DNA of 64,000 bases, from assembly GCA_020630975.1 (NCBI GenBank), contig JAHDID010000003.1, positions 200,474-264,473 on the forward strand, read 5' to 3'. This stretch comes from Verrucomicrobiota bacterium (GTDB taxonomy: Bacteria > Verrucomicrobiota > Verrucomicrobiia > Verrucomicrobiales > DEV007). Of this stretch, positions 1 through 64,000 are shown piece after piece (positions within the stretch are counted from its first letter, which is position 1; each line of letters begins with the position of its first letter). The position numbers and the translations under genes were made by a program. The notes under the pieces are model-generated. The model worked only from the letters and a program-made list of their open reading frames with translations, was not told where the DNA came from and made no database searches.

Positions 1-652
1 TAGAGCGGTGATCTTTCCAGATCGGGCGGCCGTGGCCAAACTCGTCGAACTCCAGCTCGACGCGACCGTAGATGGGCACTTCCATGGCATACTCGGCGCG
101 GCAGATACCCCACGGAGTACCGAAGCGGCGCCAGCCATCGGGCAGCTCGACTTGCTGGTTTTCAGAAAAAGCCTGTCGGAATAGACCGAACTCGTAATTG
201 ATACCGTAGCCGATCGCTGGGTAGTCGAGCGTCGACAGGGAGTCCATGAAACATGCTGCCAGTCGGCCGAGGCCGCCATTGCCCAGACCCATGTCCGGTG
301 CTTCCTCGATGAGCTGGTCCAGATCCTGCCCGAGCTCCTTCAGCGCCTCGCGCACATTGTCGAGGTGACCGATGTTCACGAGATTATTTTCCAGCAGGCG
401 CCCCATGAGGTACTCCAGAGATAGGTAGTAGACTCGCTTCACATTCTCCTGAGTGTGGACCCGGCGGACTTCGCAGGCGTCCTCCATGATCATGTCGCGA
501 GTGGTCAGACAGACTGCAGTCCACCAGTCGTGCGGTGTGGCAGTGTCTGGGGTATGTGCCTGCTTGCGGATGAGATTGGCTAGGATCTCTTTTTTAAAAT
601 ATTCCACATCAGCAGGGGTTTTTGTGGCAGTCGAGGCAGCATTTTCGTTCAT
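1..652 (-). CDS. glgP: Glycogen/maltodextrin phosphorylase, N-terminal part (runs off window)
   Basis: This is the first ~217 codons of a glycogen (alpha-glucan) phosphorylase, which releases glucose-1-phosphate from storage glucan in the cytoplasm. The reverse strand from ATG 652 gives an N-terminus that quickly enters family-typical sequence: YYLSLEYLMGR near residue 75, then DMGLGNGGLGRLAACFMDSL, DYPAIGYGINYEFGLFRQ and DGWRRFGTPW. These are the hallmark N-terminal blocks of GT35 phosphorylases. The reading frame stays open to the left edge, so the C-terminal pyridoxal-phosphate domain lies outside. A short inverted repeat (696-702/712-718) lies in the leader. The other sugar-phosphate gene in the window, pgi, is far away, so no operon is implied. 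Confidence 0.95.
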   Translation of the reverse strand, partial: MNENAASTATKTPADVEYFKKEILANLIRKQAHTPDTATPHDWWTAVCLTTRDMIMEDACEVRRVHTQENVKRVYYLSLEYLMGRLLENNLVNIGHLDNVREALKELGQDLDQLIEEAPDMGLGNGGLGRLAACFMDSLSTLDYPAIGYGINYEFGLFRQAFSENQQVELPDGWRRFGTPWGICRAEYAMEVPIYGRVELEFDEFGHGRPIWKDHRS

Positions 653-745
653 ATATCTTAACTTTATAAAAATTCCCACCTTTTTGGGTTCTGCGCAAGC
701 AAAGGTCTCACTTGCTTGATCGTTTCAGCTGGCTAGTTTGAGAGC

Positions 746-1122
746 ATGAACTGGGCCTTTTGGGTGGGATTTTTGAGTTGTATGTCGCTGAGTAGCTGTG
801 CTTACCACGTGCGCGAGGCGGCCTACACCCCTACGCCAGGCAAGGAGGTCCATGTCAGCCAGCAGATAAAAAACCTAGCTGTATCAGCCCTAGAGGATGA
901 GCAGGCGCCTACCTTACTGCGTGTGCGGCGTGCATTCCGCTATCTGGTGGACGACCCTATCACCTCGAGCTGGAGCTAAAAACCGCAGATGGCGCGATCT
1001 GGAAAGCCAAACTCCGCCAACCGCATGGAGGCCGCTACGAAGTGTGGCAGCTCCAGGAAACTTCCAGCCCGGCAGGTATTTTCCGACCATCGGCTTCGGC
1101 GGAGCCTGTTGTGAAGGGGTGA
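746..1122 (+). pseudogene. Frameshifted small lipoprotein
   Basis: An ATG at 746 opens a protein with a hydrophobic start and a lipobox-like LSSC (cysteine about residue 18), as expected for a secreted lipoprotein. That frame stops at 979 just after VDDPITSSWS. In the next frame, from about 955, sensible protein sequence continues (YHLELELKTADGAIWKAKLR, then GGRYEVWQLQETSSPAG) to a TGA at 1120-1122. Joining the frames at the CCC run near 955-957 gives one smooth protein of ~125 residues. Loss of one C there would explain the break. It may be a real pseudogene or a sequencing or assembly error. No family was recognised. Confidence 0.55.
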
Positions 1123-1278
1123 TTTGGATTCAGAGCCTGCGATGGATTCTTAATGTTCTCAATCAATCCTAATCCTAAGGGAAATTAGGCATAATCCAGC
1201 TCGGGAGGTTGGCTACTTGTTCCCGGCGCATACGGATTTCGTATTGGCTCCATGGTGAAATATAGCAAAGTTAGTGCG

Positions 1279-1299
1279 GTTTATAAGATTCTTATAAAC
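1279..1299 (-). terminator. AT-rich hairpin at the 3' end of rtcR
   Basis: A perfect 9-bp stem (GTTTATAAG/CTTATAAAC) with a 3-base loop lies directly downstream of the rtcR stop on its strand. It is AT-rich and has no long T-run, so terminator activity is only possible. Confidence 0.3.
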
Positions 1300-2948
1300 T
1301 ATGTTAATTTCACTAGAATTTCCGTTTCATCCACTTTCACTCGCTCCCAGCTAAGTCCGAATTTCGCCAGATACTTTCGCACTCGGTCGCTGTCGTTAGC
1401 AGTCTTGCGGCGCTCACGCGAGGCGGCGAAGAGGGTGCGACCGGCATCGGATAGGTTGCGGCTTTCCTGGCAGACTCGGATCACTTCGGCGAGCTGGACT
1501 TTGTCGAAGCGATCGATAGCGTCGATCTCCTCAGGGGTGAGATAGCGCCCGAGTATCGATAAATCCGAGCCGCTATTGCTGCCGCCGCCAGCCGATCGGC
1601 GCCATAGGTGGCGGAGCCGCTCGATCTCCTCATCGACTAGGTCCCTGCCGATGCGGCGGGTGCCAGCCAGAGTGGTGAGCCGTGTGATGGCAGCATTGAG
1701 ATCGCGGAAATTCCCTGTCCAGGCGCTGTCTCCCGATTTCGCGAATTGGATGAATCGCTCGTAGCCTTCGCGGTTAAAGCTGACCTTCCGCCCGGTCGTC
1801 TGGGTGAGCTGCTCGAGTTCGTATTGGATATTGGGCTCGATGTCTTCGCGGCGTTGTTTCAGCCCCGGTAGCTGGAAGAGCCACAGATTGATCCGGGCAA
1901 AAAGATCTTCGCGGAAGTCGCCGCTTTCGACTCGCTCGATCAGGTCGCGATTGGTACCTGAGATCAGCTGAAAGTCGCTGCGCACTTCGCGATCTGAGCC
2001 GACCGGCAGAAAGCGTTTTTCCTCGATCGCCCGTAGTAGCATACTCTGCTCATCCAGTCCAAGCTCGCCGATCTCGTCGAGAAAGAGCACCCCGCCATCG
2101 GCCGCTCGCAGTAGACCGGGGCGATCGCGAGCGGCTCCTGTGAAGGCGCCTTTGCTGTGGCCAAAGAGGGTGCTCATAGCGGTGTCGCCGCGCAGGGTAC
2201 TGCAATTGATCTCTACGAAGTCGCCGCTCACTTGGCCTTGCTGTTTTTTCAGTTCGTAGATGCGGCGAGCCAGACGAGATTTGCCGGCGCCTGTGGGGCC
2301 AGTGAGCAGCAGCGGAGCGGTGGAGCGGATCGCGACTTGTTCGATGCGCTCGATCATTTGGTTGAAAGCGGCATTCCGCGTCTCGATGCCAGACTTGAGA
2401 AAGTCGGTAGCGGCAGCGGCTTCCTTAGCGAAGCGGCTTGCCAGTTGATCGTATTGGCTCAGGTCGAGATCGATGATGCTAAATGATCCCGGCGAGGCGC
2501 CCTCCTCTGACCGCCGCTTGGGTGGCGATAGTTGTAGCAGCTTCCCTGGCAGATGGCGGCTCTCGGTCAGGATAAACAGGCAGATCTGAGCGACGTGGGT
2601 GCCGGTGGTGATATTGATCAAGTAATCCTCTCGATCAGGATCGAAGGGGTAGTCTGTGGCGAATTGGTATAGGGCTTCGTAGACCTCTTCGAAGTTCCAT
2701 GGATCGCGGACGACAAACTCATGCGGCCTCACTTCGGTCTCAGGTGCTACTAGGGCTAGGTCTCCGATGACAGCATCGTTGAGCTTGGCGTAGCGCTGGC
2801 TGGTGAGCAGCTCGATACGATCGACGAGTAGATCAGGGAATTGCCCCAAGCTCACATTCGGACGCCAGCGCTTCCATCGATCTTCGGTCGTGGGTAGATC
2901 GAGGTTGTTGCCGAGAAATGAGAGAACGACTGTTGGTTTTTTGGTGAT
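1299..2948 (-). CDS. rtcR: RtcR, sigma-54-dependent activator of the RNA repair operon
   Basis: RtcR is a bacterial enhancer-binding protein that turns on rtcAB when its N-terminal CARF-type domain senses damaged RNA ends. The frame encodes that domain (LVDRIELL, EDYLINITTGTHVAQIC). The AAA+ core follows with Walker A GPTGAGKS, the sigma-54 contact GAFTGA, Walker B LLFLDEIGE-like sequence (VLFLDEIGELG) and an arginine-finger region (FREDLFARINLW). A C-terminal helix-turn-helix region follows. It is divergent from rtcA, which has a -24/-12 promoter. The first ordinary start codon is GTG 2855, but homologous sequence (KPTVVLSFLGNNLDL, RWKRWRP) continues upstream in frame to an ATC codon at 2948. 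No ATG, GTG or TTG lies in frame before a stop, so the true start is unresolved. Confidence 0.93.
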   Translation of the reverse strand: MTKKPTVVLSFLGNNLDLPTTEDRWKRWRPNVSLGQFPDLLVDRIELLTSQRYAKLNDAVIGDLALVAPETEVRPHEFVVRDPWNFEEVYEALYQFATDYPFDPDREDYLINITTGTHVAQICLFILTESRHLPGKLLQLSPPKRRSEEGASPGSFSIIDLDLSQYDQLASRFAKEAAAATDFLKSGIETRNAAFNQMIERIEQVAIRSTAPLLLTGPTGAGKSRLARRIYELKKQQGQVSGDFVEINCSTLRGDTAMSTLFGHSKGAFTGAARDRPGLLRAADGGVLFLDEIGELGLDEQSMLLRAIEEKRFLPVGSDREVRSDFQLISGTNRDLIERVESGDFREDLFARINLWLFQLPGLKQRREDIEPNIQYELEQLTQTTGRKVSFNREGYERFIQFAKSGDSAWTGNFRDLNAAITRLTTLAGTRRIGRDLVDEEIERLRHLWRRSAGGGSNSGSDLSILGRYLTPEEIDAIDRFDKVQLAEVIRVCQESRNLSDAGRTLFAASRERRKTANDSDRVRKYLAKFGLSWERVKVDETEILVKLT

Positions 2949-2969
2949 GGCTGTGGTGGTGTGAAGATT

Positions 2970-3015
2970 GAAGAGTTTTGGACAGGATTAACGGGATGAA
3001 ACAGGATTTTTTCTC
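2970..3015. repeat. GGACAGGATTAAC-type dispersed repeat fragment
   Basis: The rtcR-rtcA gap holds the phrase GGACAGGATTAACGGGAT followed by GAAACAGGATTTTTTC. It resembles the short ACAGGATT-type repeats scattered between genes in many bacterial genomes. It sits just where the missing rtcR start would be expected. Seen once in this window, so its repeat status is inferred. Confidence 0.3.
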
Positions 3016-3132
3016 AGTCCGAAGTAGTTCGAGAGGTGATTTTCTTGATTCAAAATAATAGATTACGATTTATTTTTATCAATAAGACTGGTTTTTAGGA
3101 GTGGGTGGAAACGGGTGAAAACTTTTTTAGGT

Positions 3133-3144
3133 GGCTTGTAAGCC
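3133..3144. promoter_or_regulatory. Candidate RtcR upstream activating site
   Basis: GGCTTGTAAGCC is a perfect 5-bp inverted repeat about 50 bp upstream of the -24 element of the rtcA promoter. Enhancer-binding proteins usually bind such palindromes upstream of sigma-54 promoters. A direct repeat CTGGAGCAGA(T/C)TT at 3159-3171 and 3182-3194 (23-bp period) lies between it and the promoter. Function is inferred from position only. Confidence 0.3.
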
Positions 3145-3193
3145 TTTTATAGAGAGGGCTGGAGCAGATTTCTCGAATTGACTGGAGCAGACT

Positions 3194-3208
3194 TGGCACG
3201 CGCTGTGC
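3194..3208 (+). promoter_or_regulatory. Sigma-54 (-24/-12) promoter of rtcAB
   Basis: TGGCACGCGCTGTGC matches the sigma-54 consensus: GG at 3195-3196 and GC at 3207-3208 are separated by exactly 10 bases, with the TGGCAC and TGC boxes intact. The rtcA ATG follows 20 bases later. An RtcR gene on the opposite strand is the expected activator. Confidence 0.88.
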
Positions 3209-3228
3209 AATAGAGAGAGGCAGAAATC

Positions 3229-4278
3229 ATGAAAGTGAATCACCAATCTGACTCGATCATCCACCTCGACGGCTCGCTAGGCGAGGGCGGCGGACAGATC
3301 CTGCGTAGCGCTCTGAGTCTATCGGCTATCACAGGTCGGCCCTTTTCGCTGACTGATATCCGTGCGGGGCGTCCCAAGCCTGGTCTGATGCGTCAGCATC
3401 TGACCTGTGTGCGTGCCGCGGCTCAGCTTTGCGAGGCACAGCTGCCGGATACTCTGGGCGTAGGTAGTGGTGAGCTGTTCTTTGCTCCGCAGGCTATCGA
3501 TAGTCCGGGCTCCCTAGATTTTGCGATCGGTTCGGCTGGTAGCGTAGCGCTACTGCTCCAGACGGTACTGCCGATTCTGTGGAGCGCGGATATACCGACT
3601 CAGGTTCGAATGAGTGGTGGCACCCACGCGCAGCATGCCCCATCGATCGAGTATATCGACGAGATCTACCTGCCGACACTGCGGCAGATGGGGCTGCGTG
3701 CCGAGGTGGAGCTGCAGCGATATGGGTTTTTCCCAGCCGGCGGTGGCGAAGTGGAGCTGACTGTCGAGCCCGCACAGCTCCAGGGTATCGAGCTAACCGA
3801 GCCGACTGAGGAGTCTCTGCTGACAGCAGAGGTCATCAATACGGCTGACATACCAGATACTGTGGCGCGCAAAGAGTTTGATCGTCTCGGCAAGAAACTG
3901 CCCATCGAGTCGACTCGCGTGACCATCGTAGATGATGTGACCTGCTCGGGAAATGTGCTGCTAGCGCGGGCCTCCGGCATACCTGGCACCGTGGTCTGCT
4001 CTACCGGCGCTAAAAACAAGCGGGCGGAGCAAGTCGGCAAGGAAGCAGCTCGATGGCTGAGTCGCTATCACAATTCGCCAGCCGTCGTCGATGAGTATCT
4101 AGCTGATCAGCTGCTACTCCCTATGGCGCTAGCTACAGACCAGAGCCGGTACATCGCGACCCACCTGACTCCGCATTTCTCTACCAATGTAGCGGTGATA
4201 CAGAAATTTTTACCCGTCGAGATCACAACTAACCAGATCGATCGCTTCGCCTACGAGGTGGTCGTCGACCCTACGTAG
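3229..4278 (+). CDS. rtcA: RNA 3'-terminal phosphate cyclase
   Basis: RtcA uses ATP to convert RNA 3'-phosphates to 2',3'-cyclic phosphates through an RNA-adenylate intermediate. The 349-residue length matches the family. The opening DGSLGEGGGQILRSALSLS is the family signature, followed by IRAGRPKPGL, SAGSVALLLQTVLP and GGTHAQHAPS. The nucleophilic histidine should be about His316, in PHFSTNV near the C-terminus. A purine-rich ribosome-binding stretch (AGAGAGG) precedes the ATG. It is first in a two-gene unit with rtcB, driven by the sigma-54 promoter. No defects are visible. Confidence 0.96.
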   Translation: MKVNHQSDSIIHLDGSLGEGGGQILRSALSLSAITGRPFSLTDIRAGRPKPGLMRQHLTCVRAAAQLCEAQLPDTLGVGSGELFFAPQAIDSPGSLDFAIGSAGSVALLLQTVLPILWSADIPTQVRMSGGTHAQHAPSIEYIDEIYLPTLRQMGLRAEVELQRYGFFPAGGGEVELTVEPAQLQGIELTEPTEESLLTAEVINTADIPDTVARKEFDRLGKKLPIESTRVTIVDDVTCSGNVLLARASGIPGTVVCSTGAKNKRAEQVGKEAARWLSRYHNSPAVVDEYLADQLLLPMALATDQSRYIATHLTPHFSTNVAVIQKFLPVEITTNQIDRFAYEVVVDPT

Positions 4279-4359
4279 TTCGGCTTCAGCCGAGTCACTC
4301 ATTCTTTTTACAAAAACAAACAGGTCCGTCGAAGTCGGATCGATATACACACAACTACA

Positions 4360-5736
4360 ATGAAACCTACTGAACTAAACGAACTAGGTATACCGAAAGG
4401 TGCTCCCATCCACGAAGCGATCGCCATCCTGCGAAAGAAAGGTGTTGATCGGGAATCGCTATCTGCTGTAGCAGCAGAGCCTAACGCCTGGACAGAGCAC
4501 AAGATATACGGCGCTCTCGCCGCTGCGATGCTAGAGGCACCTGCCGATGCTTTCGTGCCTCGCGAAGAGCCTGCTCCCTGGCAGCAGTGGGGTGAGGGCC
4601 TGGAGGAGGGTGCGGTCCAGCAGATGCGAAATGCCTGCGCTCTACCTGTAGCTACAGCAGGAGCGCTGATGCCGGATGCGCATCAGGGTTATGGCCTGCC
4701 GATCGGCGGGGTGCTAGCGACTGAGGGCTGCGTGATCCCCTACGCTGTGGGTGTGGATATCGCCTGCCGTATGAAGCTGACCGTACTCGATATACCAGTC
4801 GAGTGGCTGGATAATGAAGAGACCACTAATAAGCTGAAAAGCCAGTTGTCTCGAGACACTGCTTTCGGTATCGGAGCGAGCTTCAAAAAACGTCACCAGC
4901 ACCAGGTGATGGATCGAGACTGGTCGGTATCGCCGATCACTCAGCAGAATAAAGATAAAGCGTGGAGCCAGCTAGGATCGAGCGGAAGTGGAAATCACTT
5001 CGTCGAGTTCGGTATCTTTACTCAGACGGAAGCCCAATTCGGTATCGAGCCGGGTAGATACCTCGCTCTGCTCAGCCATAGCGGTAGTCGCGGCTCCGGC
5101 GCGGCCGTGGCTGGACACTACAGCAAGCTGGCACAGGCCGAGCACGCCGACCTGCCGAAAGAGCTAATCCACCTAGCGTGGCTCGATCTCGATAGTGAAG
5201 CGGGTAATGAGTACTGGCAGGCGATGAGCCTGATGGGTGAGTACGCAGAGGCCAACCATGCGTGCATCCACCGATCGATTGCTAAGAACCTGGGTGCTGA
5301 GGTGCTCGTAGATATAGAAAACCACCATAACTTCGCGTGGAAAGAGCGCCACTTCGGGAAAGATGTGGTGGTGCACCGAAAGGGTGCGACTCCTGCGGAT
5401 GACGGTGTGCTCGGTATCATACCGGGATCGATGGCATCGCCTGCCTATATCGTACGCGGTAAAGGTAAGCCAGAGTCGCTCAACTCTGCATCCCATGGGG
5501 CAGGACGAGTGATGAGCCGTACGGCTGCCAAGAAGAAATTCCACTGGCAGACAGAAAAGGAAAAGCTCAATGCTGCAGGTATCACACTACTCTCAGCTGG
5601 TATCGATGAGGTGCCTGGTGTCTACAAAGACATCGATGAAGTGATGGGGGCTCAGAGTGATCTAGTGGATACTCTAGCTCAATTCGATCCCAAGATCGTG
5701 AAGATGGCTCCTGCAGGGGAGCGGCCCGAGGATTAA
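4360..5736 (+). CDS. rtcB: RNA-splicing ligase RtcB
   Basis: RtcB joins RNA 3'-phosphate or 2',3'-cyclic phosphate ends to 5'-OH ends using GTP and Mn2+. The expected metal and guanylylation residues are visible in order: MPDAHQGYGLPIGG, the cysteine in GVDIACRMK, SGNHFVEFG, LLSHSGSRG, ENHHNFAW, VHRKGATPA and the late SHGAGR. The last holds the histidine that carries GMP. At 458 residues it is a little longer than the E. coli protein, and IACRMK replaces the commoner IGCGM. It lies 81 bp downstream of rtcA, and that gap contains a small TCGGCT/AGCCGA hairpin. A strong terminator follows. Confidence 0.95.
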   Translation: MKPTELNELGIPKGAPIHEAIAILRKKGVDRESLSAVAAEPNAWTEHKIYGALAAAMLEAPADAFVPREEPAPWQQWGEGLEEGAVQQMRNACALPVATAGALMPDAHQGYGLPIGGVLATEGCVIPYAVGVDIACRMKLTVLDIPVEWLDNEETTNKLKSQLSRDTAFGIGASFKKRHQHQVMDRDWSVSPITQQNKDKAWSQLGSSGSGNHFVEFGIFTQTEAQFGIEPGRYLALLSHSGSRGSGAAVAGHYSKLAQAEHADLPKELIHLAWLDLDSEAGNEYWQAMSLMGEYAEANHACIHRSIAKNLGAEVLVDIENHHNFAWKERHFGKDVVVHRKGATPADDGVLGIIPGSMASPAYIVRGKGKPESLNSASHGAGRVMSRTAAKKKFHWQTEKEKLNAAGITLLSAGIDEVPGVYKDIDEVMGAQSDLVDTLAQFDPKIVKMAPAGERPED

Positions 5737-5740
5737 CTAG

Positions 5741-5772
5741 AAGAAGGCGGTGCAATACAGCACCGCCTTCTT
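5741..5772 (+). terminator. Rho-independent terminator after rtcB
   Basis: Perfect 13-bp stem AAGAAGGCGGTGC/GCACCGCCTTCTT with a 6-base loop, starting 4 bases after the rtcB stop. The stem is nearly symmetric at its A/T ends, so it could act in both directions. Confidence 0.85.
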
Positions 5773-5783
5773 GCTTATCTATT

Positions 5784-6167
5784 ATGGGTAGAAGCAAAGA
5801 AATCAAGAAACGGCAGAAAGCGCTACATCGTCTCCACGCCGATCGCTCGCGGCGGCTTAAACTGCTAATAGAGAAAGGCTGGATCGAAACCGCAATCGGT
5901 TTTCCTGAGAATGTGGTGCCGATCGATGTGAGTAAATCAACTAAGGTGAAGTTGCTGCTCCCGCCTCTTTACTACGAAGATATTGAGTTTGTTTGTCGTG
6001 ATTGCTCAAAGCGGGAGGTTTTCTATGCTCATGAGCAGCAATACTTTTTCGAAGTGCTTCAAGCATCACCTTATGTGGAGCCTGTGCGCTGTTATGATTG
6101 CCGACAGGTTGAGCGTGAAAGAAAAGAAGAGGCTCGGAGGAAATCGGAGAATTCGAGTAGAGGATAA
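5784..6167 (+). CDS. Small protein with a probable zinc-ribbon domain
   Basis: A 127-residue soluble protein. The N-terminal half is basic and helical (GRSKEIKKRQKALHRLHAD). The C-terminal half carries two CxxC pairs, FVCRDCSKREVF and PVRCYDCRQVERE, separated by a YFFEVL segment. This matches the layout of the probable zinc-ribbon family in which a treble-cysteine pair surrounds an aromatic helix (…EQQ(Y/F)FFE…). It starts 12 bp after the rtcB terminator, so it is probably transcribed separately. Its role is unknown; nucleic-acid or protein binding is only a guess. Confidence 0.75.
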   Translation: MGRSKEIKKRQKALHRLHADRSRRLKLLIEKGWIETAIGFPENVVPIDVSKSTKVKLLLPPLYYEDIEFVCRDCSKREVFYAHEQQYFFEVLQASPYVEPVRCYDCRQVERERKEEARRKSENSSRG

Positions 6168-6321
6168 ATAAGAGGAGTCATAGGGAAGCCGGCGAAGACG
6201 ATGGTAAAGGCATATTCAGCTTTAAGGTGAATATGCCCGTCGAGAACACCAGCCCAGCATACCCGCCAGTCAGCTCCAGCGCCTGAGCGAGCTGTGCTCG
6301 GAGATGAAGGCGTAGCCTGTG

Positions 6322-6402
6322 CTGGGATCGCCGACGTCCTCGTCGGCATCCATAGCTATTGGGCTGGACCTAAATAGCCGACGAGGACGTCGGCGCTCCC
6401 AG
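6322..6402. repeat. Inverted repeat element, GACGTCCTCGTCGGC family, copy 1
   Basis: Arm 6322-6347 (CTGGGATCGCCGACGTCC onward) pairs with arm 6377-6402 with one mismatch, giving a 26-bp stem. The same element recurs at 37918-37980 and 49668-49750. The 6168-6321 stretch before it holds no gene that I can support. Confidence 0.85.
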
Positions 6403-6407
6403 GTTGC

Positions 6408-6722
6408 CTATTCCAAATCGAATCTTGGATAGGCCAAGCCTTTGGCTAAAAGTCGGCCCAATTTTTTGCTGAAGATAAAAAATAGCCCCCCTATGATAAG
6501 GGCTGAGATTGAATAAATTAACGGCCACAGGAATGCGATACCGGCCATCTCAGTGTCTAATTCTTCGAACAATTTTTTGTGTTTGCTCAAATATAGGAAT
6601 GAATAGAAGGCCGTGACTCCTCCAAAGAGACTGTAACCAATTAGCAATCCTCCTAATACCCTCACGATGAGCGCGCTAATCGAAAACACGATCTGATCAT
6701 GAAACTCGGGTGCGTTTTTCAT
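6408..6722 (-). CDS. Small membrane protein of unknown function
   Basis: A 104-residue protein with two clear hydrophobic segments: VFSISALIVRVLGGLLIGYS near residues 12-40 and IAFLWPLIYSISALIIGGLF near 62-82. A charged loop (KHKKLFEELDTE) lies between them, and the tail is basic. No family was recognised. It lies 31 bp upstream of the hflC 3' end in the opposite order of transcription (hflK, hflC, then this gene), so it may be co-transcribed as the last gene of that group. Confidence 0.65.
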   Translation of the reverse strand: MKNAPEFHDQIVFSISALIVRVLGGLLIGYSLFGGVTAFYSFLYLSKHKKLFEELDTEMAGIAFLWPLIYSISALIIGGLFFIFSKKLGRLLAKGLAYPRFDLE

Positions 6723-6753
6723 CGGAGGGTTCGGATTTGGATAGCTAGGACCA

Positions 6754-7803
6754 CTAGCGCGCTAGCTCGGCATTAGACCTCGCAGCGGCAGGGCGCTTGG
6801 CAGGAGCGGCAGGCTTAGGCTTTGCAGCCGCAGGTGCTTCTGGCTTCACTGACTTCAGATATTTGAACATATCGCTATCAGTCGATAGTACCACCGTGCT
6901 GTCACCACTCATCATCTGCTCATAGAGATCCATGGTGCGGACGAATTCGTAAAACTCAGCCGCTTCATCGGTGCGACCGTAGGCCTCGGCATAGATCTCG
7001 GTGGCTTTTGCGTCGGCTTCACCTTTGATGGTCTCGGAGGCTTTGTAGGCGGCGGACTCGATCTCGGCGAGATCTTTCTCCATGCTACCGAGGATCTTGG
7101 CGGCCTCTCCGGCACCCTCGGAGCGAAATCGCTCGGCGATCTGCTGGCGCTCAGAGATCATCTGCTCGTAGATGCGGCGACGGACCTTTTCGTTGTAGTT
7201 GATTCGCTTGAAACGGATGTCGAGCAGCTCGATACCGAATTCCTTGAGCTTCTCTTTACTGGTCTGAAAAATCTCTTTCTCTAGCTCGGTGCGACCTCGG
7301 CGGATCGGTGGGAGCGTGCCAATCTTGCCAGTGATGTCGGCCTCGGCGATGTCGCCATCGACTGCCGGCTTGCGGTCTTTTGTCGAGCGGATCACTTCGA
7401 TCAGATTGTTCTTCGCAATCGAGTTCCTCGTCTCAGAGTCGAGGATGTCATCTAGGCGAGATATCGCACTATTCTCAGTCCTCAGTTTTTGGAAGTAGGT
7501 GACCACATCGACGATGCGCCAGCGAGCATAGGTATCGACTTTGATGTAAGTCTTGTCTTTAGTTGGCATCTCAGTTGCTCGACCATCCCATTCAAGAATC
7601 TGCTTAGGGAAGCTGTGAGGTTTATCGAGAGGAGTCTTAAAATGCAGTCCTGCTGTGGTAACAGGCTCGCCTTGAACTTCACCAAATCGAGTAACTAAAA
7701 ATTGCTCCCTTTCATCTACGACATAAAAACAAAACTTGGCAGCAACTAAGGCGCAGAGAATTAAGGCCAGAAACAAGCAGCCAAAGGTTCCAGAATTTTT
7801 CAT
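6754..7803 (-). CDS. hflC: HflC, SPFH/band-7 membrane protease regulator
   Basis: HflC pairs with HflK in a membrane complex that shields and modulates the FtsH protease. The chosen start at ATG 7803 gives MKNSGTFGCLFLALILCAL, an N-terminal membrane anchor. The SPFH domain follows (YVVDEREQFLVTRFGEVQGE, TYARWRIVDVVTYFQKL, NSIAKNNLIEVIRS). A long alanine/glutamate-rich coiled coil comes after (ISERQQIAERFRSEGAGEAA). The C-terminal tail is Ala/Pro/Lys rich (~30 residues), longer than usual. The ORF can extend to 7860, overlapping hflK. A strong AAGGAGG lies 20-28 bp upstream of 7803, an unusually long spacing, so the start is not certain. Confidence 0.93.
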   Translation of the reverse strand: MKNSGTFGCLFLALILCALVAAKFCFYVVDEREQFLVTRFGEVQGEPVTTAGLHFKTPLDKPHSFPKQILEWDGRATEMPTKDKTYIKVDTYARWRIVDVVTYFQKLRTENSAISRLDDILDSETRNSIAKNNLIEVIRSTKDRKPAVDGDIAEADITGKIGTLPPIRRGRTELEKEIFQTSKEKLKEFGIELLDIRFKRINYNEKVRRRIYEQMISERQQIAERFRSEGAGEAAKILGSMEKDLAEIESAAYKASETIKGEADAKATEIYAEAYGRTDEAAEFYEFVRTMDLYEQMMSGDSTVVLSTDSDMFKYLKSVKPEAPAAAKPKPAAPAKRPAAARSNAELAR

Positions 7804-7843
7804 AACACTATATATTAAAATCTTATTAAGTTTCGCCTCCTTA

Positions 7844-8815
7844 TTACTTACCAATCGCATCGAGGGGCAGTAGAGGTAGCACTCCAGATGCGCCCTCGTC
7901 CATGATCACTTTCTTGCCTAGTCTAGGCATCACTTTCTCCATGGTCTCCAGATAGATGCGGCGGCGCGTCACGTCTGGTGCTTTGCTATACTCTAGGTAG
8001 AGTGCGTTGAATTTGGCCGCATCACCTTCCGCCTCGTTGATTCGCTTGGTTGCGTAACCTTCCGCCTCACTAATTAGTTTATCAGCACTACCGCGAGCCT
8101 TTGGCACTGCACGGTTGTACTCGCCATTAGCAACATTAATCAACTTCTTCTTCTCTTGCTGAGCTTCATTCACCTCGTTAAACGATTCTTGCACTTCCCT
8201 AGGTGGATCAACATTCTTCAGCTGAACTTGGTCGATGATCATGCCGAGTTCGTAAGCCTTCACTAGTTCAGCGAGCTTCTGCTGGCAGGTCGATTCGATG
8301 TCTTGTCGACCGATTGTGATCACCTCATCCACCGTGCGATCGCCTACGACTTCGCGCATGATCGATTCGGAAGCGTCGCGCAGGGTATCGTCGGGGTTCC
8401 TCACATTGAAGAGGTAGGCGACAGGATCCGATATGCGATACTGGATGACCCACTCGACCAAAGCCGAACTCAGATCCCCAGTCACCATGGCTTTCTCAGC
8501 CTCCGCAAACCTGCTGGTTTCTTGATAACGAGAAGAGGTTCGCGATGAAAAGCCAAATTCCGCCTTCATCTGCCGAGTGACTTGCACCTTTTCAAACTTA
8601 TCAACAATAGGGACTTGGAAATGAAGGCCTGGCATGACAGTTTTGGAATACTTACCAAACCTCGTCACTACCGCCTGCTCATCCTGCTTGACGGTGTAGA
8701 AAGAGTTTAGCGCCACGTAGGCTAAAATGAAGATAAGAGCTAGCCCCGCAAACAGCTTGAACTGGCTGCCGGGGAAATTGATATCGATGACCTGTCGGCC
8801 GATTTGGACACGCAT
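7844..8815 (-). CDS. hflK: HflK, SPFH/band-7 membrane protease regulator
   Basis: Partner of HflC in the FtsH-associated complex. A short cytoplasmic start precedes one membrane helix (KLFAGLALIFILAYVALNSF, residues ~20-40). The band-7 domain follows: YTVKQDEQAVVTRFGKY, MPGLHFQVPIVDKFEKV and MREVVGDRTVDEVI. A coiled coil with EAEGYATKRINEAEGDAAKF comes near residue 230. At 323 residues it is shorter than E. coli HflK because the Gly/Gln-rich N-terminal extension is missing. Its stop is about 40 bp before the hflC start, giving a normal hflKC operon. Confidence 0.94.
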   Translation of the reverse strand: MRVQIGRQVIDINFPGSQFKLFAGLALIFILAYVALNSFYTVKQDEQAVVTRFGKYSKTVMPGLHFQVPIVDKFEKVQVTRQMKAEFGFSSRTSSRYQETSRFAEAEKAMVTGDLSSALVEWVIQYRISDPVAYLFNVRNPDDTLRDASESIMREVVGDRTVDEVITIGRQDIESTCQQKLAELVKAYELGMIIDQVQLKNVDPPREVQESFNEVNEAQQEKKKLINVANGEYNRAVPKARGSADKLISEAEGYATKRINEAEGDAAKFNALYLEYSKAPDVTRRRIYLETMEKVMPRLGKKVIMDEGASGVLPLLPLDAIGK

Positions 8816-8904
8816 GTTTTTCTAGGTTGTATGTGGTGGTGATAGTAATGAAACACTCGCCGATTTCTGATTATAATACGCGAGCTTGTTTGTAAATGGT
8901 TGGC

Positions 8905-9684
8905 TTACTTTTTCCCAGCTCGAATCCGGTCGAGCAATTCGGTATTCGCACTCGGATCGAAGAGCCCCAAGGTCTTGCGCTGGAGATCGCAGATCTCTTC
9001 CGTACCTTTTTTGCCGAGGCGTAGCATCTCGAGCATCTGCGCCTCGGAAAAGACCGCCTCTTCGCCACTACCCTGCACCTCGATCATGTCGAGAGATTCA
9101 GTCATAGCGTAGTTAAAGTCGACACTGGCATCGCGGTCCTCGGGGTAATTTAGATCCAGGATACACTGTCCCTCCCACACGCCGGCGCTCACCGCTGCCG
9201 CCAGCTGCGACATGGGCGATGTCTTTAGCAGCCCCGCCTCGACAAAACGGCGAAAAGCCATCTCGGTAGCGACAGCCGCTCCGGTGATGGATGCAGTGCG
9301 AGTACCGCCATCGGCACGCAGCACATCGCAGTCGATCCATAGGGTGCGCTGGCCGAGCTTTTTCAGATCCACCACGGCGCGGATCGAACGGCCGATCAGG
9401 CGCTGGATCTCCGAGCTACGCCCATCCAGCTTGCCACGGCTGATGTCGCGCGGCTTGCGATCGAGAGTGGAGTAGGGGAGCATCGAGTACTCAGCTGTCA
9501 GCCAGCCGCCACCTACGCCCTGCTGCATCATCCAGCGGGGCACACCATCGTGCAGCATGGCCGAGCAGATGACCTGGGTATTGCCAAAACTCACCAGCAC
9601 GCTGCCATGTGCGTGGCCAGCGATGTCGGGCTGAAAGTTTAGGGGTCTTAGTTCGTCCAGTTGTCTACTATCAGGTCGCTCCAT
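8905..9684 (-). CDS. rph: Ribonuclease PH
   Basis: Phosphorolytic 3'-to-5' exoribonuclease that trims tRNA precursors and other RNAs. The 259-residue length is normal. Family blocks include RPLNFQPDIAGHAHGSVLVSFG near the start (read in two parts), GGGWLTAEYSMLPYST, IQRLIGRSIRAVVDLKKLGQRT, DCDVLRADGGTRTASITGA and DLNYPEDRDASVDFNYAMT. The RPDSRQLDELRPL opening supports ATG 9684 as the start. It is divergent from lpxK and stands alone. Confidence 0.96.
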   Translation of the reverse strand: MERPDSRQLDELRPLNFQPDIAGHAHGSVLVSFGNTQVICSAMLHDGVPRWMMQQGVGGGWLTAEYSMLPYSTLDRKPRDISRGKLDGRSSEIQRLIGRSIRAVVDLKKLGQRTLWIDCDVLRADGGTRTASITGAAVATEMAFRRFVEAGLLKTSPMSQLAAAVSAGVWEGQCILDLNYPEDRDASVDFNYAMTESLDMIEVQGSGEEAVFSEAQMLEMLRLGKKGTEEICDLQRKTLGLFDPSANTELLDRIRAGKK

Positions 9685-9831
9685 AGGCTGGTAGAGTCAT
9701 CACGATACGCAGAGAATGCAAAGGAAACGCAATCTTACCTTGCAGCAGAGAGGGAAAATGCTGAAGGTGATAGCCCGCCACTCCCGACCAGAGCAGGACT
9801 TTTCCTTTCTTCCTTACTGATAAAATAGCCA

Positions 9832-11025
9832 ATGCGCCAAACGCTGGAACATCTCGAGCAGTTTGCGGTCGATGTGATCTTCGACCGTCGCAGCGGAGTG
9901 CGCGCCAGTCTGTTCAAAGCCTTTCTGGCCTCTTTATCGAAGCTGTACAAGCGTCTGGTGAACTTGCGCCTCTGGCTATACCGAAACCGTATCCTACGCG
10001 AGCGCAATCTCGGCTGCCTAGTGATCAGCATCGGCAACCTCACCGTAGGCGGCACGGGAAAGACCCCAGTGGTAGAAAAATTTGCCCGCTCGCTACAGGA
10101 TGGCGGTCGCCGAGTGGCGATCCTGAGCCGTGGCTACAAGTCGGTAAAGCAGCCGCTCGTCAAGCGACTGATCGGTAAACTGCAGGGTAAGAACGAGATC
10201 GACCCTCCTCGCGTGGTATCCGATGGCAAATCGCTACTGCTCGACTCGCGCACCGCGGGGGACGAGCCCTACATGCTCGCCGCCAATCTGAAGGATGTGC
10301 CCGTCGTAGTGGACAAAGATCGGGTGAAAAGCGGCAAGCACGCCATCTCCCACCTGAACTGCGACACGCTACTGCTCGACGATGGCCTGCAGTACCTGCG
10401 CCTCAAACACCGGCTCGACATCGTGCTAGTCGATCGCTGGCAGCCCTTTGGCACCGAGCGGCTGCTGCCTCGCGGCACCCTGCGCGAGCCTACGAAGAAT
10501 CTGAAGCGGGCGTCCTACATCTTCATCACCAAGTGCAATGGCGAACCCAACGACGAACTGGTCGCCCGCATCCGCAAGCTGAACCGCACCGCCGAGATCA
10601 TCGAGTGCGAGCACCGGCCCAAGTACATGCAGCACATCGAGACCCGCGAGACGCTGCCCCTAAAGGCCCTCGATGGGGCAAAGGTCGGCACTGTCAGCGC
10701 GATCGCTGTGCCGGAGAGCTTTGAGCACGGTGTGAAGAGTCTGGGAGCGACCATCGCCGAGACTTGCCGCTTTATGGATCACCACCGCTTCACCGAGCAG
10801 GAGATCCTGTCTTTTATCAATGCCTGCGTCGAGGCCAAGACCGACTACATCATCACCACGGAGAAAGACGCCGTGCGCTTCCCGCGCCTGGCTCGCATGG
10901 ATATCCCCATCTACTTTCTACGGGTAGAGATCGGTATCCTCAGCAATGAGGAATCATTCGACCAGTGCATCCAGAGGATCTGCCAGCCTCCAAAGACCAT
11001 GGCGGCAGCACGTCAGTTTTTCTAG
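9832..11025 (+). CDS. lpxK: Tetraacyldisaccharide 4'-kinase
   Basis: LpxK phosphorylates the 4' position of the lipid A disaccharide at the inner membrane. The P-loop is [12 protein letters not shown] (residues ~72-83), and later family blocks include [44 protein letters not shown] and [13 protein letters not shown]. At 397 residues it is longer than many LpxK proteins, partly from a ~50-residue N-terminal region. Its presence shows the organism makes lipid A and is a true diderm. Confidence 0.94.
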
Positions 11026-11042
11026 AGCAGGGCGTGGGAAGA

Positions 11043-11092
11043 ATGAGAATGATGCGAGATATCAACACTTGATGCCGTCTCATTATTCTCAT
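11043..11092 (+). terminator. Hairpin after lpxK
   Basis: ATGAGAAT(G)ATG(C)GAGA pairs with TCTCATTATTCTCAT around an inner ATCAA-CAC-TTGAT stem. It lies 18 bp after the lpxK stop. The following ATATTTC is a poor T-run, so termination is plausible rather than certain. Confidence 0.4.
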
Positions 11093-11134
11093 ATTTCACA
11101 TGGTTGCTATGCACAGTTATAATCCTACCTTACC

Positions 11135-11779
11135 ATGATGGAACTCGACCTGATACCCTTCTTAGCTCAAGCTGCCGAGTGGACAGTAGAGCCGCCAGCC
11201 CAGATCGAAGGCGGTGGCAATTGGTTCACCAATACTTGGCGCAGTTTCACCGGCTGGTTGAGCGATTTCTTTGGAAACGCTGGGCGATTTGCCATCTGGG
11301 CCTGTGTGGTCGTGCTGCTCATCGCAGGGCTGGCCGGCACCGTGGTGCCCTTTCTGCCGGGCACTACTCTCATCCTCTGCGGCTCGCTGCTGCACTTTTT
11401 TGCCCTAGGCATGAAGGAGAGCGGTCTCACTATCCTCTCACTGGTCATCATCGGCGTGCTGTACATCGTATCCATCATCGTAGATGGCTTTAGCGGAGCG
11501 ATCGGGGCCAAGTGGTTTGGCTCGTCGAAGTGGGGTGTGGTCGGTGCGATCCTTGGCGGCATCATCGGTACCATCTTTTTCAATCTCCCCGGCATGATCA
11601 TCGGCCCCATCGTGGGTGTCTTTGTGTTTGAGATGGTCATCGGTCGACGCAAGATCAAGGAAGCCGGCAGCTCCACTGTGGGCACCGTGATCGGCAGCGG
11701 CGCCGGCATGGTGATGGGGCTAGTCATCGGCCTGCTCATGATCGGCGTGTATGCGCTCGATATCCTAGTGCTAAAATAG
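11135..11779 (+). CDS. DUF456 family membrane protein
   Basis: A 214-residue integral membrane protein. After a ~45-residue Trp-rich lead, hydrophobic segments run almost without break: WACVVVLLIAGLAGTVVPFL, then TILSLVIIGVLYIVSIIVDG and glycine-zipper-like repeats (GAILGGIIGTIFFNLPGMII, GSGAGMVMGLVIGLLMIGVY). GTVVPFLPGTTLI and the GAKWFGSSKWG loop match the DUF456 family of unknown function. The start could be ATG 11135 or 11138. No operon partner is evident; the next gene begins 61 bp later. Confidence 0.85.
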   Translation: MMELDLIPFLAQAAEWTVEPPAQIEGGGNWFTNTWRSFTGWLSDFFGNAGRFAIWACVVVLLIAGLAGTVVPFLPGTTLILCGSLLHFFALGMKESGLTILSLVIIGVLYIVSIIVDGFSGAIGAKWFGSSKWGVVGAILGGIIGTIFFNLPGMIIGPIVGVFVFEMVIGRRKIKEAGSSTVGTVIGSGAGMVMGLVIGLLMIGVYALDILVLK

Positions 11780-11840
11780 CCGTATAAAAATCGCTTCGCT
11801 CGCTATTGCAAAACGAAATCTTTCCCCCTACCCTCCCGCC

Positions 11841-12146
11841 ATGGTCCGCCACAATGTTTACTTCTGGCTCGATGAGTCGCTCACCGCAGAGGATAAATCA
11901 GCCTTCGAGGGCGGCCTGAGCGCCCTCGCCGATATCGACGTGGTGCAGAGCGCCAGCCACGGCACACCCGCTGGCACTCCGGAGAGGCCCGTCACCCAAA
12001 ACACCTTCGACTACGCTCTGTGTCTAGAATTTGCCTCCGTGGCCGACCACGACGCCTATCAGGTGCACCCCGGCCATAGCGAGTTTGTCGAAAATTTTTC
12101 GAAGTGGTTCCAGGAAGTTCGAGTTTATGATACAGACTTTTCCTAG
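11841..12146 (+). CDS. Dabb-domain (stress-responsive alpha/beta barrel) protein
   Basis: A 101-residue protein that fits a single Dabb domain. It opens with MVRHNVYFWLDESLTAED and ends with DHDAYQVHPGHSEFVENFSK, the usual Dabb pattern of an initial HxVxF(W/K) strand and a late YxxHPxHxxF motif. Dabb proteins form dimeric ferredoxin-like barrels; most have no proven enzymatic role. A secreted paralogue lies at 49754-50140. It is encoded 56 bp before the alpha/beta hydrolase on the same strand. Confidence 0.85.
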   Translation: MVRHNVYFWLDESLTAEDKSAFEGGLSALADIDVVQSASHGTPAGTPERPVTQNTFDYALCLEFASVADHDAYQVHPGHSEFVENFSKWFQEVRVYDTDFS

Positions 12147-12202
12147 GACTTAGGTTACACTATCCGCCGACACTACTTTTTACCTTCTTTTTACCGATCC
12201 AG

Positions 12203-12940
12203 ATGGAAGATTTGACCATTACTAATAGCTCGAAGGAGAAACTCGACTTCGAGTTCCACGGAGACCCCACCGACACCTCGCTACTCGTGATCATAGGACA
12301 CGGTGTGACTGGCAACAAAGACCGCCCATGGGCAGTCGCTCTGGCAGATGCGATCGCAGCTGCAGGCTATGGCGCTCTGCGCTTCTCTTTCTCAGGCAAT
12401 GGCGACTCCGAGGGCGACTTTGCCAAATCCACTATCAGCAAAGAGGTGAAAGATCTCAAAGCAATCGTGAACGCTGCCGAAGACGCTGGCTACCACAAGA
12501 TCTGCTACGCGGGCCACAGCATGGGCGCCGCCGTAGGTGTGCTGGCTGCGTCTCGCGACGACCGTATCGAGATGATCATCTCTCTCGCTGGCATGGTCGA
12601 TACCAAGCGCTTTTGCGAGGCTGAGTTTGGCGACGAGACTCCTGGCAAAGGCCACATGTGGGGTGAGAAAGACTGCCCACTGTCTCAAGACTTTGTCGAC
12701 GATATGGAGAAAGTCGGCAGCGTGCTCAAAAAGACCGAAAAGATCGAGAGCTCTTGGCTGGTCATCCATGGCGATGCCGATGATCTCGTGCCCGTAGAGG
12801 AGGGCCGTCAGCTCTACGCTGGTGCCTACGAGCCCAAGCACTACGTCGAGATCGAGGGCGGTGACCACGTCTTCTCTGGCGACGCCGAGGGCAAGATGAC
12901 TCAAGCCGTCTGCGACTGGCTGGCTGATCAGCAGATCTAG
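12203..12940 (+). CDS. Alpha/beta hydrolase
   Basis: A 245-residue cytosolic serine hydrolase of the alpha/beta fold. The oxyanion region is IIGHGVTGNKDRPW, and GALRFSFSGNGDSEGDF follows. The nucleophile elbow is AGHSMG (Ser106). The acid is in VIHGDADDLVP and the catalytic histidine in GGDHVF. The sequence resembles small esterase/peptidase-type hydrolases, but the substrate cannot be read from it. There is no signal peptide. A 26-bp perfect palindrome spans its stop codon and a strong terminator follows. Confidence 0.88.
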   Translation: MEDLTITNSSKEKLDFEFHGDPTDTSLLVIIGHGVTGNKDRPWAVALADAIAAAGYGALRFSFSGNGDSEGDFAKSTISKEVKDLKAIVNAAEDAGYHKICYAGHSMGAAVGVLAASRDDRIEMIISLAGMVDTKRFCEAEFGDETPGKGHMWGEKDCPLSQDFVDDMEKVGSVLKKTEKIESSWLVIHGDADDLVPVEEGRQLYAGAYEPKHYVEIEGGDHVFSGDAEGKMTQAVCDWLADQQI

Positions 12941-12951
12941 ATCTGCTGATC
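12926..12951. repeat. Perfect 26-bp palindrome across the hydrolase stop codon
   Basis: A perfect palindrome centred on CTAG: GATCAGCAGATCT is followed by its reverse complement. The TAG stop (12938-12940) lies in its middle. Confidence 0.8.
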
Positions 12952-12981
12952 CTCGTACCTATCAATTTCTAAAGAAAGGCT

Positions 12982-13010
12982 CAGGCCAAGTGTCCCAGAC
13001 ACTTGGCCTG
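12982..13010 (+). terminator. Terminator after the alpha/beta hydrolase
   Basis: CAGGCCAAGTGTC and GACACTTGGCCTG form a perfect 13-bp stem with a 3-base loop, followed by ATTGCTTTCT. The stem is strong and the T-run moderate. Confidence 0.75.
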
Positions 13011-13070
13011 ATTGCTTTCTGAGTAGTCTGCAGTATTGCCCAAGCGCCCTCCAGCTATTAGGCTCGACAC

Positions 13071-13910
13071 ATGCTCAGACCACAGGTGAAGTATACCGTC
13101 CACGCACTGCGTCAGCTCAAAGGCCAGCGCCAGCTGACCCACATCCACGTCAAAAGTCCAGAGGAAGCCGCTGCGGCCGATCAGGCAGGAGTCGATCTGA
13201 TGAGCTGCTCCTTTGACTCGCCCGAGTCGCAGGCCAGACTACCAGCTATAGTCGCTGCTGCTCCTACCGCTTTTCTCTCAGGAGCTACCCCGCATGGTCT
13301 GGCCAGCCCAGAGGAGGCGATCCGCATTGGTTTTCATGCGATGGAGTTGGGTGCCAGTTCGGTGTATTGCTCAGCCAGTCCACGCATCATCGAGGCCATG
13401 GCGGGCGAGGGCATTCCCGTCGTCGGACATATCGGCTTCGTGCCCCGCCATGCCACTTGGACAGGCGTGCGCGCTATCGGCAAGACACCCAACGAGGCCG
13501 CCACGCTCTACCAAAAGATGAAGGACCTGGAAAATGCCGGTGCCTACGCGGCTGAGATCGAGCTGGTCCCGCACCCACTGGCCAGTTACTTGGCGCAGCA
13601 GACCAGCATGCTGCTCATGTCGCTCGGCTCGGGCGATGGCTGCGACACACAGTTCCTCTTTTCCGATGACATCCTAGGCGACTACGACGAGCGCATCCCG
13701 CGCCACGCCAAAGCCTATCGCGACTTCAAGGCAGAAAATGCCCGCCTCCAGCAGGAGCGCATCGCCGCCTTTAGTGAGTACATCGCCGATGTACAGGGTG
13801 GGAATTTCCCAGAGCGCGGCCATTTGATCGGGATGAAAGATGAAAACCTGGCAGCTGCGATCGAGGCTATCGAGGCCCTGGGACCGCCGACGTCCCCTTC
13901 AGCTTCATAG
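13071..13910 (+). CDS. PanB-like protein (ketopantoate hydroxymethyltransferase family, altered active site)
   Basis: A 279-residue homologue of 3-methyl-2-oxobutanoate hydroxymethyltransferase, the first enzyme of pantothenate synthesis. The C-terminal two thirds align well by eye: GIPVVGHIGFVPRH, GAYAAEIELVP (with the glutamate expected to be the base), SLGSGDGCDTQFLFSDDILG, IPRHAKAYRDF and a late NFPERGH. The Mg2+-binding positions of true PanB do not match: VGDSLG is MSCSFDS here, ADLPF is FLSGATP, and KIEGG is YCSAS. The protein may catalyse a different aldol-type reaction or be a divergent PanB. No other pantothenate gene is nearby. Confidence 0.75.
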   Translation: MLRPQVKYTVHALRQLKGQRQLTHIHVKSPEEAAAADQAGVDLMSCSFDSPESQARLPAIVAAAPTAFLSGATPHGLASPEEAIRIGFHAMELGASSVYCSASPRIIEAMAGEGIPVVGHIGFVPRHATWTGVRAIGKTPNEAATLYQKMKDLENAGAYAAEIELVPHPLASYLAQQTSMLLMSLGSGDGCDTQFLFSDDILGDYDERIPRHAKAYRDFKAENARLQQERIAAFSEYIADVQGGNFPERGHLIGMKDENLAAAIEAIEALGPPTSPSAS

Positions 13911-13929
13911 ACTCCGGCCGATAACCATA

Positions 13930-13978
13930 GGAGGGACGATGGCTACGGCGTCATCCCTCCAGAGGTTTTGCAAACCTC
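13930..13978 (+). terminator. Hairpins after the PanB-like gene
   Basis: GGAGGGA (13930-13936) pairs with TCCCTCC (13954-13960), with further imperfect pairing inside. A second small palindrome GAGGTTT-TGC-AAACCTC lies at 13962-13978. No T-run follows, so this may be a weak terminator or a structured leader for the next gene. Confidence 0.35.
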
Positions 13979-14005
13979 GCCAGCTCATTCGTCCAATGCC
14001 CACGT

Positions 14006-14506
14006 ATGAAAACTGGCTGCTTCCTCGGATGTTTGTTGTTCGCTATCGTCATCGGGCTTGGGTACTTTTACCTGAGCGGCTCATTCGATGGACTGGTTGC
14101 AAAGTCATCTGCGCCCTCAGCGGTCCGCCCGAGTATGGAAGATATGCGGAGCCTACCTGCGACAGCATCATCTTCCACGACGTCGAGCGATGTCGATACC
14201 ATCACCGAGCTCGCCGACTCGATCAGCAGTAGCTCGCCCAGCAGCGTCGGCGACCTACTCGACTGGGAGGAGCGCCCCGGCAGTATGGTCAGCAGCACCT
14301 CCGCGACAACCCTACCTAGAGCCATACCGATCGAGATTTTCGATGAGACGGTAGCGCCGAGCGCAAAGCCGGTAGTGATGGATAGCCCAAAAGAAGAAAT
14401 AGAGATCGCGATCGCTGCTGAGCCCATCGACTTTGGCGATCAAGATATGGCAGAGCTACGTCGAGCTCTGCGTGCCGCCAAAATGCAGGCGCTGAACGAA
14501 TCGTGA
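14006..14506 (+). CDS. Membrane-anchored low-complexity protein of unknown function
   Basis: A 166-residue protein with one N-terminal hydrophobic segment (CFLGCLLFAIVIGLGYFYLS, residues ~5-24). The rest is a Ser/Thr/Pro-rich, acidic, probably disordered stretch (TASSSTTSSDVDTITELADS, SISSSSPSSVGDLLDWEERP). The end is short and charged (AELRRALRAAKMQALNES). The layout suggests an exported or anchored linker-like protein. No family was recognised. It precedes another small anchored protein by 54 bp on the same strand. Confidence 0.6.
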   Translation: MKTGCFLGCLLFAIVIGLGYFYLSGSFDGLVAKSSAPSAVRPSMEDMRSLPATASSSTTSSDVDTITELADSISSSSPSSVGDLLDWEERPGSMVSSTSATTLPRAIPIEIFDETVAPSAKPVVMDSPKEEIEIAIAAEPIDFGDQDMAELRRALRAAKMQALNES

Positions 14507-14560
14507 TCCATACAGGCTTTACTTTACTCGCAGGAGAAAATCGCCCACTATGAGCCAACG

Positions 14561-15025
14561 ATGAAACTGCTAGCCAAGATCCTCGCCCTGGCTTTTGCCA
14601 TCGCTGCGGTCGCCTCTTACTCGATCTACAAGCATCGCTCCAGTCAGTCGACAGAGACCGCGCCAACAACCGCGCAGCTACCGTCGACCAAATCGATCAC
14701 AGGTGTCGTGGAGATTCCGAACTTTGATGAAAGCCTGGTCGAGGAAGTCACGTTTCCTCCGTTTCCACCTACTCCAAAGGATCCGACCATGTTTTCGACT
14801 AGCAAGTCGGGGCCTATTTTTAAGCCCTGGGGTACTATTGATATGAATGGTGAAACTTTAGGAAAGGAAACAGTCCAGGGTGAAAGCATTTCGCCGGTCG
14901 TTGTTCCCTCTACAAAACTTGGACCAATCTTTACGATAAAAGACACAAAAGATATCATCATTCCGTATACCGAAAGTGACCCTCCCATTGGTCCATCGGA
15001 CTTCTCGATCCCGATCGACTTTTAA
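14561..15025 (+). CDS. Signal-anchored small protein of unknown function
   Basis: A 154-residue protein with an N-terminal hydrophobic segment (LLAKILALAFAIAAVASYSI) and a Thr/Pro/Ser-rich remainder. Two related phrases, TSKSGPIFKPWGT and STKLGPIFTIKDT, suggest an internal duplication. The C-terminus is proline-rich and acidic. No family was recognised. Its stop lies 2 bp before the start of the fatty-acid-hydroxylase-family gene, so the two are probably translated from one message. Confidence 0.6.
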   Translation: MKLLAKILALAFAIAAVASYSIYKHRSSQSTETAPTTAQLPSTKSITGVVEIPNFDESLVEEVTFPPFPPTPKDPTMFSTSKSGPIFKPWGTIDMNGETLGKETVQGESISPVVVPSTKLGPIFTIKDTKDIIIPYTESDPPIGPSDFSIPIDF

Positions 15026-15027
15026 TC

Positions 15028-15792
15028 ATGCAGGTCGTTGCCATACTCGCCTCGACGACGCTCAGCTTTTTCGCGCTGGCTCTCGTCTTTCGCCCTTTGG
15101 AGATCCTCTTTCCGGCAAAGGAGAAGCAGCCGTTTCTGCGTCCTCATTTCTGGACCGATCTGTGCTTTTTCTTAGGGCAGTATCTCTTGTGGACCAGCCT
15201 GGTCTTTGGGCTGATCGCCTACTTCGGTATACACATTCAGGCTTTCATCCCTTCCGGTTTTCGTGAGCTAGTCGGCAGCCAACCGCTATGGCTACAGATC
15301 ATCGAGGTGGTGCTACTGAGCGACCTACTGATCTACTGGGGGCATCGGCTCCAGCACCAGATCCCTTTCCTCTGGCGCTTTCATTCCATCCACCACTCCG
15401 CCGAGCATCTCGACTGGCTAGCCGCTCATCGCGAGCACCCGCTCGATACTGTCTACACCGTGACCCTGATCAATCTGCCAGCCTATCTCATGGGATTCCC
15501 ACTCGAACTACTAGCTGGGTTCATCGCCTTTCGCGGCGTGTGGGCGATCTTCATCCACTCCAATGTCCGCCTACCCCTCGGCCCACTCCGTGTGCTACTA
15601 GGCAGCCCAGAGCTGCACCACTGGCACCACGAGCGCAACCGCCACGCTGGCAACTACGCCAACCTATCTCCCCTCATGGATCTCCTATTCGGCACCTACC
15701 GCTGTCCCGACCACGAACCCGAGGAGCTAGGCATACACGAGCCGATTCAGCAGAATTACTTGGCGCAGCTGTGGCATCCGTTTCGGAGGTAG
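15028..15792 (+). CDS. Fatty acid hydroxylase / sterol desaturase family membrane enzyme
   Basis: A 254-residue di-iron membrane oxygenase. The histidine motifs are at HRLQH (106-110), HSIHH (119-123) and HHWHH (197-201), the classic three-box pattern. Four or so hydrophobic segments surround them (TTLSFFALALVF, LLWTSLVFGLIAYFGIHI, LLAGFIAFRGVWAIFI). Members hydroxylate or desaturate fatty acids, sterols or carotenoids; the substrate here cannot be told. A convergent DUF1501 gene follows after 43 bp. Confidence 0.9.
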   Translation: MQVVAILASTTLSFFALALVFRPLEILFPAKEKQPFLRPHFWTDLCFFLGQYLLWTSLVFGLIAYFGIHIQAFIPSGFRELVGSQPLWLQIIEVVLLSDLLIYWGHRLQHQIPFLWRFHSIHHSAEHLDWLAAHREHPLDTVYTVTLINLPAYLMGFPLELLAGFIAFRGVWAIFIHSNVRLPLGPLRVLLGSPELHHWHHERNRHAGNYANLSPLMDLLFGTYRCPDHEPEELGIHEPIQQNYLAQLWHPFRR

Positions 15793-15835
15793 GGTGATAG
15801 GTCGTATAGGCCTAATAAGTCTTATAGCCGCACCC

Positions 15836-17236
15836 CTACACCAATTCCTTCCACACATGACCGTGCACATCGGTCAGGCGAACGTCTCTACCGGCGTAGC
15901 GGTAGGTGAAGTCGTTGTGATTGATGCCTAGCTGGTGCAGCACGGTCGCCCAGAGATCGTAAAAGGTCGTGGGCTTGTCGACTACGTGGTAGCCGTAGTC
16001 GTCGGTGGCGCCGTAGACTTGGCCGCCTTTGATGCCGCCGCCTGCTAGCCAGAGGCTGAAGCCGAGGGGATCGTGGTCGCGGCCATTGCTACCCTGTGAG
16101 AATGGCGTGCGGCCAAACTCACCAGTGAAGACGAGGAGCGTGCTATCTAGCAGGCCGCGCTGCTTGAGATCGGCGATGAGCGCTGCGATCGGCTTGTCGA
16201 CCTGGTGTGCCATCTTGCGGTGACCTTCCTCTAGCTTGCCATGCTGATCCCAGGGATTGGCCGCGCCACCGGCCCCGATACCCTCGGTCATGCAGGATAG
16301 CTCGATGAAGCGGACCCCGCGCTCGACTAGGCGGCGGGCGAGCAGCGCCTGCTTGCCGTAGTCGGCCATCTGCTGGTGGCTGGTATCGGTGATGCCGTAG
16401 GCATCGAGAGTCGCCTGCGACTCGCCTGCTAGATCGCAGATATCGGGCACCGAGGTCTGCATACGGTAGGCGGTCTCGTAGTTTTTGATAGCCGCTTCGA
16501 TCTTGTCGACGCCGCCCATCTGGCTGGCGAACTGATTGTCGATCTGGCTGACAAAATCGAGTCGAGCCCGCTGGATGCGATCGGGTCGACCGGGCGTGAT
16601 ATTGGGCACTGGCGTCTTCGATCCCGCCTTTAGGATGGAGGCCTGATGCTGGGCTGGTAGAAAGCCGCTGCTGAACAATCCCACCCCACCGTGCGGAGCC
16701 ACCGCCTTGCCGCTCTGCAGCACGCAGTAGCTCGGCAGGTTTTCATTGGCCGAGCCGAGGCCATAAGAGATCCATGCACCAGCCGTGGGGTGTCCGAGGA
16801 ATGGGAAGCCTGTGTGCGCCATGAAGTTGCCCTGCGCATGCTCATTCACTGGGCTGGTCATCGAGCGGACCACAGCGATGTCGTCGGCATGCTTAGCGGT
16901 CTCGGCGAAGATCTCGCTAAACTCCAGTCCACTCTCACCATATTTTTTGAAGCTGAATGGTGAGCCAAAGATCTTGCCGTTGTTATTGAACTGGGTGCGC
17001 TCCACCTTCACCGGCATCGGCTGGCCATGTTCCTCATTGAGCCGAGGTTTCGGGTCAAAGGAATCAACCTGCGACACCCCACCCGACATATAGAGAAAGA
17101 TGACACTCTTCGCTTTGGCAGGCGGCTTCACCCCGCCGAGGGCCTCGCGCTGCAGTAGGCCAGATAGAGCGACAGATCCAAAGCCCGTAGATAGCGAGGC
17201 GATGGCTTGGCGTCTGGATAGGTGTAGTGGGTTCAT
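15836..17236 (-). CDS. DUF1501 protein with twin-arginine signal
   Basis: A 466-residue secreted protein of the DUF1501 family, which has an alkaline-phosphatase/sulfatase-like fold and is abundant in Planctomycetes and Verrucomicrobia. The start [15 protein letters not shown] carries a twin-arginine (Tat) motif. Family blocks follow: [34 protein letters not shown] and [20 protein letters not shown], ending with a [17 protein letters not shown] type block. It begins 4 bp after the stop of the upstream PSCyt1 protein, the usual PSCyt1-DUF1501 operon. Exact substrate is unknown; a role in degrading complex polysaccharides is often proposed for such pairs. Confidence 0.93.
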
Positions 17237-17240
17237 AGGT

Positions 17241-20200
17241 CTAGTAGATATAGATAAACTCCTTCAGATTAAACAACGAATGCGCGAAGCTCTGCCACAC
17301 CGCGTTTTCACCGAGAGGCTGCCCTTCTCGTTGCAGCGCAGCCAGTTCTGCAGATAGGGTCTCGATACTAGCCTCAGTCTCGTGGTACTGAGTGCGTTCG
17401 ATGTCGGAGAGTGCATCGATCACATCCTGACGTGTCACACCAGCTCGACCGCCCGCCAGTGCTGCGATGGTATCGGCGGCGAGTGCTGTGGGGTAGACTC
17501 TGGCGTGGTGGATGAGGCCGGCGATGTTTCGATTGCCGCCATTACCGGTGCCGTGGCGTAGACCGATTACGATCTGGGATTTACCTTTCTGATAGTGGAT
17601 AGGCTCACCTTTCGTGTAGGGTTGGCCGTAGGGCTCACCATCGCGGTAGGCGCGGATGGTGCCGTCGGCATCGTAGGCGACCACTAGGTGTACTGGCGCA
17701 TCGGTAGCGGTCTGCTCTGGATCGCCGCCAAAGTCCTGGGTGCGGCGATGATGATTGCTGCCTGCTAGCCACTCGCCACTCTTACGCTCGGCGTAGACGA
17801 TCCCGTCGAAGGTGTGGCCATCGACCGTCTGCACGGAGAGGACACCACCGCTCTTTTGTCTGAGATTGTCCAGCGTCACGAGAGCCTCCAGTGTCTTTTC
17901 TCGCAGATCGACGTCGAGCGGATCGGCGAAAAAACTCGAGTTGCCATCTAGCACCAGACTGCCGTCCTCTACCTTGGCATTGCCAGTGAGGCGGCCGCCC
18001 AGATCGGCATCGCTATCAAAGTCCCAGCTGGCTATCGCGCCGAGCTTCATCGGGTCGAGCGGCTCTGGCTGCTCGGGTAGGGCGGCCACTAGTCGATCGC
18101 GCACCGGAGCGAGGCGATCGCGATTTTGCGCCTGCAGCTGGTCGATCTTCTCCTGCAGGCTGGCGATATCTGCCTGCAGGCCTGCCTGACCGCTGCGCAG
18201 ACTCTGGAGAAAGCCGCTACCTGCCGCTACCTCCTGCTCGCTGGCCGGGCGACCTAGCGCCTGGCTCCACATGGCTGCGATGCGCGCCTCGTCGCCCTGC
18301 ACATCGCGGAAGCGATTGGCAAAGGCCTCAGCGTAGCGATACATCACCCGATCGTTCAGCATGGTCAGCGACTGGGCGGGCACATTGGTCACTGGGCGCT
18401 TGCCAGTGGTGGAGAATGGCACCGGCGCATCGAACACACCTAGGAATGGGTCGAGTCGATTGCGGATCACCTCCACGTACACCGAGCGGCGTGGTGTACC
18501 GCCATTCACTGCAGGGCCGTAGAGCCGCTCATCGAGCAGGCCGGATACCGCGAATAACTTGTCGCGGATCGCCTCGGCCTCGAGGCGGCGCACGGGGTAG
18601 TGCGAGAGTAGGCGATTCTCGGGATCGCTCTCGCTAGCGGCGGCGCTGGCGGTGCTGCTCTGCTGCCAGGTAGCGGAGCTTACGATCTCGCGGATCAACG
18701 ATTTGATCGACCAATCCATCTCGCTATCAAAACGGCTGGCTAGGTAATCGAGCAGCTCGGGGTGGCTGGGCTTTTCGCCTAGGCGGCCAAAGTTGTCCAC
18801 CGAGCCGACGATGCCATTGCCAAAGAGATGGGTCCACACGCGGTTCACGATCACTCGGCGGGTGAAAGGATTATCGGCGCGCAGCATATCGGCGGCCAGC
18901 TCTAGGCGACCGCTGGTGGGCGACTCGTAAGGCGTGGCATCGACAGCCTCGAGGAAACGGCGGCTCACTGGCTCGAGCGGCTTTTTGTGATCGCCTCGAT
19001 CGTATAGTGGATTGTCGGTGCCGACCCATTCGTCCAGCCCTGGTATGCGGGTAGGCACGGCGATCTCGGCTTCGAGTTTTCTATACTTAGCGATCAGGTC
19101 CGCAGCTTGACCGAGACTGGATAGTTGATTCGGCAATAGCTGCTCGCCTACTAGGTGGTCGAGCAGCATCACCTGCGGATCGGAAATTTCTCCAGCACGC
19201 CAGTTTTCTATACTATCTCGTGCTACTGATACGATGGCCGCTGCGAGCGACTCGGCAGAATCTGGAGCAGGCTGCCCATCGAGAGCTAGCCACATCTCTA
19301 GCATGGGATTGCTCGGTATCGGGGTGCCTTTGGCTGCGAGTATACCACCGCGAATACCGAACCAGGAGCGATCCGTCTTGTCCATTTCGACCGCCGAGTC
19401 TCTAGCTGTCGATAGCTCGATATGGATGCTATCGCCATCCCAGTAGGAGAGATCGTAGGTCTTCCAGTGCCACTGCGAGCGCTGAGCATCTTTTTTCGGC
19501 CCCATCCGCTCGATGGGAAAGACGGTGCCACGGCGGGGGTAGTTTTGTACCACGGTGCGATTCATCGCCTGGCCGCCACCATTTACCAATAGCATGAGAG
19601 TCATCTCACCATTGGGGCTGAACTCGGTGGAGGTCACACGCCCAGCGTGCTTGGTCGATAGTAGGCCGCTGTACAGACCTGCCGGAGCGATGTGATCGAT
19701 CGCTAGATCGCCCTCGGCATGGATGGCGAAGTCGCCACTCGCTGCCTGCTGCACACCATTGCCATAGCGATACCAGCCAGCCTCGTCCGAGGTATCGAAT
19801 TCGACCTTTGCATCGATAGCGCGAATGTTGTTCTTCGCCGTGTCCACCACGCGTTGCAGAGCCTGGCCGGGTGTCAGTTGCTTGTCTTTGTGGAGTAGGT
19901 GAAAGGGGTGATAGATGGAGCCAGCGTTTTTGCCCTGCTTCCAGTTTTCTTTATTTAGCAGAGCGGCCTGCATCTGGTCGAGAGAGGCCAGCCAGTCGGT
20001 GGCCACAGCCTGGCGAATGGCTGGCTTTAGCTCGGATAGTTCGGCTTTGTTTTTCTCCAGCGCATCGGGTAGATCGGTCAGTTTTCTGCCCGGGCGAGTC
20101 GAGCCGAGTATACCGAATAGGGCGTAGTAATCGGCCTGGGAGATGGCGTCGAATTTGTGGTTGTGACAACGGGCGCAGCTCACTGTGAGGCCCTGGAAAG

Positions 20201-21248
20201 CTTTGGTGAAGGTATTGATCTGGTCATCGGTGAAGCGGACTTTTTCATCCAGCGCATCGGTCGGGGCAAAGCCGTGGAAACACATGCGCCAGTGGATAGC
20301 ACCGAGTACCGATTCATTGAGTGCTAGCTCATCATTCACCCGTGGGGTCTCCAGCAGATCACCCGCGATGTGCTCGCGCAGCAGCTGATCGTAGGGGATG
20401 TCGGCATTCAGCGCGCGGATCAGATAGTCGCGGTAGTGGTGGGCACCATCGATACGCGGATCGCCCTCGGAGCCGTGGCTCTCGGCGTAGCGCACCCAGT
20501 CCATCCAGTGCCGCGCCCAGCGCTCGCCGTAGTGTGGGCTGGCGAGCAGCTCATCGATCAGGGCATCGGTAGCGGCTTGGCGATCACTAGCCGCAGCGGT
20601 CTCAAAGGCATCGAGCTGCTCCGGTGTCGCGGGCAGGCCGGTCAGGGCATAGTGCAGCCGCCGCGCCAGCACACGCGGCTCGGCGGGGGCTGCGGGCGAT
20701 AGGTCACCTAGCTGCACCGCTACAAAGCGATCGATTACCTCGCCCTCGGCTGCGGGTATGAGCGGCTCCTCGATTGGCTGAAAGCTCCACCACTTTTGGC
20801 GATTTTTGAAAGTGATCTCCCAGCTATCGTCCGCTGCCAGCTCCTCCTCGGTCGGCGGATGATCACGCGGGTCGGGTGCGCCCATATCGATCCATTTGCG
20901 AAAGTCATCGATGATCTCCTTTTCCAGCATCACACCCGCCTTAGGCATCTCTAGCCCATCGATGTGCAGCAGCGCATCCATCAGCAGCGAGTACTCCGCA
21001 TTCCCCGGCTCGATCGCCGGCCCACCATCGCCGCCCTCCAGCAGTCCATCGCGGTAGTCCAGCACCAGACCAGCCTTCTGTATGCCATGCGAGCTATGGC
21101 ACTCGTAGCACTCCTGAGCTAGGACGGGGCGGATCTTGTTTTCGAAAAACTCCAGCTGATCCGCCGGGATCTCAGCCGCATGGACGCTGAGACTGAGACA
21201 AAACACGGTGTATGTATAGATCAGCCCCAGCCGGAGCCTCCCGCTCAA
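17241..21248 (-). CDS. Planctomycete cytochrome (PSCyt1/DUF1549/DUF1553) protein with LamG-like domain
   Basis: A large secreted protein (about 1335 residues from the proposed start). After a signal-like segment ([17 protein letters not shown]) comes the haem-type CYECH motif in [18 protein letters not shown]1549 follows ([40 protein letters not shown]). A carbohydrate-binding-like insert precedes DUF1553 ([36 protein letters not shown]). A LamG/concanavalin-like domain near the C-terminus has [15 protein letters not shown]. The frame is open far upstream to 21737, but that stretch is translated repeat DNA. A TTG at 21248, at the edge of repeat unit 1, gives a clean signal peptide and is preferred. 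Co-transcribed with the DUF1501 gene. Confidence 0.9.
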
Positions 21249-21354
21249 GGAGGGGCGTACGTCTCGTCGCCCGGCAGGCTGAGCCAAAGAATCCGGAACG
21301 AAGCGCCAGCCCAACGGCCGAGGTTGCCCAGCGACGAGACGTCGCCCCTCCTTG
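21246..21354. repeat. Large hairpin repeat, unit 1
   Basis: Begins CAAGGAGGGGCG and ends CGCCCCTCCTTG. The inner arms GACGAGACGTC-type sequences also pair. The inside (CGGCAGGCTGAGCCAAAGAA and AGCGCCAGCCCAACGGCCGA) is shared almost exactly with unit 3. It overlaps the proposed start codon of the PSCyt1 gene. Confidence 0.88.
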
Positions 21355-21389
21355 ATTGGCTTCGCTTGGCTCAGCCGAAGAATTCCGCT

Positions 21390-21476
21390 CAAGGAGGGGC
21401 TGCCTTCAGCTGCCCGGCAGGCTGAGCCATATCCTCCGGCCGAGGTAGCCGGGCAGCTAGAAGCAGCCCCTCCTTG
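21390..21476. repeat. Large hairpin repeat, unit 2 (variant)
   Basis: Shares the CAAGGAGGGGC end and the CCGGCAGGCTGAGCCA core, but the stem sequence is different (CTGCCTTCAGCTGCCCGGC pairing with GCCGGGCAGCTAGAAGCAG). Compensating changes in both arms preserve pairing, which suggests the structure matters. Confidence 0.85.
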
Positions 21477-21521
21477 ATCCTTAAATCTCTGAAACCACCC
21501 GCACCATCGACGTCTAAATCC

Positions 21522-21630
21522 CAAGGAGGGGCGCACGTCCCGTCGCCCGGCAGGCTGAGCCAAAGAATCCGGAATGAAGCGCCAGCCCGACGGCCGAGGT
21601 TGCCCAGCGACGAGACGTCGCCGCTCCTTG
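21522..21630. repeat. Large hairpin repeat, unit 3
   Basis: Near-identical to unit 1 over 109 bp, with a few substitutions (for example GCGCACGTCCCG for GCGTACGTCTCG). ATTGGCTTCGCTT follows both units. The 21249-21733 stretch between IclR and the PSCyt1 gene consists of these units plus the paired 14-mer; no other gene was found there. Confidence 0.88.
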
Positions 21631-21685
21631 ATTGGCTTCGCTTCCACTCGCCGCAGCCCTCCTAGACACCTCTTTCCCCTAAATT

Positions 21686-21720
21686 CAATAGGGTACAATT
21701 TTGACTCAATAGGGTACAAT
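21686..21720. repeat. Paired CAATAGGGTACAAT motif, locus 1
   Basis: CAATAGGGTACAAT occurs at 21686-21699 and again at 21707-21720, a 21-bp period. It lies just past the iclR stop. The same paired motif recurs at 52900-52934 (reverse orientation) and 63432-63466. Confidence 0.9.
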
Positions 21721-21733
21721 CGTGAAAAAAGTC

Positions 21734-22519
21734 TCATAATAACAGGCGGTCTTGGATCTCAGCTGCAGCAGCGACACACTCCTCGCCAAAGCGAGCAAAA
21801 TCGGCTTCGTCATTCATACGAAATACAGGTGCCATCATGGTGATAGCCGCTACTGGATACTGGTAGTGATTAAAGATCGGTGCCGCGACACAGCGGATCC
21901 CCTCGAGCCCCTCTGAGTCGTCGATCGCATAGCCACGCTCCCGAGTCGCGGCTAGGTCAGCGTGCAGTGCCTTTTTGGAGGAAAGCGTGGTCGCCGTGAA
22001 TTTCTTGAGCTTCGTCCCCGCCGCCCACTCGCCCAGCTCCTCCTTCGGCAGCCAGGCTAGGATCGCCTTGCCCGGTGCGCAGGAGTAGAGCGGCACCCGC
22101 ATACCGACCTCGCCCATCACCTTTACCGGATGCTTGCCCGAGACCTGCTCCAGCACCACACACTTGTCCTCGGAGCGCACCAGCAGCTGGCAAGTCTCCA
22201 GCGTCCGCTCCGCTAGCCCCTGCATCGTCTCGTAGGCGCACACAGTCAGGCTTTTCTCGTTCACCCGCGGGCGGCTCAGGTCGAAGAGCTTATTGGACAG
22301 CAGGTACTTCTTATCCGACTCCCGCCGGTGCAGGTAACCCCGCTCGTGCAGCACACTGGTGATGCGAAAGGCCGAATTCTGCGAGATCCCCAGCTCACGC
22401 GTGATATCCGCGATACTGGCTCCCATCGCTGACTCGGCGAGCATTTCTAGGATGGCTAGTGTACGGTCCGTACCTGGACTCAAAGATTCTACCTCTGCAG
22501 CTACTGTCTGACCACTCAT
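21734..22519 (-). CDS. IclR family transcriptional regulator
   Basis: A 261-residue DNA-binding regulator. The N-terminal winged helix-turn-helix is seen in TLAILEMLAESAMGASIADI and LGISQNSAFRITSVLHERGY. The C-terminal effector domain has family features: GMRVPLYSCAPGKAILAWLP, ERGYAIDDSEGLEGIRCVAA and a final VAAITMMAP. IclR proteins usually control catabolic genes in response to small aromatic or sugar-acid ligands. It is encoded upstream of and in the same direction as the PSCyt1-DUF1501 pair, with hairpin repeats between; control of that pair is possible but not shown. Confidence 0.92.
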   Translation of the reverse strand: MSGQTVAAEVESLSPGTDRTLAILEMLAESAMGASIADITRELGISQNSAFRITSVLHERGYLHRRESDKKYLLSNKLFDLSRPRVNEKSLTVCAYETMQGLAERTLETCQLLVRSEDKCVVLEQVSGKHPVKVMGEVGMRVPLYSCAPGKAILAWLPKEELGEWAAGTKLKKFTATTLSSKKALHADLAATRERGYAIDDSEGLEGIRCVAAPIFNHYQYPVAAITMMAPVFRMNDEADFARFGEECVAAAAEIQDRLLL

Positions 22520-22588
22520 CCTGCCTTTAGATTGCCATCTAAATATAGATAACCAACTAAAAGCAAGACCGTGATCGCGGATGAACGA

Positions 22589-22981
22589 TCATTCTGATTC
22601 TAGCCATTCATTCAGAGGTTTGCCCTCTTTGCGGATAGAATCTTCGGTGTGGACGCCTTCCGCATAGAGGACCTGGCCAGCCTTTAGATCGAGTAGGGCC
22701 GATGCGGCACCTTCGGCCCATTCTGCTTCCGAATGATCAGCGAATAGTCTGTCGTAGTGCTCGATATTGGGAAGAAACAGTAGTAATGATTGGATAGAAA
22801 CCTTCTTTCTAACTCGCTTACATGCATCCTTAAGGCCAAACATTTCGAAAGACGGATACCAGAAAAATAAAGCAAGACAAAAACACCACAACCCGTCTCT
22901 TGCCCATCGCGGTTCAGCACTTTTAAATTTTTGGCAAGTGGATATACATATGAAAGGAGCTACAACATCATAAGATTCCAA
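22589..22981 (-). CDS. Unknown protein immediately downstream of the HD-Hsp90 gene
   Basis: The reading frame is open from directly after the HD-Hsp90 stop (23060-23062) to 22589 and lies in the same frame as that gene, giving up to 157 codons. The first usual start is TTG 22981 (130 residues); an ATT at 23047 follows a purine-rich AAGAGGGGGG, and ATG 22843 would give 84 residues. The sequence has a hydrophobic middle (LWCFCLALFFWYPSFEMFGL), a basic patch (KDACKRVRKKVS) and an acidic C-terminus (EAEWAEGAASALLDL). No family was recognised. It may be a separate partner gene, or the remnant C-terminus of a longer HD-Hsp90 protein cut by a TAA. Confidence 0.45.
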   Translation of the reverse strand: MESYDVVAPFICISTCQKFKSAEPRWARDGLWCFCLALFFWYPSFEMFGLKDACKRVRKKVSIQSLLLFLPNIEHYDRLFADHSEAEWAEGAASALLDLKAGQVLYAEGVHTEDSIRKEGKPLNEWLESE

Positions 22982-23059
22982 CCAATTGGGCTTTGCTGCT
23001 AATTGCCTCCCAAAGGTTAGAGGACCAGATAACTCGCAATCGTCAATCCCCCCTCTTAA

Positions 23060-26000
23060 TTAATCCAAATTAAAAGCATTTAGACAAGATGATAATTCTG
23101 GTTTAATCCCAAATGAACAAATCGCAATTTTGATAAATTCACAAAGCCGGTTCCCGACTATATTGTTTTCTGACGAAAGAACCTTCAATACTGGCTCATC
23201 GATAGGCCCCGTAGCAAGCCCCAACCATACACTCCCAATGGGGTAAGAATAAGAAAGCTCCTGAGCAAATTTAAAATAGAGCTCACAATCAAAACCGGGG
23301 CTTTGATCAAAATTTAATGCAACCCTAGATAAGGCCTTAGCAAATTCTTCTGACTTATCACGGAAAATCTTCATCAATGCACCGTCTGGAGTATTATACA
23401 TTAAGCTGAGCATCAGCTTGCCCTCCATCAAGATTTCAAAATTCCAGAGAGTTAAAGTAGAATTGCCTACTCCTATTTTGAAATTTGTCCAATTTTCCTT
23501 GCGTCCATGAGGCCATTGATTACATGAAATGGCACTTTTCAACCAAATACTCAAATCTATACAAACCTGTGTAAACCATGCATCCCAAACGTCATGCTGT
23601 TGATTTAAATCATTTAATTCAGGTTTTATAGGTGCTGATCGATCTGCTCGTAACGAAGGTGCTGCGCCACCTCGAAGATCAATCCAAAGCCAGCACCCTC
23701 TACCACACCACATCGGTAGATTTTCTAGTATGCTGAGTAGATGACATACTCGCGGGTCAGATGATGGAGAGTAACCTGGTAAAATTCGCACCCCATTTAC
23801 GATACACTGGTAACGAAGATGCGGCTGCGGTAGTTGTAATTCGCTATGCGCATGAATCCCGCCACGATAGCCACCTGATGGAAGTTGATCGCTATATTTC
23901 TGCCAATCTGTCAGAGTCCTACTCCTCATAGGATCGCCGCCGGGTTGAGCTGCGACGATACGTATACGACTACCAGTACCACTTATCTGGGCGTTAGTCC
24001 TGGGCTCATGGACCCAATCGCATAGCTCCCAATCGCTATCTTTTATCTCTGGTATCTCGACACCCCATTCGCGAGCTTTGTCATAGCAGGCTTCGGGTTG
24101 AAATGGAACTAGGTCCCGAAAGTGGAAACTATCGTCAATCGTAATCGAATCGCCCTCAGCCCCTAAGATGACCGGGTAGAGTGGCCAAACGATAAATCGC
24201 CCAATCTCGATAGCGGGGTCGATCGCTCCCTTCACATATTTGGGTTCGTGTTTGGAATCGGTATTTGTTTCGTAAAATTCACTTCGTAGAAGATCGATGC
24301 TTCTCTCTCGATCCCACTCGCGCCAAGTGAGGTCGGGTTTTAACCAAAGCTTGATGGTGGTGCCGTAGTCTAGCGAATCAGTCGCAGGATAGAACTCGAT
24401 GAGGCTATGTGGACCATCAATAATGGCGTGAGTGCCTCTATCCGCATCCAAAGTACGGCTCCAAATCTCGACTCGTTCCGACAGCATAAATACCGACAGA
24501 AACCCAATACCAAACTGCGAGATCGCTGTACACAAAATTCCGTGGCGGCGCATCATCTCCTGCTCGCGCTGGAAGTCGGGGGAGCGGTAGTAGCTTTTGC
24601 CGATCTGGGTGAGGAAGCGGCGCATCGAGTCGATGCTCATCCCAACGCCGTTGTCGCGGATGGTGATCCACTCACCCTCTTTGGAGTCACCTCCCCATTC
24701 GACTCGCACCTGCGGCTCCTCTAGATCCCACGGCTGGCGGGGAGAGCGCATTTGGGATTCTTCTCCCTTTTCTTTAAGAGCCAAGTAGAGCTTGTCACGC
24801 TGATCACGGAGGTGCACGGCATCGAGCGCATTTTGCACTAGCTCGCGCAGGGCTAGCTCGGGACCACCGTAGAGACTCTCCCCCATGAGCAGCTCGACCA
24901 CGGCATCGCGATCGAGGTGAAAGCCGACATCGTGAAATTCGTAATCGCCCTTGCGCGTTTTGATTTCTATCTCAGCTAGACTGGGGAGTGCTGGTATACT
25001 CGGTGCATCTGGGGTAGCCGCTAGCTCCTTGCGACATTTACCGATCTCGTCGTTCATCCAGCCCTCGATTTGGCGCAGCGACTTGTGGACTTTCGGGCTG
25101 GGGCATTCGAGGCAGGTGTATAGTAAAGTCTCGCCATCGTCGCCTTTCTGCCACTGAGGAGCCTCTTTAATGGAAAGGTGTTTTCTCCACTCCGTTTCGC
25201 TGAATTTATCGGTGATACCAGCCGTCTCGAAAAGGATGCTGGGTGTGCGGGACGCATCGCAATCGAATACATCAGCCAGTCGCAGCAACCAGCCTACCCA
25301 AGTCCAATGGATCTCACCCAAAGAAGCACCGTAATTCTCTGCTCCTGCTTGGTCGCCCAATTCCCGTGGTAACCAGCTGATATCTTGATTGTGACTGACC
25401 GCCACCTTGGCCAAACACTGAGGTAAGCCAGGATAACTCTCGAAGACAGACTGTACTTGAAGGCTGTGCTCCTCGATCGCCTCCAGCCAGTTCCATATGC
25501 GGCAGTAGTCAGTAGCAGCACTGATCTGGGCATGGCTCTCGCGAACGTAGTCGGCTCGAATGGCGCCAAGCTTTCGCTCGCGTACAGTGGAATCGGTCTC
25601 ACGGTGCACCGAGTGCCACATCGAATGACCTTCGCGATAGGCACGCCAGTCGATCGCCTCCTTTTTGGCTTCTATTTCAGGATCGCTTGCAGCAGCTTCG
25701 AGATCAGCCGCATCGCAATACTTGATAATTCGCTCCTCCTCTTGATCCAAGACCAATCCAAGGTCGTGAATAAATGCCACCCAGACAGCCACCAGGCAAT
25801 CGCCAGCATCCAAGTCATTGATCGCCTCCCACCCACCAGCTAAGTGCTCCATGGTGCCGAGTACATTCCAGAGGTGAGTGTGGTCATGCAGCGTGAACTG
25901 CGGCAGAAATTCGCGCACTCGTGAACTGATCGATTCTGCCATGCCTACCAGCTCTCGGGTGGCGGTCACAAGATGTTCCAAGGAAGGGTTCCCCCCCGAC

Positions 26001-26071
26001 AATGCCTTGAGCCTCTGGCAAAAGGCAGATTCCTCGAAACTTGTGACTGGTTTGGCGGTAGTGGTGGGCAT
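23060..26071 (-). CDS. HD-domain plus Hsp90-type (GHKL) ATPase protein, putative conflict-system protein
   Basis: A cytosolic protein of ~1003 residues from ATG 26071 (an upstream start at 26131 is possible). N-terminal HD-type region: LHDHTHLWNV (61-70) and FIHDLG (100-105), then WLLRLADVFDCDASRTP near 265. An Hsp90/GHKL ATPase follows: N-box LALRELVQNALDAVH (~407-420), IRDNGVGMS (471-479) and SQFGIGFLSVFML (518-530). The last ~400 residues are unlike anything I recognise. Proteins joining such an HD region to an Hsp90-like ATPase are often found in bacterial conflict or defence islands; that role is inferred here. The 3' third of the gene is visibly AT-rich compared with its 5' end. It is downstream of a DUF433/DUF5615 pair. 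Confidence 0.8.
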   Translation of the reverse strand: MPTTTAKPVTSFEESAFCQRLKALSGGNPSLEHLVTATRELVGMAESISSRVREFLPQFTLHDHTHLWNVLGTMEHLAGGWEAINDLDAGDCLVAVWVAFIHDLGLVLDQEEERIIKYCDAADLEAAASDPEIEAKKEAIDWRAYREGHSMWHSVHRETDSTVRERKLGAIRADYVRESHAQISAATDYCRIWNWLEAIEEHSLQVQSVFESYPGLPQCLAKVAVSHNQDISWLPRELGDQAGAENYGASLGEIHWTWVGWLLRLADVFDCDASRTPSILFETAGITDKFSETEWRKHLSIKEAPQWQKGDDGETLLYTCLECPSPKVHKSLRQIEGWMNDEIGKCRKELAATPDAPSIPALPSLAEIEIKTRKGDYEFHDVGFHLDRDAVVELLMGESLYGGPELALRELVQNALDAVHLRDQRDKLYLALKEKGEESQMRSPRQPWDLEEPQVRVEWGGDSKEGEWITIRDNGVGMSIDSMRRFLTQIGKSYYRSPDFQREQEMMRRHGILCTAISQFGIGFLSVFMLSERVEIWSRTLDADRGTHAIIDGPHSLIEFYPATDSLDYGTTIKLWLKPDLTWREWDRERSIDLLRSEFYETNTDSKHEPKYVKGAIDPAIEIGRFIVWPLYPVILGAEGDSITIDDSFHFRDLVPFQPEACYDKAREWGVEIPEIKDSDWELCDWVHEPRTNAQISGTGSRIRIVAAQPGGDPMRSRTLTDWQKYSDQLPSGGYRGGIHAHSELQLPQPHLRYQCIVNGVRILPGYSPSSDPRVCHLLSILENLPMWCGRGCWLWIDLRGGAAPSLRADRSAPIKPELNDLNQQHDVWDAWFTQVCIDLSIWLKSAISCNQWPHGRKENWTNFKIGVGNSTLTLWNFEILMEGKLMLSLMYNTPDGALMKIFRDKSEEFAKALSRVALNFDQSPGFDCELYFKFAQELSYSYPIGSVWLGLATGPIDEPVLKVLSSENNIVGNRLCEFIKIAICSFGIKPELSSCLNAFNLD

Positions 26072-26209
26072 GGGATGGACACTCAAATCTGGAGTTCTAG
26101 ATTTGGTAACGGATACAACCCTGCCAAACAAGACAGAAATCTGACGAAGGCGTTACTTTGATTCGCCGGCTCTCACTAAGCCGAATCGAAAAATACCACT
26201 CTAACTTTC

Positions 26210-26539
26210 TCAGCGGATCTCGATTACGGTTTCTCCGTTGCCGATACTGGCTTCGATCTCAGCCAGTAATGGCTCGAACCAGTCTAGCAGAGCCTGGCGC
26301 GAGCAGTTGCCGATGCGGAGCCAAATGATCACTGGAGGTGTAGCCACTAACATCGCGCGATTTCGGAAGTCTTCATCTTTCGTGATGATAACGGCACTGG
26401 TTTCCAATGCGTAGTCCCAGATCGATTCGTCGGATTCGGCTCCCATACCGACATCGTTTACATGTTCAGCGACATGCCCTTCTTCTGCTAGGACACGGGC
26501 TAGCGCAGGCGGTAACTGTGCGTCTACGATCCAGCGCAT
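26210..26539 (-). CDS. DUF5615 PIN-like protein (toxin of a toxin-antitoxin-like pair)
   Basis: A 109-residue protein with the PIN-like fold of the DUF5615/Mut7-C group. The first acidic residue is in MRWIVDAQLPPALARVLAEE. The second conserved region is AVIITKDEDFRNRAM, with PPVIIWLRIGNCSRQ after it. These are the two signature regions of the family, whose members are predicted RNases paired with DUF433 antitoxins. It starts 16 bp after the DUF433 stop on the same strand, as expected for such a pair. No activity can be shown from sequence. Confidence 0.88.
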   Translation of the reverse strand: MRWIVDAQLPPALARVLAEEGHVAEHVNDVGMGAESDESIWDYALETSAVIITKDEDFRNRAMLVATPPVIIWLRIGNCSRQALLDWFEPLLAEIEASIGNGETVIEIR

Positions 26540-26555
26540 CGATCAATGCCTGTCT

Positions 26556-26792
26556 CTAAGCAGCTTGAGGGGGGACTGACAAAACCGGATGATCGATTTG
26601 AGCAGCTGCATACTGGATCGCTGCATCGATATCCTCATCTTCCAAATAGGGAAAGTCTTCGAGAATTTCTTCTCTAGTTACTTTAGCAGCTAGTAGATCA
26701 AGAACATCTTTGACGCGGATCCGCATCCCGCGAATGCATGGCCTACCACCACATTTTCCAGGTTCGATGGTGATCCGATCTAAGTGATCCAT
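26556..26792 (-). CDS. DUF433 antitoxin-like protein
   Basis: A 78-residue protein from ATG 26792 (a GTG at 26825 would add 11 residues and abut the neighbouring stop). The DUF433 signature is plain: ITIEPGKCGGRPCIRGMRIR, then VKDVLDLLAAKVTREEILED and FPYLEDEDIDAAIQYAA. DUF433 proteins carry a helix-turn-helix-like fold and act as antitoxin partners of DUF5615 PIN-like proteins. It is the first gene of the pair and may autoregulate. Confidence 0.9.
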   Translation of the reverse strand: MDHLDRITIEPGKCGGRPCIRGMRIRVKDVLDLLAAKVTREEILEDFPYLEDEDIDAAIQYAAAQIDHPVLSVPPQAA

Positions 26793-26825
26793 GGGATAAC
26801 ATAACCGCTTTCGCTGCTTTTTCAC

Positions 26826-28097
26826 CTATTTCTCTAGCGCCCGAAATGCCCGCTGGCTGTGCTCTCGCGCAATACGATTACCGATCTGGCGAGACACTTC
26901 GGTGATGGCGGGTTTGAGAAAGCGTCCCATGCCTTGGTCTTTCAACAGGGATCGAGCTTCTGCTTTTGATAGCTGGCTGGACATGGCGTCCTCGAGCTGC
27001 TGCATCTGGCTGGGACTGACCAGCTCTGCGCGGTGGACGAACACTCGGACTAATTCGGAGGGCTGTGGCGATATCTCGATCGGCACTAGGGTGTCGACGA
27101 TCTCGCGTGGGACAATGGAGAATGCGCGCAAGCCAGGCTCGGCGAACCAGTGCTTTTTCCAAGTGTCGATCATCACTCGTGCCTCATCCGCTGTGAGTCC
27201 CTCCTCTATCATAGCGCGATGGATGGACTCGTGGAGGCCTTGTTGCTCAGTTTGCTCTAGTTTGGCGATTTCGAAATCAAGATGCCCTCCATCCTCTACA
27301 GGTCGATTCAGCTTTTGCCAAGCAAAGGAGTCGGCCTTGCGATTGTCGACTAGCCATACCGCGCCGACCTTAGCATCAGCAGAGTAGCGTACCATACCAG
27401 CACTAGGCATCGTCACGGGGCTACTTACGGAAGTGTGGCTGGCACCTCGGTAGAAGATGAATTTCTCATGCTCAATCGGGCGGGCGTCGCCATTGGGTTT
27501 TACGGCCACATAGGCAGCATTTGGCACATCGCGAGCGATGTAGTAGTGGTTGTCTGGCTTTTCGGAGTCTACTGGTAGCGAGAGCTTGCCAGCCTCTGCA
27601 GGCGGTAGCAAATCGGCTCGCCAACCGACCTGATAGCGGGTCATCGGTATCGGCCGGGATGTGTTTTCGAGTAGTTTGACTTTTTGGGGAAAGGGATAGA
27701 CCTCGGTGATGTGCCCCTCTTGCATCGACACATCGACCTCTACCTGCTGTGGGGTGTCGGTATAGAAATAAATAACTGGCGTCTCCATGCGTAATGAATA
27801 AACACCAAACTTGCTACCCAATCCTGGCTTGACAAAATCCGGCAACTCAGACACTGCGCCCTCAGTCGCAGGGTTGTACCACGATAGGTTATTCCCCTTG
27901 GGTAGGTGGAAAGTCGTAAATGTCCCCCACTCGTGAATATCTAATCGGGGCGGTACTTCGCTATCTTCTGCCAAGCTGATACCTAGACTAAGCAGACAAA
28001 GACAAAATAAAGTAAGTGGGAAATACCATGGGCTAGCCGACGGATGAATTGGGGAATCTGTCATGGATTCATCATGAATCCGAGCTTCACTGTCCAC
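26826..28097 (-). CDS. Secreted protein of unknown function with HEWGTFT motif
   Basis: A 423-residue protein (or 413 from the second methionine). A hydrophobic signal segment (YFPLTLFCLCLLSLGISLAE) is followed by DIHEWGTFT (residues ~53-61), a motif I associate with uncharacterised secreted proteins of PVC-group bacteria. Beta-rich sequence follows (SLRMETPVIYFYTDTPQQVE, VGAVWLVDNRKADSFAWQKL). A helical C-terminal part ends with repeated QLEDAMSSQLSKAEARS-like helices. The stop directly abuts the DUF433 frame, but signal and function differ, so co-regulation is doubtful. Confidence 0.7.
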   Translation of the reverse strand: MDSEARIHDESMTDSPIHPSASPWYFPLTLFCLCLLSLGISLAEDSEVPPRLDIHEWGTFTTFHLPKGNNLSWYNPATEGAVSELPDFVKPGLGSKFGVYSLRMETPVIYFYTDTPQQVEVDVSMQEGHITEVYPFPQKVKLLENTSRPIPMTRYQVGWRADLLPPAEAGKLSLPVDSEKPDNHYYIARDVPNAAYVAVKPNGDARPIEHEKFIFYRGASHTSVSSPVTMPSAGMVRYSADAKVGAVWLVDNRKADSFAWQKLNRPVEDGGHLDFEIAKLEQTEQQGLHESIHRAMIEEGLTADEARVMIDTWKKHWFAEPGLRAFSIVPREIVDTLVPIEISPQPSELVRVFVHRAELVSPSQMQQLEDAMSSQLSKAEARSLLKDQGMGRFLKPAITEVSRQIGNRIAREHSQRAFRALEK

Positions 28098-28146
28098 CAG
28101 TTTAAAGTTGTAAGATATTTGTCAGCGGGCTCTATGGGCAGCTCCA

Positions 28147-28887
28147 TCACTTGCCACGCTTCACTGCCTCATTGACCATGTGGGTGAAGATCTTTTGGCG
28201 TTTCTCCCCGCTGATGCCATTGTTTTTGAAGCCGACCATCCTGCGGAGGATCTCCTCACGTGTGGAGCCGCCGACACTCATCAGTTTCTTTTGTAGTTCC
28301 TGAGGCATAGGACCACCGAAACCATCGGACGAAAAATCGCCGTTAGGATTTTTGGCGAAACGACGGATTTCGTCTTCTTGATTTGAAGAGATGGGGCGTT
28401 TGCCGGGCTTCATGGGTTTGATGCTCGGCGCTGATGGTTTTTTGGGAATCTCTTCGTAGCGGACAGATACCAGTTCTCCCGAATTGTTTTCCAGCCGAGC
28501 GGTCATTGACTCAAAGTCTTTCTCGTCGCCACGCACGTCGACGAGTTTCCAGCCATCGGGATCATTAGGATTGGCGGTCTCGGCGACTACACGAGAGGCT
28601 CGGCTTTCGGGATCGTAAAGTGTCGCATAGGTAGCTCCATCGATACGGCTGAAGCCAGTGAGAATCATAGAGCCGCCAGCCTCCACAGTGCGCTGAAAGG
28701 GTGACTGCTTGAGCAATCCGGCAAAATGCTGCTGATCCACAGCCGCTGGCAAGCCATAGCGAGGTGCAGGTATGCCATCGGCTAATACGGCGGGCCCTAA
28801 GAACCCGCAGAAACATAGACCAACGATGATGACAATGACTGTGAGTTTCGCTTTCAATCTAGCCGAACAGTCGATGCGAACCGCCAT
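28147..28887 (-). CDS. Secreted protein of unknown function
   Basis: A 246-residue protein from ATG 28887. This start was chosen over the longer frame to 29040 because it lies past the histidine kinase stop and gives a good signal segment (LTVIVIIVGLCFCGFLGPAV, ending LADG). The mature part starts IPAPRYGLPAAVDQQHF and has a Pro/Lys-rich linker (KPSAPSIKPMKPGKRPI). A helical C-terminus has STREEILRRMVGFKNNGISG. No family was recognised. It directly follows the hybrid kinase on the same strand (34 bp gap). Confidence 0.6.
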   Translation of the reverse strand: MAVRIDCSARLKAKLTVIVIIVGLCFCGFLGPAVLADGIPAPRYGLPAAVDQQHFAGLLKQSPFQRTVEAGGSMILTGFSRIDGATYATLYDPESRASRVVAETANPNDPDGWKLVDVRGDEKDFESMTARLENNSGELVSVRYEEIPKKPSAPSIKPMKPGKRPISSNQEDEIRRFAKNPNGDFSSDGFGGPMPQELQKKLMSVGGSTREEILRRMVGFKNNGISGEKRQKIFTHMVNEAVKRGK

Positions 28888-28921
28888 CTGTCCACCTACC
28901 TGATCACTCCATACACACCTG

Positions 28922-30754
28922 CTAGCCGCATAGTGCGATCTCGACCTGTTTTTTGACATCACGGATATCGAATGGCTTTGCGATAAAGCCATCGATGACC
29001 GAGCTAGCTTCCTCCATCGATGCGCTATCGGCCAGTGCATCTGCCGATACGGAAAGGATCACGGGTGAATCCTGCTCCTGCTTTTCTGCTAGGCTTTTGA
29101 TCTCTCGGGCTGCGCCGTAGCCATCGAGATTGGGCATGCGCTTGTCCATCAGGATCAGGCTCGGATTGTGCTCGCGCCATTGCTCGATCGCCTGCAGGCC
29201 ATCGGCGGCCTCTACAGTTTTCACTTTCAGGCTTTTGAGCACGGTCTTCAGCAATAGACGATTGCTCTGGATATCGTCGACCACCAGCACGCATTCATCT
29301 GACAGGCTGGCTGCGGCAGCTTTGGTTTCGCTAGTGGAGACATCATCTGCGCGGGATGCCGCCGGGCGTGCCTCTGGCTGGGCTTCGACCACGGGGAAGG
29401 CGACCTGCAGGTAAAAGTAGCTACCAAAACCATACCTCGACTCGGCCTGCAGCTGGCCGCCCATCAGCTCTACGATCCTGCGGCTGATCGATAGGCCTAG
29501 GCCGGTGCCGCCTGCGGCCTGGCCACCGGTACATTGCTCGAATGGTCGGAAGAGTTTTTCCATCTCATTCTCTCGGATACCACAGCCGGTATCTCGCACA
29601 CCTAGGGTGAAGCAGCCATCCTCTGCCGCGTAGTCGCAGACCAGCGTCACGCTACCTTCCTTGGTGAATTTGACAGCATTGCCGAGGAGATTTAGCAGGA
29701 CTTGGCGCAGCTTCAGCGAGTCGACCTCGATCGTAGTCGGCGTGGCAGGATCGATCTCGAGGTCCATCGTCACCCCTTGGTCCTCGGCTCGGCTGCGGAT
29801 GAGATCGCGCACGGTCTCCAGCAGATTGCGCAGATTGACCGGCTCGGGCTCCAGCTCGAGTTGATTGGCCTCGATCTTCGACATATCGAGCACATCATTG
29901 ATCAGCAGCAGCAGGTGCTGTCCGCTGGAGTTGATGCGTTTGATGTTTTCCACACAGTGCTCGGGCACCGATTTATCCCCCTCTAAGACTTGGCTAAAAC
30001 CGATCACCGAATTAAGCGGCGTACGGATCTCGTGACTGATATTGGCGAGGAAGGCTGACTTCGAGCGTGATGCCGCCTCGGCTCGATCTGCAGCGATCTG
30101 CTTCTCCTCTGCGAGAGCCGCTAGTTCCTCGGCCTGAGCACTGATTTTCGAATTCGACTCCTCGAGCTGGCCAATGATCGCTGTGGTTTTTTCCGTCGAT
30201 TCTCTCAAGGCTCGAGCGATGACGACATTAAAGAAAAACACACAAGGAAAGAAAGCCATCGTCAGCCAGTGGATATCGTCTGCTCCACCGTAGGCATTGA
30301 GCTTCAGTAGGTAGTAACCAGTGAGAGTGAAAAAGACCACGCTATTGATCAAGCTCACCACGACAGCCATAGCGTGAAACACGACCGAAGAACCGACCGC
30401 CATCAAAAAGAAGCAAAACAAGAAGACTGCAGGGGACTGCTCTGCACTATTGATCGGGAAGCATGCCACTGCCGAGATCGACACAGGCAATGCCACAGAG
30501 AGCAGTAGAAACCTGAGAGGGTAGGAGGAATCGCCCCCACGGCGGACCTGATTGATGCTAAGCCCCAGTCTGAGTAGCCAAATCACACCACAAGTGATCA
30601 TCCACACGCGCCCCCAAGCTATGGTGAGTACGCTATCTCTGGTGAGCAGTAGCATCAAAAATGCGACCAAGTAGAACAAGTTACCGAAAATACTATTACG
30701 GTAGACGATCTTGCTCCGGATCTGATTGATGCTGTCAGAACTAACGATGGACAT
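28922..30754 (-). CDS. Hybrid sensor histidine kinase with membrane sensor and receiver domain
   Basis: A 610-residue inner-membrane signalling protein. About six hydrophobic segments occupy residues 24-180. A coiled coil (185-230) leads into HisKA with FLANISHEIRTPLNSVIGFS (phospho-acceptor His241). The ATPase follows: N-box QVLLNLLGNAVKFT (351-364), G1 RDTGCGI (387-393) and G2 GGTGLGLSIS (415-424). A C-terminal receiver has VVDDIQSNRLL and the phospho-acceptor Asp537 in LILMDKRMPNLDG. No output domain is present, so signal probably passes to a phosphotransfer protein elsewhere. Divergent from the GNAT gene. Confidence 0.94.
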   Translation of the reverse strand: MSIVSSDSINQIRSKIVYRNSIFGNLFYLVAFLMLLLTRDSVLTIAWGRVWMITCGVIWLLRLGLSINQVRRGGDSSYPLRFLLLSVALPVSISAVACFPINSAEQSPAVFLFCFFLMAVGSSVVFHAMAVVVSLINSVVFFTLTGYYLLKLNAYGGADDIHWLTMAFFPCVFFFNVVIARALRESTEKTTAIIGQLEESNSKISAQAEELAALAEEKQIAADRAEAASRSKSAFLANISHEIRTPLNSVIGFSQVLEGDKSVPEHCVENIKRINSSGQHLLLLINDVLDMSKIEANQLELEPEPVNLRNLLETVRDLIRSRAEDQGVTMDLEIDPATPTTIEVDSLKLRQVLLNLLGNAVKFTKEGSVTLVCDYAAEDGCFTLGVRDTGCGIRENEMEKLFRPFEQCTGGQAAGGTGLGLSISRRIVELMGGQLQAESRYGFGSYFYLQVAFPVVEAQPEARPAASRADDVSTSETKAAAASLSDECVLVVDDIQSNRLLLKTVLKSLKVKTVEAADGLQAIEQWREHNPSLILMDKRMPNLDGYGAAREIKSLAEKQEQDSPVILSVSADALADSASMEEASSVIDGFIAKPFDIRDVKKQVEIALCG

Positions 30755-30906
30755 GGCTTGGGTTTTTGTAAAAATACGCTAATTTTTAAATTTTGCAGAT
30801 TTTTTTGATAATTGTATTACCCAGGCAATCACCTAGAGAAGTCTGGTCTTTTTAGCTTGGAATGCACCGACTGGCATTGTCTGCTCCTTAGCCACCCACA
30901 TCTATC

Positions 30907-31938
30907 ATGCCAAGACGCTCACCCCATCTCGACGACATAGTCTTTTACTCGATCGAATCAAAGGATAGAAACGTTGGGGCCAAACTATTCCTAGCGCTGC
31001 TCTTTGCTGCCAGCATCTGCCTGGTTATGCTCAAATATTTCCCAACCAATTCACTGGGAAACATGGCTTTTTGGGTAGTTGGTGCGTTTGTTCTCGTCTT
31101 TTCTTATCTCTCGATGCAGCAGACTGCGATCCTGAGGATAGGCACTCTGCACTACGATGGTGGCCTGTCTCAGACGACCATCGCGTATGACAGCATTAGC
31201 GAATTTAGCTTAGACACGGAAAACAATCTCCACATCAAACTCAGAGATGGCACCAGCAAAGTCATCGCCTTCAAAAAATTTGAAGCCGACGAAGTGGCAC
31301 ACTTCCATCAAATGCTGCACATGATCCTGAGCGTCCACCAAAAAGAAGGTGCGCTATCGATCCCCATGTTTTCGAAAGTCGAGATCGATACCGAAAGGCT
31401 CCACATCCGACCGGCCAAATACTCCGATAGGCACGCTATATCTGCGATGAAACTCGCCGACAGCAACCAGAGGTATCAGCTCTACCACCCGACTCCCGAT
31501 CATCTCTCGGATGAAATCAATGATTTCAATGCCTTGGCGAACGGCAACTATCCTCTCTATTGGACATTGGCGATTACCGACAAACAGACCAGCGACTATG
31601 TGGGCGAGCTGATTTTTTGGATGAGCCACGATACCTTCATGAAACGCGCAGCGGAGATCGGCATCAGCATCGTAGAAGAAAGGCAAAGCCAAGGCTATGC
31701 CTCCGAAGCTATCGCCGGTCTTCTAGACTATGCGAAAGAGCACACCAACATCAATAAAGCCACAGCTAGCTGCTTCGCTCACAACACAGCCTGCGCCAAA
31801 GCGATGCAACGCGCAGGCCTGACCCAAGTCGGTAGGCAGAATGACTACTGGGTGAAAGATGGGGAATGGGTAGATTCGCTAAACTTCGAGATCTTACTCC
31901 GAGAAGATGATAATGAGACCTCGAAGGAAAACGCTTAA
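30907..31938 (+). CDS. Membrane-anchored protein with C-terminal GNAT acetyltransferase domain
   Basis: A 343-residue fusion. Two hydrophobic segments (AKLFLALLFAASICLVMLKY and NMAFWVVGAFVLVFSYLS, residues ~27-70) are followed by a short beta domain (GLSQTTIAYDSISEFSLDTE) resembling a bacterial PH-like fold. A RimJ/RimL-type GNAT domain (~165-330) follows: IDTERLHIRPAKYSDRHAIS, then a GELIFWMSHDTF strand, GISIVEERQSQGYASEAIAG (acetyl-CoA loop) and NTACAKAMQRAGLTQVG. The combination is unusual because most GNATs are soluble. The substrate is unknown. Confidence 0.82.
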   Translation: MPRRSPHLDDIVFYSIESKDRNVGAKLFLALLFAASICLVMLKYFPTNSLGNMAFWVVGAFVLVFSYLSMQQTAILRIGTLHYDGGLSQTTIAYDSISEFSLDTENNLHIKLRDGTSKVIAFKKFEADEVAHFHQMLHMILSVHQKEGALSIPMFSKVEIDTERLHIRPAKYSDRHAISAMKLADSNQRYQLYHPTPDHLSDEINDFNALANGNYPLYWTLAITDKQTSDYVGELIFWMSHDTFMKRAAEIGISIVEERQSQGYASEAIAGLLDYAKEHTNINKATASCFAHNTACAKAMQRAGLTQVGRQNDYWVKDGEWVDSLNFEILLREDDNETSKENA

Positions 31939-32468
31939 TCAATCAGTCGCCGCACACCATTCATCGCTTCGTCGAGAAATTTCCGATCGCGAGAGATCCG
32001 AGCAAAGGTGATGCCCCCCTCCAGGCTGGCAAAGATCAGGTAGGCTAGGCTAGCCGCTTCGTCCGTATCTCTGCCGCGGTGCTCGAGGGCTGACTTGAGC
32101 CATGTTTGATTGGCTTTGGCAAAATCACCAATCCTCTGCGCAACAGTCTCGGTGAGCAGCTCGGCCTCGGTCGCCAACACCGCGCACAGGCACATACCCT
32201 GCCCAGTCCCTAGAGCGGCATCAAAAGCCTGTAGGTAGCGATCCAGAGCACCACTATCGCCGGCATCGCCAATCGCCTCGAAAAACTGCTCGCAATAGCG
32301 CTCGGTAGCAGCCAACACGAGGTCATCTTTATTGGGGAAATGGTAATGCACTGATGCGCTTTTGATATCCAGCTGATCAGCGATCGAACGAAAGCTGAAC
32401 GCACTGTAGCCGCCAGATTTGATAGCGGTTTCGGCACAATCTAGGATCTGCTGACGGGTGGCATTCAT
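31935..32468 (-). CDS. TetR family transcriptional repressor
   Basis: A 177-residue regulator from ATG 32468; the frame runs further upstream but that part overlaps the preceding gene. The DNA-binding helix-turn-helix is TAIKSGGYSAFSFRSIADQL followed by DIKSASVHYHFPNKDDLV, the classic TetR pattern. The C-terminal domain (NQTWLKSALEHRGRDTDEAA) would bind a small inducer. It is the last gene of a four-gene unit headed by an SDR gene, and overlaps the convergent GNAT gene by 4 bp. Two palindromes upstream of the SDR gene are candidate operators. Confidence 0.92.
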   Translation of the reverse strand: MNATRQQILDCAETAIKSGGYSAFSFRSIADQLDIKSASVHYHFPNKDDLVLAATERYCEQFFEAIGDAGDSGALDRYLQAFDAALGTGQGMCLCAVLATEAELLTETVAQRIGDFAKANQTWLKSALEHRGRDTDEAASLAYLIFASLEGGITFARISRDRKFLDEAMNGVRRLID

Positions 32469-32473
32469 TTCAG

Positions 32474-33388
32474 TTAAAACTTCTCGGCCAGCGACTGTAA
32501 GTGCTGGACCGAAGTGCCGCAACACCCACCCAAGATCGGCACCGAGAATTTTCCCTGAAAGCGCAGCATCGACTCTGTCCACTCATCCACCGAGTCAGCC
32601 ACGGTCCGATCGCTACCCTCGATCTGGCGCACATCTTTCGATGAGCCATTAGCTTGGATCCCGATGAGCCGGTCTAGTTCGCTGCCTGTATAGCTATTGA
32701 GATAAAAGCTAGGATGTGTGCAGTTCACAAAATAGCCGAGCGGCTTATTCTGAATCTTCGAATCGGTATCGACCTGATCAAAAGCTTCAGGTAGACGGGC
32801 CCCATCGAGGACTACCCCATCGGTAGCTGTGCAAAAACTGATGATATAGGGCACCTCCGACCGACCGATCGCTCTGGCGATGCCGATAGCCTCGCTCACA
32901 GCAGGCATGGTCTGCACCATGAGATAGTCGACTCCCGCCTCGATCAGCTGCGAGATCTGTGCCGAGTGAAACTCCTCTGCCTCAGCTGCGGATAGTGCTA
33001 GATCGGCTCGGTAGCAGTCATTCCGCGGACCGACCAAAGCACCAATGGACAGGGGCGCGGATACCGGATACTCCGCACGAATCGAGCGCAGAAAATCGAC
33101 CGCGTCGGTATTGATCGAAGCAGGGACTCTCGCCTCGCGTACCCTGTCGGCATCGAGTCGCCAGGTAGGAGCCATCAGTAAAAGTGGTCTAGCCGCACGG
33201 ATCGCTACACCGATGTAGCTACGGTAGATATCGGCCAGAGCTGTAGTCGCATCAGCAGGGCCGTAGATCAGCGGAGTATTGAATAAAGTCGGGTGCAGCT
33301 CGATACCCGCCTGATGACTGAGCGGCTCGGATACCGCGCACTCGATGAGCATACCCTCTCCTTTGTCTAACCATTCTACTATCATCAC
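32474..33388 (-). CDS. Homocysteine S-methyltransferase family protein
   Basis: A 304-residue protein of the zinc-dependent homocysteine/selenocysteine methyltransferase family. The expected zinc ligands are in YFVNCTHPSF and in ILGGCCGTSVQHL near the C-terminus. Other family blocks are LIECAVSEPLSHQAGIELHP, SIGALVGPRNDCY and EAGVDYLMVQTMPAVSEAIG. Family members methylate homocysteine or related thiols using S-methylmethionine or betaine-like donors; the donor cannot be read here. Within the SDR-AhpD-TetR unit it may act on a thiol or sulfur compound rather than in basic methionine synthesis. Confidence 0.88.
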   Translation of the reverse strand: MMIVEWLDKGEGMLIECAVSEPLSHQAGIELHPTLFNTPLIYGPADATTALADIYRSYIGVAIRAARPLLLMAPTWRLDADRVREARVPASINTDAVDFLRSIRAEYPVSAPLSIGALVGPRNDCYRADLALSAAEAEEFHSAQISQLIEAGVDYLMVQTMPAVSEAIGIARAIGRSEVPYIISFCTATDGVVLDGARLPEAFDQVDTDSKIQNKPLGYFVNCTHPSFYLNSYTGSELDRLIGIQANGSSKDVRQIEGSDRTVADSVDEWTESMLRFQGKFSVPILGGCCGTSVQHLQSLAEKF

Positions 33389-33450
33389 TCAATACCCACC
33401 GATCTACCCACACACACGACAAGGCACATGGGTAGACCGATAGACTGTAG

Positions 33451-33471
33451 CATGACCTTTGCAGGGTCATG
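33451..33471. repeat. Hairpin between AhpD-like and methyltransferase genes
   Basis: CATGACC and GGTCATG form a 7-bp stem around a 7-base loop. A second partial repeat (TCTACCCA/TGGGTAGA) lies nearby at ~33400-33435. Either could be a weak terminator or attenuation point inside the operon. Confidence 0.35.
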
Positions 33472-33491
33472 ATTCAAGAGCCACCAGAAAC

Positions 33492-33806
33492 TCACTCGTC
33501 AAACAAGTGGGTCGCATGAGTCACTGCACCACCTGCGCGTATGGCAGCAGCTATGTATGCCACCTCTGCGAGTTCTTGATCGCTGGCACCCGCTTCTCGG
33601 GCTGCTTGGCCATGTACCTCTAGGCAATAGCCACATTGAGTCGTCAGACCAACTGCCAAAGCGATTAGCTCCTTGTACTTTTTAGGAATCACACCGTCGT
33701 CGTCGAAGGCTGCCTGATTGAATTCCCAAAAAGCGGTATTTGTAGCACCTGCTTCTTTGAGGTTATGAAGCTTCTTTAGATTATCTGGCGAAAACATAAG
33801 TATCAC
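33492..33806 (-). CDS. Carboxymuconolactone decarboxylase / AhpD-like protein
   Basis: A 104-residue protein with the AhpD core motif CGYCLEVHGQAAREAGAS: two cysteines in CxxC and a histidine three residues later. The flanks are PKKYKELIALAVGLTTQ and ELAEVAYIAAAIRAGGAV. Such small proteins form helical hexamers and act as disulfide reductases, usually in peroxide or alkylhydroperoxide defence. It starts 22 bp after the SDR stop, so both are one transcript. Confidence 0.92.
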   Translation of the reverse strand: MILMFSPDNLKKLHNLKEAGATNTAFWEFNQAAFDDDGVIPKKYKELIALAVGLTTQCGYCLEVHGQAAREAGASDQELAEVAYIAAAIRAGGAVTHATHLFDE

Positions 33807-33828
33807 TGAGTTTCGGTTAGTCCCCGCT

Positions 33829-34593
33829 TTAGCTATTTCTACCAGCCATCACACCGCCATCGATATCCCAGATCGCACCCGTCACCCACGCTGTCTCATC
33901 GCTGAGCAACAGATCGATAGAGGATGCGACATCCTCGGGGCGGCCGACACGACCGATCGGGTGGAAGCCGTCGAACCCAGCGAGTGTCTCCTCGATCTGA
34001 TCTTCCTCGATGAAGGATTTGTAAATCGTAGTCACCACGACAGCCGGTGAGACCGCGTTGACTCGTATGCCGTGGTCAGCTAGCTCCATGGCGAGATGTT
34101 GCGTCAGGCTGTGCAGCCCAGCTTTGGCCATCGAGTAAGAGCTGGATGGAGTGGCTTTGATAGCTTGCTTGGCCCACATGGAGCCGATATTTACGATCGA
34201 TCCGGATCGGTGCTGCTGCATGTTCTGTGCCACCGCTTGAGTGATGAAGAAGGTAGCTTCATTCAGATCATGGTAGGCGCTGTAGTCCTCGCGGCCCTGC
34301 TCGAGGAATGGTTTAGGAGAGAAGTACCCGGCTGCATTGACGAGCCCTGCGATGTGTCTGGTATCAGCATTGATCTGGGCAATCAGTTTGTCGACCTGGT
34401 AGGGATCGTATAGATCGCAGGAGATCAGCTCCACTGGTGCTTCTCCAGCCTCGGCGAGCTCGGCTTTGGTGGCATCCAGCCCTGCTTGACCTCTAGCCAC
34501 GAGAGTGACGGGTTCGCCGCGACCGACGAGTCTCTTTGCTGTGGCCAATGCCATTCCTTTGGAGCCCCCGATGAGATAAGTTGTTCGATTCAT
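33829..34593 (-). CDS. Short-chain dehydrogenase/reductase
   Basis: A 254-residue NAD(P)-binding SDR. The coenzyme motif is GGSKGMALA near residue 9-17, a TGxxxGxG variant. LVNAAGYFSPKPF corresponds to the NNAG region. The catalytic Tyr and Lys are in SSSYSMAKAGLHSLTQHLAM, with a serine in NIGSMWAKQ. The C-terminal WVTGAIWDIDGG block is typical. It is the first gene of the probable TetR-controlled unit. Confidence 0.93.
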   Translation of the reverse strand: MNRTTYLIGGSKGMALATAKRLVGRGEPVTLVARGQAGLDATKAELAEAGEAPVELISCDLYDPYQVDKLIAQINADTRHIAGLVNAAGYFSPKPFLEQGREDYSAYHDLNEATFFITQAVAQNMQQHRSGSIVNIGSMWAKQAIKATPSSSYSMAKAGLHSLTQHLAMELADHGIRVNAVSPAVVVTTIYKSFIEEDQIEETLAGFDGFHPIGRVGRPEDVASSIDLLLSDETAWVTGAIWDIDGGVMAGRNS

Positions 34594-34621
34594 AGTTAGT
34601 TGGTTGTTTCACTTAAACCCT

Positions 34622-34673
34622 ACCTATCACCAGGTAGGTTGTGCAAATTCTAAACTACCTATCAGTAGATAGG
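34622..34673. promoter_or_regulatory. Two operator-like palindromes upstream of the SDR operon
   Basis: ACCTATCACCAGGTAGGT (34622-34639) is an imperfect palindrome and CCTATCAGTAGATAGG (34658-34673) a perfect one with a 4-base centre. Both contain CTACCTATCA in the same orientation, 36 bp apart. They lie 29-80 bp upstream of the SDR start codon, where a TetR repressor would block transcription. The TetR gene at the end of the unit is the natural candidate. Confidence 0.6.
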
Positions 34674-34768
34674 CAAGTAATTTTTTAAAAACGAGGCCAC
34701 TTTTGCCTCGTCGAATTGAGTGCAGAACCGCCCTGCTGCAGAGCGGCTCTCTATTTTTATCGCCTCGC

Positions 34769-35539
34769 TTACAGCTCTTTCACACGAATGTTGCGGAAGT
34801 GGATAGTGCCCTGCTTGCCCGAGTGGATCTGCAGGCTGAAGAAGCCCTTCAAATACTCCTCGGTCTGCCAGTGGGCGGCAGGCTGCCCATTCAGCCAGGT
34901 CTTGATGGTAGTGCCCTTGGCCTGGATGGTGATGCGATTCCACTCACCCTGCGGCTTGATCGCTTTGCGAGTGTCTTCGTGAGCGCTCAGCCACATGGGA
35001 TAAATCCAGCCCCCAGCACTTTGGCCATAGATACCGCCAGTCCAGTAGCGTTGTTTGTCGTAGCCCTCTACCTCACACTGAGGCCCATAGACCGTCTCGG
35101 TGCCCTCTTTTTTACCCGGCTTGGCCGCAGCGCGAAACATGATGCCAGTGTTACCATCGACGGCGTGCTTCAGCTCTGCGGTGAAGACGAAATCACCGTA
35201 GTCGTTTTTGTCCGTCGAGAGATAGGTACTAGGCGAGCCCTTCACGCAGGTGCCGACGATTTCGCCATCCTTCACCTCATAGGTACACGTGCCCCCCTTT
35301 GGCGTCCAGCCCACCAGATCTTTGCCATTGAACAGCTCGGTGAAGCCCTCTCCAGACGTCTCAGGCTCAGCATCGGTGTTGAGGAGCATCGCCTCTGGTT
35401 TGGGCACATTGGGCTGCTTCTTGTATTGGGCGATCCACTTTTGCTGAGACTCAGCGATTTCGTTTTTGGCAGCGTCCTGAGCCGACAGATACGAGCAGGC
35501 GATCAGGATTGAAAAAGTTGTTAGGGCAGTCTTCATCAT
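34769..35539 (-). CDS. Secreted DUF1080 (3-keto-disaccharide hydrolase-like) protein
   Basis: A 256-residue protein with an N-terminal signal segment (LTTFSILIACSYLSAQDA). The DUF1080 domain has its usual opening FTELFNGKDLVGWTPKGG, then YEVKDGEIVGTCVKGSPS, GNTGIMFRAA and a closing GTIHFRNIRVKEL. The fold is concanavalin-like, and some members hydrolyse 3-keto-glycosides. The neighbouring sulfatase carries a related domain at its C-terminus, so the two may act on the same polymer in the periplasm or outside. Confidence 0.92.
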   Translation of the reverse strand: MMKTALTTFSILIACSYLSAQDAAKNEIAESQQKWIAQYKKQPNVPKPEAMLLNTDAEPETSGEGFTELFNGKDLVGWTPKGGTCTYEVKDGEIVGTCVKGSPSTYLSTDKNDYGDFVFTAELKHAVDGNTGIMFRAAAKPGKKEGTETVYGPQCEVEGYDKQRYWTGGIYGQSAGGWIYPMWLSAHEDTRKAIKPQGEWNRITIQAKGTTIKTWLNGQPAAHWQTEEYLKGFFSLQIHSGKQGTIHFRNIRVKEL

Positions 35540-35567
35540 AATGAATGGTCGGTAGCATCGCTGAGAG

Positions 35568-35658
35568 CCTCGCGCAAAGCCGCAAAGACGCAGAGCAGTG
35601 CGGGTAGTCAGAATATCTGCTCACCGATAGTTCTGCGTCTTTGCGCCTCTGCGCGAGG
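35568..35658. repeat. GCGCAAAGxCGCAAAGACGC inverted repeat element, copy A
   Basis: CCTCGCGCAAAGCCGCAAAG... pairs with ...TCTTTGCGCCTCTGCGCGAGG across ~90 bp. A related element lies at 39458-39570. It occupies the gap between divergent DUF1080 and sulfatase genes. Confidence 0.75.
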
Positions 35659-35695
35659 TTTTACCGCGCTCGATCTGCCGCTACTCGTGTGGGGT

Positions 35696-37894
35696 ATGAG
35701 ATCTGTTCTTTTCGCCCTCTTGTTTCTATGCTCCATCGGCCACACTAGCGAGCGCCCCAATATCTTGTTTCTCATCTGCGACGATGCCTCTCGAGATAGC
35801 TTTGGTGCCTACGGCTGCGAGTACATCGAGACCCCAGGATTTGATCGGATCGCTCGCGAGGGAGTGCTCTTTGAGCAGGCGTATAACTGCAACCCCAAGT
35901 GCGCTCCTGCCCGAGCCTGCCTACTCACCGGTCGTTACTCCTGGCAGCTAGAGGAGACCTGCAATCACAATCCCTTTCTGGGGGATCAGTGGCAGTTTTA
36001 CCCTTTCATCCTCGAGGCGGCTGGCTACCGGATCGGCTACACGGGCAAAGGCTGGGGCCCAGGCACCTGGCGCGGCTACAATGCCGCTGGCGATAACAAG
36101 AAAGCGAATCCTGCTGGGCATCCGTGGAATGATCTCAAAAAGAAGCCGCCGTACAAAGGGATCTCATCCACTGACTATGCGGCGAACTTTGCCGCCTTTC
36201 TAAAAGCCGCAGAGGAGGGCGATGATCAGCCTTTCTGTTTCTGGTTGGGGACTAAAGAGCCGCATCGTGGCTACGGGCTGGACAACTGGAAGCTAGATGG
36301 TCGCGATCTATCGAAAGTCGAAGTGCCCGCCTACTACCCGGACAATGAAACCATCCGTGGCGACCTAGCCGACTACGCCATCGAGGTGGAGTGGTATGAT
36401 CAGCATATCCAGCAAGCGCTTGCGCATCTGGAGGAGACCGAGCAGCTGGAAAACACCATCATCATCGCCACCTCCGACCACGGCATGCCATTTCCGCGAG
36501 TGAAAGGCCAAGTCTACGACGATGGCTTTCGCGTGCCCTTCGCCGTGCGCTGGGGGGATAAAGTAAAGGCGGGTCGCACCGTGACTGATTTCATCACCTT
36601 TCCCGATCTCGCTCCCACCCTGCTAGACATAGCCGGTGTCGATGCGCCCACACAGATGACAGGGCAGAGCTTTCTCCCACAGCTGCTGGCTAGCGAGTCG
36701 GGCCGTATCGATGCCGAGCGCGATCACACTCTGCTGGGCAAAGAGCGCCATGATATCGGCCGAGTCGATGGCGACATCCTCTCTGCCTCCTACCCAGTCC
36801 GTGCGATCCGCGACGACCGCTTTCTCTACGCCAAAAACTTCATCCCCAGCCGCTGGCCAGTAGGAGATCCCGAGTATGGATTCAAAAACTGCGATGCCTC
36901 ACCTACCAAAACCTACCTCACCGAGACCGCTAAAGAATCGGAAAAGGAAAATCAATACTACGAGCTAGCTTTTGGCAAGCGCGCTGAAGAGGAACTCTAC
37001 GATATACAAACCGATCCCGACTGCGTGACCAATCTCGCCACCGACCCCGATTATGGCGAGATCAAATCCCAACTATGGGAGAAACTGGAGTCCGGCCTAA
37101 AAGCGCATGGCGACCCGCGGATCGTCGGTGGGGCAGAGATATTCGACCACTACCCCTACTCGAAATTCGACAAAGAGCAGGAGCTATACGGCACACCAGA
37201 CACCAGCCCAGAACGCTTTAAAAACAGCCCTTACGCCGAGCGCGGCTTCACCCCGATCTTTAATGGCAAAGACCTAACTGGCTGGGATGCCAAACCCGGT
37301 GCCTGGACAGTGCGCGATGGCGAGATCCACTGCACTGGCGAGTCGGTCGAAAAAAACTGGCTGATATATCGGGGCCAAAAGCCCGGCGATTTCGTGCTGC
37401 GCCTCGACTTCAAATGGACCGCAGGCAACTCTGGCGTGCAAATACGTAGTGACGACCACGGCGACTGGCAAGTCTACGGCTACCAGGTCGAGATAGCTCA
37501 GCAGCCCAAAATGGGGCTATTCCACCACTCCATCATGCCCAAGGAGCATCCCAAGAAGAAAGCTCGCCACCTAATGACCACCGCAGGCGAGCTAGCCACC
37601 ATCGATGCCGCCGGAGTACGCACCAATAGCAAACTAATCGAAGATCCCGCCACGGTACAGGCCCACTACCGCGAAAACGAATGGAACACCATGGAGATCA
37701 CCGCAGCAGGCGACACCATCACCCAAAGAATTAATGGCGAAGTCTTTGCCATATTAGTCGATCGCGATAGTGAAGAAAGTCGCAGACAGGGACTGATCGC
37801 ACTGCAAGATCACGGCAAGGGATGTCAGGTAGCGTTTCGGAATGTGCGGCTGAAAACTTCCTGGCCGGGAATAGCTTCTAACTACAGTTTCTAG
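35696..37894 (+). CDS. Sulfatase with C-terminal DUF1080 domain
   Basis: A 732-residue secreted enzyme from ATG 35696 (a GTG nine bases earlier is possible), with signal segment RSVLFALLFLCSIGHTSE. The sulfatase part resembles heparan N-sulfatase types: NILFLICDDASRDSFGAYGC, the formylglycine site CAPARACLLTGR (modified Cys ~69), YTGKGWGPGTW and ATSDHGMPFPRVKG. From ~residue 520 a DUF1080 domain follows (GFTPIFNGKDLTGWDAKPGA, NSGVQIRSDDHGDW, VAFRNVRLK). The fusion suggests one protein that removes sulfate and binds or cuts the glycan. It is divergent from a stand-alone DUF1080 gene. Confidence 0.94.
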   Translation: MRSVLFALLFLCSIGHTSERPNILFLICDDASRDSFGAYGCEYIETPGFDRIAREGVLFEQAYNCNPKCAPARACLLTGRYSWQLEETCNHNPFLGDQWQFYPFILEAAGYRIGYTGKGWGPGTWRGYNAAGDNKKANPAGHPWNDLKKKPPYKGISSTDYAANFAAFLKAAEEGDDQPFCFWLGTKEPHRGYGLDNWKLDGRDLSKVEVPAYYPDNETIRGDLADYAIEVEWYDQHIQQALAHLEETEQLENTIIIATSDHGMPFPRVKGQVYDDGFRVPFAVRWGDKVKAGRTVTDFITFPDLAPTLLDIAGVDAPTQMTGQSFLPQLLASESGRIDAERDHTLLGKERHDIGRVDGDILSASYPVRAIRDDRFLYAKNFIPSRWPVGDPEYGFKNCDASPTKTYLTETAKESEKENQYYELAFGKRAEEELYDIQTDPDCVTNLATDPDYGEIKSQLWEKLESGLKAHGDPRIVGGAEIFDHYPYSKFDKEQELYGTPDTSPERFKNSPYAERGFTPIFNGKDLTGWDAKPGAWTVRDGEIHCTGESVEKNWLIYRGQKPGDFVLRLDFKWTAGNSGVQIRSDDHGDWQVYGYQVEIAQQPKMGLFHHSIMPKEHPKKKARHLMTTAGELATIDAAGVRTNSKLIEDPATVQAHYRENEWNTMEITAAGDTITQRINGEVFAILVDRDSEESRRQGLIALQDHGKGCQVAFRNVRLKTSWPGIASNYSF

Positions 37895-37917
37895 CCTTCT
37901 CGAGGATAGAAAACTCC

Positions 37918-37980
37918 GGGAGCGCCGACGTCCTCGTCGGCAGCAGTGGATTGATAGCCGACGAGGACGTCGGCGCTCCC
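37918..37980. repeat. Inverted repeat element, GACGTCCTCGTCGGC family, copy 2
   Basis: A perfect 24-bp stem (arm 37918-37941 with arm 37957-37980) and 15-base loop between the convergent sulfatase genes. It could also act as a shared terminator. Confidence 0.92.
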
Positions 37981-38008
37981 AGGGACTTCAAATAACACTC
38001 AGACTGGT

Positions 38009-39412
38009 TTACTTGATGGGGGATTTTTTCTTCACTTTATCCCTCTCCGACTTCTCCCTAAACTCTGGCACTCCCCCCTCAGGCAACCATTTCGCCAGTT
38101 TTTCATACTGCTCACGATGGGTAGGCTCTGCTATCAGATTGTTAAATTCATCGGGGTCATTCCGATGATCATAGAGCTCTTGGGCACCATCTTCGTAGAC
38201 GATCAGTCGCCAATCGCGAGTGCGCACTGAATGATTTCCATAGTAGGAGGATGTAATGGCAGGCCGCTCACGTGTGGCAGCCGCATCGTCGAGCTGTGGA
38301 CGTAGCGATACACCATCGAGATGATCACACTGCGGTAGTCCGCAGAGATCTACCAGCGTCGGGAAGATATCGATCAAGCTAGCGGGTGCGCCGCATTTTT
38401 CGCCTGGCTCGATACCTGGACCTGCGATGAGCAATGGCACCTGGGTCGATTCCTCCCACAGCGTGCGTTTGGCCCAGTGCTGCTTTTCACCTAAATGAAA
38501 ACCGTGATCGCTCCACAACACCACGTAGGTATCATCGCTATGCGGGCTGGCTTTCAGGGCGTCGAGCACCATGCCCACACAGTGATCGACGAAGCTGTTT
38601 GATGCCAGATAAGCCTGGGTGAGGCTGCGCTGCACACCACCCTCCAGCACTTCCTGATGAGTCGGCGCCACTGCGTAGTCATTTATCGAGAGGAAATTCT
38701 TTGGTAAATCATCTAGATCTGTAGCCGGATTATTTGGCAAAGTGAGGGTATCGACATCGTATAGGTCAAACCACTTGGGCGGCACAAACAACGGCACATG
38801 TGGGCGAAAGAAGCCCACTGACATAAAGAACGGCTGCTCAAAGTCCTCGCTCAAAGCCGCAGCCGCTTTCTCCGCCAGACGGTAGTCGCCCATATCGGCA
38901 TCGCTCTCTGGGTAGGCACCCCAGTCCCAGGCTCCGCTCCAGTGAGCTGGTCGGCTCATTGGTTTCTTGGGGCGCTTGGTCTTGTCTCTACCGAGCGGCT
39001 GGTCGATATCGCCAGACAGTCGGCCGCCAAAGCCGTGGTGAAGCACCTTACCGCCCTCGATCGTCACGTAGCCATGGTCTTTGAAGTATCGCTGGATGGT
39101 GGGCACTTTCTCGAGAGCCGGTAGCTCCTCATACTTAGGCCCGATCTCGTAGCTCCCATGACTAGTCGCAGCCAGTCCAGACATCACACTCACCCGCGAG
39201 CACGAGCACACCGGTATCGCGCAGTGAGCGTTGGCAAAGTTTCGGCCACTAGCCGCCAGCGCATCCATATGCGGCGTCTGCGCCTCGGGGTGCCCGCCGA
39301 GAAAGCCCGTCCAGTCATTCAGATCATCCACCGATATCATCAGCACATTCGGCTTAGCGGCTGCGATAGGTACGAGGAAGAGGAGGTAGATAAAGAATAG
39401 CGCTCGGATCAT
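38009..39412 (-). CDS. Sulfatase, iduronate-2-sulfatase-like, with CSCSR site
   Basis: A 467-residue secreted enzyme (signal segment ALFFIYLLFLVPIAAA). Family blocks: KPNVLMISVDDLNDWTGFLG, NAHCAIPVCSCSRVSVMSGL, VGFFRPHVPLFVPPKWF, VLWSDHGFHLGEKQHWAKRT and YELYDHRNDPDEFNNL-type ends (QELYDHRNDPDEFNNLI). These place it with iduronate-2-sulfatase-like proteins. At the formylglycine site it reads C69-S-C-S-R73, where the standard is C-x-P/A-x-R. The modifying enzyme may still accept it, or activity may be altered. Convergent with the sulfatase-DUF1080 gene. Confidence 0.93.
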   Translation of the reverse strand: MIRALFFIYLLFLVPIAAAKPNVLMISVDDLNDWTGFLGGHPEAQTPHMDALAASGRNFANAHCAIPVCSCSRVSVMSGLAATSHGSYEIGPKYEELPALEKVPTIQRYFKDHGYVTIEGGKVLHHGFGGRLSGDIDQPLGRDKTKRPKKPMSRPAHWSGAWDWGAYPESDADMGDYRLAEKAAAALSEDFEQPFFMSVGFFRPHVPLFVPPKWFDLYDVDTLTLPNNPATDLDDLPKNFLSINDYAVAPTHQEVLEGGVQRSLTQAYLASNSFVDHCVGMVLDALKASPHSDDTYVVLWSDHGFHLGEKQHWAKRTLWEESTQVPLLIAGPGIEPGEKCGAPASLIDIFPTLVDLCGLPQCDHLDGVSLRPQLDDAAATRERPAITSSYYGNHSVRTRDWRLIVYEDGAQELYDHRNDPDEFNNLIAEPTHREQYEKLAKWLPEGGVPEFREKSERDKVKKKSPIK

Positions 39413-39457
39413 CTGGGATAGAAGCTGCGCCGGAAGACAGCCCGATGCAATGCTAAG

Positions 39458-39570
39458 GCATCGCGCAAAGACGCAAAGGCAGGTCTCTCAATGACCTGAC
39501 AGGTCTCTTGCTGAGAAAAGCGGTTGGGCGACAGCACCAGGCGCTCCGATCTTTGCGGCTTTGCGCGAGG
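39458..39570. repeat. GCGCAAAGACGCAAAG inverted repeat element, copy B
   Basis: GCATCGCGCAAAGACGCAAA pairs with CTTTGCGGCTTTGCGCGAGG at the other end. An inner pair of AGGTCTCT(C/T) phrases flanks the middle. It sits between the divergent sulfatase and PSCyt1 genes. Confidence 0.7.
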
Positions 39571-39647
39571 ATCATCAGTGCCCAACTCTTAGCAGACTAG
39601 ATCACGCCATGGTTTAGATCTGTTGAATCGGTTAGTTTACCCTCGGC

Positions 39648-42431
39648 ATGGTCCATCACCGCGCCAGCTTGTTCTCTTTTGTTCTGATTTCCCTATTCGG
39701 CTTATCAAACCTCCTTTACGCCACTCCGGAGCATGCGGCGAAGCTGGAGTTTTTCGAGACGAAGATCCGACCAGCTCTGATCGAGCACTGCTACGAGTGC
39801 CACTCAGAGGAGGCTGGCAAAGACAAGGGCGGTTTGCTTCTGGATAGCCGCGCGGCTTGGATGCTAGGTGGTGACTCAGGAGCTGCGATCCTGCCCGGCA
39901 ATGCCGATAACTCTCCGCTATTCGAAGCGATCAGTCGCACGGGGACGATCCCTGAGATGCCTCCCAAGAGCCATCTACCCGATGAGGTGATTGCTGACTT
40001 TAGACGCTGGATCGAAGACGGAGCCATCGACCCTAGGGAGGGCGATGCCCCAGTACATGAGCGCGAGACCATCGATATCGAGGCGGGCCGTCAGCACTGG
40101 TCATTCCAGCCGAGACGCGAGCTGCCCATCGATACCACGATAGATTCACTCGTTCAGCCCAGTCAGAACCGGGCCGATGGCTACCGCATGGCGCGGCGGC
40201 TATATTTGGACCTGACCGGCCTACCGCCGACCAACGCAGAGCTACAAACCTTTGTCGCGGTCTATCAGGCACAGCCCAAACAAGCTGTAGCAGAGCTAGC
40301 CGCCGAGCTGCTGGCGCGACACTCCTTCGGCGAGAAATGGGCTCGTCACTGGCTGGATATCGCTCGCTACGCCGACTCGAATGGCGGCGACTTTAACAAG
40401 ACCTACCCACAAGCATGGCGCTACCGAAACTATGTGATCGATGCCTTCAATGCAGACATGCCCTACGATCAATTTCTACGCGAGCAGCTAGCTGGCGATC
40501 TGCTCCCGCATGGCTCGCCGACCGATCGCGATCGACAGCTGGTGGCCACTGGTTATCTGATGGTCGCGCCCAAGATGCTGACTGAGCGCAACAAAGCCAA
40601 GATGCACCTCGACATCGCCGATGAGCAGATCGACACCATCGGCCGCTCACTCATGGGGCTCACCCTCGGCTGCGCGCGCTGCCACGACCATAAGTTCGAC
40701 CCGATACCGACGGCTGACTACTATGCCATGACCGGTATACTGCACAGCACCCGCACCGCCGATGCTGCAGAGAAAAACCGCGATGTGTCACACTGGGACG
40801 AGACTGGCCTATCCATCGATGCCGCTCTGCAGAAGCAAGTCGACGCCCATCGAGCCAGTCTCGACACACTAAAGGCAGAGATCAAAGCACAGGAAGCGCG
40901 CATCGAGCAGCTCCCTGAGATCGGCCAGACCCTCGACAACGACAAAGCCAAGCAAACAGGCGCCTGGAGCAAGTCCACTCACCGCCCCGACTACTATGGC
41001 AGCAACTACCTGACCGCTCACCCCAGCAAGGGGAAAGCTGAAATCAGCTGGCAGTTCACAATCGAAACCGCGGGCCAATACGAGGTGCGCATCGCCTACG
41101 CTGGAGGCGGTAGCGGCCTAGATAAAAAAGCACCCTACCGCATCCAGCACGCCGACGGCGCAAAGGAGCTGAAGATCGATCAAAGCAAGAAGCCTCCGAT
41201 TCGCGATACCTGGCTATCACTCGGGCAGTATCGATTTGAGAAAGAGGCCACCATCTCGCTAACGAATCACGGCACCTCTGCCTACATCATCGCCGATGCC
41301 GTGCAGCTGATCCCCGTGAGCGACGCCGATAAAGATACCGGCGAGCGGGGCGAAGCGGAAAAGCAGCTAACACAACTGCAGAAAAAACTAAAAGATCAGG
41401 AGGGCAAAGCCCCAAAACTACCGATGGCCATGGCTGCGGCTGATCTACTCGAGCGTGAGCGATTTGGCGACTTAGCTATCCGTATCCGCGGCGAAGTCGC
41501 CAATCTCGGACCTATCGCAGAGCGCGGCTTTCTACAGGTCGCCTACTATCCCGGTCAGCCTGAGCCGGAGATCAGCGATAAAGAATCGGGCCGACTACAG
41601 ATGGCCGACTGGATCGTGCACCCCGATCACCCGCTCACCGCACGAGTCATGGCCAATCGCGTCTGGCAGCACCTTTTCGGTAAAGGCATCGTAGAGACCG
41701 TGGACAACTTTGGCCTACTCGGCGCCGAGCCCACCCACCCCGAGCTACTCGACTACCTAGCGACTCGACTAGTGGAGAATGATTGGTCGATCAAAGCACT
41801 AATCTCAGAGATCGTCACCTCCGATACCTATCAGCAAGCTGCCCGCACTGCTACCGATGATGATCCGAGCAATAGCCGCCTCCAGCACCAGAACCGCCGC
41901 CCCGCACCGGCCGAGACCATCCGCGACTCGATACTCGCCATAGCAGGGCAGCTGGATAGCGAGCGGCAGCTCTCCACTATCGCCCACCTCGGTCGCTATG
42001 CGATCGAGACCTCTGGTAAGCGAGATGCCTCGCTAGGCAAACTACATGAGCTGCGCCACCGCGCCATTTATCTCCCCGTAGTCCGAGGCGCACTGCCGCC
42101 GACTCTAGCGATATTCGACATGGCCAATCCCGACCTCGTCACGGGACAGCGCGCCGCCACCAATGTGCCGAGCCAAGCGCTATACTTGATGAACTCCCCG
42201 CTAGTCATAGAAATGTCTGAACTGACTAGCAAGAATCTACTAAAGGACGACCCTAGTATAGAGACCGCGATCACCCGAGCCTACCTAACCATCCTCTGTC
42301 GCAAGCCCAGCTCCGGCGATTTAGCCCTGGCTCAGCAGTACATCGAGTCCACGCCTGATGGGTTGGAGGCGGGTATGTCTAGTTTGGTTCAGGTTTTGTT
42401 TGGCTCAGCAGAGTTCCGGTTTATTGAATAA
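39648..42431 (+). CDS. Planctomycete cytochrome (PSCyt1/DUF1549/DUF1553) protein
   Basis: A 927-residue secreted protein. A signal segment (LFSFVLISLFGLSNLLYA) leads to the haem-type motif CYECH in LIEHCYECHSEEAGKDKGGL. DUF1549 follows: FGEKWARHWLDIARYADSNG, AFNADMPYDQFLREQLAGDL and a second CxxCH in GCARCHDHKFDPIPTADYYA. A ~130-residue beta domain around residues 440-560 (YYGSNYLTAHPSKGKAEISW, YIIADAVQLIPV) resembles a golvesin C-terminal-like carbohydrate-binding module. DUF1553 closes the protein (NRVWQHLFGKGIVETVDNFG). No DUF1501 partner is adjacent, unlike the other copy. Confidence 0.93.
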   Translation: MVHHRASLFSFVLISLFGLSNLLYATPEHAAKLEFFETKIRPALIEHCYECHSEEAGKDKGGLLLDSRAAWMLGGDSGAAILPGNADNSPLFEAISRTGTIPEMPPKSHLPDEVIADFRRWIEDGAIDPREGDAPVHERETIDIEAGRQHWSFQPRRELPIDTTIDSLVQPSQNRADGYRMARRLYLDLTGLPPTNAELQTFVAVYQAQPKQAVAELAAELLARHSFGEKWARHWLDIARYADSNGGDFNKTYPQAWRYRNYVIDAFNADMPYDQFLREQLAGDLLPHGSPTDRDRQLVATGYLMVAPKMLTERNKAKMHLDIADEQIDTIGRSLMGLTLGCARCHDHKFDPIPTADYYAMTGILHSTRTADAAEKNRDVSHWDETGLSIDAALQKQVDAHRASLDTLKAEIKAQEARIEQLPEIGQTLDNDKAKQTGAWSKSTHRPDYYGSNYLTAHPSKGKAEISWQFTIETAGQYEVRIAYAGGGSGLDKKAPYRIQHADGAKELKIDQSKKPPIRDTWLSLGQYRFEKEATISLTNHGTSAYIIADAVQLIPVSDADKDTGERGEAEKQLTQLQKKLKDQEGKAPKLPMAMAAADLLERERFGDLAIRIRGEVANLGPIAERGFLQVAYYPGQPEPEISDKESGRLQMADWIVHPDHPLTARVMANRVWQHLFGKGIVETVDNFGLLGAEPTHPELLDYLATRLVENDWSIKALISEIVTSDTYQQAARTATDDDPSNSRLQHQNRRPAPAETIRDSILAIAGQLDSERQLSTIAHLGRYAIETSGKRDASLGKLHELRHRAIYLPVVRGALPPTLAIFDMANPDLVTGQRAATNVPSQALYLMNSPLVIEMSELTSKNLLKDDPSIETAITRAYLTILCRKPSSGDLALAQQYIESTPDGLEAGMSSLVQVLFGSAEFRFIE

Positions 42432-42474
42432 GTACGGTTGCGCCAAGGTTCTTTTCTGTGTGATCAATCACCAT

Positions 42475-43602
42475 CTAGCCTCGTCGCTCTGGGTATAGCC
42501 CCAGAACCGATTCAGCGTTTGCTTCGCAGATCCCTCGCTCTGTGATTAGGCCTGTTATCAGGCGACGCGGAGTCACATCAAAGGCGTAATTCGCCACGCC
42601 GCTGCCGGGCGATACGATATGTAGTTCGCTTTCATCCCCCTTACCATCTCCAGCGATACCCGTCATCACAGACACCTCTGTGCCATCGCGCTGCTCGATC
42701 GGTATATCCGCTACACCGTCCTCGATCTCCCAGTCGAATGTCGACGACGGCAGTGCCACATAAAATGGGATATCATTGTCCTTGGCCGCCAAAGCCTTTA
42801 GGTATGTGCCAATCTTGTTGGCGACATCGCCAGTGTAGGTGGTGCGATCGGTGCCAGTGATGACCATATCGACCATGCCGTGCTGCATGAGGTGGCCACC
42901 GACATTGTCGACGATCACAGTGTGTGGCACGCCATGCTGGTGCAGCTCCCAGGCTGTGAGGCGAGCCCCCTGATTGCGAGGCCGTGTCTCGTCTACCCAG
43001 ACATGGACAGGTATGCCTGCATCGTGAGCGGCATAGATGGGTGCCGTAGCCGATCCGTGATCGACAAATGCCAGCCAGCCCGCATTGCAGTGGGTCAATA
43101 TGTTTACAGGCTCGCCTGCAGGCTTATCAGTAGCCAGCTTCTCGATGATCGAGCGGCCATGCTCGCCGATCGAGCGGCACCAGTCGGCATCTTCGTCGGC
43201 TATGGTTTGGGCTAGCTCCCGAGCAGCGGCTACCTTGGCCTCGATGTCACTCTCCGCCTTGATGCGGTCCAGTACGCGATCGACTGCCCACTTCAAGTTC
43301 ATCGCCGTGGGACGAGTCGCGACCAGTTGGTCAGCTTTGGTCTGCAGCGCTTTTTGGAAGTCACTCTCCCGAGCCGCTTCGTAGGCCGCGACATACATGC
43401 CATGTGCCGCTACTGCTCCAATACACCCGGCACCTCGCACATGCATATCAGCGATAGCAGTGGCGACTTGAGCTGTAGTGCTAAGCTCTTCGATCTCAAA
43501 GCGAAATGGTAGCCACCGCTGATCGATGATCTGTACCACGCCAGGTCGAGCTTTTTCATCGTCTAGCCATACGGTACGGTAGGGTTTGCCATCTACATTC
43601 AT
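42475..43602 (-). CDS. mtnA: S-methyl-5-thioribose-1-phosphate isomerase
   Basis: MtnA converts methylthioribose-1-phosphate to the ribulose form in the methionine salvage pathway. The 375-residue protein has the family blocks MHVRGAGCIGAVAAHGMYVA, ILTHCNAGWLAFVDHGSATA (catalytic Cys), VWVDETRPRNQGARLTAWEL, DMVITGTDRTTYTGDVANKI (catalytic Asp) and KIGTYLKALAAKDNDIPFYV. The family resembles eIF2B subunits, but the catalytic Cys and Asp argue for MtnA. No other salvage gene is adjacent. Confidence 0.94.
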   Translation of the reverse strand: MNVDGKPYRTVWLDDEKARPGVVQIIDQRWLPFRFEIEELSTTAQVATAIADMHVRGAGCIGAVAAHGMYVAAYEAARESDFQKALQTKADQLVATRPTAMNLKWAVDRVLDRIKAESDIEAKVAAARELAQTIADEDADWCRSIGEHGRSIIEKLATDKPAGEPVNILTHCNAGWLAFVDHGSATAPIYAAHDAGIPVHVWVDETRPRNQGARLTAWELHQHGVPHTVIVDNVGGHLMQHGMVDMVITGTDRTTYTGDVANKIGTYLKALAAKDNDIPFYVALPSSTFDWEIEDGVADIPIEQRDGTEVSVMTGIAGDGKGDESELHIVSPGSGVANYAFDVTPRRLITGLITERGICEANAESVLGLYPERRG

Positions 43603-43690
43603 GCCTCACTATGCATCAGTGCAGCGAATTGTGAAAATCTCGATCACCCGTCTTCTGCTGTAGAAAATTTCTGCAGCGCACAGGGATCAA

Positions 43691-45562
43691 TCACTCGCTC
43701 ACTGCCGAAAGATCGATCTTGATCCTTTGGTTGGGGTAGATCTTCTCTTTGATCTCGATCGGGCGAGTGGCCTGTGGTGGGTAGATATCGATTTGCTCGA
43801 TCCAGTCGGCGTAGCCGACTCCTACGGTGAGTCGCGGCAGCGCACCTGTGGTCCGGTGGATGGGCTGTAGTACCCAGTCGGTATCGCGGGTGAGTAGCGA
43901 TACCTTAGTCCCAGGCGAGTGATGAGAAAAGTCCAGCTCGAGCCAGCCATTGGTGTAGCCCTCTCCCTCTAGCCAATGCGCAGGACGATCGGTGCCGTCT
44001 GCCATAAAGATATCGATGGCTCCATCGCTATCCAGATCGGTGATGCACACATCGCTAGGTGAGTCGAGGTAGGTGAGACGACTGGCGCGCGATACCTCGC
44101 GAAAGTGGATGCCGCCACGATTCCAGAAAGCCCGATTGAATGCCATATCCCCAGTGACGACAAAGACATCCTCGAAGCCATCCTGATCGAGATCCACCGC
44201 ATGGATCGAGCGCACATCCTCGACCTGTTGCAGGCCGCTGCCATCGGTCACCTCTACCCAGAGGTCTTCGCCATCATTCTGAAAAAGTCGCAAGTGGCTC
44301 TCCTCGATGCGGCTACCACCAGTCTCGATATTTTCAGCGATCAGCGCCTCGATCTCCTCGGTACGACGGCCGGTGAGCACGTCCAGATCGCCATCGTTAT
44401 CAAAGTCCAGCGTCTCGATGACCAAGTCTGGCTCGGCGAGAGGCAGCGCTGTCTTGCGAGCCTCAAATCGCCACTGCAGCGGCGCAGAGGATGCCACGCT
44501 GAAGAGTATCTGATCATTGCGCTTATCCAGCGATAGGAAGAAATCGATATAAGTGTCGTTATCCAGATCGGCCACTTTGAGCGACTGGACGCCGCTCGGT
44601 ATCCACAGATCGATGTCGTAGGCTATGTCCTCAAATTTGCCCACCTCGGTCTGGCGGTAGAGAGCCAGCGGGTGATCGCGATTGCCGACGACGATGTCGA
44701 TCATACCATCCTGATCGTAGTCGACCCACTCGACAGCAGCTGTATCGCTAAACGTGAGCAAGCCAGCCTCGATCGTGACATCGGTGAAAGACCCGCCACC
44801 ATCATTTCGCAGCAGCGAGTTGGGCATATTGTAGCTGCGCCCGACGAAGAGATCGGCATCGCCATCGTTATCGAAATCTGCCGCACGCAGGATATCGCCG
44901 GGCTGCCCGCCGATCGCATCGATCAGACCGACTAGCTCGAGCTCGCCGGTATTGCCTAGCTGCCACATCTTGGCACCACCATCGCTGATCAGCTCTAGGC
45001 GATCAGTAGCGGTATCGAAATCTGCCGCCGCCACAGGGCCCTGCAGCTCCTCAGATGTGCGGCTCTGCAGCTTCACCGGAAAGTTCTCTGTCTTCAGCCT
45101 GGGCACCACCTTGAAGCGCAGCTCAGGGTCGATCTCCTTCACGCCTAGGCCCGAGCTGGCCAGATTGTACCGCCAGAGGTCGACAGGGCTAGGCTCGCCT
45201 TTGTTGCCAGCTTCGATATTCTCGACAAAACGGCGCAGTGTCAGCTCATTCACGGGCTTGGCCGAGTCGGAAAATGGGAATGCCTCGCGCGGCATACTGC
45301 GGGCCAGAGAGGTAGCCGAGGATAGCTGCGAGTGCGAGTCGGGCAGTAGCGGCTTGGCTTCCGCTAGGATACTCTCCATCGATTTTCCCTTAAACTCGAG
45401 AAAACGGATCAGATCGTAGCGCTCAGGACGGGTCAGCGGCTTGGACCATGGATTGATGCCCGACGGCTTGCTGGAGCTGTTACGCTTCCAGGGTCGGCTG
45501 AGCAGCAGCACCACAAATAGAATGGATGCTGCTAGGATGATGACGGCATTGCGAGTGGTCAT
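43691..45562 (-). CDS. Secreted FG-GAP/VCBS repeat protein (ASPIC/UnbV-like end)
   Basis: A 623-residue protein from ATG 45562, chosen because it begins MTTRNAVIILAASILFVVLL, a signal-anchor; ATG 45604 is also possible. About six calcium-binding FG-GAP/VCBS repeats are visible: DFDNDGDADLFVGRS, DYDQDGMIDIVVGN, DLDNDTYIDFFLS, DFDNDGDLDVLTGR, DLDQDGFEDVFVV and DLDSDGAIDIFMAD. They should form a beta-propeller on the outer side of the inner membrane. The C-terminal GVGYADWIEQIDIYPPQ region matches ASPIC/UnbV-type ends. The molecular role is unknown. Confidence 0.9.
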   Translation of the reverse strand: MTTRNAVIILAASILFVVLLLSRPWKRNSSSKPSGINPWSKPLTRPERYDLIRFLEFKGKSMESILAEAKPLLPDSHSQLSSATSLARSMPREAFPFSDSAKPVNELTLRRFVENIEAGNKGEPSPVDLWRYNLASSGLGVKEIDPELRFKVVPRLKTENFPVKLQSRTSEELQGPVAAADFDTATDRLELISDGGAKMWQLGNTGELELVGLIDAIGGQPGDILRAADFDNDGDADLFVGRSYNMPNSLLRNDGGGSFTDVTIEAGLLTFSDTAAVEWVDYDQDGMIDIVVGNRDHPLALYRQTEVGKFEDIAYDIDLWIPSGVQSLKVADLDNDTYIDFFLSLDKRNDQILFSVASSAPLQWRFEARKTALPLAEPDLVIETLDFDNDGDLDVLTGRRTEEIEALIAENIETGGSRIEESHLRLFQNDGEDLWVEVTDGSGLQQVEDVRSIHAVDLDQDGFEDVFVVTGDMAFNRAFWNRGGIHFREVSRASRLTYLDSPSDVCITDLDSDGAIDIFMADGTDRPAHWLEGEGYTNGWLELDFSHHSPGTKVSLLTRDTDWVLQPIHRTTGALPRLTVGVGYADWIEQIDIYPPQATRPIEIKEKIYPNQRIKIDLSAVSE

Positions 45563-45725
45563 GGACAATGATGAAAACGAAGAAGGAGGAAGGTCGGCGG
45601 TCACTATGCCCGTGGCAACCGGTGCGCCAAATTAATTTTCGGATTCTGCTAGTCTAAGACATCAGAAAATTTGACTCAGTAGAAAATTTCTAAATAGTCA
45701 ACTCTTCCGGCGACTTTGACCGGCC

Positions 45726-47108
45726 TTGCTCTTTCTCCTCTATCTCATTATGTCTGAACCAGAAGCCCATGCCGAGTATCCCGTAGCCCGCCCTTGGCGA
45801 TCGCTGCACACGGTGCTTTTCGTCCAGACGCAGAATGCCTTTAACGACAACTTCCTCAAAGGCGTGCTCATCGCGCTCGCGATCATCGCGGCTCAGGGGC
45901 AGGTACTCGGCAAGTATGCGGCCAATATCTTGGCAGGCTGCATCCCTCTGGCGTTTCTCACTTTCTCACCGCTAGCGGGCTACGTGTCCGACCGCTACTC
46001 AAAGCGGGACGTGCTATTCTGGTGTATCGTCGCCCAGCTCGGCATCCTCGTCCTCACGATCTACAGCGTCTATGCACGCAGTCTATATCTCGGGCTATTT
46101 TGCCTGTTCATCCTTTCGGTCCAGTCGACGTTTTTCAGTCCATCGAAACAAGGCATCCTCAAAGAGCTAGTCGGCTCTAAGAGTCTCGTTTTCGCCAATG
46201 GTATGCTACAGATGTTCACCAATCTAGCCGCACTCAGCGGCGCTGCGCTGGGAGCCTATTGGTTTGGCATCCGCCAAAAGGCCCTACAGGCAGGTGCCGA
46301 TCCAGCCTTCACAGATACCGAGGCCCAGGCATTCGCCATCGACAATGCCTGGGTATCCGCCATGCTGCCGATCTTGGTGATCCTGTTTTTCGCAGTCCTG
46401 CCACTAGCGATGCGCTGGCTAGTCTGCCGGACACCCGCATTCCCGACACGACTCACCCCGGGCATCCTCGTGGCACATATCACCAATATGGGCCTACTGT
46501 TTCGCACCGGCCCCGCTATGCGAAAAGCTGCGATCGGTGTGGCTTTCTACTGGTTTTTAGCCACCTTTTTCTCCGTGCTATTGATCAATATCGGTCCTGT
46601 CATGTATCCTAATGTGAGCGATGGCGATTCGGCTATAGAGACCTCTCGCATCACTTGGATCCTCGGTGGAGGTTTGATCCTCGGCGGCCTATCCGTCGCT
46701 ATCGTCGGCAGAAAAGGTATCAATCTCAAGATAGCCGTCATCGGACTCATCACCCTCGCGATCCTACTCGCCGTCACCGCCTTTGCCCCGCTAGGTACGA
46801 CGCCATTCTACATCCTATTTTTCTTGCTCGGTTTTACGGGTATGTTCTTCCTCGTACCGATGAGCTCGCTGATGCAGGATATCGCGCCCAATGAGACCAG
46901 AGGCAAAGTGATGGGGGCATCCGCTGTCTTTGTCGCCATCTGCGGGCTCACCTCTCTAGGACTATCATCTTTTCTCACCTACATCGGACTGCATCCGAGC
47001 CAGCAGATGTTGGTTTTCGTAGTTCCTTCTCTCCTGATTGCCTGGTATGTTTACCCACTCGTCCGCATCCACCGCGAGATGCGAGCGAGTGCCGCATCGA
47101 CCACCTAA
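45726..47108 (+). CDS. MFS transporter, LplT-like
   Basis: A 460-residue membrane transporter with many hydrophobic segments. Major-facilitator sequence features include FVQTQNAFNDNFLKGVLIAL, a loop SDRYSKRDVLFW after the second or third helix, and FFSPSKQGILKELV, which resembles the lysophospholipid transporter LplT. It lies 13 bp before a gene for a fused acyltransferase that resembles Aas. In E. coli LplT imports lysophospholipids and Aas re-acylates them, so a membrane-lipid repair role is likely here. The start at 45726 could also be ATG 45750. Confidence 0.87.
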   Translation: MLFLLYLIMSEPEAHAEYPVARPWRSLHTVLFVQTQNAFNDNFLKGVLIALAIIAAQGQVLGKYAANILAGCIPLAFLTFSPLAGYVSDRYSKRDVLFWCIVAQLGILVLTIYSVYARSLYLGLFCLFILSVQSTFFSPSKQGILKELVGSKSLVFANGMLQMFTNLAALSGAALGAYWFGIRQKALQAGADPAFTDTEAQAFAIDNAWVSAMLPILVILFFAVLPLAMRWLVCRTPAFPTRLTPGILVAHITNMGLLFRTGPAMRKAAIGVAFYWFLATFFSVLLINIGPVMYPNVSDGDSAIETSRITWILGGGLILGGLSVAIVGRKGINLKIAVIGLITLAILLAVTAFAPLGTTPFYILFFLLGFTGMFFLVPMSSLMQDIAPNETRGKVMGASAVFVAICGLTSLGLSSFLTYIGLHPSQQMLVFVVPSLLIAWYVYPLVRIHREMRASAASTT

Positions 47109-47121
47109 AGCCTGCCACTCT

Positions 47122-49068
47122 ATGGGATATCTTTGCCGCCTGTTCTTCAGAATATTGATCTTACCTTGGTTCCGTCTCGTGTATCGCGTGCGGCGCTTGG
47201 AGGCGCACCATGTCCCCTCCGAGGGCGGTGTGCTACTCATGCCCAATCACGTCACCTACATCGATGGATTTATCTACTACATCGCCGCTACGCGAAAGCC
47301 ACGCTACGTGATCTCTGATAAGTATGCGGCCAGCCCTGCCTTTGGTTGGTTCATCAAGCTTTTCCGAGCCATCCCGATCGACCGTTCGCGACCACGTGAT
47401 GCCATCGATAAAACAGCTGAGGCTCTGAAAGCTGGCGATGTGGTGTGCATCTTTCCCGAGGGCGGCCTGACACGCAGTGGCGTGATCAATGATCTCAAGC
47501 GTGGTTTCGAGCTGATCGTGAAGCGCTCCGGTGCTGTCGCGGTGCCGATGTATGTGGATGGGCTTTGGGAGTCGATCTTTTCCTACGAGCGGCAGAGCTA
47601 CATCAAGAAGAAGCCACGGCATATCCCTTGCCGCACGCAGGTAGCCTTTGGCAAACCGATCGAGGCAAAGGATATCAGCTCGCAGGCGGTATTCGAGGGT
47701 ATGCTCGAAGCCTCTGTCGATGCTTTTGCCAAGCGCCGTTGCTTTGAGAAAAACTTCGAGATGGCTCTGCTCAAGGCGCTGAAAAAATCGCGACGCCAGC
47801 TATTTTCCCACGAGCGTCGTCAGGGCCGCGACCCGCGCGAGTGGACGCGCGCTCAGATGTTGGCCATCGCCTCGGCCATCGCCCGCCGTTGGGCCCACAA
47901 TCCCGCCGACTCGCGCAGCCGTATCGGCATCATGCTGCCACCGGGCCCGATGGCCAGCGTGTTGAATCTCGGCCTCTACCTAGCCGGCAAGACACCTGTC
48001 AATCTCCCCTACGAGCTGCGCGCCGAGCAGGTCGAACAGCTAGCCGGACAGATGGATGAGCTGGGCATCCGCACCGTCATCACAGCCAATGCGCTAATGT
48101 CCAATCTAGTCGACTTCTGGCGAGGCGATGAGGGCCGCTTTATCGACATCACCACCGAGCTGACTGCACCTGGCACGCTGATCATGAGCCAGGAAAATCT
48201 GTTCTCCTGGGTCGAACCCACCTGGCTAGCTAGCTGGCGCCTCGATCTGAAAGGCCGAGACCGCCACCGCGAGGCCATCGGCATGATCGAGTCGCCCGAT
48301 GGCGAAGCTATCTTTCTATCCAGCGCCGAGCTACACCGCAACACCGTGCAGGCTATCTCGGCCGACTTCATCCGCCCGGGCGATGTGATCCTCAGCGAGT
48401 CTCCCATGCACAACATCGTCGGTCAGCTCATGCAGCTGTGGGTACCTATCCTCAATGTCGGCCGCACCGTAGGCCGCTCCTTCTCCGAGCGGCAGGACCC
48501 CGAGGCGCTCAAAGCCCTGGCCGCTGAGCAAAAGGTCAATCTGACTGCAGGAAATCTAGGACTTTACGATCATCTCGAGAGCCTGGCCGATCTACCCGAC
48601 CTTCGCCAGATCATGGTCTTTGACTCCGAGGCAGATGCCGAGACCCTAGAGGAGCTAGAGAATCGCATAGGCAAACCCATCACCCCCTGCTGGGATTTTC
48701 ACGGCAGGATCGCTACCATGAGCCTGCCGCCCGAGGTCAACCAACCAGAGGGCACACTCAAACGCATGAACCGTAAACTCGGGTCCGTCGGCCGATTCCT
48801 CCCCGGAGTAGCCGGCAAGCAGATCGACGGCCATTTTCATGTGCGTTTCGATTCGACACTGGTCAAGAACACCAGCGATCTCGAAGAGGAAGACAATAAC
48901 AAAGGCAAAAAGAAAGAAAAACAGCCACTCCAGATCGAGAGCTGGCTCCCCGTCAGCGACGAGGCCTACATCGATGCGGAGGGATTTCTGTTTTTGAAAA
49001 AGCCTGCAGAGAAGAAAGTGGAAGTCGTAGACGAAGAAGCTGAGGTCGACGGCGAAGCTAGCGACTAA
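47122..49068 (+). CDS. Aas-like acyltransferase with degenerate AMP-binding half
   Basis: A 648-residue protein from ATG 47122. The N-terminal PlsC-type acyltransferase has HX4D (NHVTYIDG, His43/Asp48), SDKYAASPAFGWFIKLF, and FPEGGLTRSG (Glu113). The second half aligns with acyl-CoA/ACP synthetases (RIGIMLPPGPMASVLNLGLY, GKTPVNLPYELRAEQVEQLA). The ATP-binding loop normally (S/T)SG(T/S)xGxPK reads FLSSAELHRNTVQ, with the Gly and Lys missing. The synthetase activity is therefore probably lost. The C-terminal tail is very charged (EEEDNNKGKKKEKQ). It pairs with the LplT-like transporter. Confidence 0.9.
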   Translation: MGYLCRLFFRILILPWFRLVYRVRRLEAHHVPSEGGVLLMPNHVTYIDGFIYYIAATRKPRYVISDKYAASPAFGWFIKLFRAIPIDRSRPRDAIDKTAEALKAGDVVCIFPEGGLTRSGVINDLKRGFELIVKRSGAVAVPMYVDGLWESIFSYERQSYIKKKPRHIPCRTQVAFGKPIEAKDISSQAVFEGMLEASVDAFAKRRCFEKNFEMALLKALKKSRRQLFSHERRQGRDPREWTRAQMLAIASAIARRWAHNPADSRSRIGIMLPPGPMASVLNLGLYLAGKTPVNLPYELRAEQVEQLAGQMDELGIRTVITANALMSNLVDFWRGDEGRFIDITTELTAPGTLIMSQENLFSWVEPTWLASWRLDLKGRDRHREAIGMIESPDGEAIFLSSAELHRNTVQAISADFIRPGDVILSESPMHNIVGQLMQLWVPILNVGRTVGRSFSERQDPEALKALAAEQKVNLTAGNLGLYDHLESLADLPDLRQIMVFDSEADAETLEELENRIGKPITPCWDFHGRIATMSLPPEVNQPEGTLKRMNRKLGSVGRFLPGVAGKQIDGHFHVRFDSTLVKNTSDLEEEDNNKGKKKEKQPLQIESWLPVSDEAYIDAEGFLFLKKPAEKKVEVVDEEAEVDGEASD

Positions 49069-49655
49069 TTCTTGTATGGTTTATACCGATAGTATTTGGG
49101 TTTGGTGTCTATGCGAATGTGAAGCCATGACACTCCTAAACCTGCGGTGCTCACCCATGTGGGAGCATCTCCGACCTGCTTGTTTACCTCTTTAGCAACT
49201 AAGCTCCAGATTGAGGTTAGTTGCTCTGCCGACGCTGTCTTGATAAATGAAGAAATCGAGCCCGCATCTAATCCTGCCTGAGGAGTCGGCGCGATCATTA
49301 TGCCATTTTTACCGAGGTTTGGAAACGCTACAGCCAACGCCAAAGTATTAAAATGCTCAGCAAAAGCAGACGGATCTGGCCTTATAGCCTCATGCGCCAT
49401 CGATTTGATCACGACGAACTCATGAGATTCACTTAGCGATGAAGCAGTAATCGGGGGCATCTCCCAGCAGAACCCCATAAAACCAAGTTTGAGAAGCAAG
49501 CTGGAATAAAATTGCACAAATTCTGCATCACATTCCCAGAGATGAATGACCTCTTGGTGAGTCAGATTTTCATCTTCTTCATAGATCCGGAAGAGATAAC
49601 AATCGGTATCAACTTGCACATGTCGATCAGAGAACCTCATAACATTAACCAGCAA
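49065..49655 (-). CDS. DUF6940 family protein
   Basis: A 196-residue soluble protein. The middle holds MGFCWEMPPITASSLSE, HEFVVIKSMAHEAIRPDPSA and FAEHF, and the last part STAGLGVSWLHIRIDTKPKY ending in YRYKPYKN. These phrases match, from memory, the DUF6940 family of unknown function. It overlaps the 3' end of the convergent acyltransferase gene by 4 bp. A repeat element lies just upstream. Function is unknown. Confidence 0.7.
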   Translation of the reverse strand: MLVNVMRFSDRHVQVDTDCYLFRIYEEDENLTHQEVIHLWECDAEFVQFYSSLLLKLGFMGFCWEMPPITASSLSESHEFVVIKSMAHEAIRPDPSAFAEHFNTLALAVAFPNLGKNGIMIAPTPQAGLDAGSISSFIKTASAEQLTSIWSLVAKEVNKQVGDAPTWVSTAGLGVSWLHIRIDTKPKYYRYKPYKN

Positions 49656-49667
49656 TATCTTTGCCCC

Positions 49668-49750
49668 CTGGGAACGCCGACGTCTTCGTCGGCTCGACTA
49701 GAATAGACGAAATGGGTCGAGAAAGCCGACGAGGACGTCGGCGTTCCCAG
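49668..49750. repeat. Inverted repeat element, GACGTCCTCGTCGGC family, copy 3
   Basis: Arm 49668-49693 (CTGGGAACGCCGACGTCTTC onward) pairs with arm 49725-49750 with a single mismatch. It sits between the DUF6940 gene start and the Dabb gene end. Confidence 0.9.
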
Positions 49751-49753
49751 AGT

Positions 49754-50140
49754 CTATTTCGCCGTGTAATCGATCACAAACACCTTGTCGAGCTTTGGCT
49801 TGAGTAGCGAGACGAATGCTTTGTGATCGGGATGGGGCAGATACACCTCAAGACCTGCTTTATCGGCGAAGGTCACGATGAAACAGTGGGTGAATTCATC
49901 GTTTAGAGGCTCGATGTTGTCCGCTGTGCCCCACTCAAAGTCGGTGATGGTATCGATCTTGCCCTCGAGGGCGGCAAACGCTTTTTCGATCTCGGCGATC
50001 TCTTCAGCGCTAGTGCCATCCTTAAACTTGAAGCACACCACGTGGCGGAATGAGCCTGCACTATCCTCTGCCTGAGCGGTCGACAGACCGAACGCTGAGA
50101 GAAACAAAATAGTCACGAAAGTAAAAAACGATGTCTTCAT
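49754..50140 (-). CDS. Secreted Dabb-domain protein
   Basis: A 128-residue protein with signal segment FFTFVTILFLSAFGLSTAQA followed by one Dabb domain. The strand FRHVVCFKFKDGTSAEEI opens it, and HCFIVTFADKAGLEVYLPHP with DHKAFVSLLKPKLDKVFVID closes it, matching the H-x-V-x-F and HPxHxxF pattern. It is a paralogue of the cytosolic Dabb protein at 11841. Its outer location suggests a different ligand. Unknown function. Confidence 0.88.
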   Translation of the reverse strand: MKTSFFTFVTILFLSAFGLSTAQAEDSAGSFRHVVCFKFKDGTSAEEIAEIEKAFAALEGKIDTITDFEWGTADNIEPLNDEFTHCFIVTFADKAGLEVYLPHPDHKAFVSLLKPKLDKVFVIDYTAK

Positions 50141-50231
50141 AGGTGGAAACCCTTTGCGAAAGACGGGGAAGTGTCGATGATGAAAACAAGCGCGTCAGCG
50201 CTAAGCAAAAATCCTATCCATCCATCATCAC

Positions 50232-51791
50232 ATGAGCCACTGGGAGCAATATCAGCAGTCGATCGTCCGCTATCCGGACATGGGTTTCACTATCGATTTC
50301 AGCCGAATGGAGGCACCTACCGATCTGGCAGACCGCCTGTCTAGCGAGGTAGCACGCGCCCTCTCCGACCGAGAAAAGACCGAGGCCGGCGAGATCGCCA
50401 ATCCCGATGAGGGCCGCATGGTCGGCCACTACTGGCTGCGCAATCCCGATCTCGCCCCCGAGGCTGAGGGCCAGTGGATCCGCGAGGTGAAAGACTCTGT
50501 GGTTAGCTTTGCCCAGCAGGTGCGCAGCGGCGAGGTGACAGCACCCAATGGCAACACCTTTCGCCATGTGGTGCTAGTCGGCATCGGTGGCTCGGCCCTA
50601 GGTCCGCAGCTAGTCGACAAAGCACTGCGCGCTGTCGATGAGCCGATCCAGCTGCACTTCCTCGACAATACCGACCCTGGCGGCATGGACGATCTCTACG
50701 ATAGCTTGGGCGACGGTCTGGCCGAGACTCTCGTGCTGGTCATCTCCAAGTCCGGCGGCACACCAGAGACTCGCAATGGCATGCTCGAGACCGAGGCACG
50801 TTTTGCCAAGCAAGGTCTCGATATGGCCAAACAAGCTGTGGCCGTAACCGGCGTCGGCAGCAAGCTCGATCAATACGCCGAGTCGAATGGCTGGCTGGCC
50901 AGATTTGAAATGTCGGACTGGGTAGGCGGCCGCACCTCTGTGATGAGCGCCGTCGGTCTGCTACCCGCAGCGCTCTGCGGCATCGATATCGATACCTTCC
51001 TAAAAGGTGCCGCCGACATGGATGAAAAGACCCGCTCCAGTAGCGTGGCGGACAATGCCTCCCTACAGCTCGCTCTCATGTGGCACCACGCCGGCAATGG
51101 TCGCGGGGAGAAAGACATGGTGATCCTGCCCTACTGCGATCGTCTCGACCTGATGAGCAAGTACCTGCAGCAGCTCGTCATGGAGTCGCTCGGCAAGGAG
51201 TATGAGATCGGCAATGAAAAGGTAGTGAACCAGGGCATAGCCGTCTATGGCAACAAAGGCTCTACCGACCAGCACGCTTACGTGCAGCAGCTGCGCGATG
51301 GTCTGAACAATTTCTTTGCTACCTTTATCGAGATCCAAAAGACTCGCGAAGGCGATAGCATCGCTTTTGATGATGGCGCCTCCTCTGCCGACTACCTGCA
51401 GGGCTTTCTGCGTGGCACACGCGATGCGCTGTCTGGCAATGACCGCCAGTCGATCACCATCACCTTCGAGCAACTCGGTGCCTACCAGCTGGGAGCGCTC
51501 ATCGCTCTGTATGAGCGTGCCGTGTCTTTCTACGCTAGCTTGGTAAACATCAATGCCTACCACCAGCCCGGTGTCGAGGCCGGCAAAAAAGCTGCCGCCG
51601 CCTTTCTCGATCTGCTGGCACAGGTAAAGGCTAGCCTAGGTAGCGATGCTGCAGGCGCTGACCAAGTCGCAGAGAAGATCGGCTCCACCGAAGTAGAGAA
51701 AGTCTACCACTGCCTGAATCATCTAGCTGGCACTGGCCACTGCCAGCGTGTGTTAGGTGCGACTCCGGCGGAGGATCGGTTTTCGGTGTAG
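50232..51791 (+). CDS. pgi: Glucose-6-phosphate isomerase
   Basis: Pgi interconverts glucose-6-phosphate and fructose-6-phosphate. The 519-residue sequence has FRHVVLVGIGGSALGPQLVD, LDNTDPGGMDDLYDSLGD, TLVLVISKSGGTPETRNGML, WVGGRTSVMSAVGLLPAAL, KGSTDQHAYVQQLRDGLNNF and NAYHQPGVEAGKKAAAA. These hold the expected glutamate, histidine and lysine catalytic positions. It belongs to the shorter bacterial group. It stands alone between the Dabb gene and a repeat-rich gap. Confidence 0.95.
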   Translation: MSHWEQYQQSIVRYPDMGFTIDFSRMEAPTDLADRLSSEVARALSDREKTEAGEIANPDEGRMVGHYWLRNPDLAPEAEGQWIREVKDSVVSFAQQVRSGEVTAPNGNTFRHVVLVGIGGSALGPQLVDKALRAVDEPIQLHFLDNTDPGGMDDLYDSLGDGLAETLVLVISKSGGTPETRNGMLETEARFAKQGLDMAKQAVAVTGVGSKLDQYAESNGWLARFEMSDWVGGRTSVMSAVGLLPAALCGIDIDTFLKGAADMDEKTRSSSVADNASLQLALMWHHAGNGRGEKDMVILPYCDRLDLMSKYLQQLVMESLGKEYEIGNEKVVNQGIAVYGNKGSTDQHAYVQQLRDGLNNFFATFIEIQKTREGDSIAFDDGASSADYLQGFLRGTRDALSGNDRQSITITFEQLGAYQLGALIALYERAVSFYASLVNINAYHQPGVEAGKKAAAAFLDLLAQVKASLGSDAAGADQVAEKIGSTEVEKVYHCLNHLAGTGHCQRVLGATPAEDRFSV

Positions 51792-51876
51792 TAGTAGGTT
51801 TGTCTTTATATTTGAGTGATTGAGGGCGATGCCATGTCGCCTGATTGAAGGTGCCTGCTAGTGGAGTGCACGCTGG

Positions 51877-51908
51877 TGCATTGGCCGTGCGCTGCATTGG
51901 CCGTGCGC
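51877..51908. repeat. 16-bp tandem duplication
   Basis: TGCATTGGCCGTGCGC occurs twice without a gap (51877-51892 and 51893-51908). It lies at the start of the 51792-52425 gap, which holds only repeats. Confidence 0.85.
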
Positions 51909-51916
51909 TGCGCTGG

Positions 51917-52006
51917 CCACTCGTTGACACTCGCCGCCACATTTTTTGGCTTAGCCTGTAAGGTAGTGGAAAGCGCTAGCATGTGGCAGCGAGCATCAGC
52001 GAGTGG
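51917..52006. repeat. CCACTCG...GCCACA inverted repeat element, copy 1
   Basis: CCACTCGTTGACACTCGCCG pairs with its imperfect complement ending CAGCGAGTGG. A related element with inverted arm order is at 52951-53049. Confidence 0.7.
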
Positions 52007-52091
52007 AGTTTCATCTGGCAGAGGGAAGTGTCGGCTGGAGCAGTGACCACAGGCTGTTCTATCCGTCCTTTTCTCGAGGTTAACCTTGTAT

Positions 52092-52311
52092 CTGAATTCC
52101 CCAGAATTCAGATAGCAGAGCTTACGGCCACTACCCAAGCAAAAGGGGGCTGAGGCTCTGATACACGGAAGATTGGGATCTTCCGCTACGCACTTGCCAG
52201 GCCTGTAGCTGAATTCCCCAGAATTCAGATAGCAGAGCTTACGGCCACTACCCAAGCCAAAAGGGGCTGAGGCTCTGATACAGGGAAGATTGGGATCTTC
52301 CTCTACGCGTG
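52092..52311. repeat. Tandem ~105-bp duplication, 117-bp period
   Basis: Two copies start CTGAATTCCCCAGAATTCAG (52092 and 52209) and stay nearly identical for ~105 bp, through ACGGCCACTACCCAAGC to the hairpin GGAAGAT-TGGG-ATCTTCC. Changes are few (for example CAAAAGGGGGC versus CCAAAAGGGGC). The shadow reading frame through it repeats itself and is not credible as a gene. Confidence 0.9.
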
Positions 52312-52425
52312 CCTAGGTGCGTATCACTCTGGTCTGAGCAACTTCAAAGTTCAGCATAGTTTCCTGCTAGTGCTATGCTCTGCGATAAGCAATTATGTTG
52401 AGTTCTGAGGCTGCCATTCAGCGCA

Positions 52426-52875
52426 TCAGTAACCATATTGCCCGGTCAACCTCCGCCAGATGACACGGGCGTAGTCGCGCACACGCTTTGTGACACCGGC
52501 GATGGCGAGGTCATTCTGATGCATGGGCTCGTGATGACCACGTACGATCTCTAGCACCTGTAGTATAGAATCCTCTGGATCAGCGACAGATACGGCTCCT
52601 TTCTCTGAGAAATGCATAGCACCCAAGTAGAGCTTATCATAGTCTGGCGCTGCGATCGAGCAAAGCAATTCCTCGCCACCACTATCAGTAATAGCCACGC
52701 CCAACGTGCCGCCATCTAGAAAATAACTCACCACCACTTCTCGATATGGCTGGGACAAAGCGCGGATCTCAGGAGCGACCTGCGAACTATCGATACTCGG
52801 ATAGGGGCGATATAGCCACGCGATTGAAACAATCAATACCACGAGCAAAACCCATAGCGGCTTCAGCTTGGACAT
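52426..52875 (-). CDS. Signal-anchored small protein of unknown function
   Basis: A 149-residue protein with one N-terminal membrane segment (LWVLLVVLIVSIAWLYRPYP). It continues with a soluble part (VVVSYFLDGGTLGVAITDSG, EELLCSIAAPDYDKLYLGAM) that is mixed alpha/beta and ends in a basic helix (RVRDYARVIWRRLTGQYGY). No family was recognised. It is bracketed by repeat DNA on both sides and has no clear operon partner. Confidence 0.6.
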   Translation of the reverse strand: MSKLKPLWVLLVVLIVSIAWLYRPYPSIDSSQVAPEIRALSQPYREVVVSYFLDGGTLGVAITDSGGEELLCSIAAPDYDKLYLGAMHFSEKGAVSVADPEDSILQVLEIVRGHHEPMHQNDLAIAGVTKRVRDYARVIWRRLTGQYGY

Positions 52876-52899
52876 GCTGAAAACTATACCTAAAACCTG

Positions 52900-52934
52900 A
52901 TTGTACCCTATTGAATAAAAATTGTACCCTATTG
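52900..52934. repeat. Paired CAATAGGGTACAAT motif, locus 2 (reverse orientation)
   Basis: ATTGTACCCTATTG at 52900-52913 and 52921-52934, again 21 bp apart. It lies 25 bp upstream of the 149-residue gene's start on its strand. Confidence 0.9.
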
Positions 52935-52950
52935 AATTTTCGAATTTCCG

Positions 52951-53049
52951 GTGTGGAGGCGATCGACAACGAGTGGAGTTTCGATGCGATAGTGATGATG
53001 GTTGCTAAGTAAGCCTCTACTAGGCCACTCGCTGACGGTCGACGCCACA
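52951..53049. repeat. CCACTCG...GCCACA inverted repeat element, copy 2
   Basis: GTGTGGAGGCGATCGACAAC at one end pairs imperfectly with GACGGTCGACGCCACA at the other; CGAGTGG and CCACTCG pair inside. It uses the same words as copy 1 (51917-52006) in inverted order. Confidence 0.55.
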
Positions 53050-53078
53050 GGGAAGGAAAATTCTGGTGTTTAATATAT

Positions 53079-54311
53079 CTAATAGGCAAGTGCTACATTA
53101 TCAGTCATGGTTTCTAGTCTAGCGACTAGGTCTCGGCCTCGGTCGGCCCAGTTAAAGGAAGCTTCACAGATGCGGTAGGCATCGCGGCGGATCTGATTGA
53201 GGCGCGGTAGATCATCGATGCAGTCGGCGACTTCTTTCACCAGACCATCGAAATCCTGCGCCAGGATGAGCTGCTCGGGTGACGATAGCGGCAAGCCATC
53301 GATCGCTTTGTCGAGTCCGACTAGCGGCAGCCCGTGAAAAATATACTCCAGCTGCTTCAGCTTGAAGCCGCCGCCATGCTCTTCGATGACGAGGCCTACT
53401 CGTGCATCCGTCAGGTAGGGCGACATCTCTGGTACACGCCCGACCATACTCACGCTCGGGAAACGCTGCGAGATCGACTCGCGGAAATCATCTGGTGCTT
53501 TGCCGACGATCTGCAGCTCGATCTTTGCATCGGCAAACGCCTGGGCGGTCCGATCGAGAAAGAGCTCTAGATTGTATTGCTTGGCGATCCACTCAAAGGA
53601 ACCAGACATCACGGCGCGCCTCGGAGTCGCTTCGGTGATCTCACGATCAGGGAAGCGCGGCCCATCGTAGCCAGGGCTGAGGCAGAGGTAAGATTGGTCT
53701 GGGAAATTTTCCTGATAAGCCTGCACCTCTGTCTCGGTGATCGCCGAGACCAGATCGCACACCTCCATCAAATTATTCTCGAGCTTGGCGTACTTCTGCG
53801 CATCCCAGCGGAGGGCTGCAGCTTTTGGGAAACCTTCGGTGGAGTTGCGCGCTATCTCTGGGCGGATCTTGGCCTCGTGATTGTGCGAGATATAGACCAG
53901 TAGCGGTTTGGTGCCGAGCTTGCTACTGCAGCTGGCGATCACATCAGCAGCCCACCCGATCGCGGCATGATCGATGATCACCGCATCCCATGCCTCATTG
54001 AGCATGGCATCACGGAGTGCTTCCTCTGGGCCATCGCTCTTCAGGCGGTAGGCATCTGCAGGGTATTTGGAAAGCAAGCTCTGCATCCGGCCGCAGAGAT
54101 TGGGGCTGCCGAGGCGCCACTCGATTTCCTGCTCGTCACGATAGATCGAGTGCTTACCGAGGGAGCCGACGGGCTTTTCATCATTGTCGTGGGCGATCAC
54201 TGTCAGCTCCACTCCCGCAGCAGCGACGGATCTGACGAGGCCATCGGAGTAGATGAGCTCTCCACTATTTACCGGGCGCGGGTATTTCCGCATGAGCCAG
54301 AGGCATTTCAT
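53079..54311 (-). CDS. Glycosyltransferase (GT4-like)
   Basis: A 410-residue soluble sugar transferase of the GT-B fold. The N-terminal half has KCLWLMRKYPRPVNSGELIY with a sugar-acceptor-type GxxxY loop, then ISHNHEAKIRPEIARNS. The donor half has RRAVMSGSFEWIAKQYNLEL, IELQIVGKAPDDF and VGLVIEEHGGGFKLKQLEYI with the HGLPLVGLDKAIDGL that precedes the sugar-nucleotide loop. It probably takes part in surface polysaccharide building; acceptor and donor are unknown. It is alone on this strand. Confidence 0.87.
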   Translation of the reverse strand: MKCLWLMRKYPRPVNSGELIYSDGLVRSVAAAGVELTVIAHDNDEKPVGSLGKHSIYRDEQEIEWRLGSPNLCGRMQSLLSKYPADAYRLKSDGPEEALRDAMLNEAWDAVIIDHAAIGWAADVIASCSSKLGTKPLLVYISHNHEAKIRPEIARNSTEGFPKAAALRWDAQKYAKLENNLMEVCDLVSAITETEVQAYQENFPDQSYLCLSPGYDGPRFPDREITEATPRRAVMSGSFEWIAKQYNLELFLDRTAQAFADAKIELQIVGKAPDDFRESISQRFPSVSMVGRVPEMSPYLTDARVGLVIEEHGGGFKLKQLEYIFHGLPLVGLDKAIDGLPLSSPEQLILAQDFDGLVKEVADCIDDLPRLNQIRRDAYRICEASFNWADRGRDLVARLETMTDNVALAY

Positions 54312-54418
54312 ATCGTGTTAATCTTTATTGGTTGGGAAGCGGGAGTTAGTTAACTTTACTTAAATTTATAAATTTTTCAAATAATTTTAAAAATTAAATA
54401 AAATTTGGGCACAAAAAA

Positions 54419-54444
54419 GCCCGTCACCTCGAAAGGTGACGGGC
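54419..54444 (-). terminator. Terminator of the 56-residue membrane protein gene
   Basis: GCCCGTCACCT and AGGTGACGGGC form a perfect 11-bp stem with a CGAA loop. On the reverse strand it is followed by TTTTTT, a good intrinsic terminator. The other side has CCTTTT, so it may work both ways. Confidence 0.85.
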
Positions 54445-54479
54445 CCTTTTATAATTTTTCTCTTAATCGAGCGGGTCGA

Positions 54480-54650
54480 TTAAACACCCTTCAAGATGCA
54501 GCCAGCTGCGAGAACCAGCCAAGAAATCGCAAGGCTCCAGCTGATGTCGATTGGCAGTCCTTTGACAATGCCAAGCAACCCAACGATCCCGACGATGAAG
54601 AAGATCAGCGAGATCAGGAAGAAGAGTTTACTAGGTTGATTCAGTCTCAT
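54480..54650 (-). CDS. Tiny two-segment membrane protein (56 residues)
   Basis: An unlisted short gene from ATG 54650. It encodes MRLNQPSKLFFLISLIFFIV, then a small loop (KGLPIDIS) and a second hydrophobic segment (WSLAISWLVLAAGCILKGV). It is preceded by a purine-poor but AT-rich leader and followed 35 bp later by a strong terminator on the same strand, which favours a real gene. No family was recognised; such small hydrophobic proteins are often stress-related or toxin-like, but that is not shown. Confidence 0.7.
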   Translation of the reverse strand: MRLNQPSKLFFLISLIFFIVGIVGLLGIVKGLPIDISWSLAISWLVLAAGCILKGV

Positions 54651-54767
54651 AGTTGTATAGGTGGTGTAGTTGTAAGGAATCTTAGAACTTCAAATTTCTA
54701 AGAAAACTAAGATTCTAAAGATTGATAAGCAAAATTTCGAAAATGTGCAAGTGTTATCATCCCTCGT

Positions 54768-55076
54768 ATGAGTGACGACCACGATGACTGGCTGATCTGT
54801 CCCCTCTGTGACCGCCCCATCCCTCCGGCGCTAGAGTCGCGCCATCACCTGATTCCCAAGCTCAAGGGCGGCAAGCATGGGCCGATCGCTGTGCTGCACA
54901 CCATCTGCCACAGCAAGATTCACAGCGTCTTCACCGAGGCAGAGCTAGCTCGCAGCTACTCGACTATCGAGGCGCTGCGCGACCACGAGGAGATCGCCAA
55001 ATTCATCCGCTGGATCCGCAAGCGCCCGCCGGAGTTTCGCTCGCGCAATACTAGCAAGAGAGGGCGAAGGAGGTGA
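54768..55076 (+). CDS. HNH endonuclease-like protein
   Basis: A 102-residue protein with a single zinc-type HNH domain: CPLCDRPIP at residue 11, SRHHLIPKLKGGKH and LHTICHSKIHSVFTEAELA. Cys and His pairs would hold a metal, and the second histidine in RHHL is the likely catalytic one. A basic tail (RNTSKRGRRR) may bind nucleic acid. Related stand-alone small HNH proteins are widespread and mostly uncharacterised. It is divergent from the 56-residue gene. Confidence 0.87.
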   Translation: MSDDHDDWLICPLCDRPIPPALESRHHLIPKLKGGKHGPIAVLHTICHSKIHSVFTEAELARSYSTIEALRDHEEIAKFIRWIRKRPPEFRSRNTSKRGRRR

Positions 55077-55082
55077 TCCCCC

Positions 55083-55223
55083 CTAGCGAACGCCAGAAGC
55101 CTCCTCCTGTATTGCCTCGTCCCGAGCCGACTCCAGCTTCTTGTAGCCTTGGTAGATGGCTGCCACCGCGATGCAGAAAAGCACGATCAGTGCGACCATC
55201 CAGATCCGAAAACGGTTACTCAT
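55083..55223 (-). CDS. Tiny membrane protein after lspA (46 residues)
   Basis: A short gene from ATG 55223: MSNRFRIWMVALIVLFCIAV then AAIYQGYKKLESARDEA and an acidic end. It has one membrane segment with basic N-terminus, so a single-pass inner membrane protein is likely. It lies 12 bp after the lspA stop on the same strand, so it is probably co-transcribed. There is a GGGAG directly before the ATG, which is too close for ideal ribosome binding. Family is unknown. Confidence 0.55.
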   Translation of the reverse strand: MSNRFRIWMVALIVLFCIAVAAIYQGYKKLESARDEAIQEEASGVR

Positions 55224-55235
55224 CTCCCGGCCAGC

Positions 55236-55784
55236 CTAGCCTTGTTGCTGTTGTTTGGCCTCGCGCGCCTCTTCGATCATGCCGCGGATCGCGGTGATGA
55301 TCATGATAGCCGCTGCGATGCAGATGCATGAGTCGGCCACATTGAACGATGGGAAGTGGCCACCAGAGTGCTTATCGATGAACTGCCAGCCAGGTAGCTG
55401 GAAATCGAGAAAATCTACCACATAACCACGCCCCGGCAGGATACGGTCGGTCAGATTGCCAAAAATACCTGATAGCAATAGCGCCACAGCCACCTTGGTG
55501 GTGCGATCGGGGAAGGCATTGTTCCGCCACAGGATGACGATCGTCGTCAGTGCGACTAGGCCGATACCGCCAAAGATGTAGTTGGCATAAGGATTGCCAT
55601 TGAGCAGCCCAAAGGCCATCCCCGTGTTGTGCACGCGCACGAGATGGAAAAAACCTGGGATCACCTCGATGGGGTGATTCGGGTTCGACATCGCCGGCAT
55701 TTTCGGAAATGTCTGCAGGATCAGCCACTTGGTGAGCTGATCGAGAATGAAAAGTGGGATGGAAATGCCTAGGAAGTATTTCAT
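55236..55784 (-). CDS. lspA: Lipoprotein signal peptidase (signal peptidase II)
   Basis: LspA removes signal peptides from diacylglyceryl-modified prolipoproteins. From ATG 55784 it is 182 residues with four hydrophobic segments. The catalytic aspartates are in GNLTDRI (Asp113) and FNVADSCI (Asp151), both family hallmarks. Other blocks are LDQLTKWLI and VHNTGMAFGLL. The frame can be read to 55856, but the later ATG gives the usual start (MKYFLGISIPLF). It fits with the lipoprotein genes in the window. A tiny membrane protein gene follows. Confidence 0.95.
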   Translation of the reverse strand: MKYFLGISIPLFILDQLTKWLILQTFPKMPAMSNPNHPIEVIPGFFHLVRVHNTGMAFGLLNGNPYANYIFGGIGLVALTTIVILWRNNAFPDRTTKVAVALLLSGIFGNLTDRILPGRGYVVDFLDFQLPGWQFIDKHSGGHFPSFNVADSCICIAAAIMIITAIRGMIEEAREAKQQQQG

Positions 55785-55862
55785 TGGAGCTGAAGTGCCG
55801 AGGGTTTCCATAATCGCGAAACACCAAAATGCCACGCCAAAAACACTGCGAACCAACAGTGA

Positions 55863-58145
<2,283 letters not shown>

Positions 58146-58213
58146 AAGCTCAAAATTCTTCGTTTTTTTTACAGAAATTCAGGGGGCGATTCGTACTAAC
58201 GGCTATAACGCCA

Positions 58214-59008
58214 ATGATACGAATCCTACACCTCAGTCTCTACGGTCTCTGCGCCCTGCTACCTGTAGCTCATGTCACAGGAGCCGAGTGGAAGCTCGTC
58301 GAAAGCTCGGAAGTGGACGGCGAGCCCAAGCTGATCAAGAAAATCGTCTCAAAAGGCTCAGGGCGCAAGGTCACCCTCTACCTGTGCGCCTTTAGCACCA
58401 ATGACTACACCCTGAAAGTCGTCGACCAGGGCAGCTCTCAGTCGTCGCCTCGCTATCGCAATCTGCGCGAGGCGATGGAAAAGAATGGCTGCACAGCCGG
58501 AGTGAATGGTGGCTTCTTTGGCACCGATTTCAAAGCGCTGGGCGCTGTCTATGCCGATGGTGAAAAGATCACCTCGTATTTCAACTCGAACCGCTCTGGC
58601 CTCGCCAGTGGTGTGATCTGGTCGGGCACTGGCGGAATCCATATCGTGCGTCGGCACGACTTCAAAGCTGGCCCAGGAGTGAAACAAGCCATCCAAACCG
58701 GCCCGATGCTGATCTCGCAGTCGACGACGGTATCCGGCCTTTCCAACGAGTCCTGGAGGCCGCGCACCTTTGTCCTGACCGACTGGAAGGGCAACTGGAT
58801 GCTAGGCACCAGCAGCTCCGTGAGCCTAGCTGCTCTAGCCGACATACTCGACTCCTCATCAGCCTTTCCCGAGATGGTGGTAAACCGCGCCATCAACCTC
58901 GATGGCGGCCGCTCCACAGGTCTCTACCTCAAGCAAGACACTGGCAAAGTCACCTACCGATCGGAAATCTCGACGGTGAGAAACTTTTTAGGAATTGTTC
59001 CCAAATAG
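58214..59008 (+). CDS. Secreted phosphodiester glycosidase family protein
   Basis: A 264-residue protein with an N-terminal signal segment (ILHLSLYGLCALLPVAHVTG). Family blocks of the phosphodiester glycosidase (NAGPA/DUF2233) domain are GCTAGVNGGFFGTDFKALGA, VYADGEKITSYFNSNRSG, QTGPMLISQS and VVNRAINLDGGRSTGLYL. The domain hydrolyses sugar-phosphodiester bonds in known members. Here the substrate may be an envelope or scavenged glycan; this is inference. The AraC gene follows 57 bp later on the same strand. Confidence 0.9.
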   Translation: MIRILHLSLYGLCALLPVAHVTGAEWKLVESSEVDGEPKLIKKIVSKGSGRKVTLYLCAFSTNDYTLKVVDQGSSQSSPRYRNLREAMEKNGCTAGVNGGFFGTDFKALGAVYADGEKITSYFNSNRSGLASGVIWSGTGGIHIVRRHDFKAGPGVKQAIQTGPMLISQSTTVSGLSNESWRPRTFVLTDWKGNWMLGTSSSVSLAALADILDSSSAFPEMVVNRAINLDGGRSTGLYLKQDTGKVTYRSEISTVRNFLGIVPK

Positions 59009-59065
59009 ACGACTTGCATTTTTGAGAATACTAAATAGAGTCAATTTAGTAAAATCTCCACAATC

Positions 59066-60109
59066 TTGAAGGTTACTGAAACACAATTCACAACTACCAT
59101 CTATGCTGCTGCTTTCCTCCTAGCCAAAGCGCAAGGTCTAGGCATCGATACGAGCATCCTCATGAAGAGGTATCGGCTGACTCCCGATATGCTGGAGGAT
59201 CGCAAGCTACGAGTCGATCGGTGGATCATTCTGGACCTTTGGAAAGAACTCATCTCACACACTGGAGATGAGATGATCGGCATTAAATTTGGCCAAGAGG
59301 TCACCGCGAATACACTGGGCCAGCTCGGACAGCTCACCAAGTACTGTGCGACTCTCGATGAGAGCTTTGAGCACTTGTTTAAATTTTCCGCCTTGTTTGC
59401 CGATGATACCATCATCGAAGGCAAGAGAGGCAAAGAAATCTGCGTGGTGCGCATCGGGTCTCCTCTCTACCTTTTAGCCCAGCCTTGCTCGATTCAGTTT
59501 CGAGCCGCAGCGCTTATCTCGCTGATCGGAGAGATCAATGGTAAGGCTCTCATCCCAGAAAGCATCGTATTTCCCCGTGGTTCTCAGCTACCCGTCGACA
59601 GCCTAGAAAAAGCATTCTCCTGCGAGTGTATGCTCGCCGGCACCGAGACATTCATCCAGTTTCGCGAAAAGGATTTGAGCGACATCAATGCACACGCAGA
59701 GCCCGAGCTAGCCAAAGTGTTGCAAGATCATTGTGAATCCCTCCTCGCCATCTACGCCCACCAGAGCAATCTCGTCGGGCGCATCTACTCCATCATGACC
59801 AAGCATATCTCGGCTGGTCAGCTCAGCATCAAGACGGTCTCGGCAGAGCTCGGTCTCAGCGAGAGGGGACTGCAGCGCCAGCTCGATGCTCGTGGGTTTT
59901 CGTTCACTTATCTGCTGTCGAAATTTCGCCGAGAACTGGCATTCTCCTTGCTTCAGAACGACGAGCTATCCATCGGTGAAATAGCCACCATGGTCGGCTA
60001 CTGCGACATCAGTGCTTTCAATCGAGCCTTCAAGAAGTGGGAGGGTTGTACAGCCAACCAATACCGGTCGGCCCATTACGCCGATTCCGAGGTGGCTGGC
60101 GTGAAATGA
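59066..60109 (+). CDS. AraC family transcriptional regulator
   Basis: A 347-residue regulator with TTG start at 59066. The N-terminal half is of the type seen in the arabinose-binding-like AraC group (FLLAKAQGLGIDTSILMKRY). The C-terminal HTH has ISAGQLSIKTVSAELGLSER GLQRQLDARGFSF and SIGEIATMVGYCDISAFNRA FKKWEGCTANQYR (in consecutive pieces), the expected two helix-turn-helix motifs. It may regulate the adjacent glycosidase or metalloprotease gene. A long stem-loop lies after it. Confidence 0.92.
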   Translation: MKVTETQFTTTIYAAAFLLAKAQGLGIDTSILMKRYRLTPDMLEDRKLRVDRWIILDLWKELISHTGDEMIGIKFGQEVTANTLGQLGQLTKYCATLDESFEHLFKFSALFADDTIIEGKRGKEICVVRIGSPLYLLAQPCSIQFRAAALISLIGEINGKALIPESIVFPRGSQLPVDSLEKAFSCECMLAGTETFIQFREKDLSDINAHAEPELAKVLQDHCESLLAIYAHQSNLVGRIYSIMTKHISAGQLSIKTVSAELGLSERGLQRQLDARGFSFTYLLSKFRRELAFSLLQNDELSIGEIATMVGYCDISAFNRAFKKWEGCTANQYRSAHYADSEVAGVK

Positions 60110-60117
60110 CAGAAAAC

Positions 60118-60139
60118 TGTCGCCAATCGCACAGCGACA
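60118..60139 (+). terminator. Small hairpin after the AraC gene
   Basis: TGTCGC and GCGACA form a 6-bp stem shortly after the AraC stop. No T-run follows; termination is uncertain. Confidence 0.3.
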
Positions 60140-60177
60140 AACCCTGTTAAAAGCGAAACAGTCACGTACACTAATTA

Positions 60178-60257
60178 GGACTAGGGCTGAGATGGTGTAG
60201 TCTCCCCCAAGCTTACTTTCGTTGCAAAAGCATTTCCCTTCCGACCAGCCCTAGTCC
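60178..60257 (+). ncRNA. Long 12-bp stem-loop, possible small RNA or leader structure
   Basis: GGACTAGGGCTG (60178-60189) pairs perfectly with CAGCCCTAGTCC (60246-60257), enclosing 56 bases. It lies in the AraC-metalloprotease gap, ~75 bp before the metalloprotease start, with CCCCTTCTGCTTTTAG after it. It could be a structured 5' leader, a small RNA or simply an inverted repeat; it was not found elsewhere in the window. Confidence 0.35.
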
Positions 60258-60332
60258 CCCCTTCTGCTTTTAGCCTTTGCGCCGCAATGAAGGGCTCGAC
60301 TTCGGCTTTTCTCCTCACCAAGTTGAGGATGT

Positions 60333-62087
60333 ATGAAGACCTTTCATCTTACGCTCGCACTACTTGTGCTGACAGCTGCGCCCAGTCAATCGCAATCTTT
60401 GAGCGACGCTAGGGAGATACTGAAAGCCTATCACACTATCGATCCTATCCCCGCAGCAGATCGAAAGCTGCGCATCGTCTGCTGGCGCTCCAAAGACACA
60501 CCGTATCCCTCCGACCAAGCCGCTCGCCTACAGCGGATCATGTTGGATATCCAGGAGTTTTACGCCGACGAGATGGAGCGACTGGGATTTGGCAGGCGCA
60601 CCATCCAGCTCGATACCGACGCTGAGGGAAAGCTAATCCTGCATCAGGCTGTGGGGACTGAGCCCAGCACTAGCTACAGGCGGCCCGACGGTCAGAAGAT
60701 TAAGTCGGAATGCTGGCCCTTATTGAAACAGGCAGGCTTGGACCCAGACCGCGAGACGGTGATGATCTTCACCAATCTCGCCTCCTGGGATGATGAAACC
60801 AAGGTCTTTCGCCATCGTTCGCCCTACTACGCAGGAGGCAATGCTCGCCATGGGACAGCCTGGCAGCTCGACTCTCCCCAGCTGGATACCCTGCACTTGG
60901 AGAAGCAGCAGCCCATCATCGATGATGGGGAATACGGCAAAATCTCACTCGGTAAGCATAACTCTATATTCATCGGAGGCATCGCCCATGAGCTAGGCCA
61001 CGCTCTAGGGCTCCCTCACTGCATGGGGAGCATACACGAGCGTGCTAGCGGCACGGCGCTCATGGGCGCAGGCAATCGAACCTACCGCGATGAACGGCGT
61101 GGCGATGGGCAAGGCAGTTTCCTCTCAGCCGTCAGCGCATTGCGACTCGCCTCGCATCCCCAGTTTTCCGGCTCTAAAAAGGGGCTAAATCTACCGAATA
61201 AAGCGCAGTTCACCGATATGAAAGCTATCGATAAAGGCGATCACTTCATCTTGAGCGGCTCTATCAAAAGCGCCCTGCCTGTGTATGCCGTCGTCGCTTA
61301 TATCGATGCTGCTGGTCATGGCGACTACGACTCGCGCACCACTTTCACTGTGCCTGATGCGAATGGTGACTTTCAGATCGAATGTTCAGACCTGCCGAAA
61401 CACACAGAGGGGGAAGTCAGGCTCGTAGCTCTACTAGTCAATGGTGGCACTAACCAATGGCGAGGCCCCTATACGGTAGGAAAAGACGGCAAGGTAGACA
61501 TTTCCTCGATCCAACTGGAGTTACAGCTCCAAGAATTTACCCACGCATGGTCGAAAAAGGAACACACACAAGCAGCCGCGATAGCTGATTCACTCCCTTT
61601 GGGGAGAGCGAAAACATTGGCCCAAGGAATCGTATCAGCTAAACAGAAGCTGATACAGACCAAGCAACCTCAGGGAATTCCCTGCCTACTCTCAACCCTG
61701 CAACCCACATCAGAAACTGTCGGCTGGGGTAAACCTACCTACAACTACCTGCCGCGTGCGAACCCACTACTACGATGCGCCGGAAACTATTTCCAAACAG
61801 GTATCTACGCCCATTCGCCGGCTCAACACATCTATCAACTAGGTGAGCATAGCTACCAGACCCTCGCCGGCTATTGCGGCGTACCTACCGGTGCATTTGG
61901 TACCGTTAGCTTCCAGATCCTGATCGACGGCCAAAACCGCTACCAGTCCAAAGCTGTAAAACCTGATCAGCTAAAGTCGTTTCAAGTCGACATCTCAAAT
62001 GCCAAGCAAATAAGGCTAATAGTGAGCGACCCAGACAACAATAAAGCTGGCGATTGGGGAGTGTGGTTCGATGCCCGACTTGAATAA
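60333..62087 (+). CDS. Secreted zinc metalloprotease with C-terminal NPCBM domain
   Basis: A 584-residue protein with signal segment FHLTLALLVLTAAPSQSQ. The zinc site is GGIAHELGHALGLPHC (His219, Glu220, His223, His229), an HExxHxxGxxH motif of metzincin type. A middle beta domain (HFILSGSIKSALPVYAVVAY) precedes a C-terminal NPCBM-type carbohydrate-binding module (from ~455: TVGWGKPTYNYLPRANPLLR, GTVSFQILIDGQNRYQSK, ending DWGVWFDARLE). The combination suggests an exported protease that holds onto glycan, perhaps for glycoproteins or mucus-like material. It precedes a PHP-domain gene by 39 bp. Confidence 0.9.
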   Translation: MKTFHLTLALLVLTAAPSQSQSLSDAREILKAYHTIDPIPAADRKLRIVCWRSKDTPYPSDQAARLQRIMLDIQEFYADEMERLGFGRRTIQLDTDAEGKLILHQAVGTEPSTSYRRPDGQKIKSECWPLLKQAGLDPDRETVMIFTNLASWDDETKVFRHRSPYYAGGNARHGTAWQLDSPQLDTLHLEKQQPIIDDGEYGKISLGKHNSIFIGGIAHELGHALGLPHCMGSIHERASGTALMGAGNRTYRDERRGDGQGSFLSAVSALRLASHPQFSGSKKGLNLPNKAQFTDMKAIDKGDHFILSGSIKSALPVYAVVAYIDAAGHGDYDSRTTFTVPDANGDFQIECSDLPKHTEGEVRLVALLVNGGTNQWRGPYTVGKDGKVDISSIQLELQLQEFTHAWSKKEHTQAAAIADSLPLGRAKTLAQGIVSAKQKLIQTKQPQGIPCLLSTLQPTSETVGWGKPTYNYLPRANPLLRCAGNYFQTGIYAHSPAQHIYQLGEHSYQTLAGYCGVPTGAFGTVSFQILIDGQNRYQSKAVKPDQLKSFQVDISNAKQIRLIVSDPDNNKAGDWGVWFDARLE

Positions 62088-62126
62088 GGTTTTTGAAATT
62101 GCAGCCATCATCGTTTATCTGAGACC

Positions 62127-63350
62127 ATGATACGAGTCACTTCTCTGCTTTTCCTCATCGCCATCGGCTACTCCTCTACTGCCGTCTCACAGACCGATGT
62201 CTCGCAGTGGTATCGAGGCAACACTCACACCCACTCTCTGTGGAGCGATGGTAATGACTTTGCCGAGATGATCGTCGACTGGTACCACCGCAATGACTAC
62301 GACTTCATCGCACTGAGTGATCACGACATCCTGGCTGAGGGCAGAAAGGTGATGTCGGTGGACAAGATCAAAGCACGACAGCGCGCAATCGGACGCGATG
62401 CGATTTCGAAGTGCGACAAGCGCTTTGGTGCCGATTGGCTAGATCGCTTTGAGAATGATGGCGTAGCATACATCCGCTTAAAGACGCTGGAAGAGTTTAG
62501 AGGTCAGTTCGAAAAGCCCGGAGAGTTCTACATTATGAAGGCTGAGGAAGTGTCTAATGCATCGTCAGCCGGGCCAGTGCATATCAATGCGCTGAATCTG
62601 GAAACACGCATCGCATCTGTAAAAGACAGAAAGCTCGATAGCAGAGAGGTGATGAGACGCGTGCTGCGAGCGATAGCCGATCAGGAGGAAAAGACCGGCA
62701 AGCCAATCCTATCCCATCTGAATCATCCCAACTTCAAGTGGGCGGTCACCGCTCAGGATCTGGCTCACGTCACAGAGGAAAGGTTTTTCGAAGTGTACAA
62801 TGGCCATCCCAGCATCAATCACCTCGGTAGCGAGGGCCGCCCCTCCGATGAACAAATATGGGATATCGCCAATACCATCCGCCTAGGCGAGCTGGATGCG
62901 CTACCTCTCTTTGGAGTGGCTACCGACGACTCACACACCTACCATGGTGGCGATGTGTCGCCAGGGCGAGGCTGGATCATGGTGGGGGCAGACCAGCTCG
63001 ATGGCGACGCTCTGATACTCGCCATGCGTCGCGGAGATTTCTATGCCAGCTCAGGAGTATACCTGCAGACGCTAGACTACGATGCCAAAACTCGCACTCT
63101 GAGCTTTTCCATCCAGCCCGACGGCGATGCCGAATTTACCACTGAGCTAATCGGGTCGCGCAAAGGCGATACCAAAGAGGTCGAGATCGGCGAAGTTTTC
63201 GCGACTTTCACGAGCACCACCGTGTCGTTTAAACTCCCCAAAGATGCCCTCTATGTGCGCGCTGCCATCACATCATCTGCCCCTCACTCGAATCCATCCT
63301 TCCCCAAACAAAAAAAGCAGGCCTGGCTGCAGCCGGTGGGCTGGAAGTAG
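62127..63350 (+). CDS. Secreted PHP-domain metal-dependent hydrolase
   Basis: A 407-residue protein with signal segment TSLLFLIAIGYSSTAVSQT. The PHP motifs are RGNTHTHSLWSDG (His34, His36), IALSDHD (Asp65, His66), SHLNHPNFKW and VATDDSHTYHGGDVSPG. PHP proteins hydrolyse phosphate esters, but this secreted type has no assigned substrate. It is downstream of the metalloprotease in the same direction and could be co-transcribed. A strong hairpin follows 40 bp after the stop. Confidence 0.9.
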   Translation: MIRVTSLLFLIAIGYSSTAVSQTDVSQWYRGNTHTHSLWSDGNDFAEMIVDWYHRNDYDFIALSDHDILAEGRKVMSVDKIKARQRAIGRDAISKCDKRFGADWLDRFENDGVAYIRLKTLEEFRGQFEKPGEFYIMKAEEVSNASSAGPVHINALNLETRIASVKDRKLDSREVMRRVLRAIADQEEKTGKPILSHLNHPNFKWAVTAQDLAHVTEERFFEVYNGHPSINHLGSEGRPSDEQIWDIANTIRLGELDALPLFGVATDDSHTYHGGDVSPGRGWIMVGADQLDGDALILAMRRGDFYASSGVYLQTLDYDAKTRTLSFSIQPDGDAEFTTELIGSRKGDTKEVEIGEVFATFTSTTVSFKLPKDALYVRAAITSSAPHSNPSFPKQKKQAWLQPVGWK

Positions 63351-63390
63351 CAGCTACCAATGTGATTCCCGCCAATAAAGGCAAATCTAG

Positions 63391-63424
63391 AGCCATTCTG
63401 TTCATTGATTTGAACAGAATGGCT
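63391..63424 (+). terminator. Hairpin after the PHP gene
   Basis: AGCCATTCTGTTCA and TGAACAGAATGGCT form a perfect 14-bp stem with a 6-base loop. No T-run follows, so it may be a terminator or a factor-binding palindrome. Confidence 0.55.
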
Positions 63425-63431
63425 AAATTCT

Positions 63432-63466
63432 GAATAGGGTACAATCCTAACTAAATAGGGTACAAG
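63432..63466. repeat. Paired AATAGGGTACAA motif, locus 3
   Basis: GAATAGGGTACAAT (63432-63445) and AAATAGGGTACAAG (63453-63466) keep the 21-bp spacing; the end bases have drifted. It lies ~120 bp upstream of the LEPR-like gene. Confidence 0.88.
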
Positions 63467-63584
63467 CGGGCTGTTTTTCAGATAATAAGGGTCATAATTT
63501 TGAATTTTCGCACATAAACCCTGTGACAAAGCTTCCCTAGCTTTGCGCATACTGCTACAATCCCCTCCGCTTAACACCCTTAAA

Positions 63585-64000
63585 ATGAAGAAGTTCCTCA
63601 AAAGTAAACTGTCTCGACAGGCAAAAGATATCGCCACTGCCGTAGACACCGCCTCGCGTGAGTATCTAGCCGAGGCCCTGGAGGCGCGTGTGCTGTATTC
63701 GGCGGCTCCAGTGGAGATGCCAGAGGCGGTTACCGAGTATGTCGAGAGCGGATCATCTAGCGCGGTGAGTGGTAGCGATTTTGAGAGCTTAGATGCCTTT
63801 GTCCAGAGTAGCGAGGCTGCCGAACACATTGCACCAGACGATAGCCAGACCCAAGGCTACCAGACAGATATAGAGGTGACGGCCGATCTACTCCCACAGC
63901 TTGTCAATGGTGGTGGCGATATCAATGCGATACTCGACGAGGCAGTGACTCGCTGGCAGGCATCTGGCCTGGATGAGGCACAGCTGGCAGCTCTCGATAC
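63585..64000 (+). CDS. LEPR-like surface protein, N-terminus (runs off window)
   Basis: From ATG 63585 a frame opens with a basic start (MKKFLKSKLSRQAKD), then YLAEALEARVLYSAAPVE, a variant of the LEPRxLLSA motif. That motif marks the N-termini of very large secreted or surface proteins in Planctomycetes and Verrucomicrobia. Acidic, Ser/Gly-rich sequence follows (YVESGSSSAVSGSDFESLDA) and then GGGDINAILDEAVTRWQASG. The frame is open to the window edge (138 codons). The rest is probably a repeat-rich adhesin or extracellular enzyme; only its start is seen. Confidence 0.85.
   Translation, partial: MKKFLKSKLSRQAKDIATAVDTASREYLAEALEARVLYSAAPVEMPEAVTEYVESGSSSAVSGSDFESLDAFVQSSEAAEHIAPDDSQTQGYQTDIEVTADLLPQLVNGGGDINAILDEAVTRWQASGLDEAQLAALD

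What the first reader, a model, noticed from the sequence alone, without database searches (positions are those of the whole stretch)
22589..26792. Accessory island: DUF433/DUF5615 pair, HD-Hsp90 ATPase protein and an unknown downstream ORF
Four leftward ORFs sit between an IclR gene and a secreted protein: DUF433, DUF5615, a ~1003-residue protein joining an HD-like region to a GHKL/Hsp90 ATPase, and an unclassified ORF. HD plus Hsp90-type ATPase proteins tend to occur in conflict or defence loci, and toxin-antitoxin-like pairs cluster in such islands. The grouping is seen; a shared defence role is inferred. This is the best candidate here for a poorly described system.
Basis: partly seen in the sequence, partly recalled or inferred. 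Interest (0 to 1): 0.62.

Follow-up and report, generated by a model that had tools for sequence, protein, structure and literature searches.

The report
Broken HD–Hsp90 gene beside toxin–antitoxin pair
The four reading frames are three genes: a known type of toxin–antitoxin pair, and one large accessory gene that joins a predicted metal-dependent hydrolase to an Hsp90-type ATP switch; a stop codon has cut that gene short here, its relatives often sit among anti-virus genes, and its job has never been tested as far as could be found.

Summary
The cluster is real, but it holds three genes, not four. The "unclassified downstream ORF" (22589-22981) is in the same frame as the ~1003-residue ORF, separated by one TAA (23060-23062). 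It matches the C-terminus of intact homologues of 1209 and 1243 aa (E 4e-12 and 3e-11), so it is the severed tail of one ~1160-codon gene. That gene encodes an HD-CE domain (Pfam PF24391) with complete HD metal-ligand residues, then an Hsp90-type GHKL ATPase with all its motifs. An invariant Arg (R811, 22 of 22 homologues) follows, in a loop that aligns with the HtpG middle-domain catalytic loop, so an Hsp90 N+M module is likely. The C-terminal part is fast-evolving. The gene is accessory: HD-CE is in 22 of 387 genomes of the order, and 33 congeners have only one distant copy. About half of 24 homologous loci, sampled across several phyla, lie beside restriction-modification, Shedu, Abi or toxin–antitoxin genes. 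DUF433/DUF5615 is a described PIN-type toxin–antitoxin pair; it does not travel with HD–Hsp90. Most likely this is a single-gene, ATP-gated anti-virus effector whose copy here is truncated. Defence is inferred, not shown.

The parts
26556..26792 (-). DUF433 gene (predicted antitoxin of a PIN-type toxin-antitoxin pair); GTG at 26825 is an alternative start
   Evidence: PF04255 E 1.3e-25; sequence match to solved DUF433 protein 2ga1, E 2e-5
26210..26539 (-). DUF5615 gene (predicted PIN-like RNase toxin), 16 bp after DUF433
   Evidence: PF18480 E 3.5e-27 and PF18478 PIN_10 E 5.7e-9
23060..26071 (-). Main HD-Hsp90 ORF, 1003 codons plus the in-frame TAA
25043..25906 (-). HD-CE domain (residues 56-343); H62, H66, H102-D103, R177, H180, H227, D267, R275 conserved in the family
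   Evidence: PF24391 E 4.4e-32; residue counts in 22 homologues
24278..24922 (-). Hsp90-type N-domain ATPase (residues 384-598): ELVQNALDA, DNGVGM, GIGF and GT boxes intact
23582..24277 (-). Post-ATPase region (residues 599-830), proposed Hsp90 middle-domain-like; invariant R811 at 23639-23641
   Evidence: R811 in 22 of 22; hhalign to HtpG M region 17-24 against at most 14.7 for shuffled profiles, placing the loop on HtpG PLNISRE; profile A6 aligns over HtpG 8-531
23060..23062 (-). In-frame premature TAA
   Evidence: direct reading of the sequence
22589..23059 (-).
   Evidence: same frame; 27.8% identity, E 4e-12 to L062 and 25%, E 3e-11 to L069 C-termini
21734..22519 (-). Flank: IclR regulator (not part of the system); its pairing with the PSD1/PSCyt2 gene is conserved in several congeners
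26826..28097 (-). Flank: 423-aa ORF without a Pfam match (not part of the system)

Best explanation
The large gene is an accessory, single-gene effector of the HD-CE-Hsp90 family. In intact members an HD metal-dependent phosphohydrolase/phosphodiesterase domain is fused to an Hsp90-like ATPase (N-domain plus a probable middle domain carrying the catalytic arginine), followed by a fast-evolving C-terminal region. Most likely the variable C-terminal region senses an intruder or cell damage, ATP-driven closure of the Hsp90-like clamp rearranges the protein, and this unleashes the HD enzyme on nucleotides or nucleic acid so that infection aborts. Shown here: the domains, intact active-site residues, patchy distribution and frequent company of defence genes. 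Inferred: sensing, clamp closure, the HD substrate and the anti-phage outcome. In this genome the gene is cut by one TAA that removes the last 156 codons, so this copy is probably inactive or impaired. The DUF433/DUF5615 pair upstream is a separate, ordinary toxin-antitoxin module.
For: HD-CE and Hsp90-type domains with conserved catalytic residues in 22 divergent homologues. R811 invariant and aligned to the HtpG catalytic loop. Same-frame tail homologous to the C-termini of intact relatives. HD-CE in 22 of 387 genomes of the order; among 33 congeners only a distant copy in G027. Homologues lie between YhcG/DUF1016 and an N6-methylase (L101), next to HsdM with NACHT-type and KAP NTPases (L067), near Shedu (L057), type I restriction (L058), AbiEii (L060, L065), Zeta (L100), ParD (L094). 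238 PADLOC families hit among 96 neighbours against 44 among 96 control genes. HD-CE is also fused to a reverse transcriptase (L070). A GHKL ATPase-nuclease fusion, VcSduA, has published anti-phage activity that needs both domains (PMC12137116).
Against: No experiment on this family was found in the papers searched. Around the window itself PADLOC finds no defence gene in 10 ORFs tested. About half of the homologous loci have no recognised defence gene and there is no conserved partner. No homologue was found in viral contigs. The HD substrate is unknown, the structure model failed, and the stop codon could be an assembly error.
Confidence: 0.6

Rival explanations
1. A specialised Hsp90-type chaperone or stress-signalling phosphohydrolase, carried as an accessory gene, with no role in conflict; the HD domain would hydrolyse a signalling nucleotide.
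For: The ATPase is truly Hsp90-like; the HD profile's best solved matches are cyclic-nucleotide phosphodiesterases, though weakly (E 0.002); several homologues sit beside ordinary genes.
Against: Patchy presence, repeated placement inside restriction loci (L067, L101), plasmid copies, HD-CE fused to a reverse transcriptase.
Confidence: 0.22
2. All genes of the island form one system in which DUF433/DUF5615 is co-opted as toxin, controlled by the HD-Hsp90 protein.
For: Same strand, close spacing, in one accessory stretch.
Against: tblastn finds DUF433/DUF5615 in none of the other HD-Hsp90 loci; a second pair elsewhere in the genome stands alone; about 140 bp separate the pair from HD-Hsp90.
Confidence: 0.06
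3. The stop at 23060 is an assembly or sequencing error and the gene is intact (~1160 aa).
For: 156 codons after it remain open and homologous; the genome is a draft in 158 contigs.
Against: Other family copies are also broken, one by an in-frame TAA (L099) and one by a frameshift on a complete plasmid (L057), as expected if such genes are often lost.
Confidence: 0.3
4. The truncated 1003-residue product is functional as it stands and the tail is dispensable.
For: HD, ATPase and the R811 loop all lie before the stop; many homologues are only about 790-1030 aa long and lack this tail.
Against: Both closest relatives keep the tail with a conserved end motif.
Confidence: 0.25

Closest known systems
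HD-CE domain family (Pfam PF24391)
   Same: The window protein scores 112 bits against a cut-off of 27 over 261 of 263 positions
   Different: The family is a domain; no functional test of an HD-CE-Hsp90 protein was found in the papers searched
HtpG/Hsp90 chaperone
   Same: N-domain motifs E410, N414, D417, DNGVGM, GIGF; probable M-domain catalytic Arg loop
   Different: Fused to an HD enzyme, with a different and variable C-terminal region, accessory; an HtpG-like protein is present separately in the genome (L002)
VcSduA, a GHKL ATPase-PD-(D/E)xK nuclease anti-phage protein (PMC12137116)
   Same: One polypeptide with a GHKL ATPase and a hydrolase
   Different: HD enzyme instead of Shedu nuclease, opposite domain order, Hsp90-type rather than generic GHKL; no activity data
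PADLOC TmtA family
   Same: Weak match over the ATPase motif only (E 9e-5)
   Different: No HD domain matched and no full-length similarity
DUF433-PIN toxin-antitoxin pairs (Makarova 2009, PMC2701414; e.g. Rv2018/Rv2019)
   Same: DUF433 directly upstream of a PIN-like gene on the same strand
   Different: Nothing notable

Membership tests
HD-CE (PF24391) | Profile match above the curated cut-off | tested here: met
   112.2 bits against 27
HD-CE (PF24391) | HD metal ligands present (H..HD..H..H..D) | tested here: met
   H66, H102-D103, H180, H227, D267 conserved in 20 or more of 22 homologues, the rest mostly gaps
Hsp90 family | GHKL N-domain with Hsp90-type motifs | tested here: met
   NCBIfam HSP90 family E 1.2e-23, PDB Hsp90 chains E 3e-9; motif residues in 22 of 22
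Hsp90 family | Middle domain with catalytic Arg | tested here: inconclusive
   R811 invariant and aligned to HtpG PLNISRE above shuffled controls, but hhalign probability is only 1-6%, PDB search with the region alone found nothing, and no usable model was obtained
Hsp90 family | C-terminal dimerisation domain | tested here: inconclusive
   No sequence similarity recognised; the structure model failed
Hsp90 family (HtpG equivalog) | Full-length score above the curated cut-off | tested here: not met
   72 bits against 371; 83.5 against 455 for PRK14083
Known anti-phage system in PADLOC 2.0.0 | Full-length match to a system's protein | tested here: not met
   Only partial weak TmtA matches
Anti-phage defence (by activity) | Protects cells from phage | not testable with these tools
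   Needs an experiment
DUF433-PIN toxin-antitoxin pair | DUF433 next to a PIN-type gene on one strand | tested here: met
   Adjacent, same strand, 16 bp apart; PIN_10 match E 5.7e-9; family described in PMC2701414
DUF433-PIN toxin-antitoxin pair | Toxicity and neutralisation | not testable with these tools
   Needs expression assays

The most novel reading that the evidence does not exclude
HD-CE-Hsp90 proteins are an undescribed class of single-gene immune effectors in which a genuine Hsp90 N+M clamp acts not as a chaperone but as an ATP-gated switch on a fused HD hydrolase, with a rapidly diversifying C-terminal sensor.
Probability: 0.35. Interest if true: 0.65.

Novelty: new variant of a known kind. 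Interest (0 to 1): 0.42.

Why it matters
If confirmed, it would show the Hsp90 clamp recruited as an immune switch and give a function to the HD-CE domain, which also occurs fused to a reverse transcriptase. The family is widespread (the window's own phylum, Bacteroidota, Bacillota, Campylobacterota), is absent from the PADLOC defence library as a full-length family, and intact members are single genes that are easy to test. It also warns that an 'unknown downstream ORF' in such islands can be the tail of a broken gene.

Tried and rejected
Separate small downstream gene: rejected, same frame and homologous tail. Conserved operon with DUF433/DUF5615: rejected on present data. Conserved partner gene of HD-Hsp90: none seen across loci by eye. 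The first HtpG comparison used a polluted alignment; a cleaned one showed no overall M-domain match, and only the later 22-sequence alignment placed the Arg loop. Horizontal replacement of the C-terminal half because of its low GC3: not claimed, since L062 and L069 show the same trend more weakly. The PADLOC comparison of neighbours with controls is crude: models are redundant, the control hits listed are mostly kinase-type models, and neighbours include plasmid loci while controls come from contigs of the phylum. Paper searches for HD-CE, Hsp90-like defence proteins and related terms found no description of the family.

Full report
What is there. The stretch 22589-26825 carries, leftward, DUF433 (26556-26792), DUF5615 (26210-26539) and a 1003-residue ORF starting at the ATG at 26071. 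Pfam and NCBIfam place an HD-CE domain at residues 56-343 (E 4.4e-32) and an Hsp90-type ATPase at about 384-598 (E 1.2e-23 to the NCBIfam HSP90 family model, far below its equivalog cut-off).

The fourth ORF is not a gene of its own. Reading the minus strand without a break, the 1003-residue ORF ends at a TAA (23060-23062) and the same frame then stays open for 156 codons to 22589. The tail matches the C-terminus of the 1209-aa homologue L062 (27.8% identity, E 4e-12) and of the 1243-aa homologue L069 (25%, E 3e-11), including the end motif 'VYAPGLHDRESIRKEGVSLNKLL' / 'LYAEGVHTEDSIRKEGKPLNEWL'. In 5000 base shuffles of the tail none was free of stops. So one ~1160-codon gene is cut by a nonsense codon, or the assembly has an error there. 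Two other family copies are also broken: a frameshift in L057 on a complete plasmid and an in-frame TAA in L099.

Anatomy of the family. I collected 22 proteins with both domains, the window's included. In an alignment, the HD residues H62, H66, H102-D103, R177, H180, H227 and D267 and the ATPase residues E410, N414, D417, D473, G475, G477, G521, G523 are present in all or nearly all. Beyond the ATPase, R811 is invariant in 22 of 22. Several homologues read LPINIQR, MPLNLQR or LPLTTQR there, like PLNISRE in HtpG, whose arginine completes the Hsp90 ATPase site (established knowledge). Profile comparison puts this loop on the HtpG loop with scores of 17-24 against at most 14.7 for 20 shuffled profiles, though the formal probability is only 1-6%; a profile of ATPase plus C-terminal part aligns to E. 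coli HtpG over residues 8-531 in one stretch, while the C-terminal part alone finds nothing in the PDB. I conclude that an Hsp90 middle domain is likely but unproven. The rest of the C-terminus diverges fast: identity to L062 falls from 43 of 80 residues in the ATPase to 10 of 80 at residues 881-960. The HD profile touches cyclic-nucleotide phosphodiesterases and an HD hydrolase only weakly (E 0.002).

Distribution. HD-CE (E <= 1e-12) is in 22 of 387 genomes of the order. Among the 33 congeners only G027 has a distant HD-Hsp90 (26% identity over part). In several congeners the IclR gene keeps its neighbour, the PSD1/PSCyt2 gene, but what lies upstream of IclR differs.

Context of homologues. 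Of 24 loci, about half have a recognised defence or toxin-antitoxin gene within about 6 kb: Shedu (L057), type I restriction (L058), Abi protein (L059), AbiEii with integrases (L060), AbiEii (L065), an AAA_13 ATPase (L066), HsdM with NACHT-type and KAP NTPases (L067), an addiction-module component (L069), ParD (L094), Zeta toxin (L100), and YhcG/DUF1016 plus an N6-methylase on either side (L101). Against PADLOC, 96 neighbours hit 238 models and 96 control genes from genomes of the same set hit 44, the listed ones mostly kinase-type models; this is supportive but crude. HD-CE also occurs fused to a reverse transcriptase in L070. The remaining loci have ordinary or unrecognised neighbours, and around the window itself PADLOC finds no other defence gene in ten ORFs.

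The DUF433/DUF5615 pair. DUF433 with a PIN-type gene is a toxin-antitoxin pair predicted in 2009 (PMC2701414). The sequence here fits it. A second pair stands alone elsewhere in this genome (L126), and tblastn finds the pair at no other HD-Hsp90 locus. It is best seen as an independent module in the same accessory stretch.

How it probably works. By analogy with VcSduA, where a GHKL ATPase fused to a nuclease needs both activities for phage protection (PMC12137116), I propose that intact HD-CE-Hsp90 proteins are ATP-gated effectors: the variable C-terminal part senses, the Hsp90-like clamp closes on ATP, and the HD enzyme is set free. The domain facts are shown; sensing, gating, substrate and outcome are inferred. 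In this genome the copy has lost its tail and may be inactive.

Verdict. The interesting object is the HD-CE-Hsp90 family, which is not in PADLOC as a full-length family and for which I found no paper; the individual copy in the window is a truncated member.

Noticed in passing
window 21228-21643: A GC-rich palindromic repeat (unit about 40 nt, two 122-nt copies 96% identical) sits at the IclR/PSD1 junction and seems to inflate the N-terminus of the 1498-aa ORF 17241-21737; 102 matches to it occur in this genome, i.e. a REP-like interspersed family.
   Followed up: partly
L070:8857-12267 (G113): HD-CE domain fused to the C-terminal side of a reverse transcriptase (RVT_1 E 1.7e-8, HD-CE E 5.9e-25), a possible undescribed defence reverse transcriptase.
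   Followed up: no
L109:6768-10046 (G070): HD-CE match together with a response-regulator receiver domain in one 1093-aa protein.
   Followed up: no
L126:1277-1863 (own genome, C49): Second DUF433-DUF5615 pair, adjoining frames, between ordinary genes.
   Followed up: partly
window 22589-24277: C-terminal half of the HD-Hsp90 gene has markedly lower third-position GC (about 0.39-0.40) than the front half (about 0.59-0.65); a weaker drop is seen in homologues.
   Followed up: partly
L057:7905-10726 and L099:8452-10686: Two other family members are broken, by a frameshift and by an in-frame TAA, hinting at frequent loss of function in the family.
   Followed up: partly
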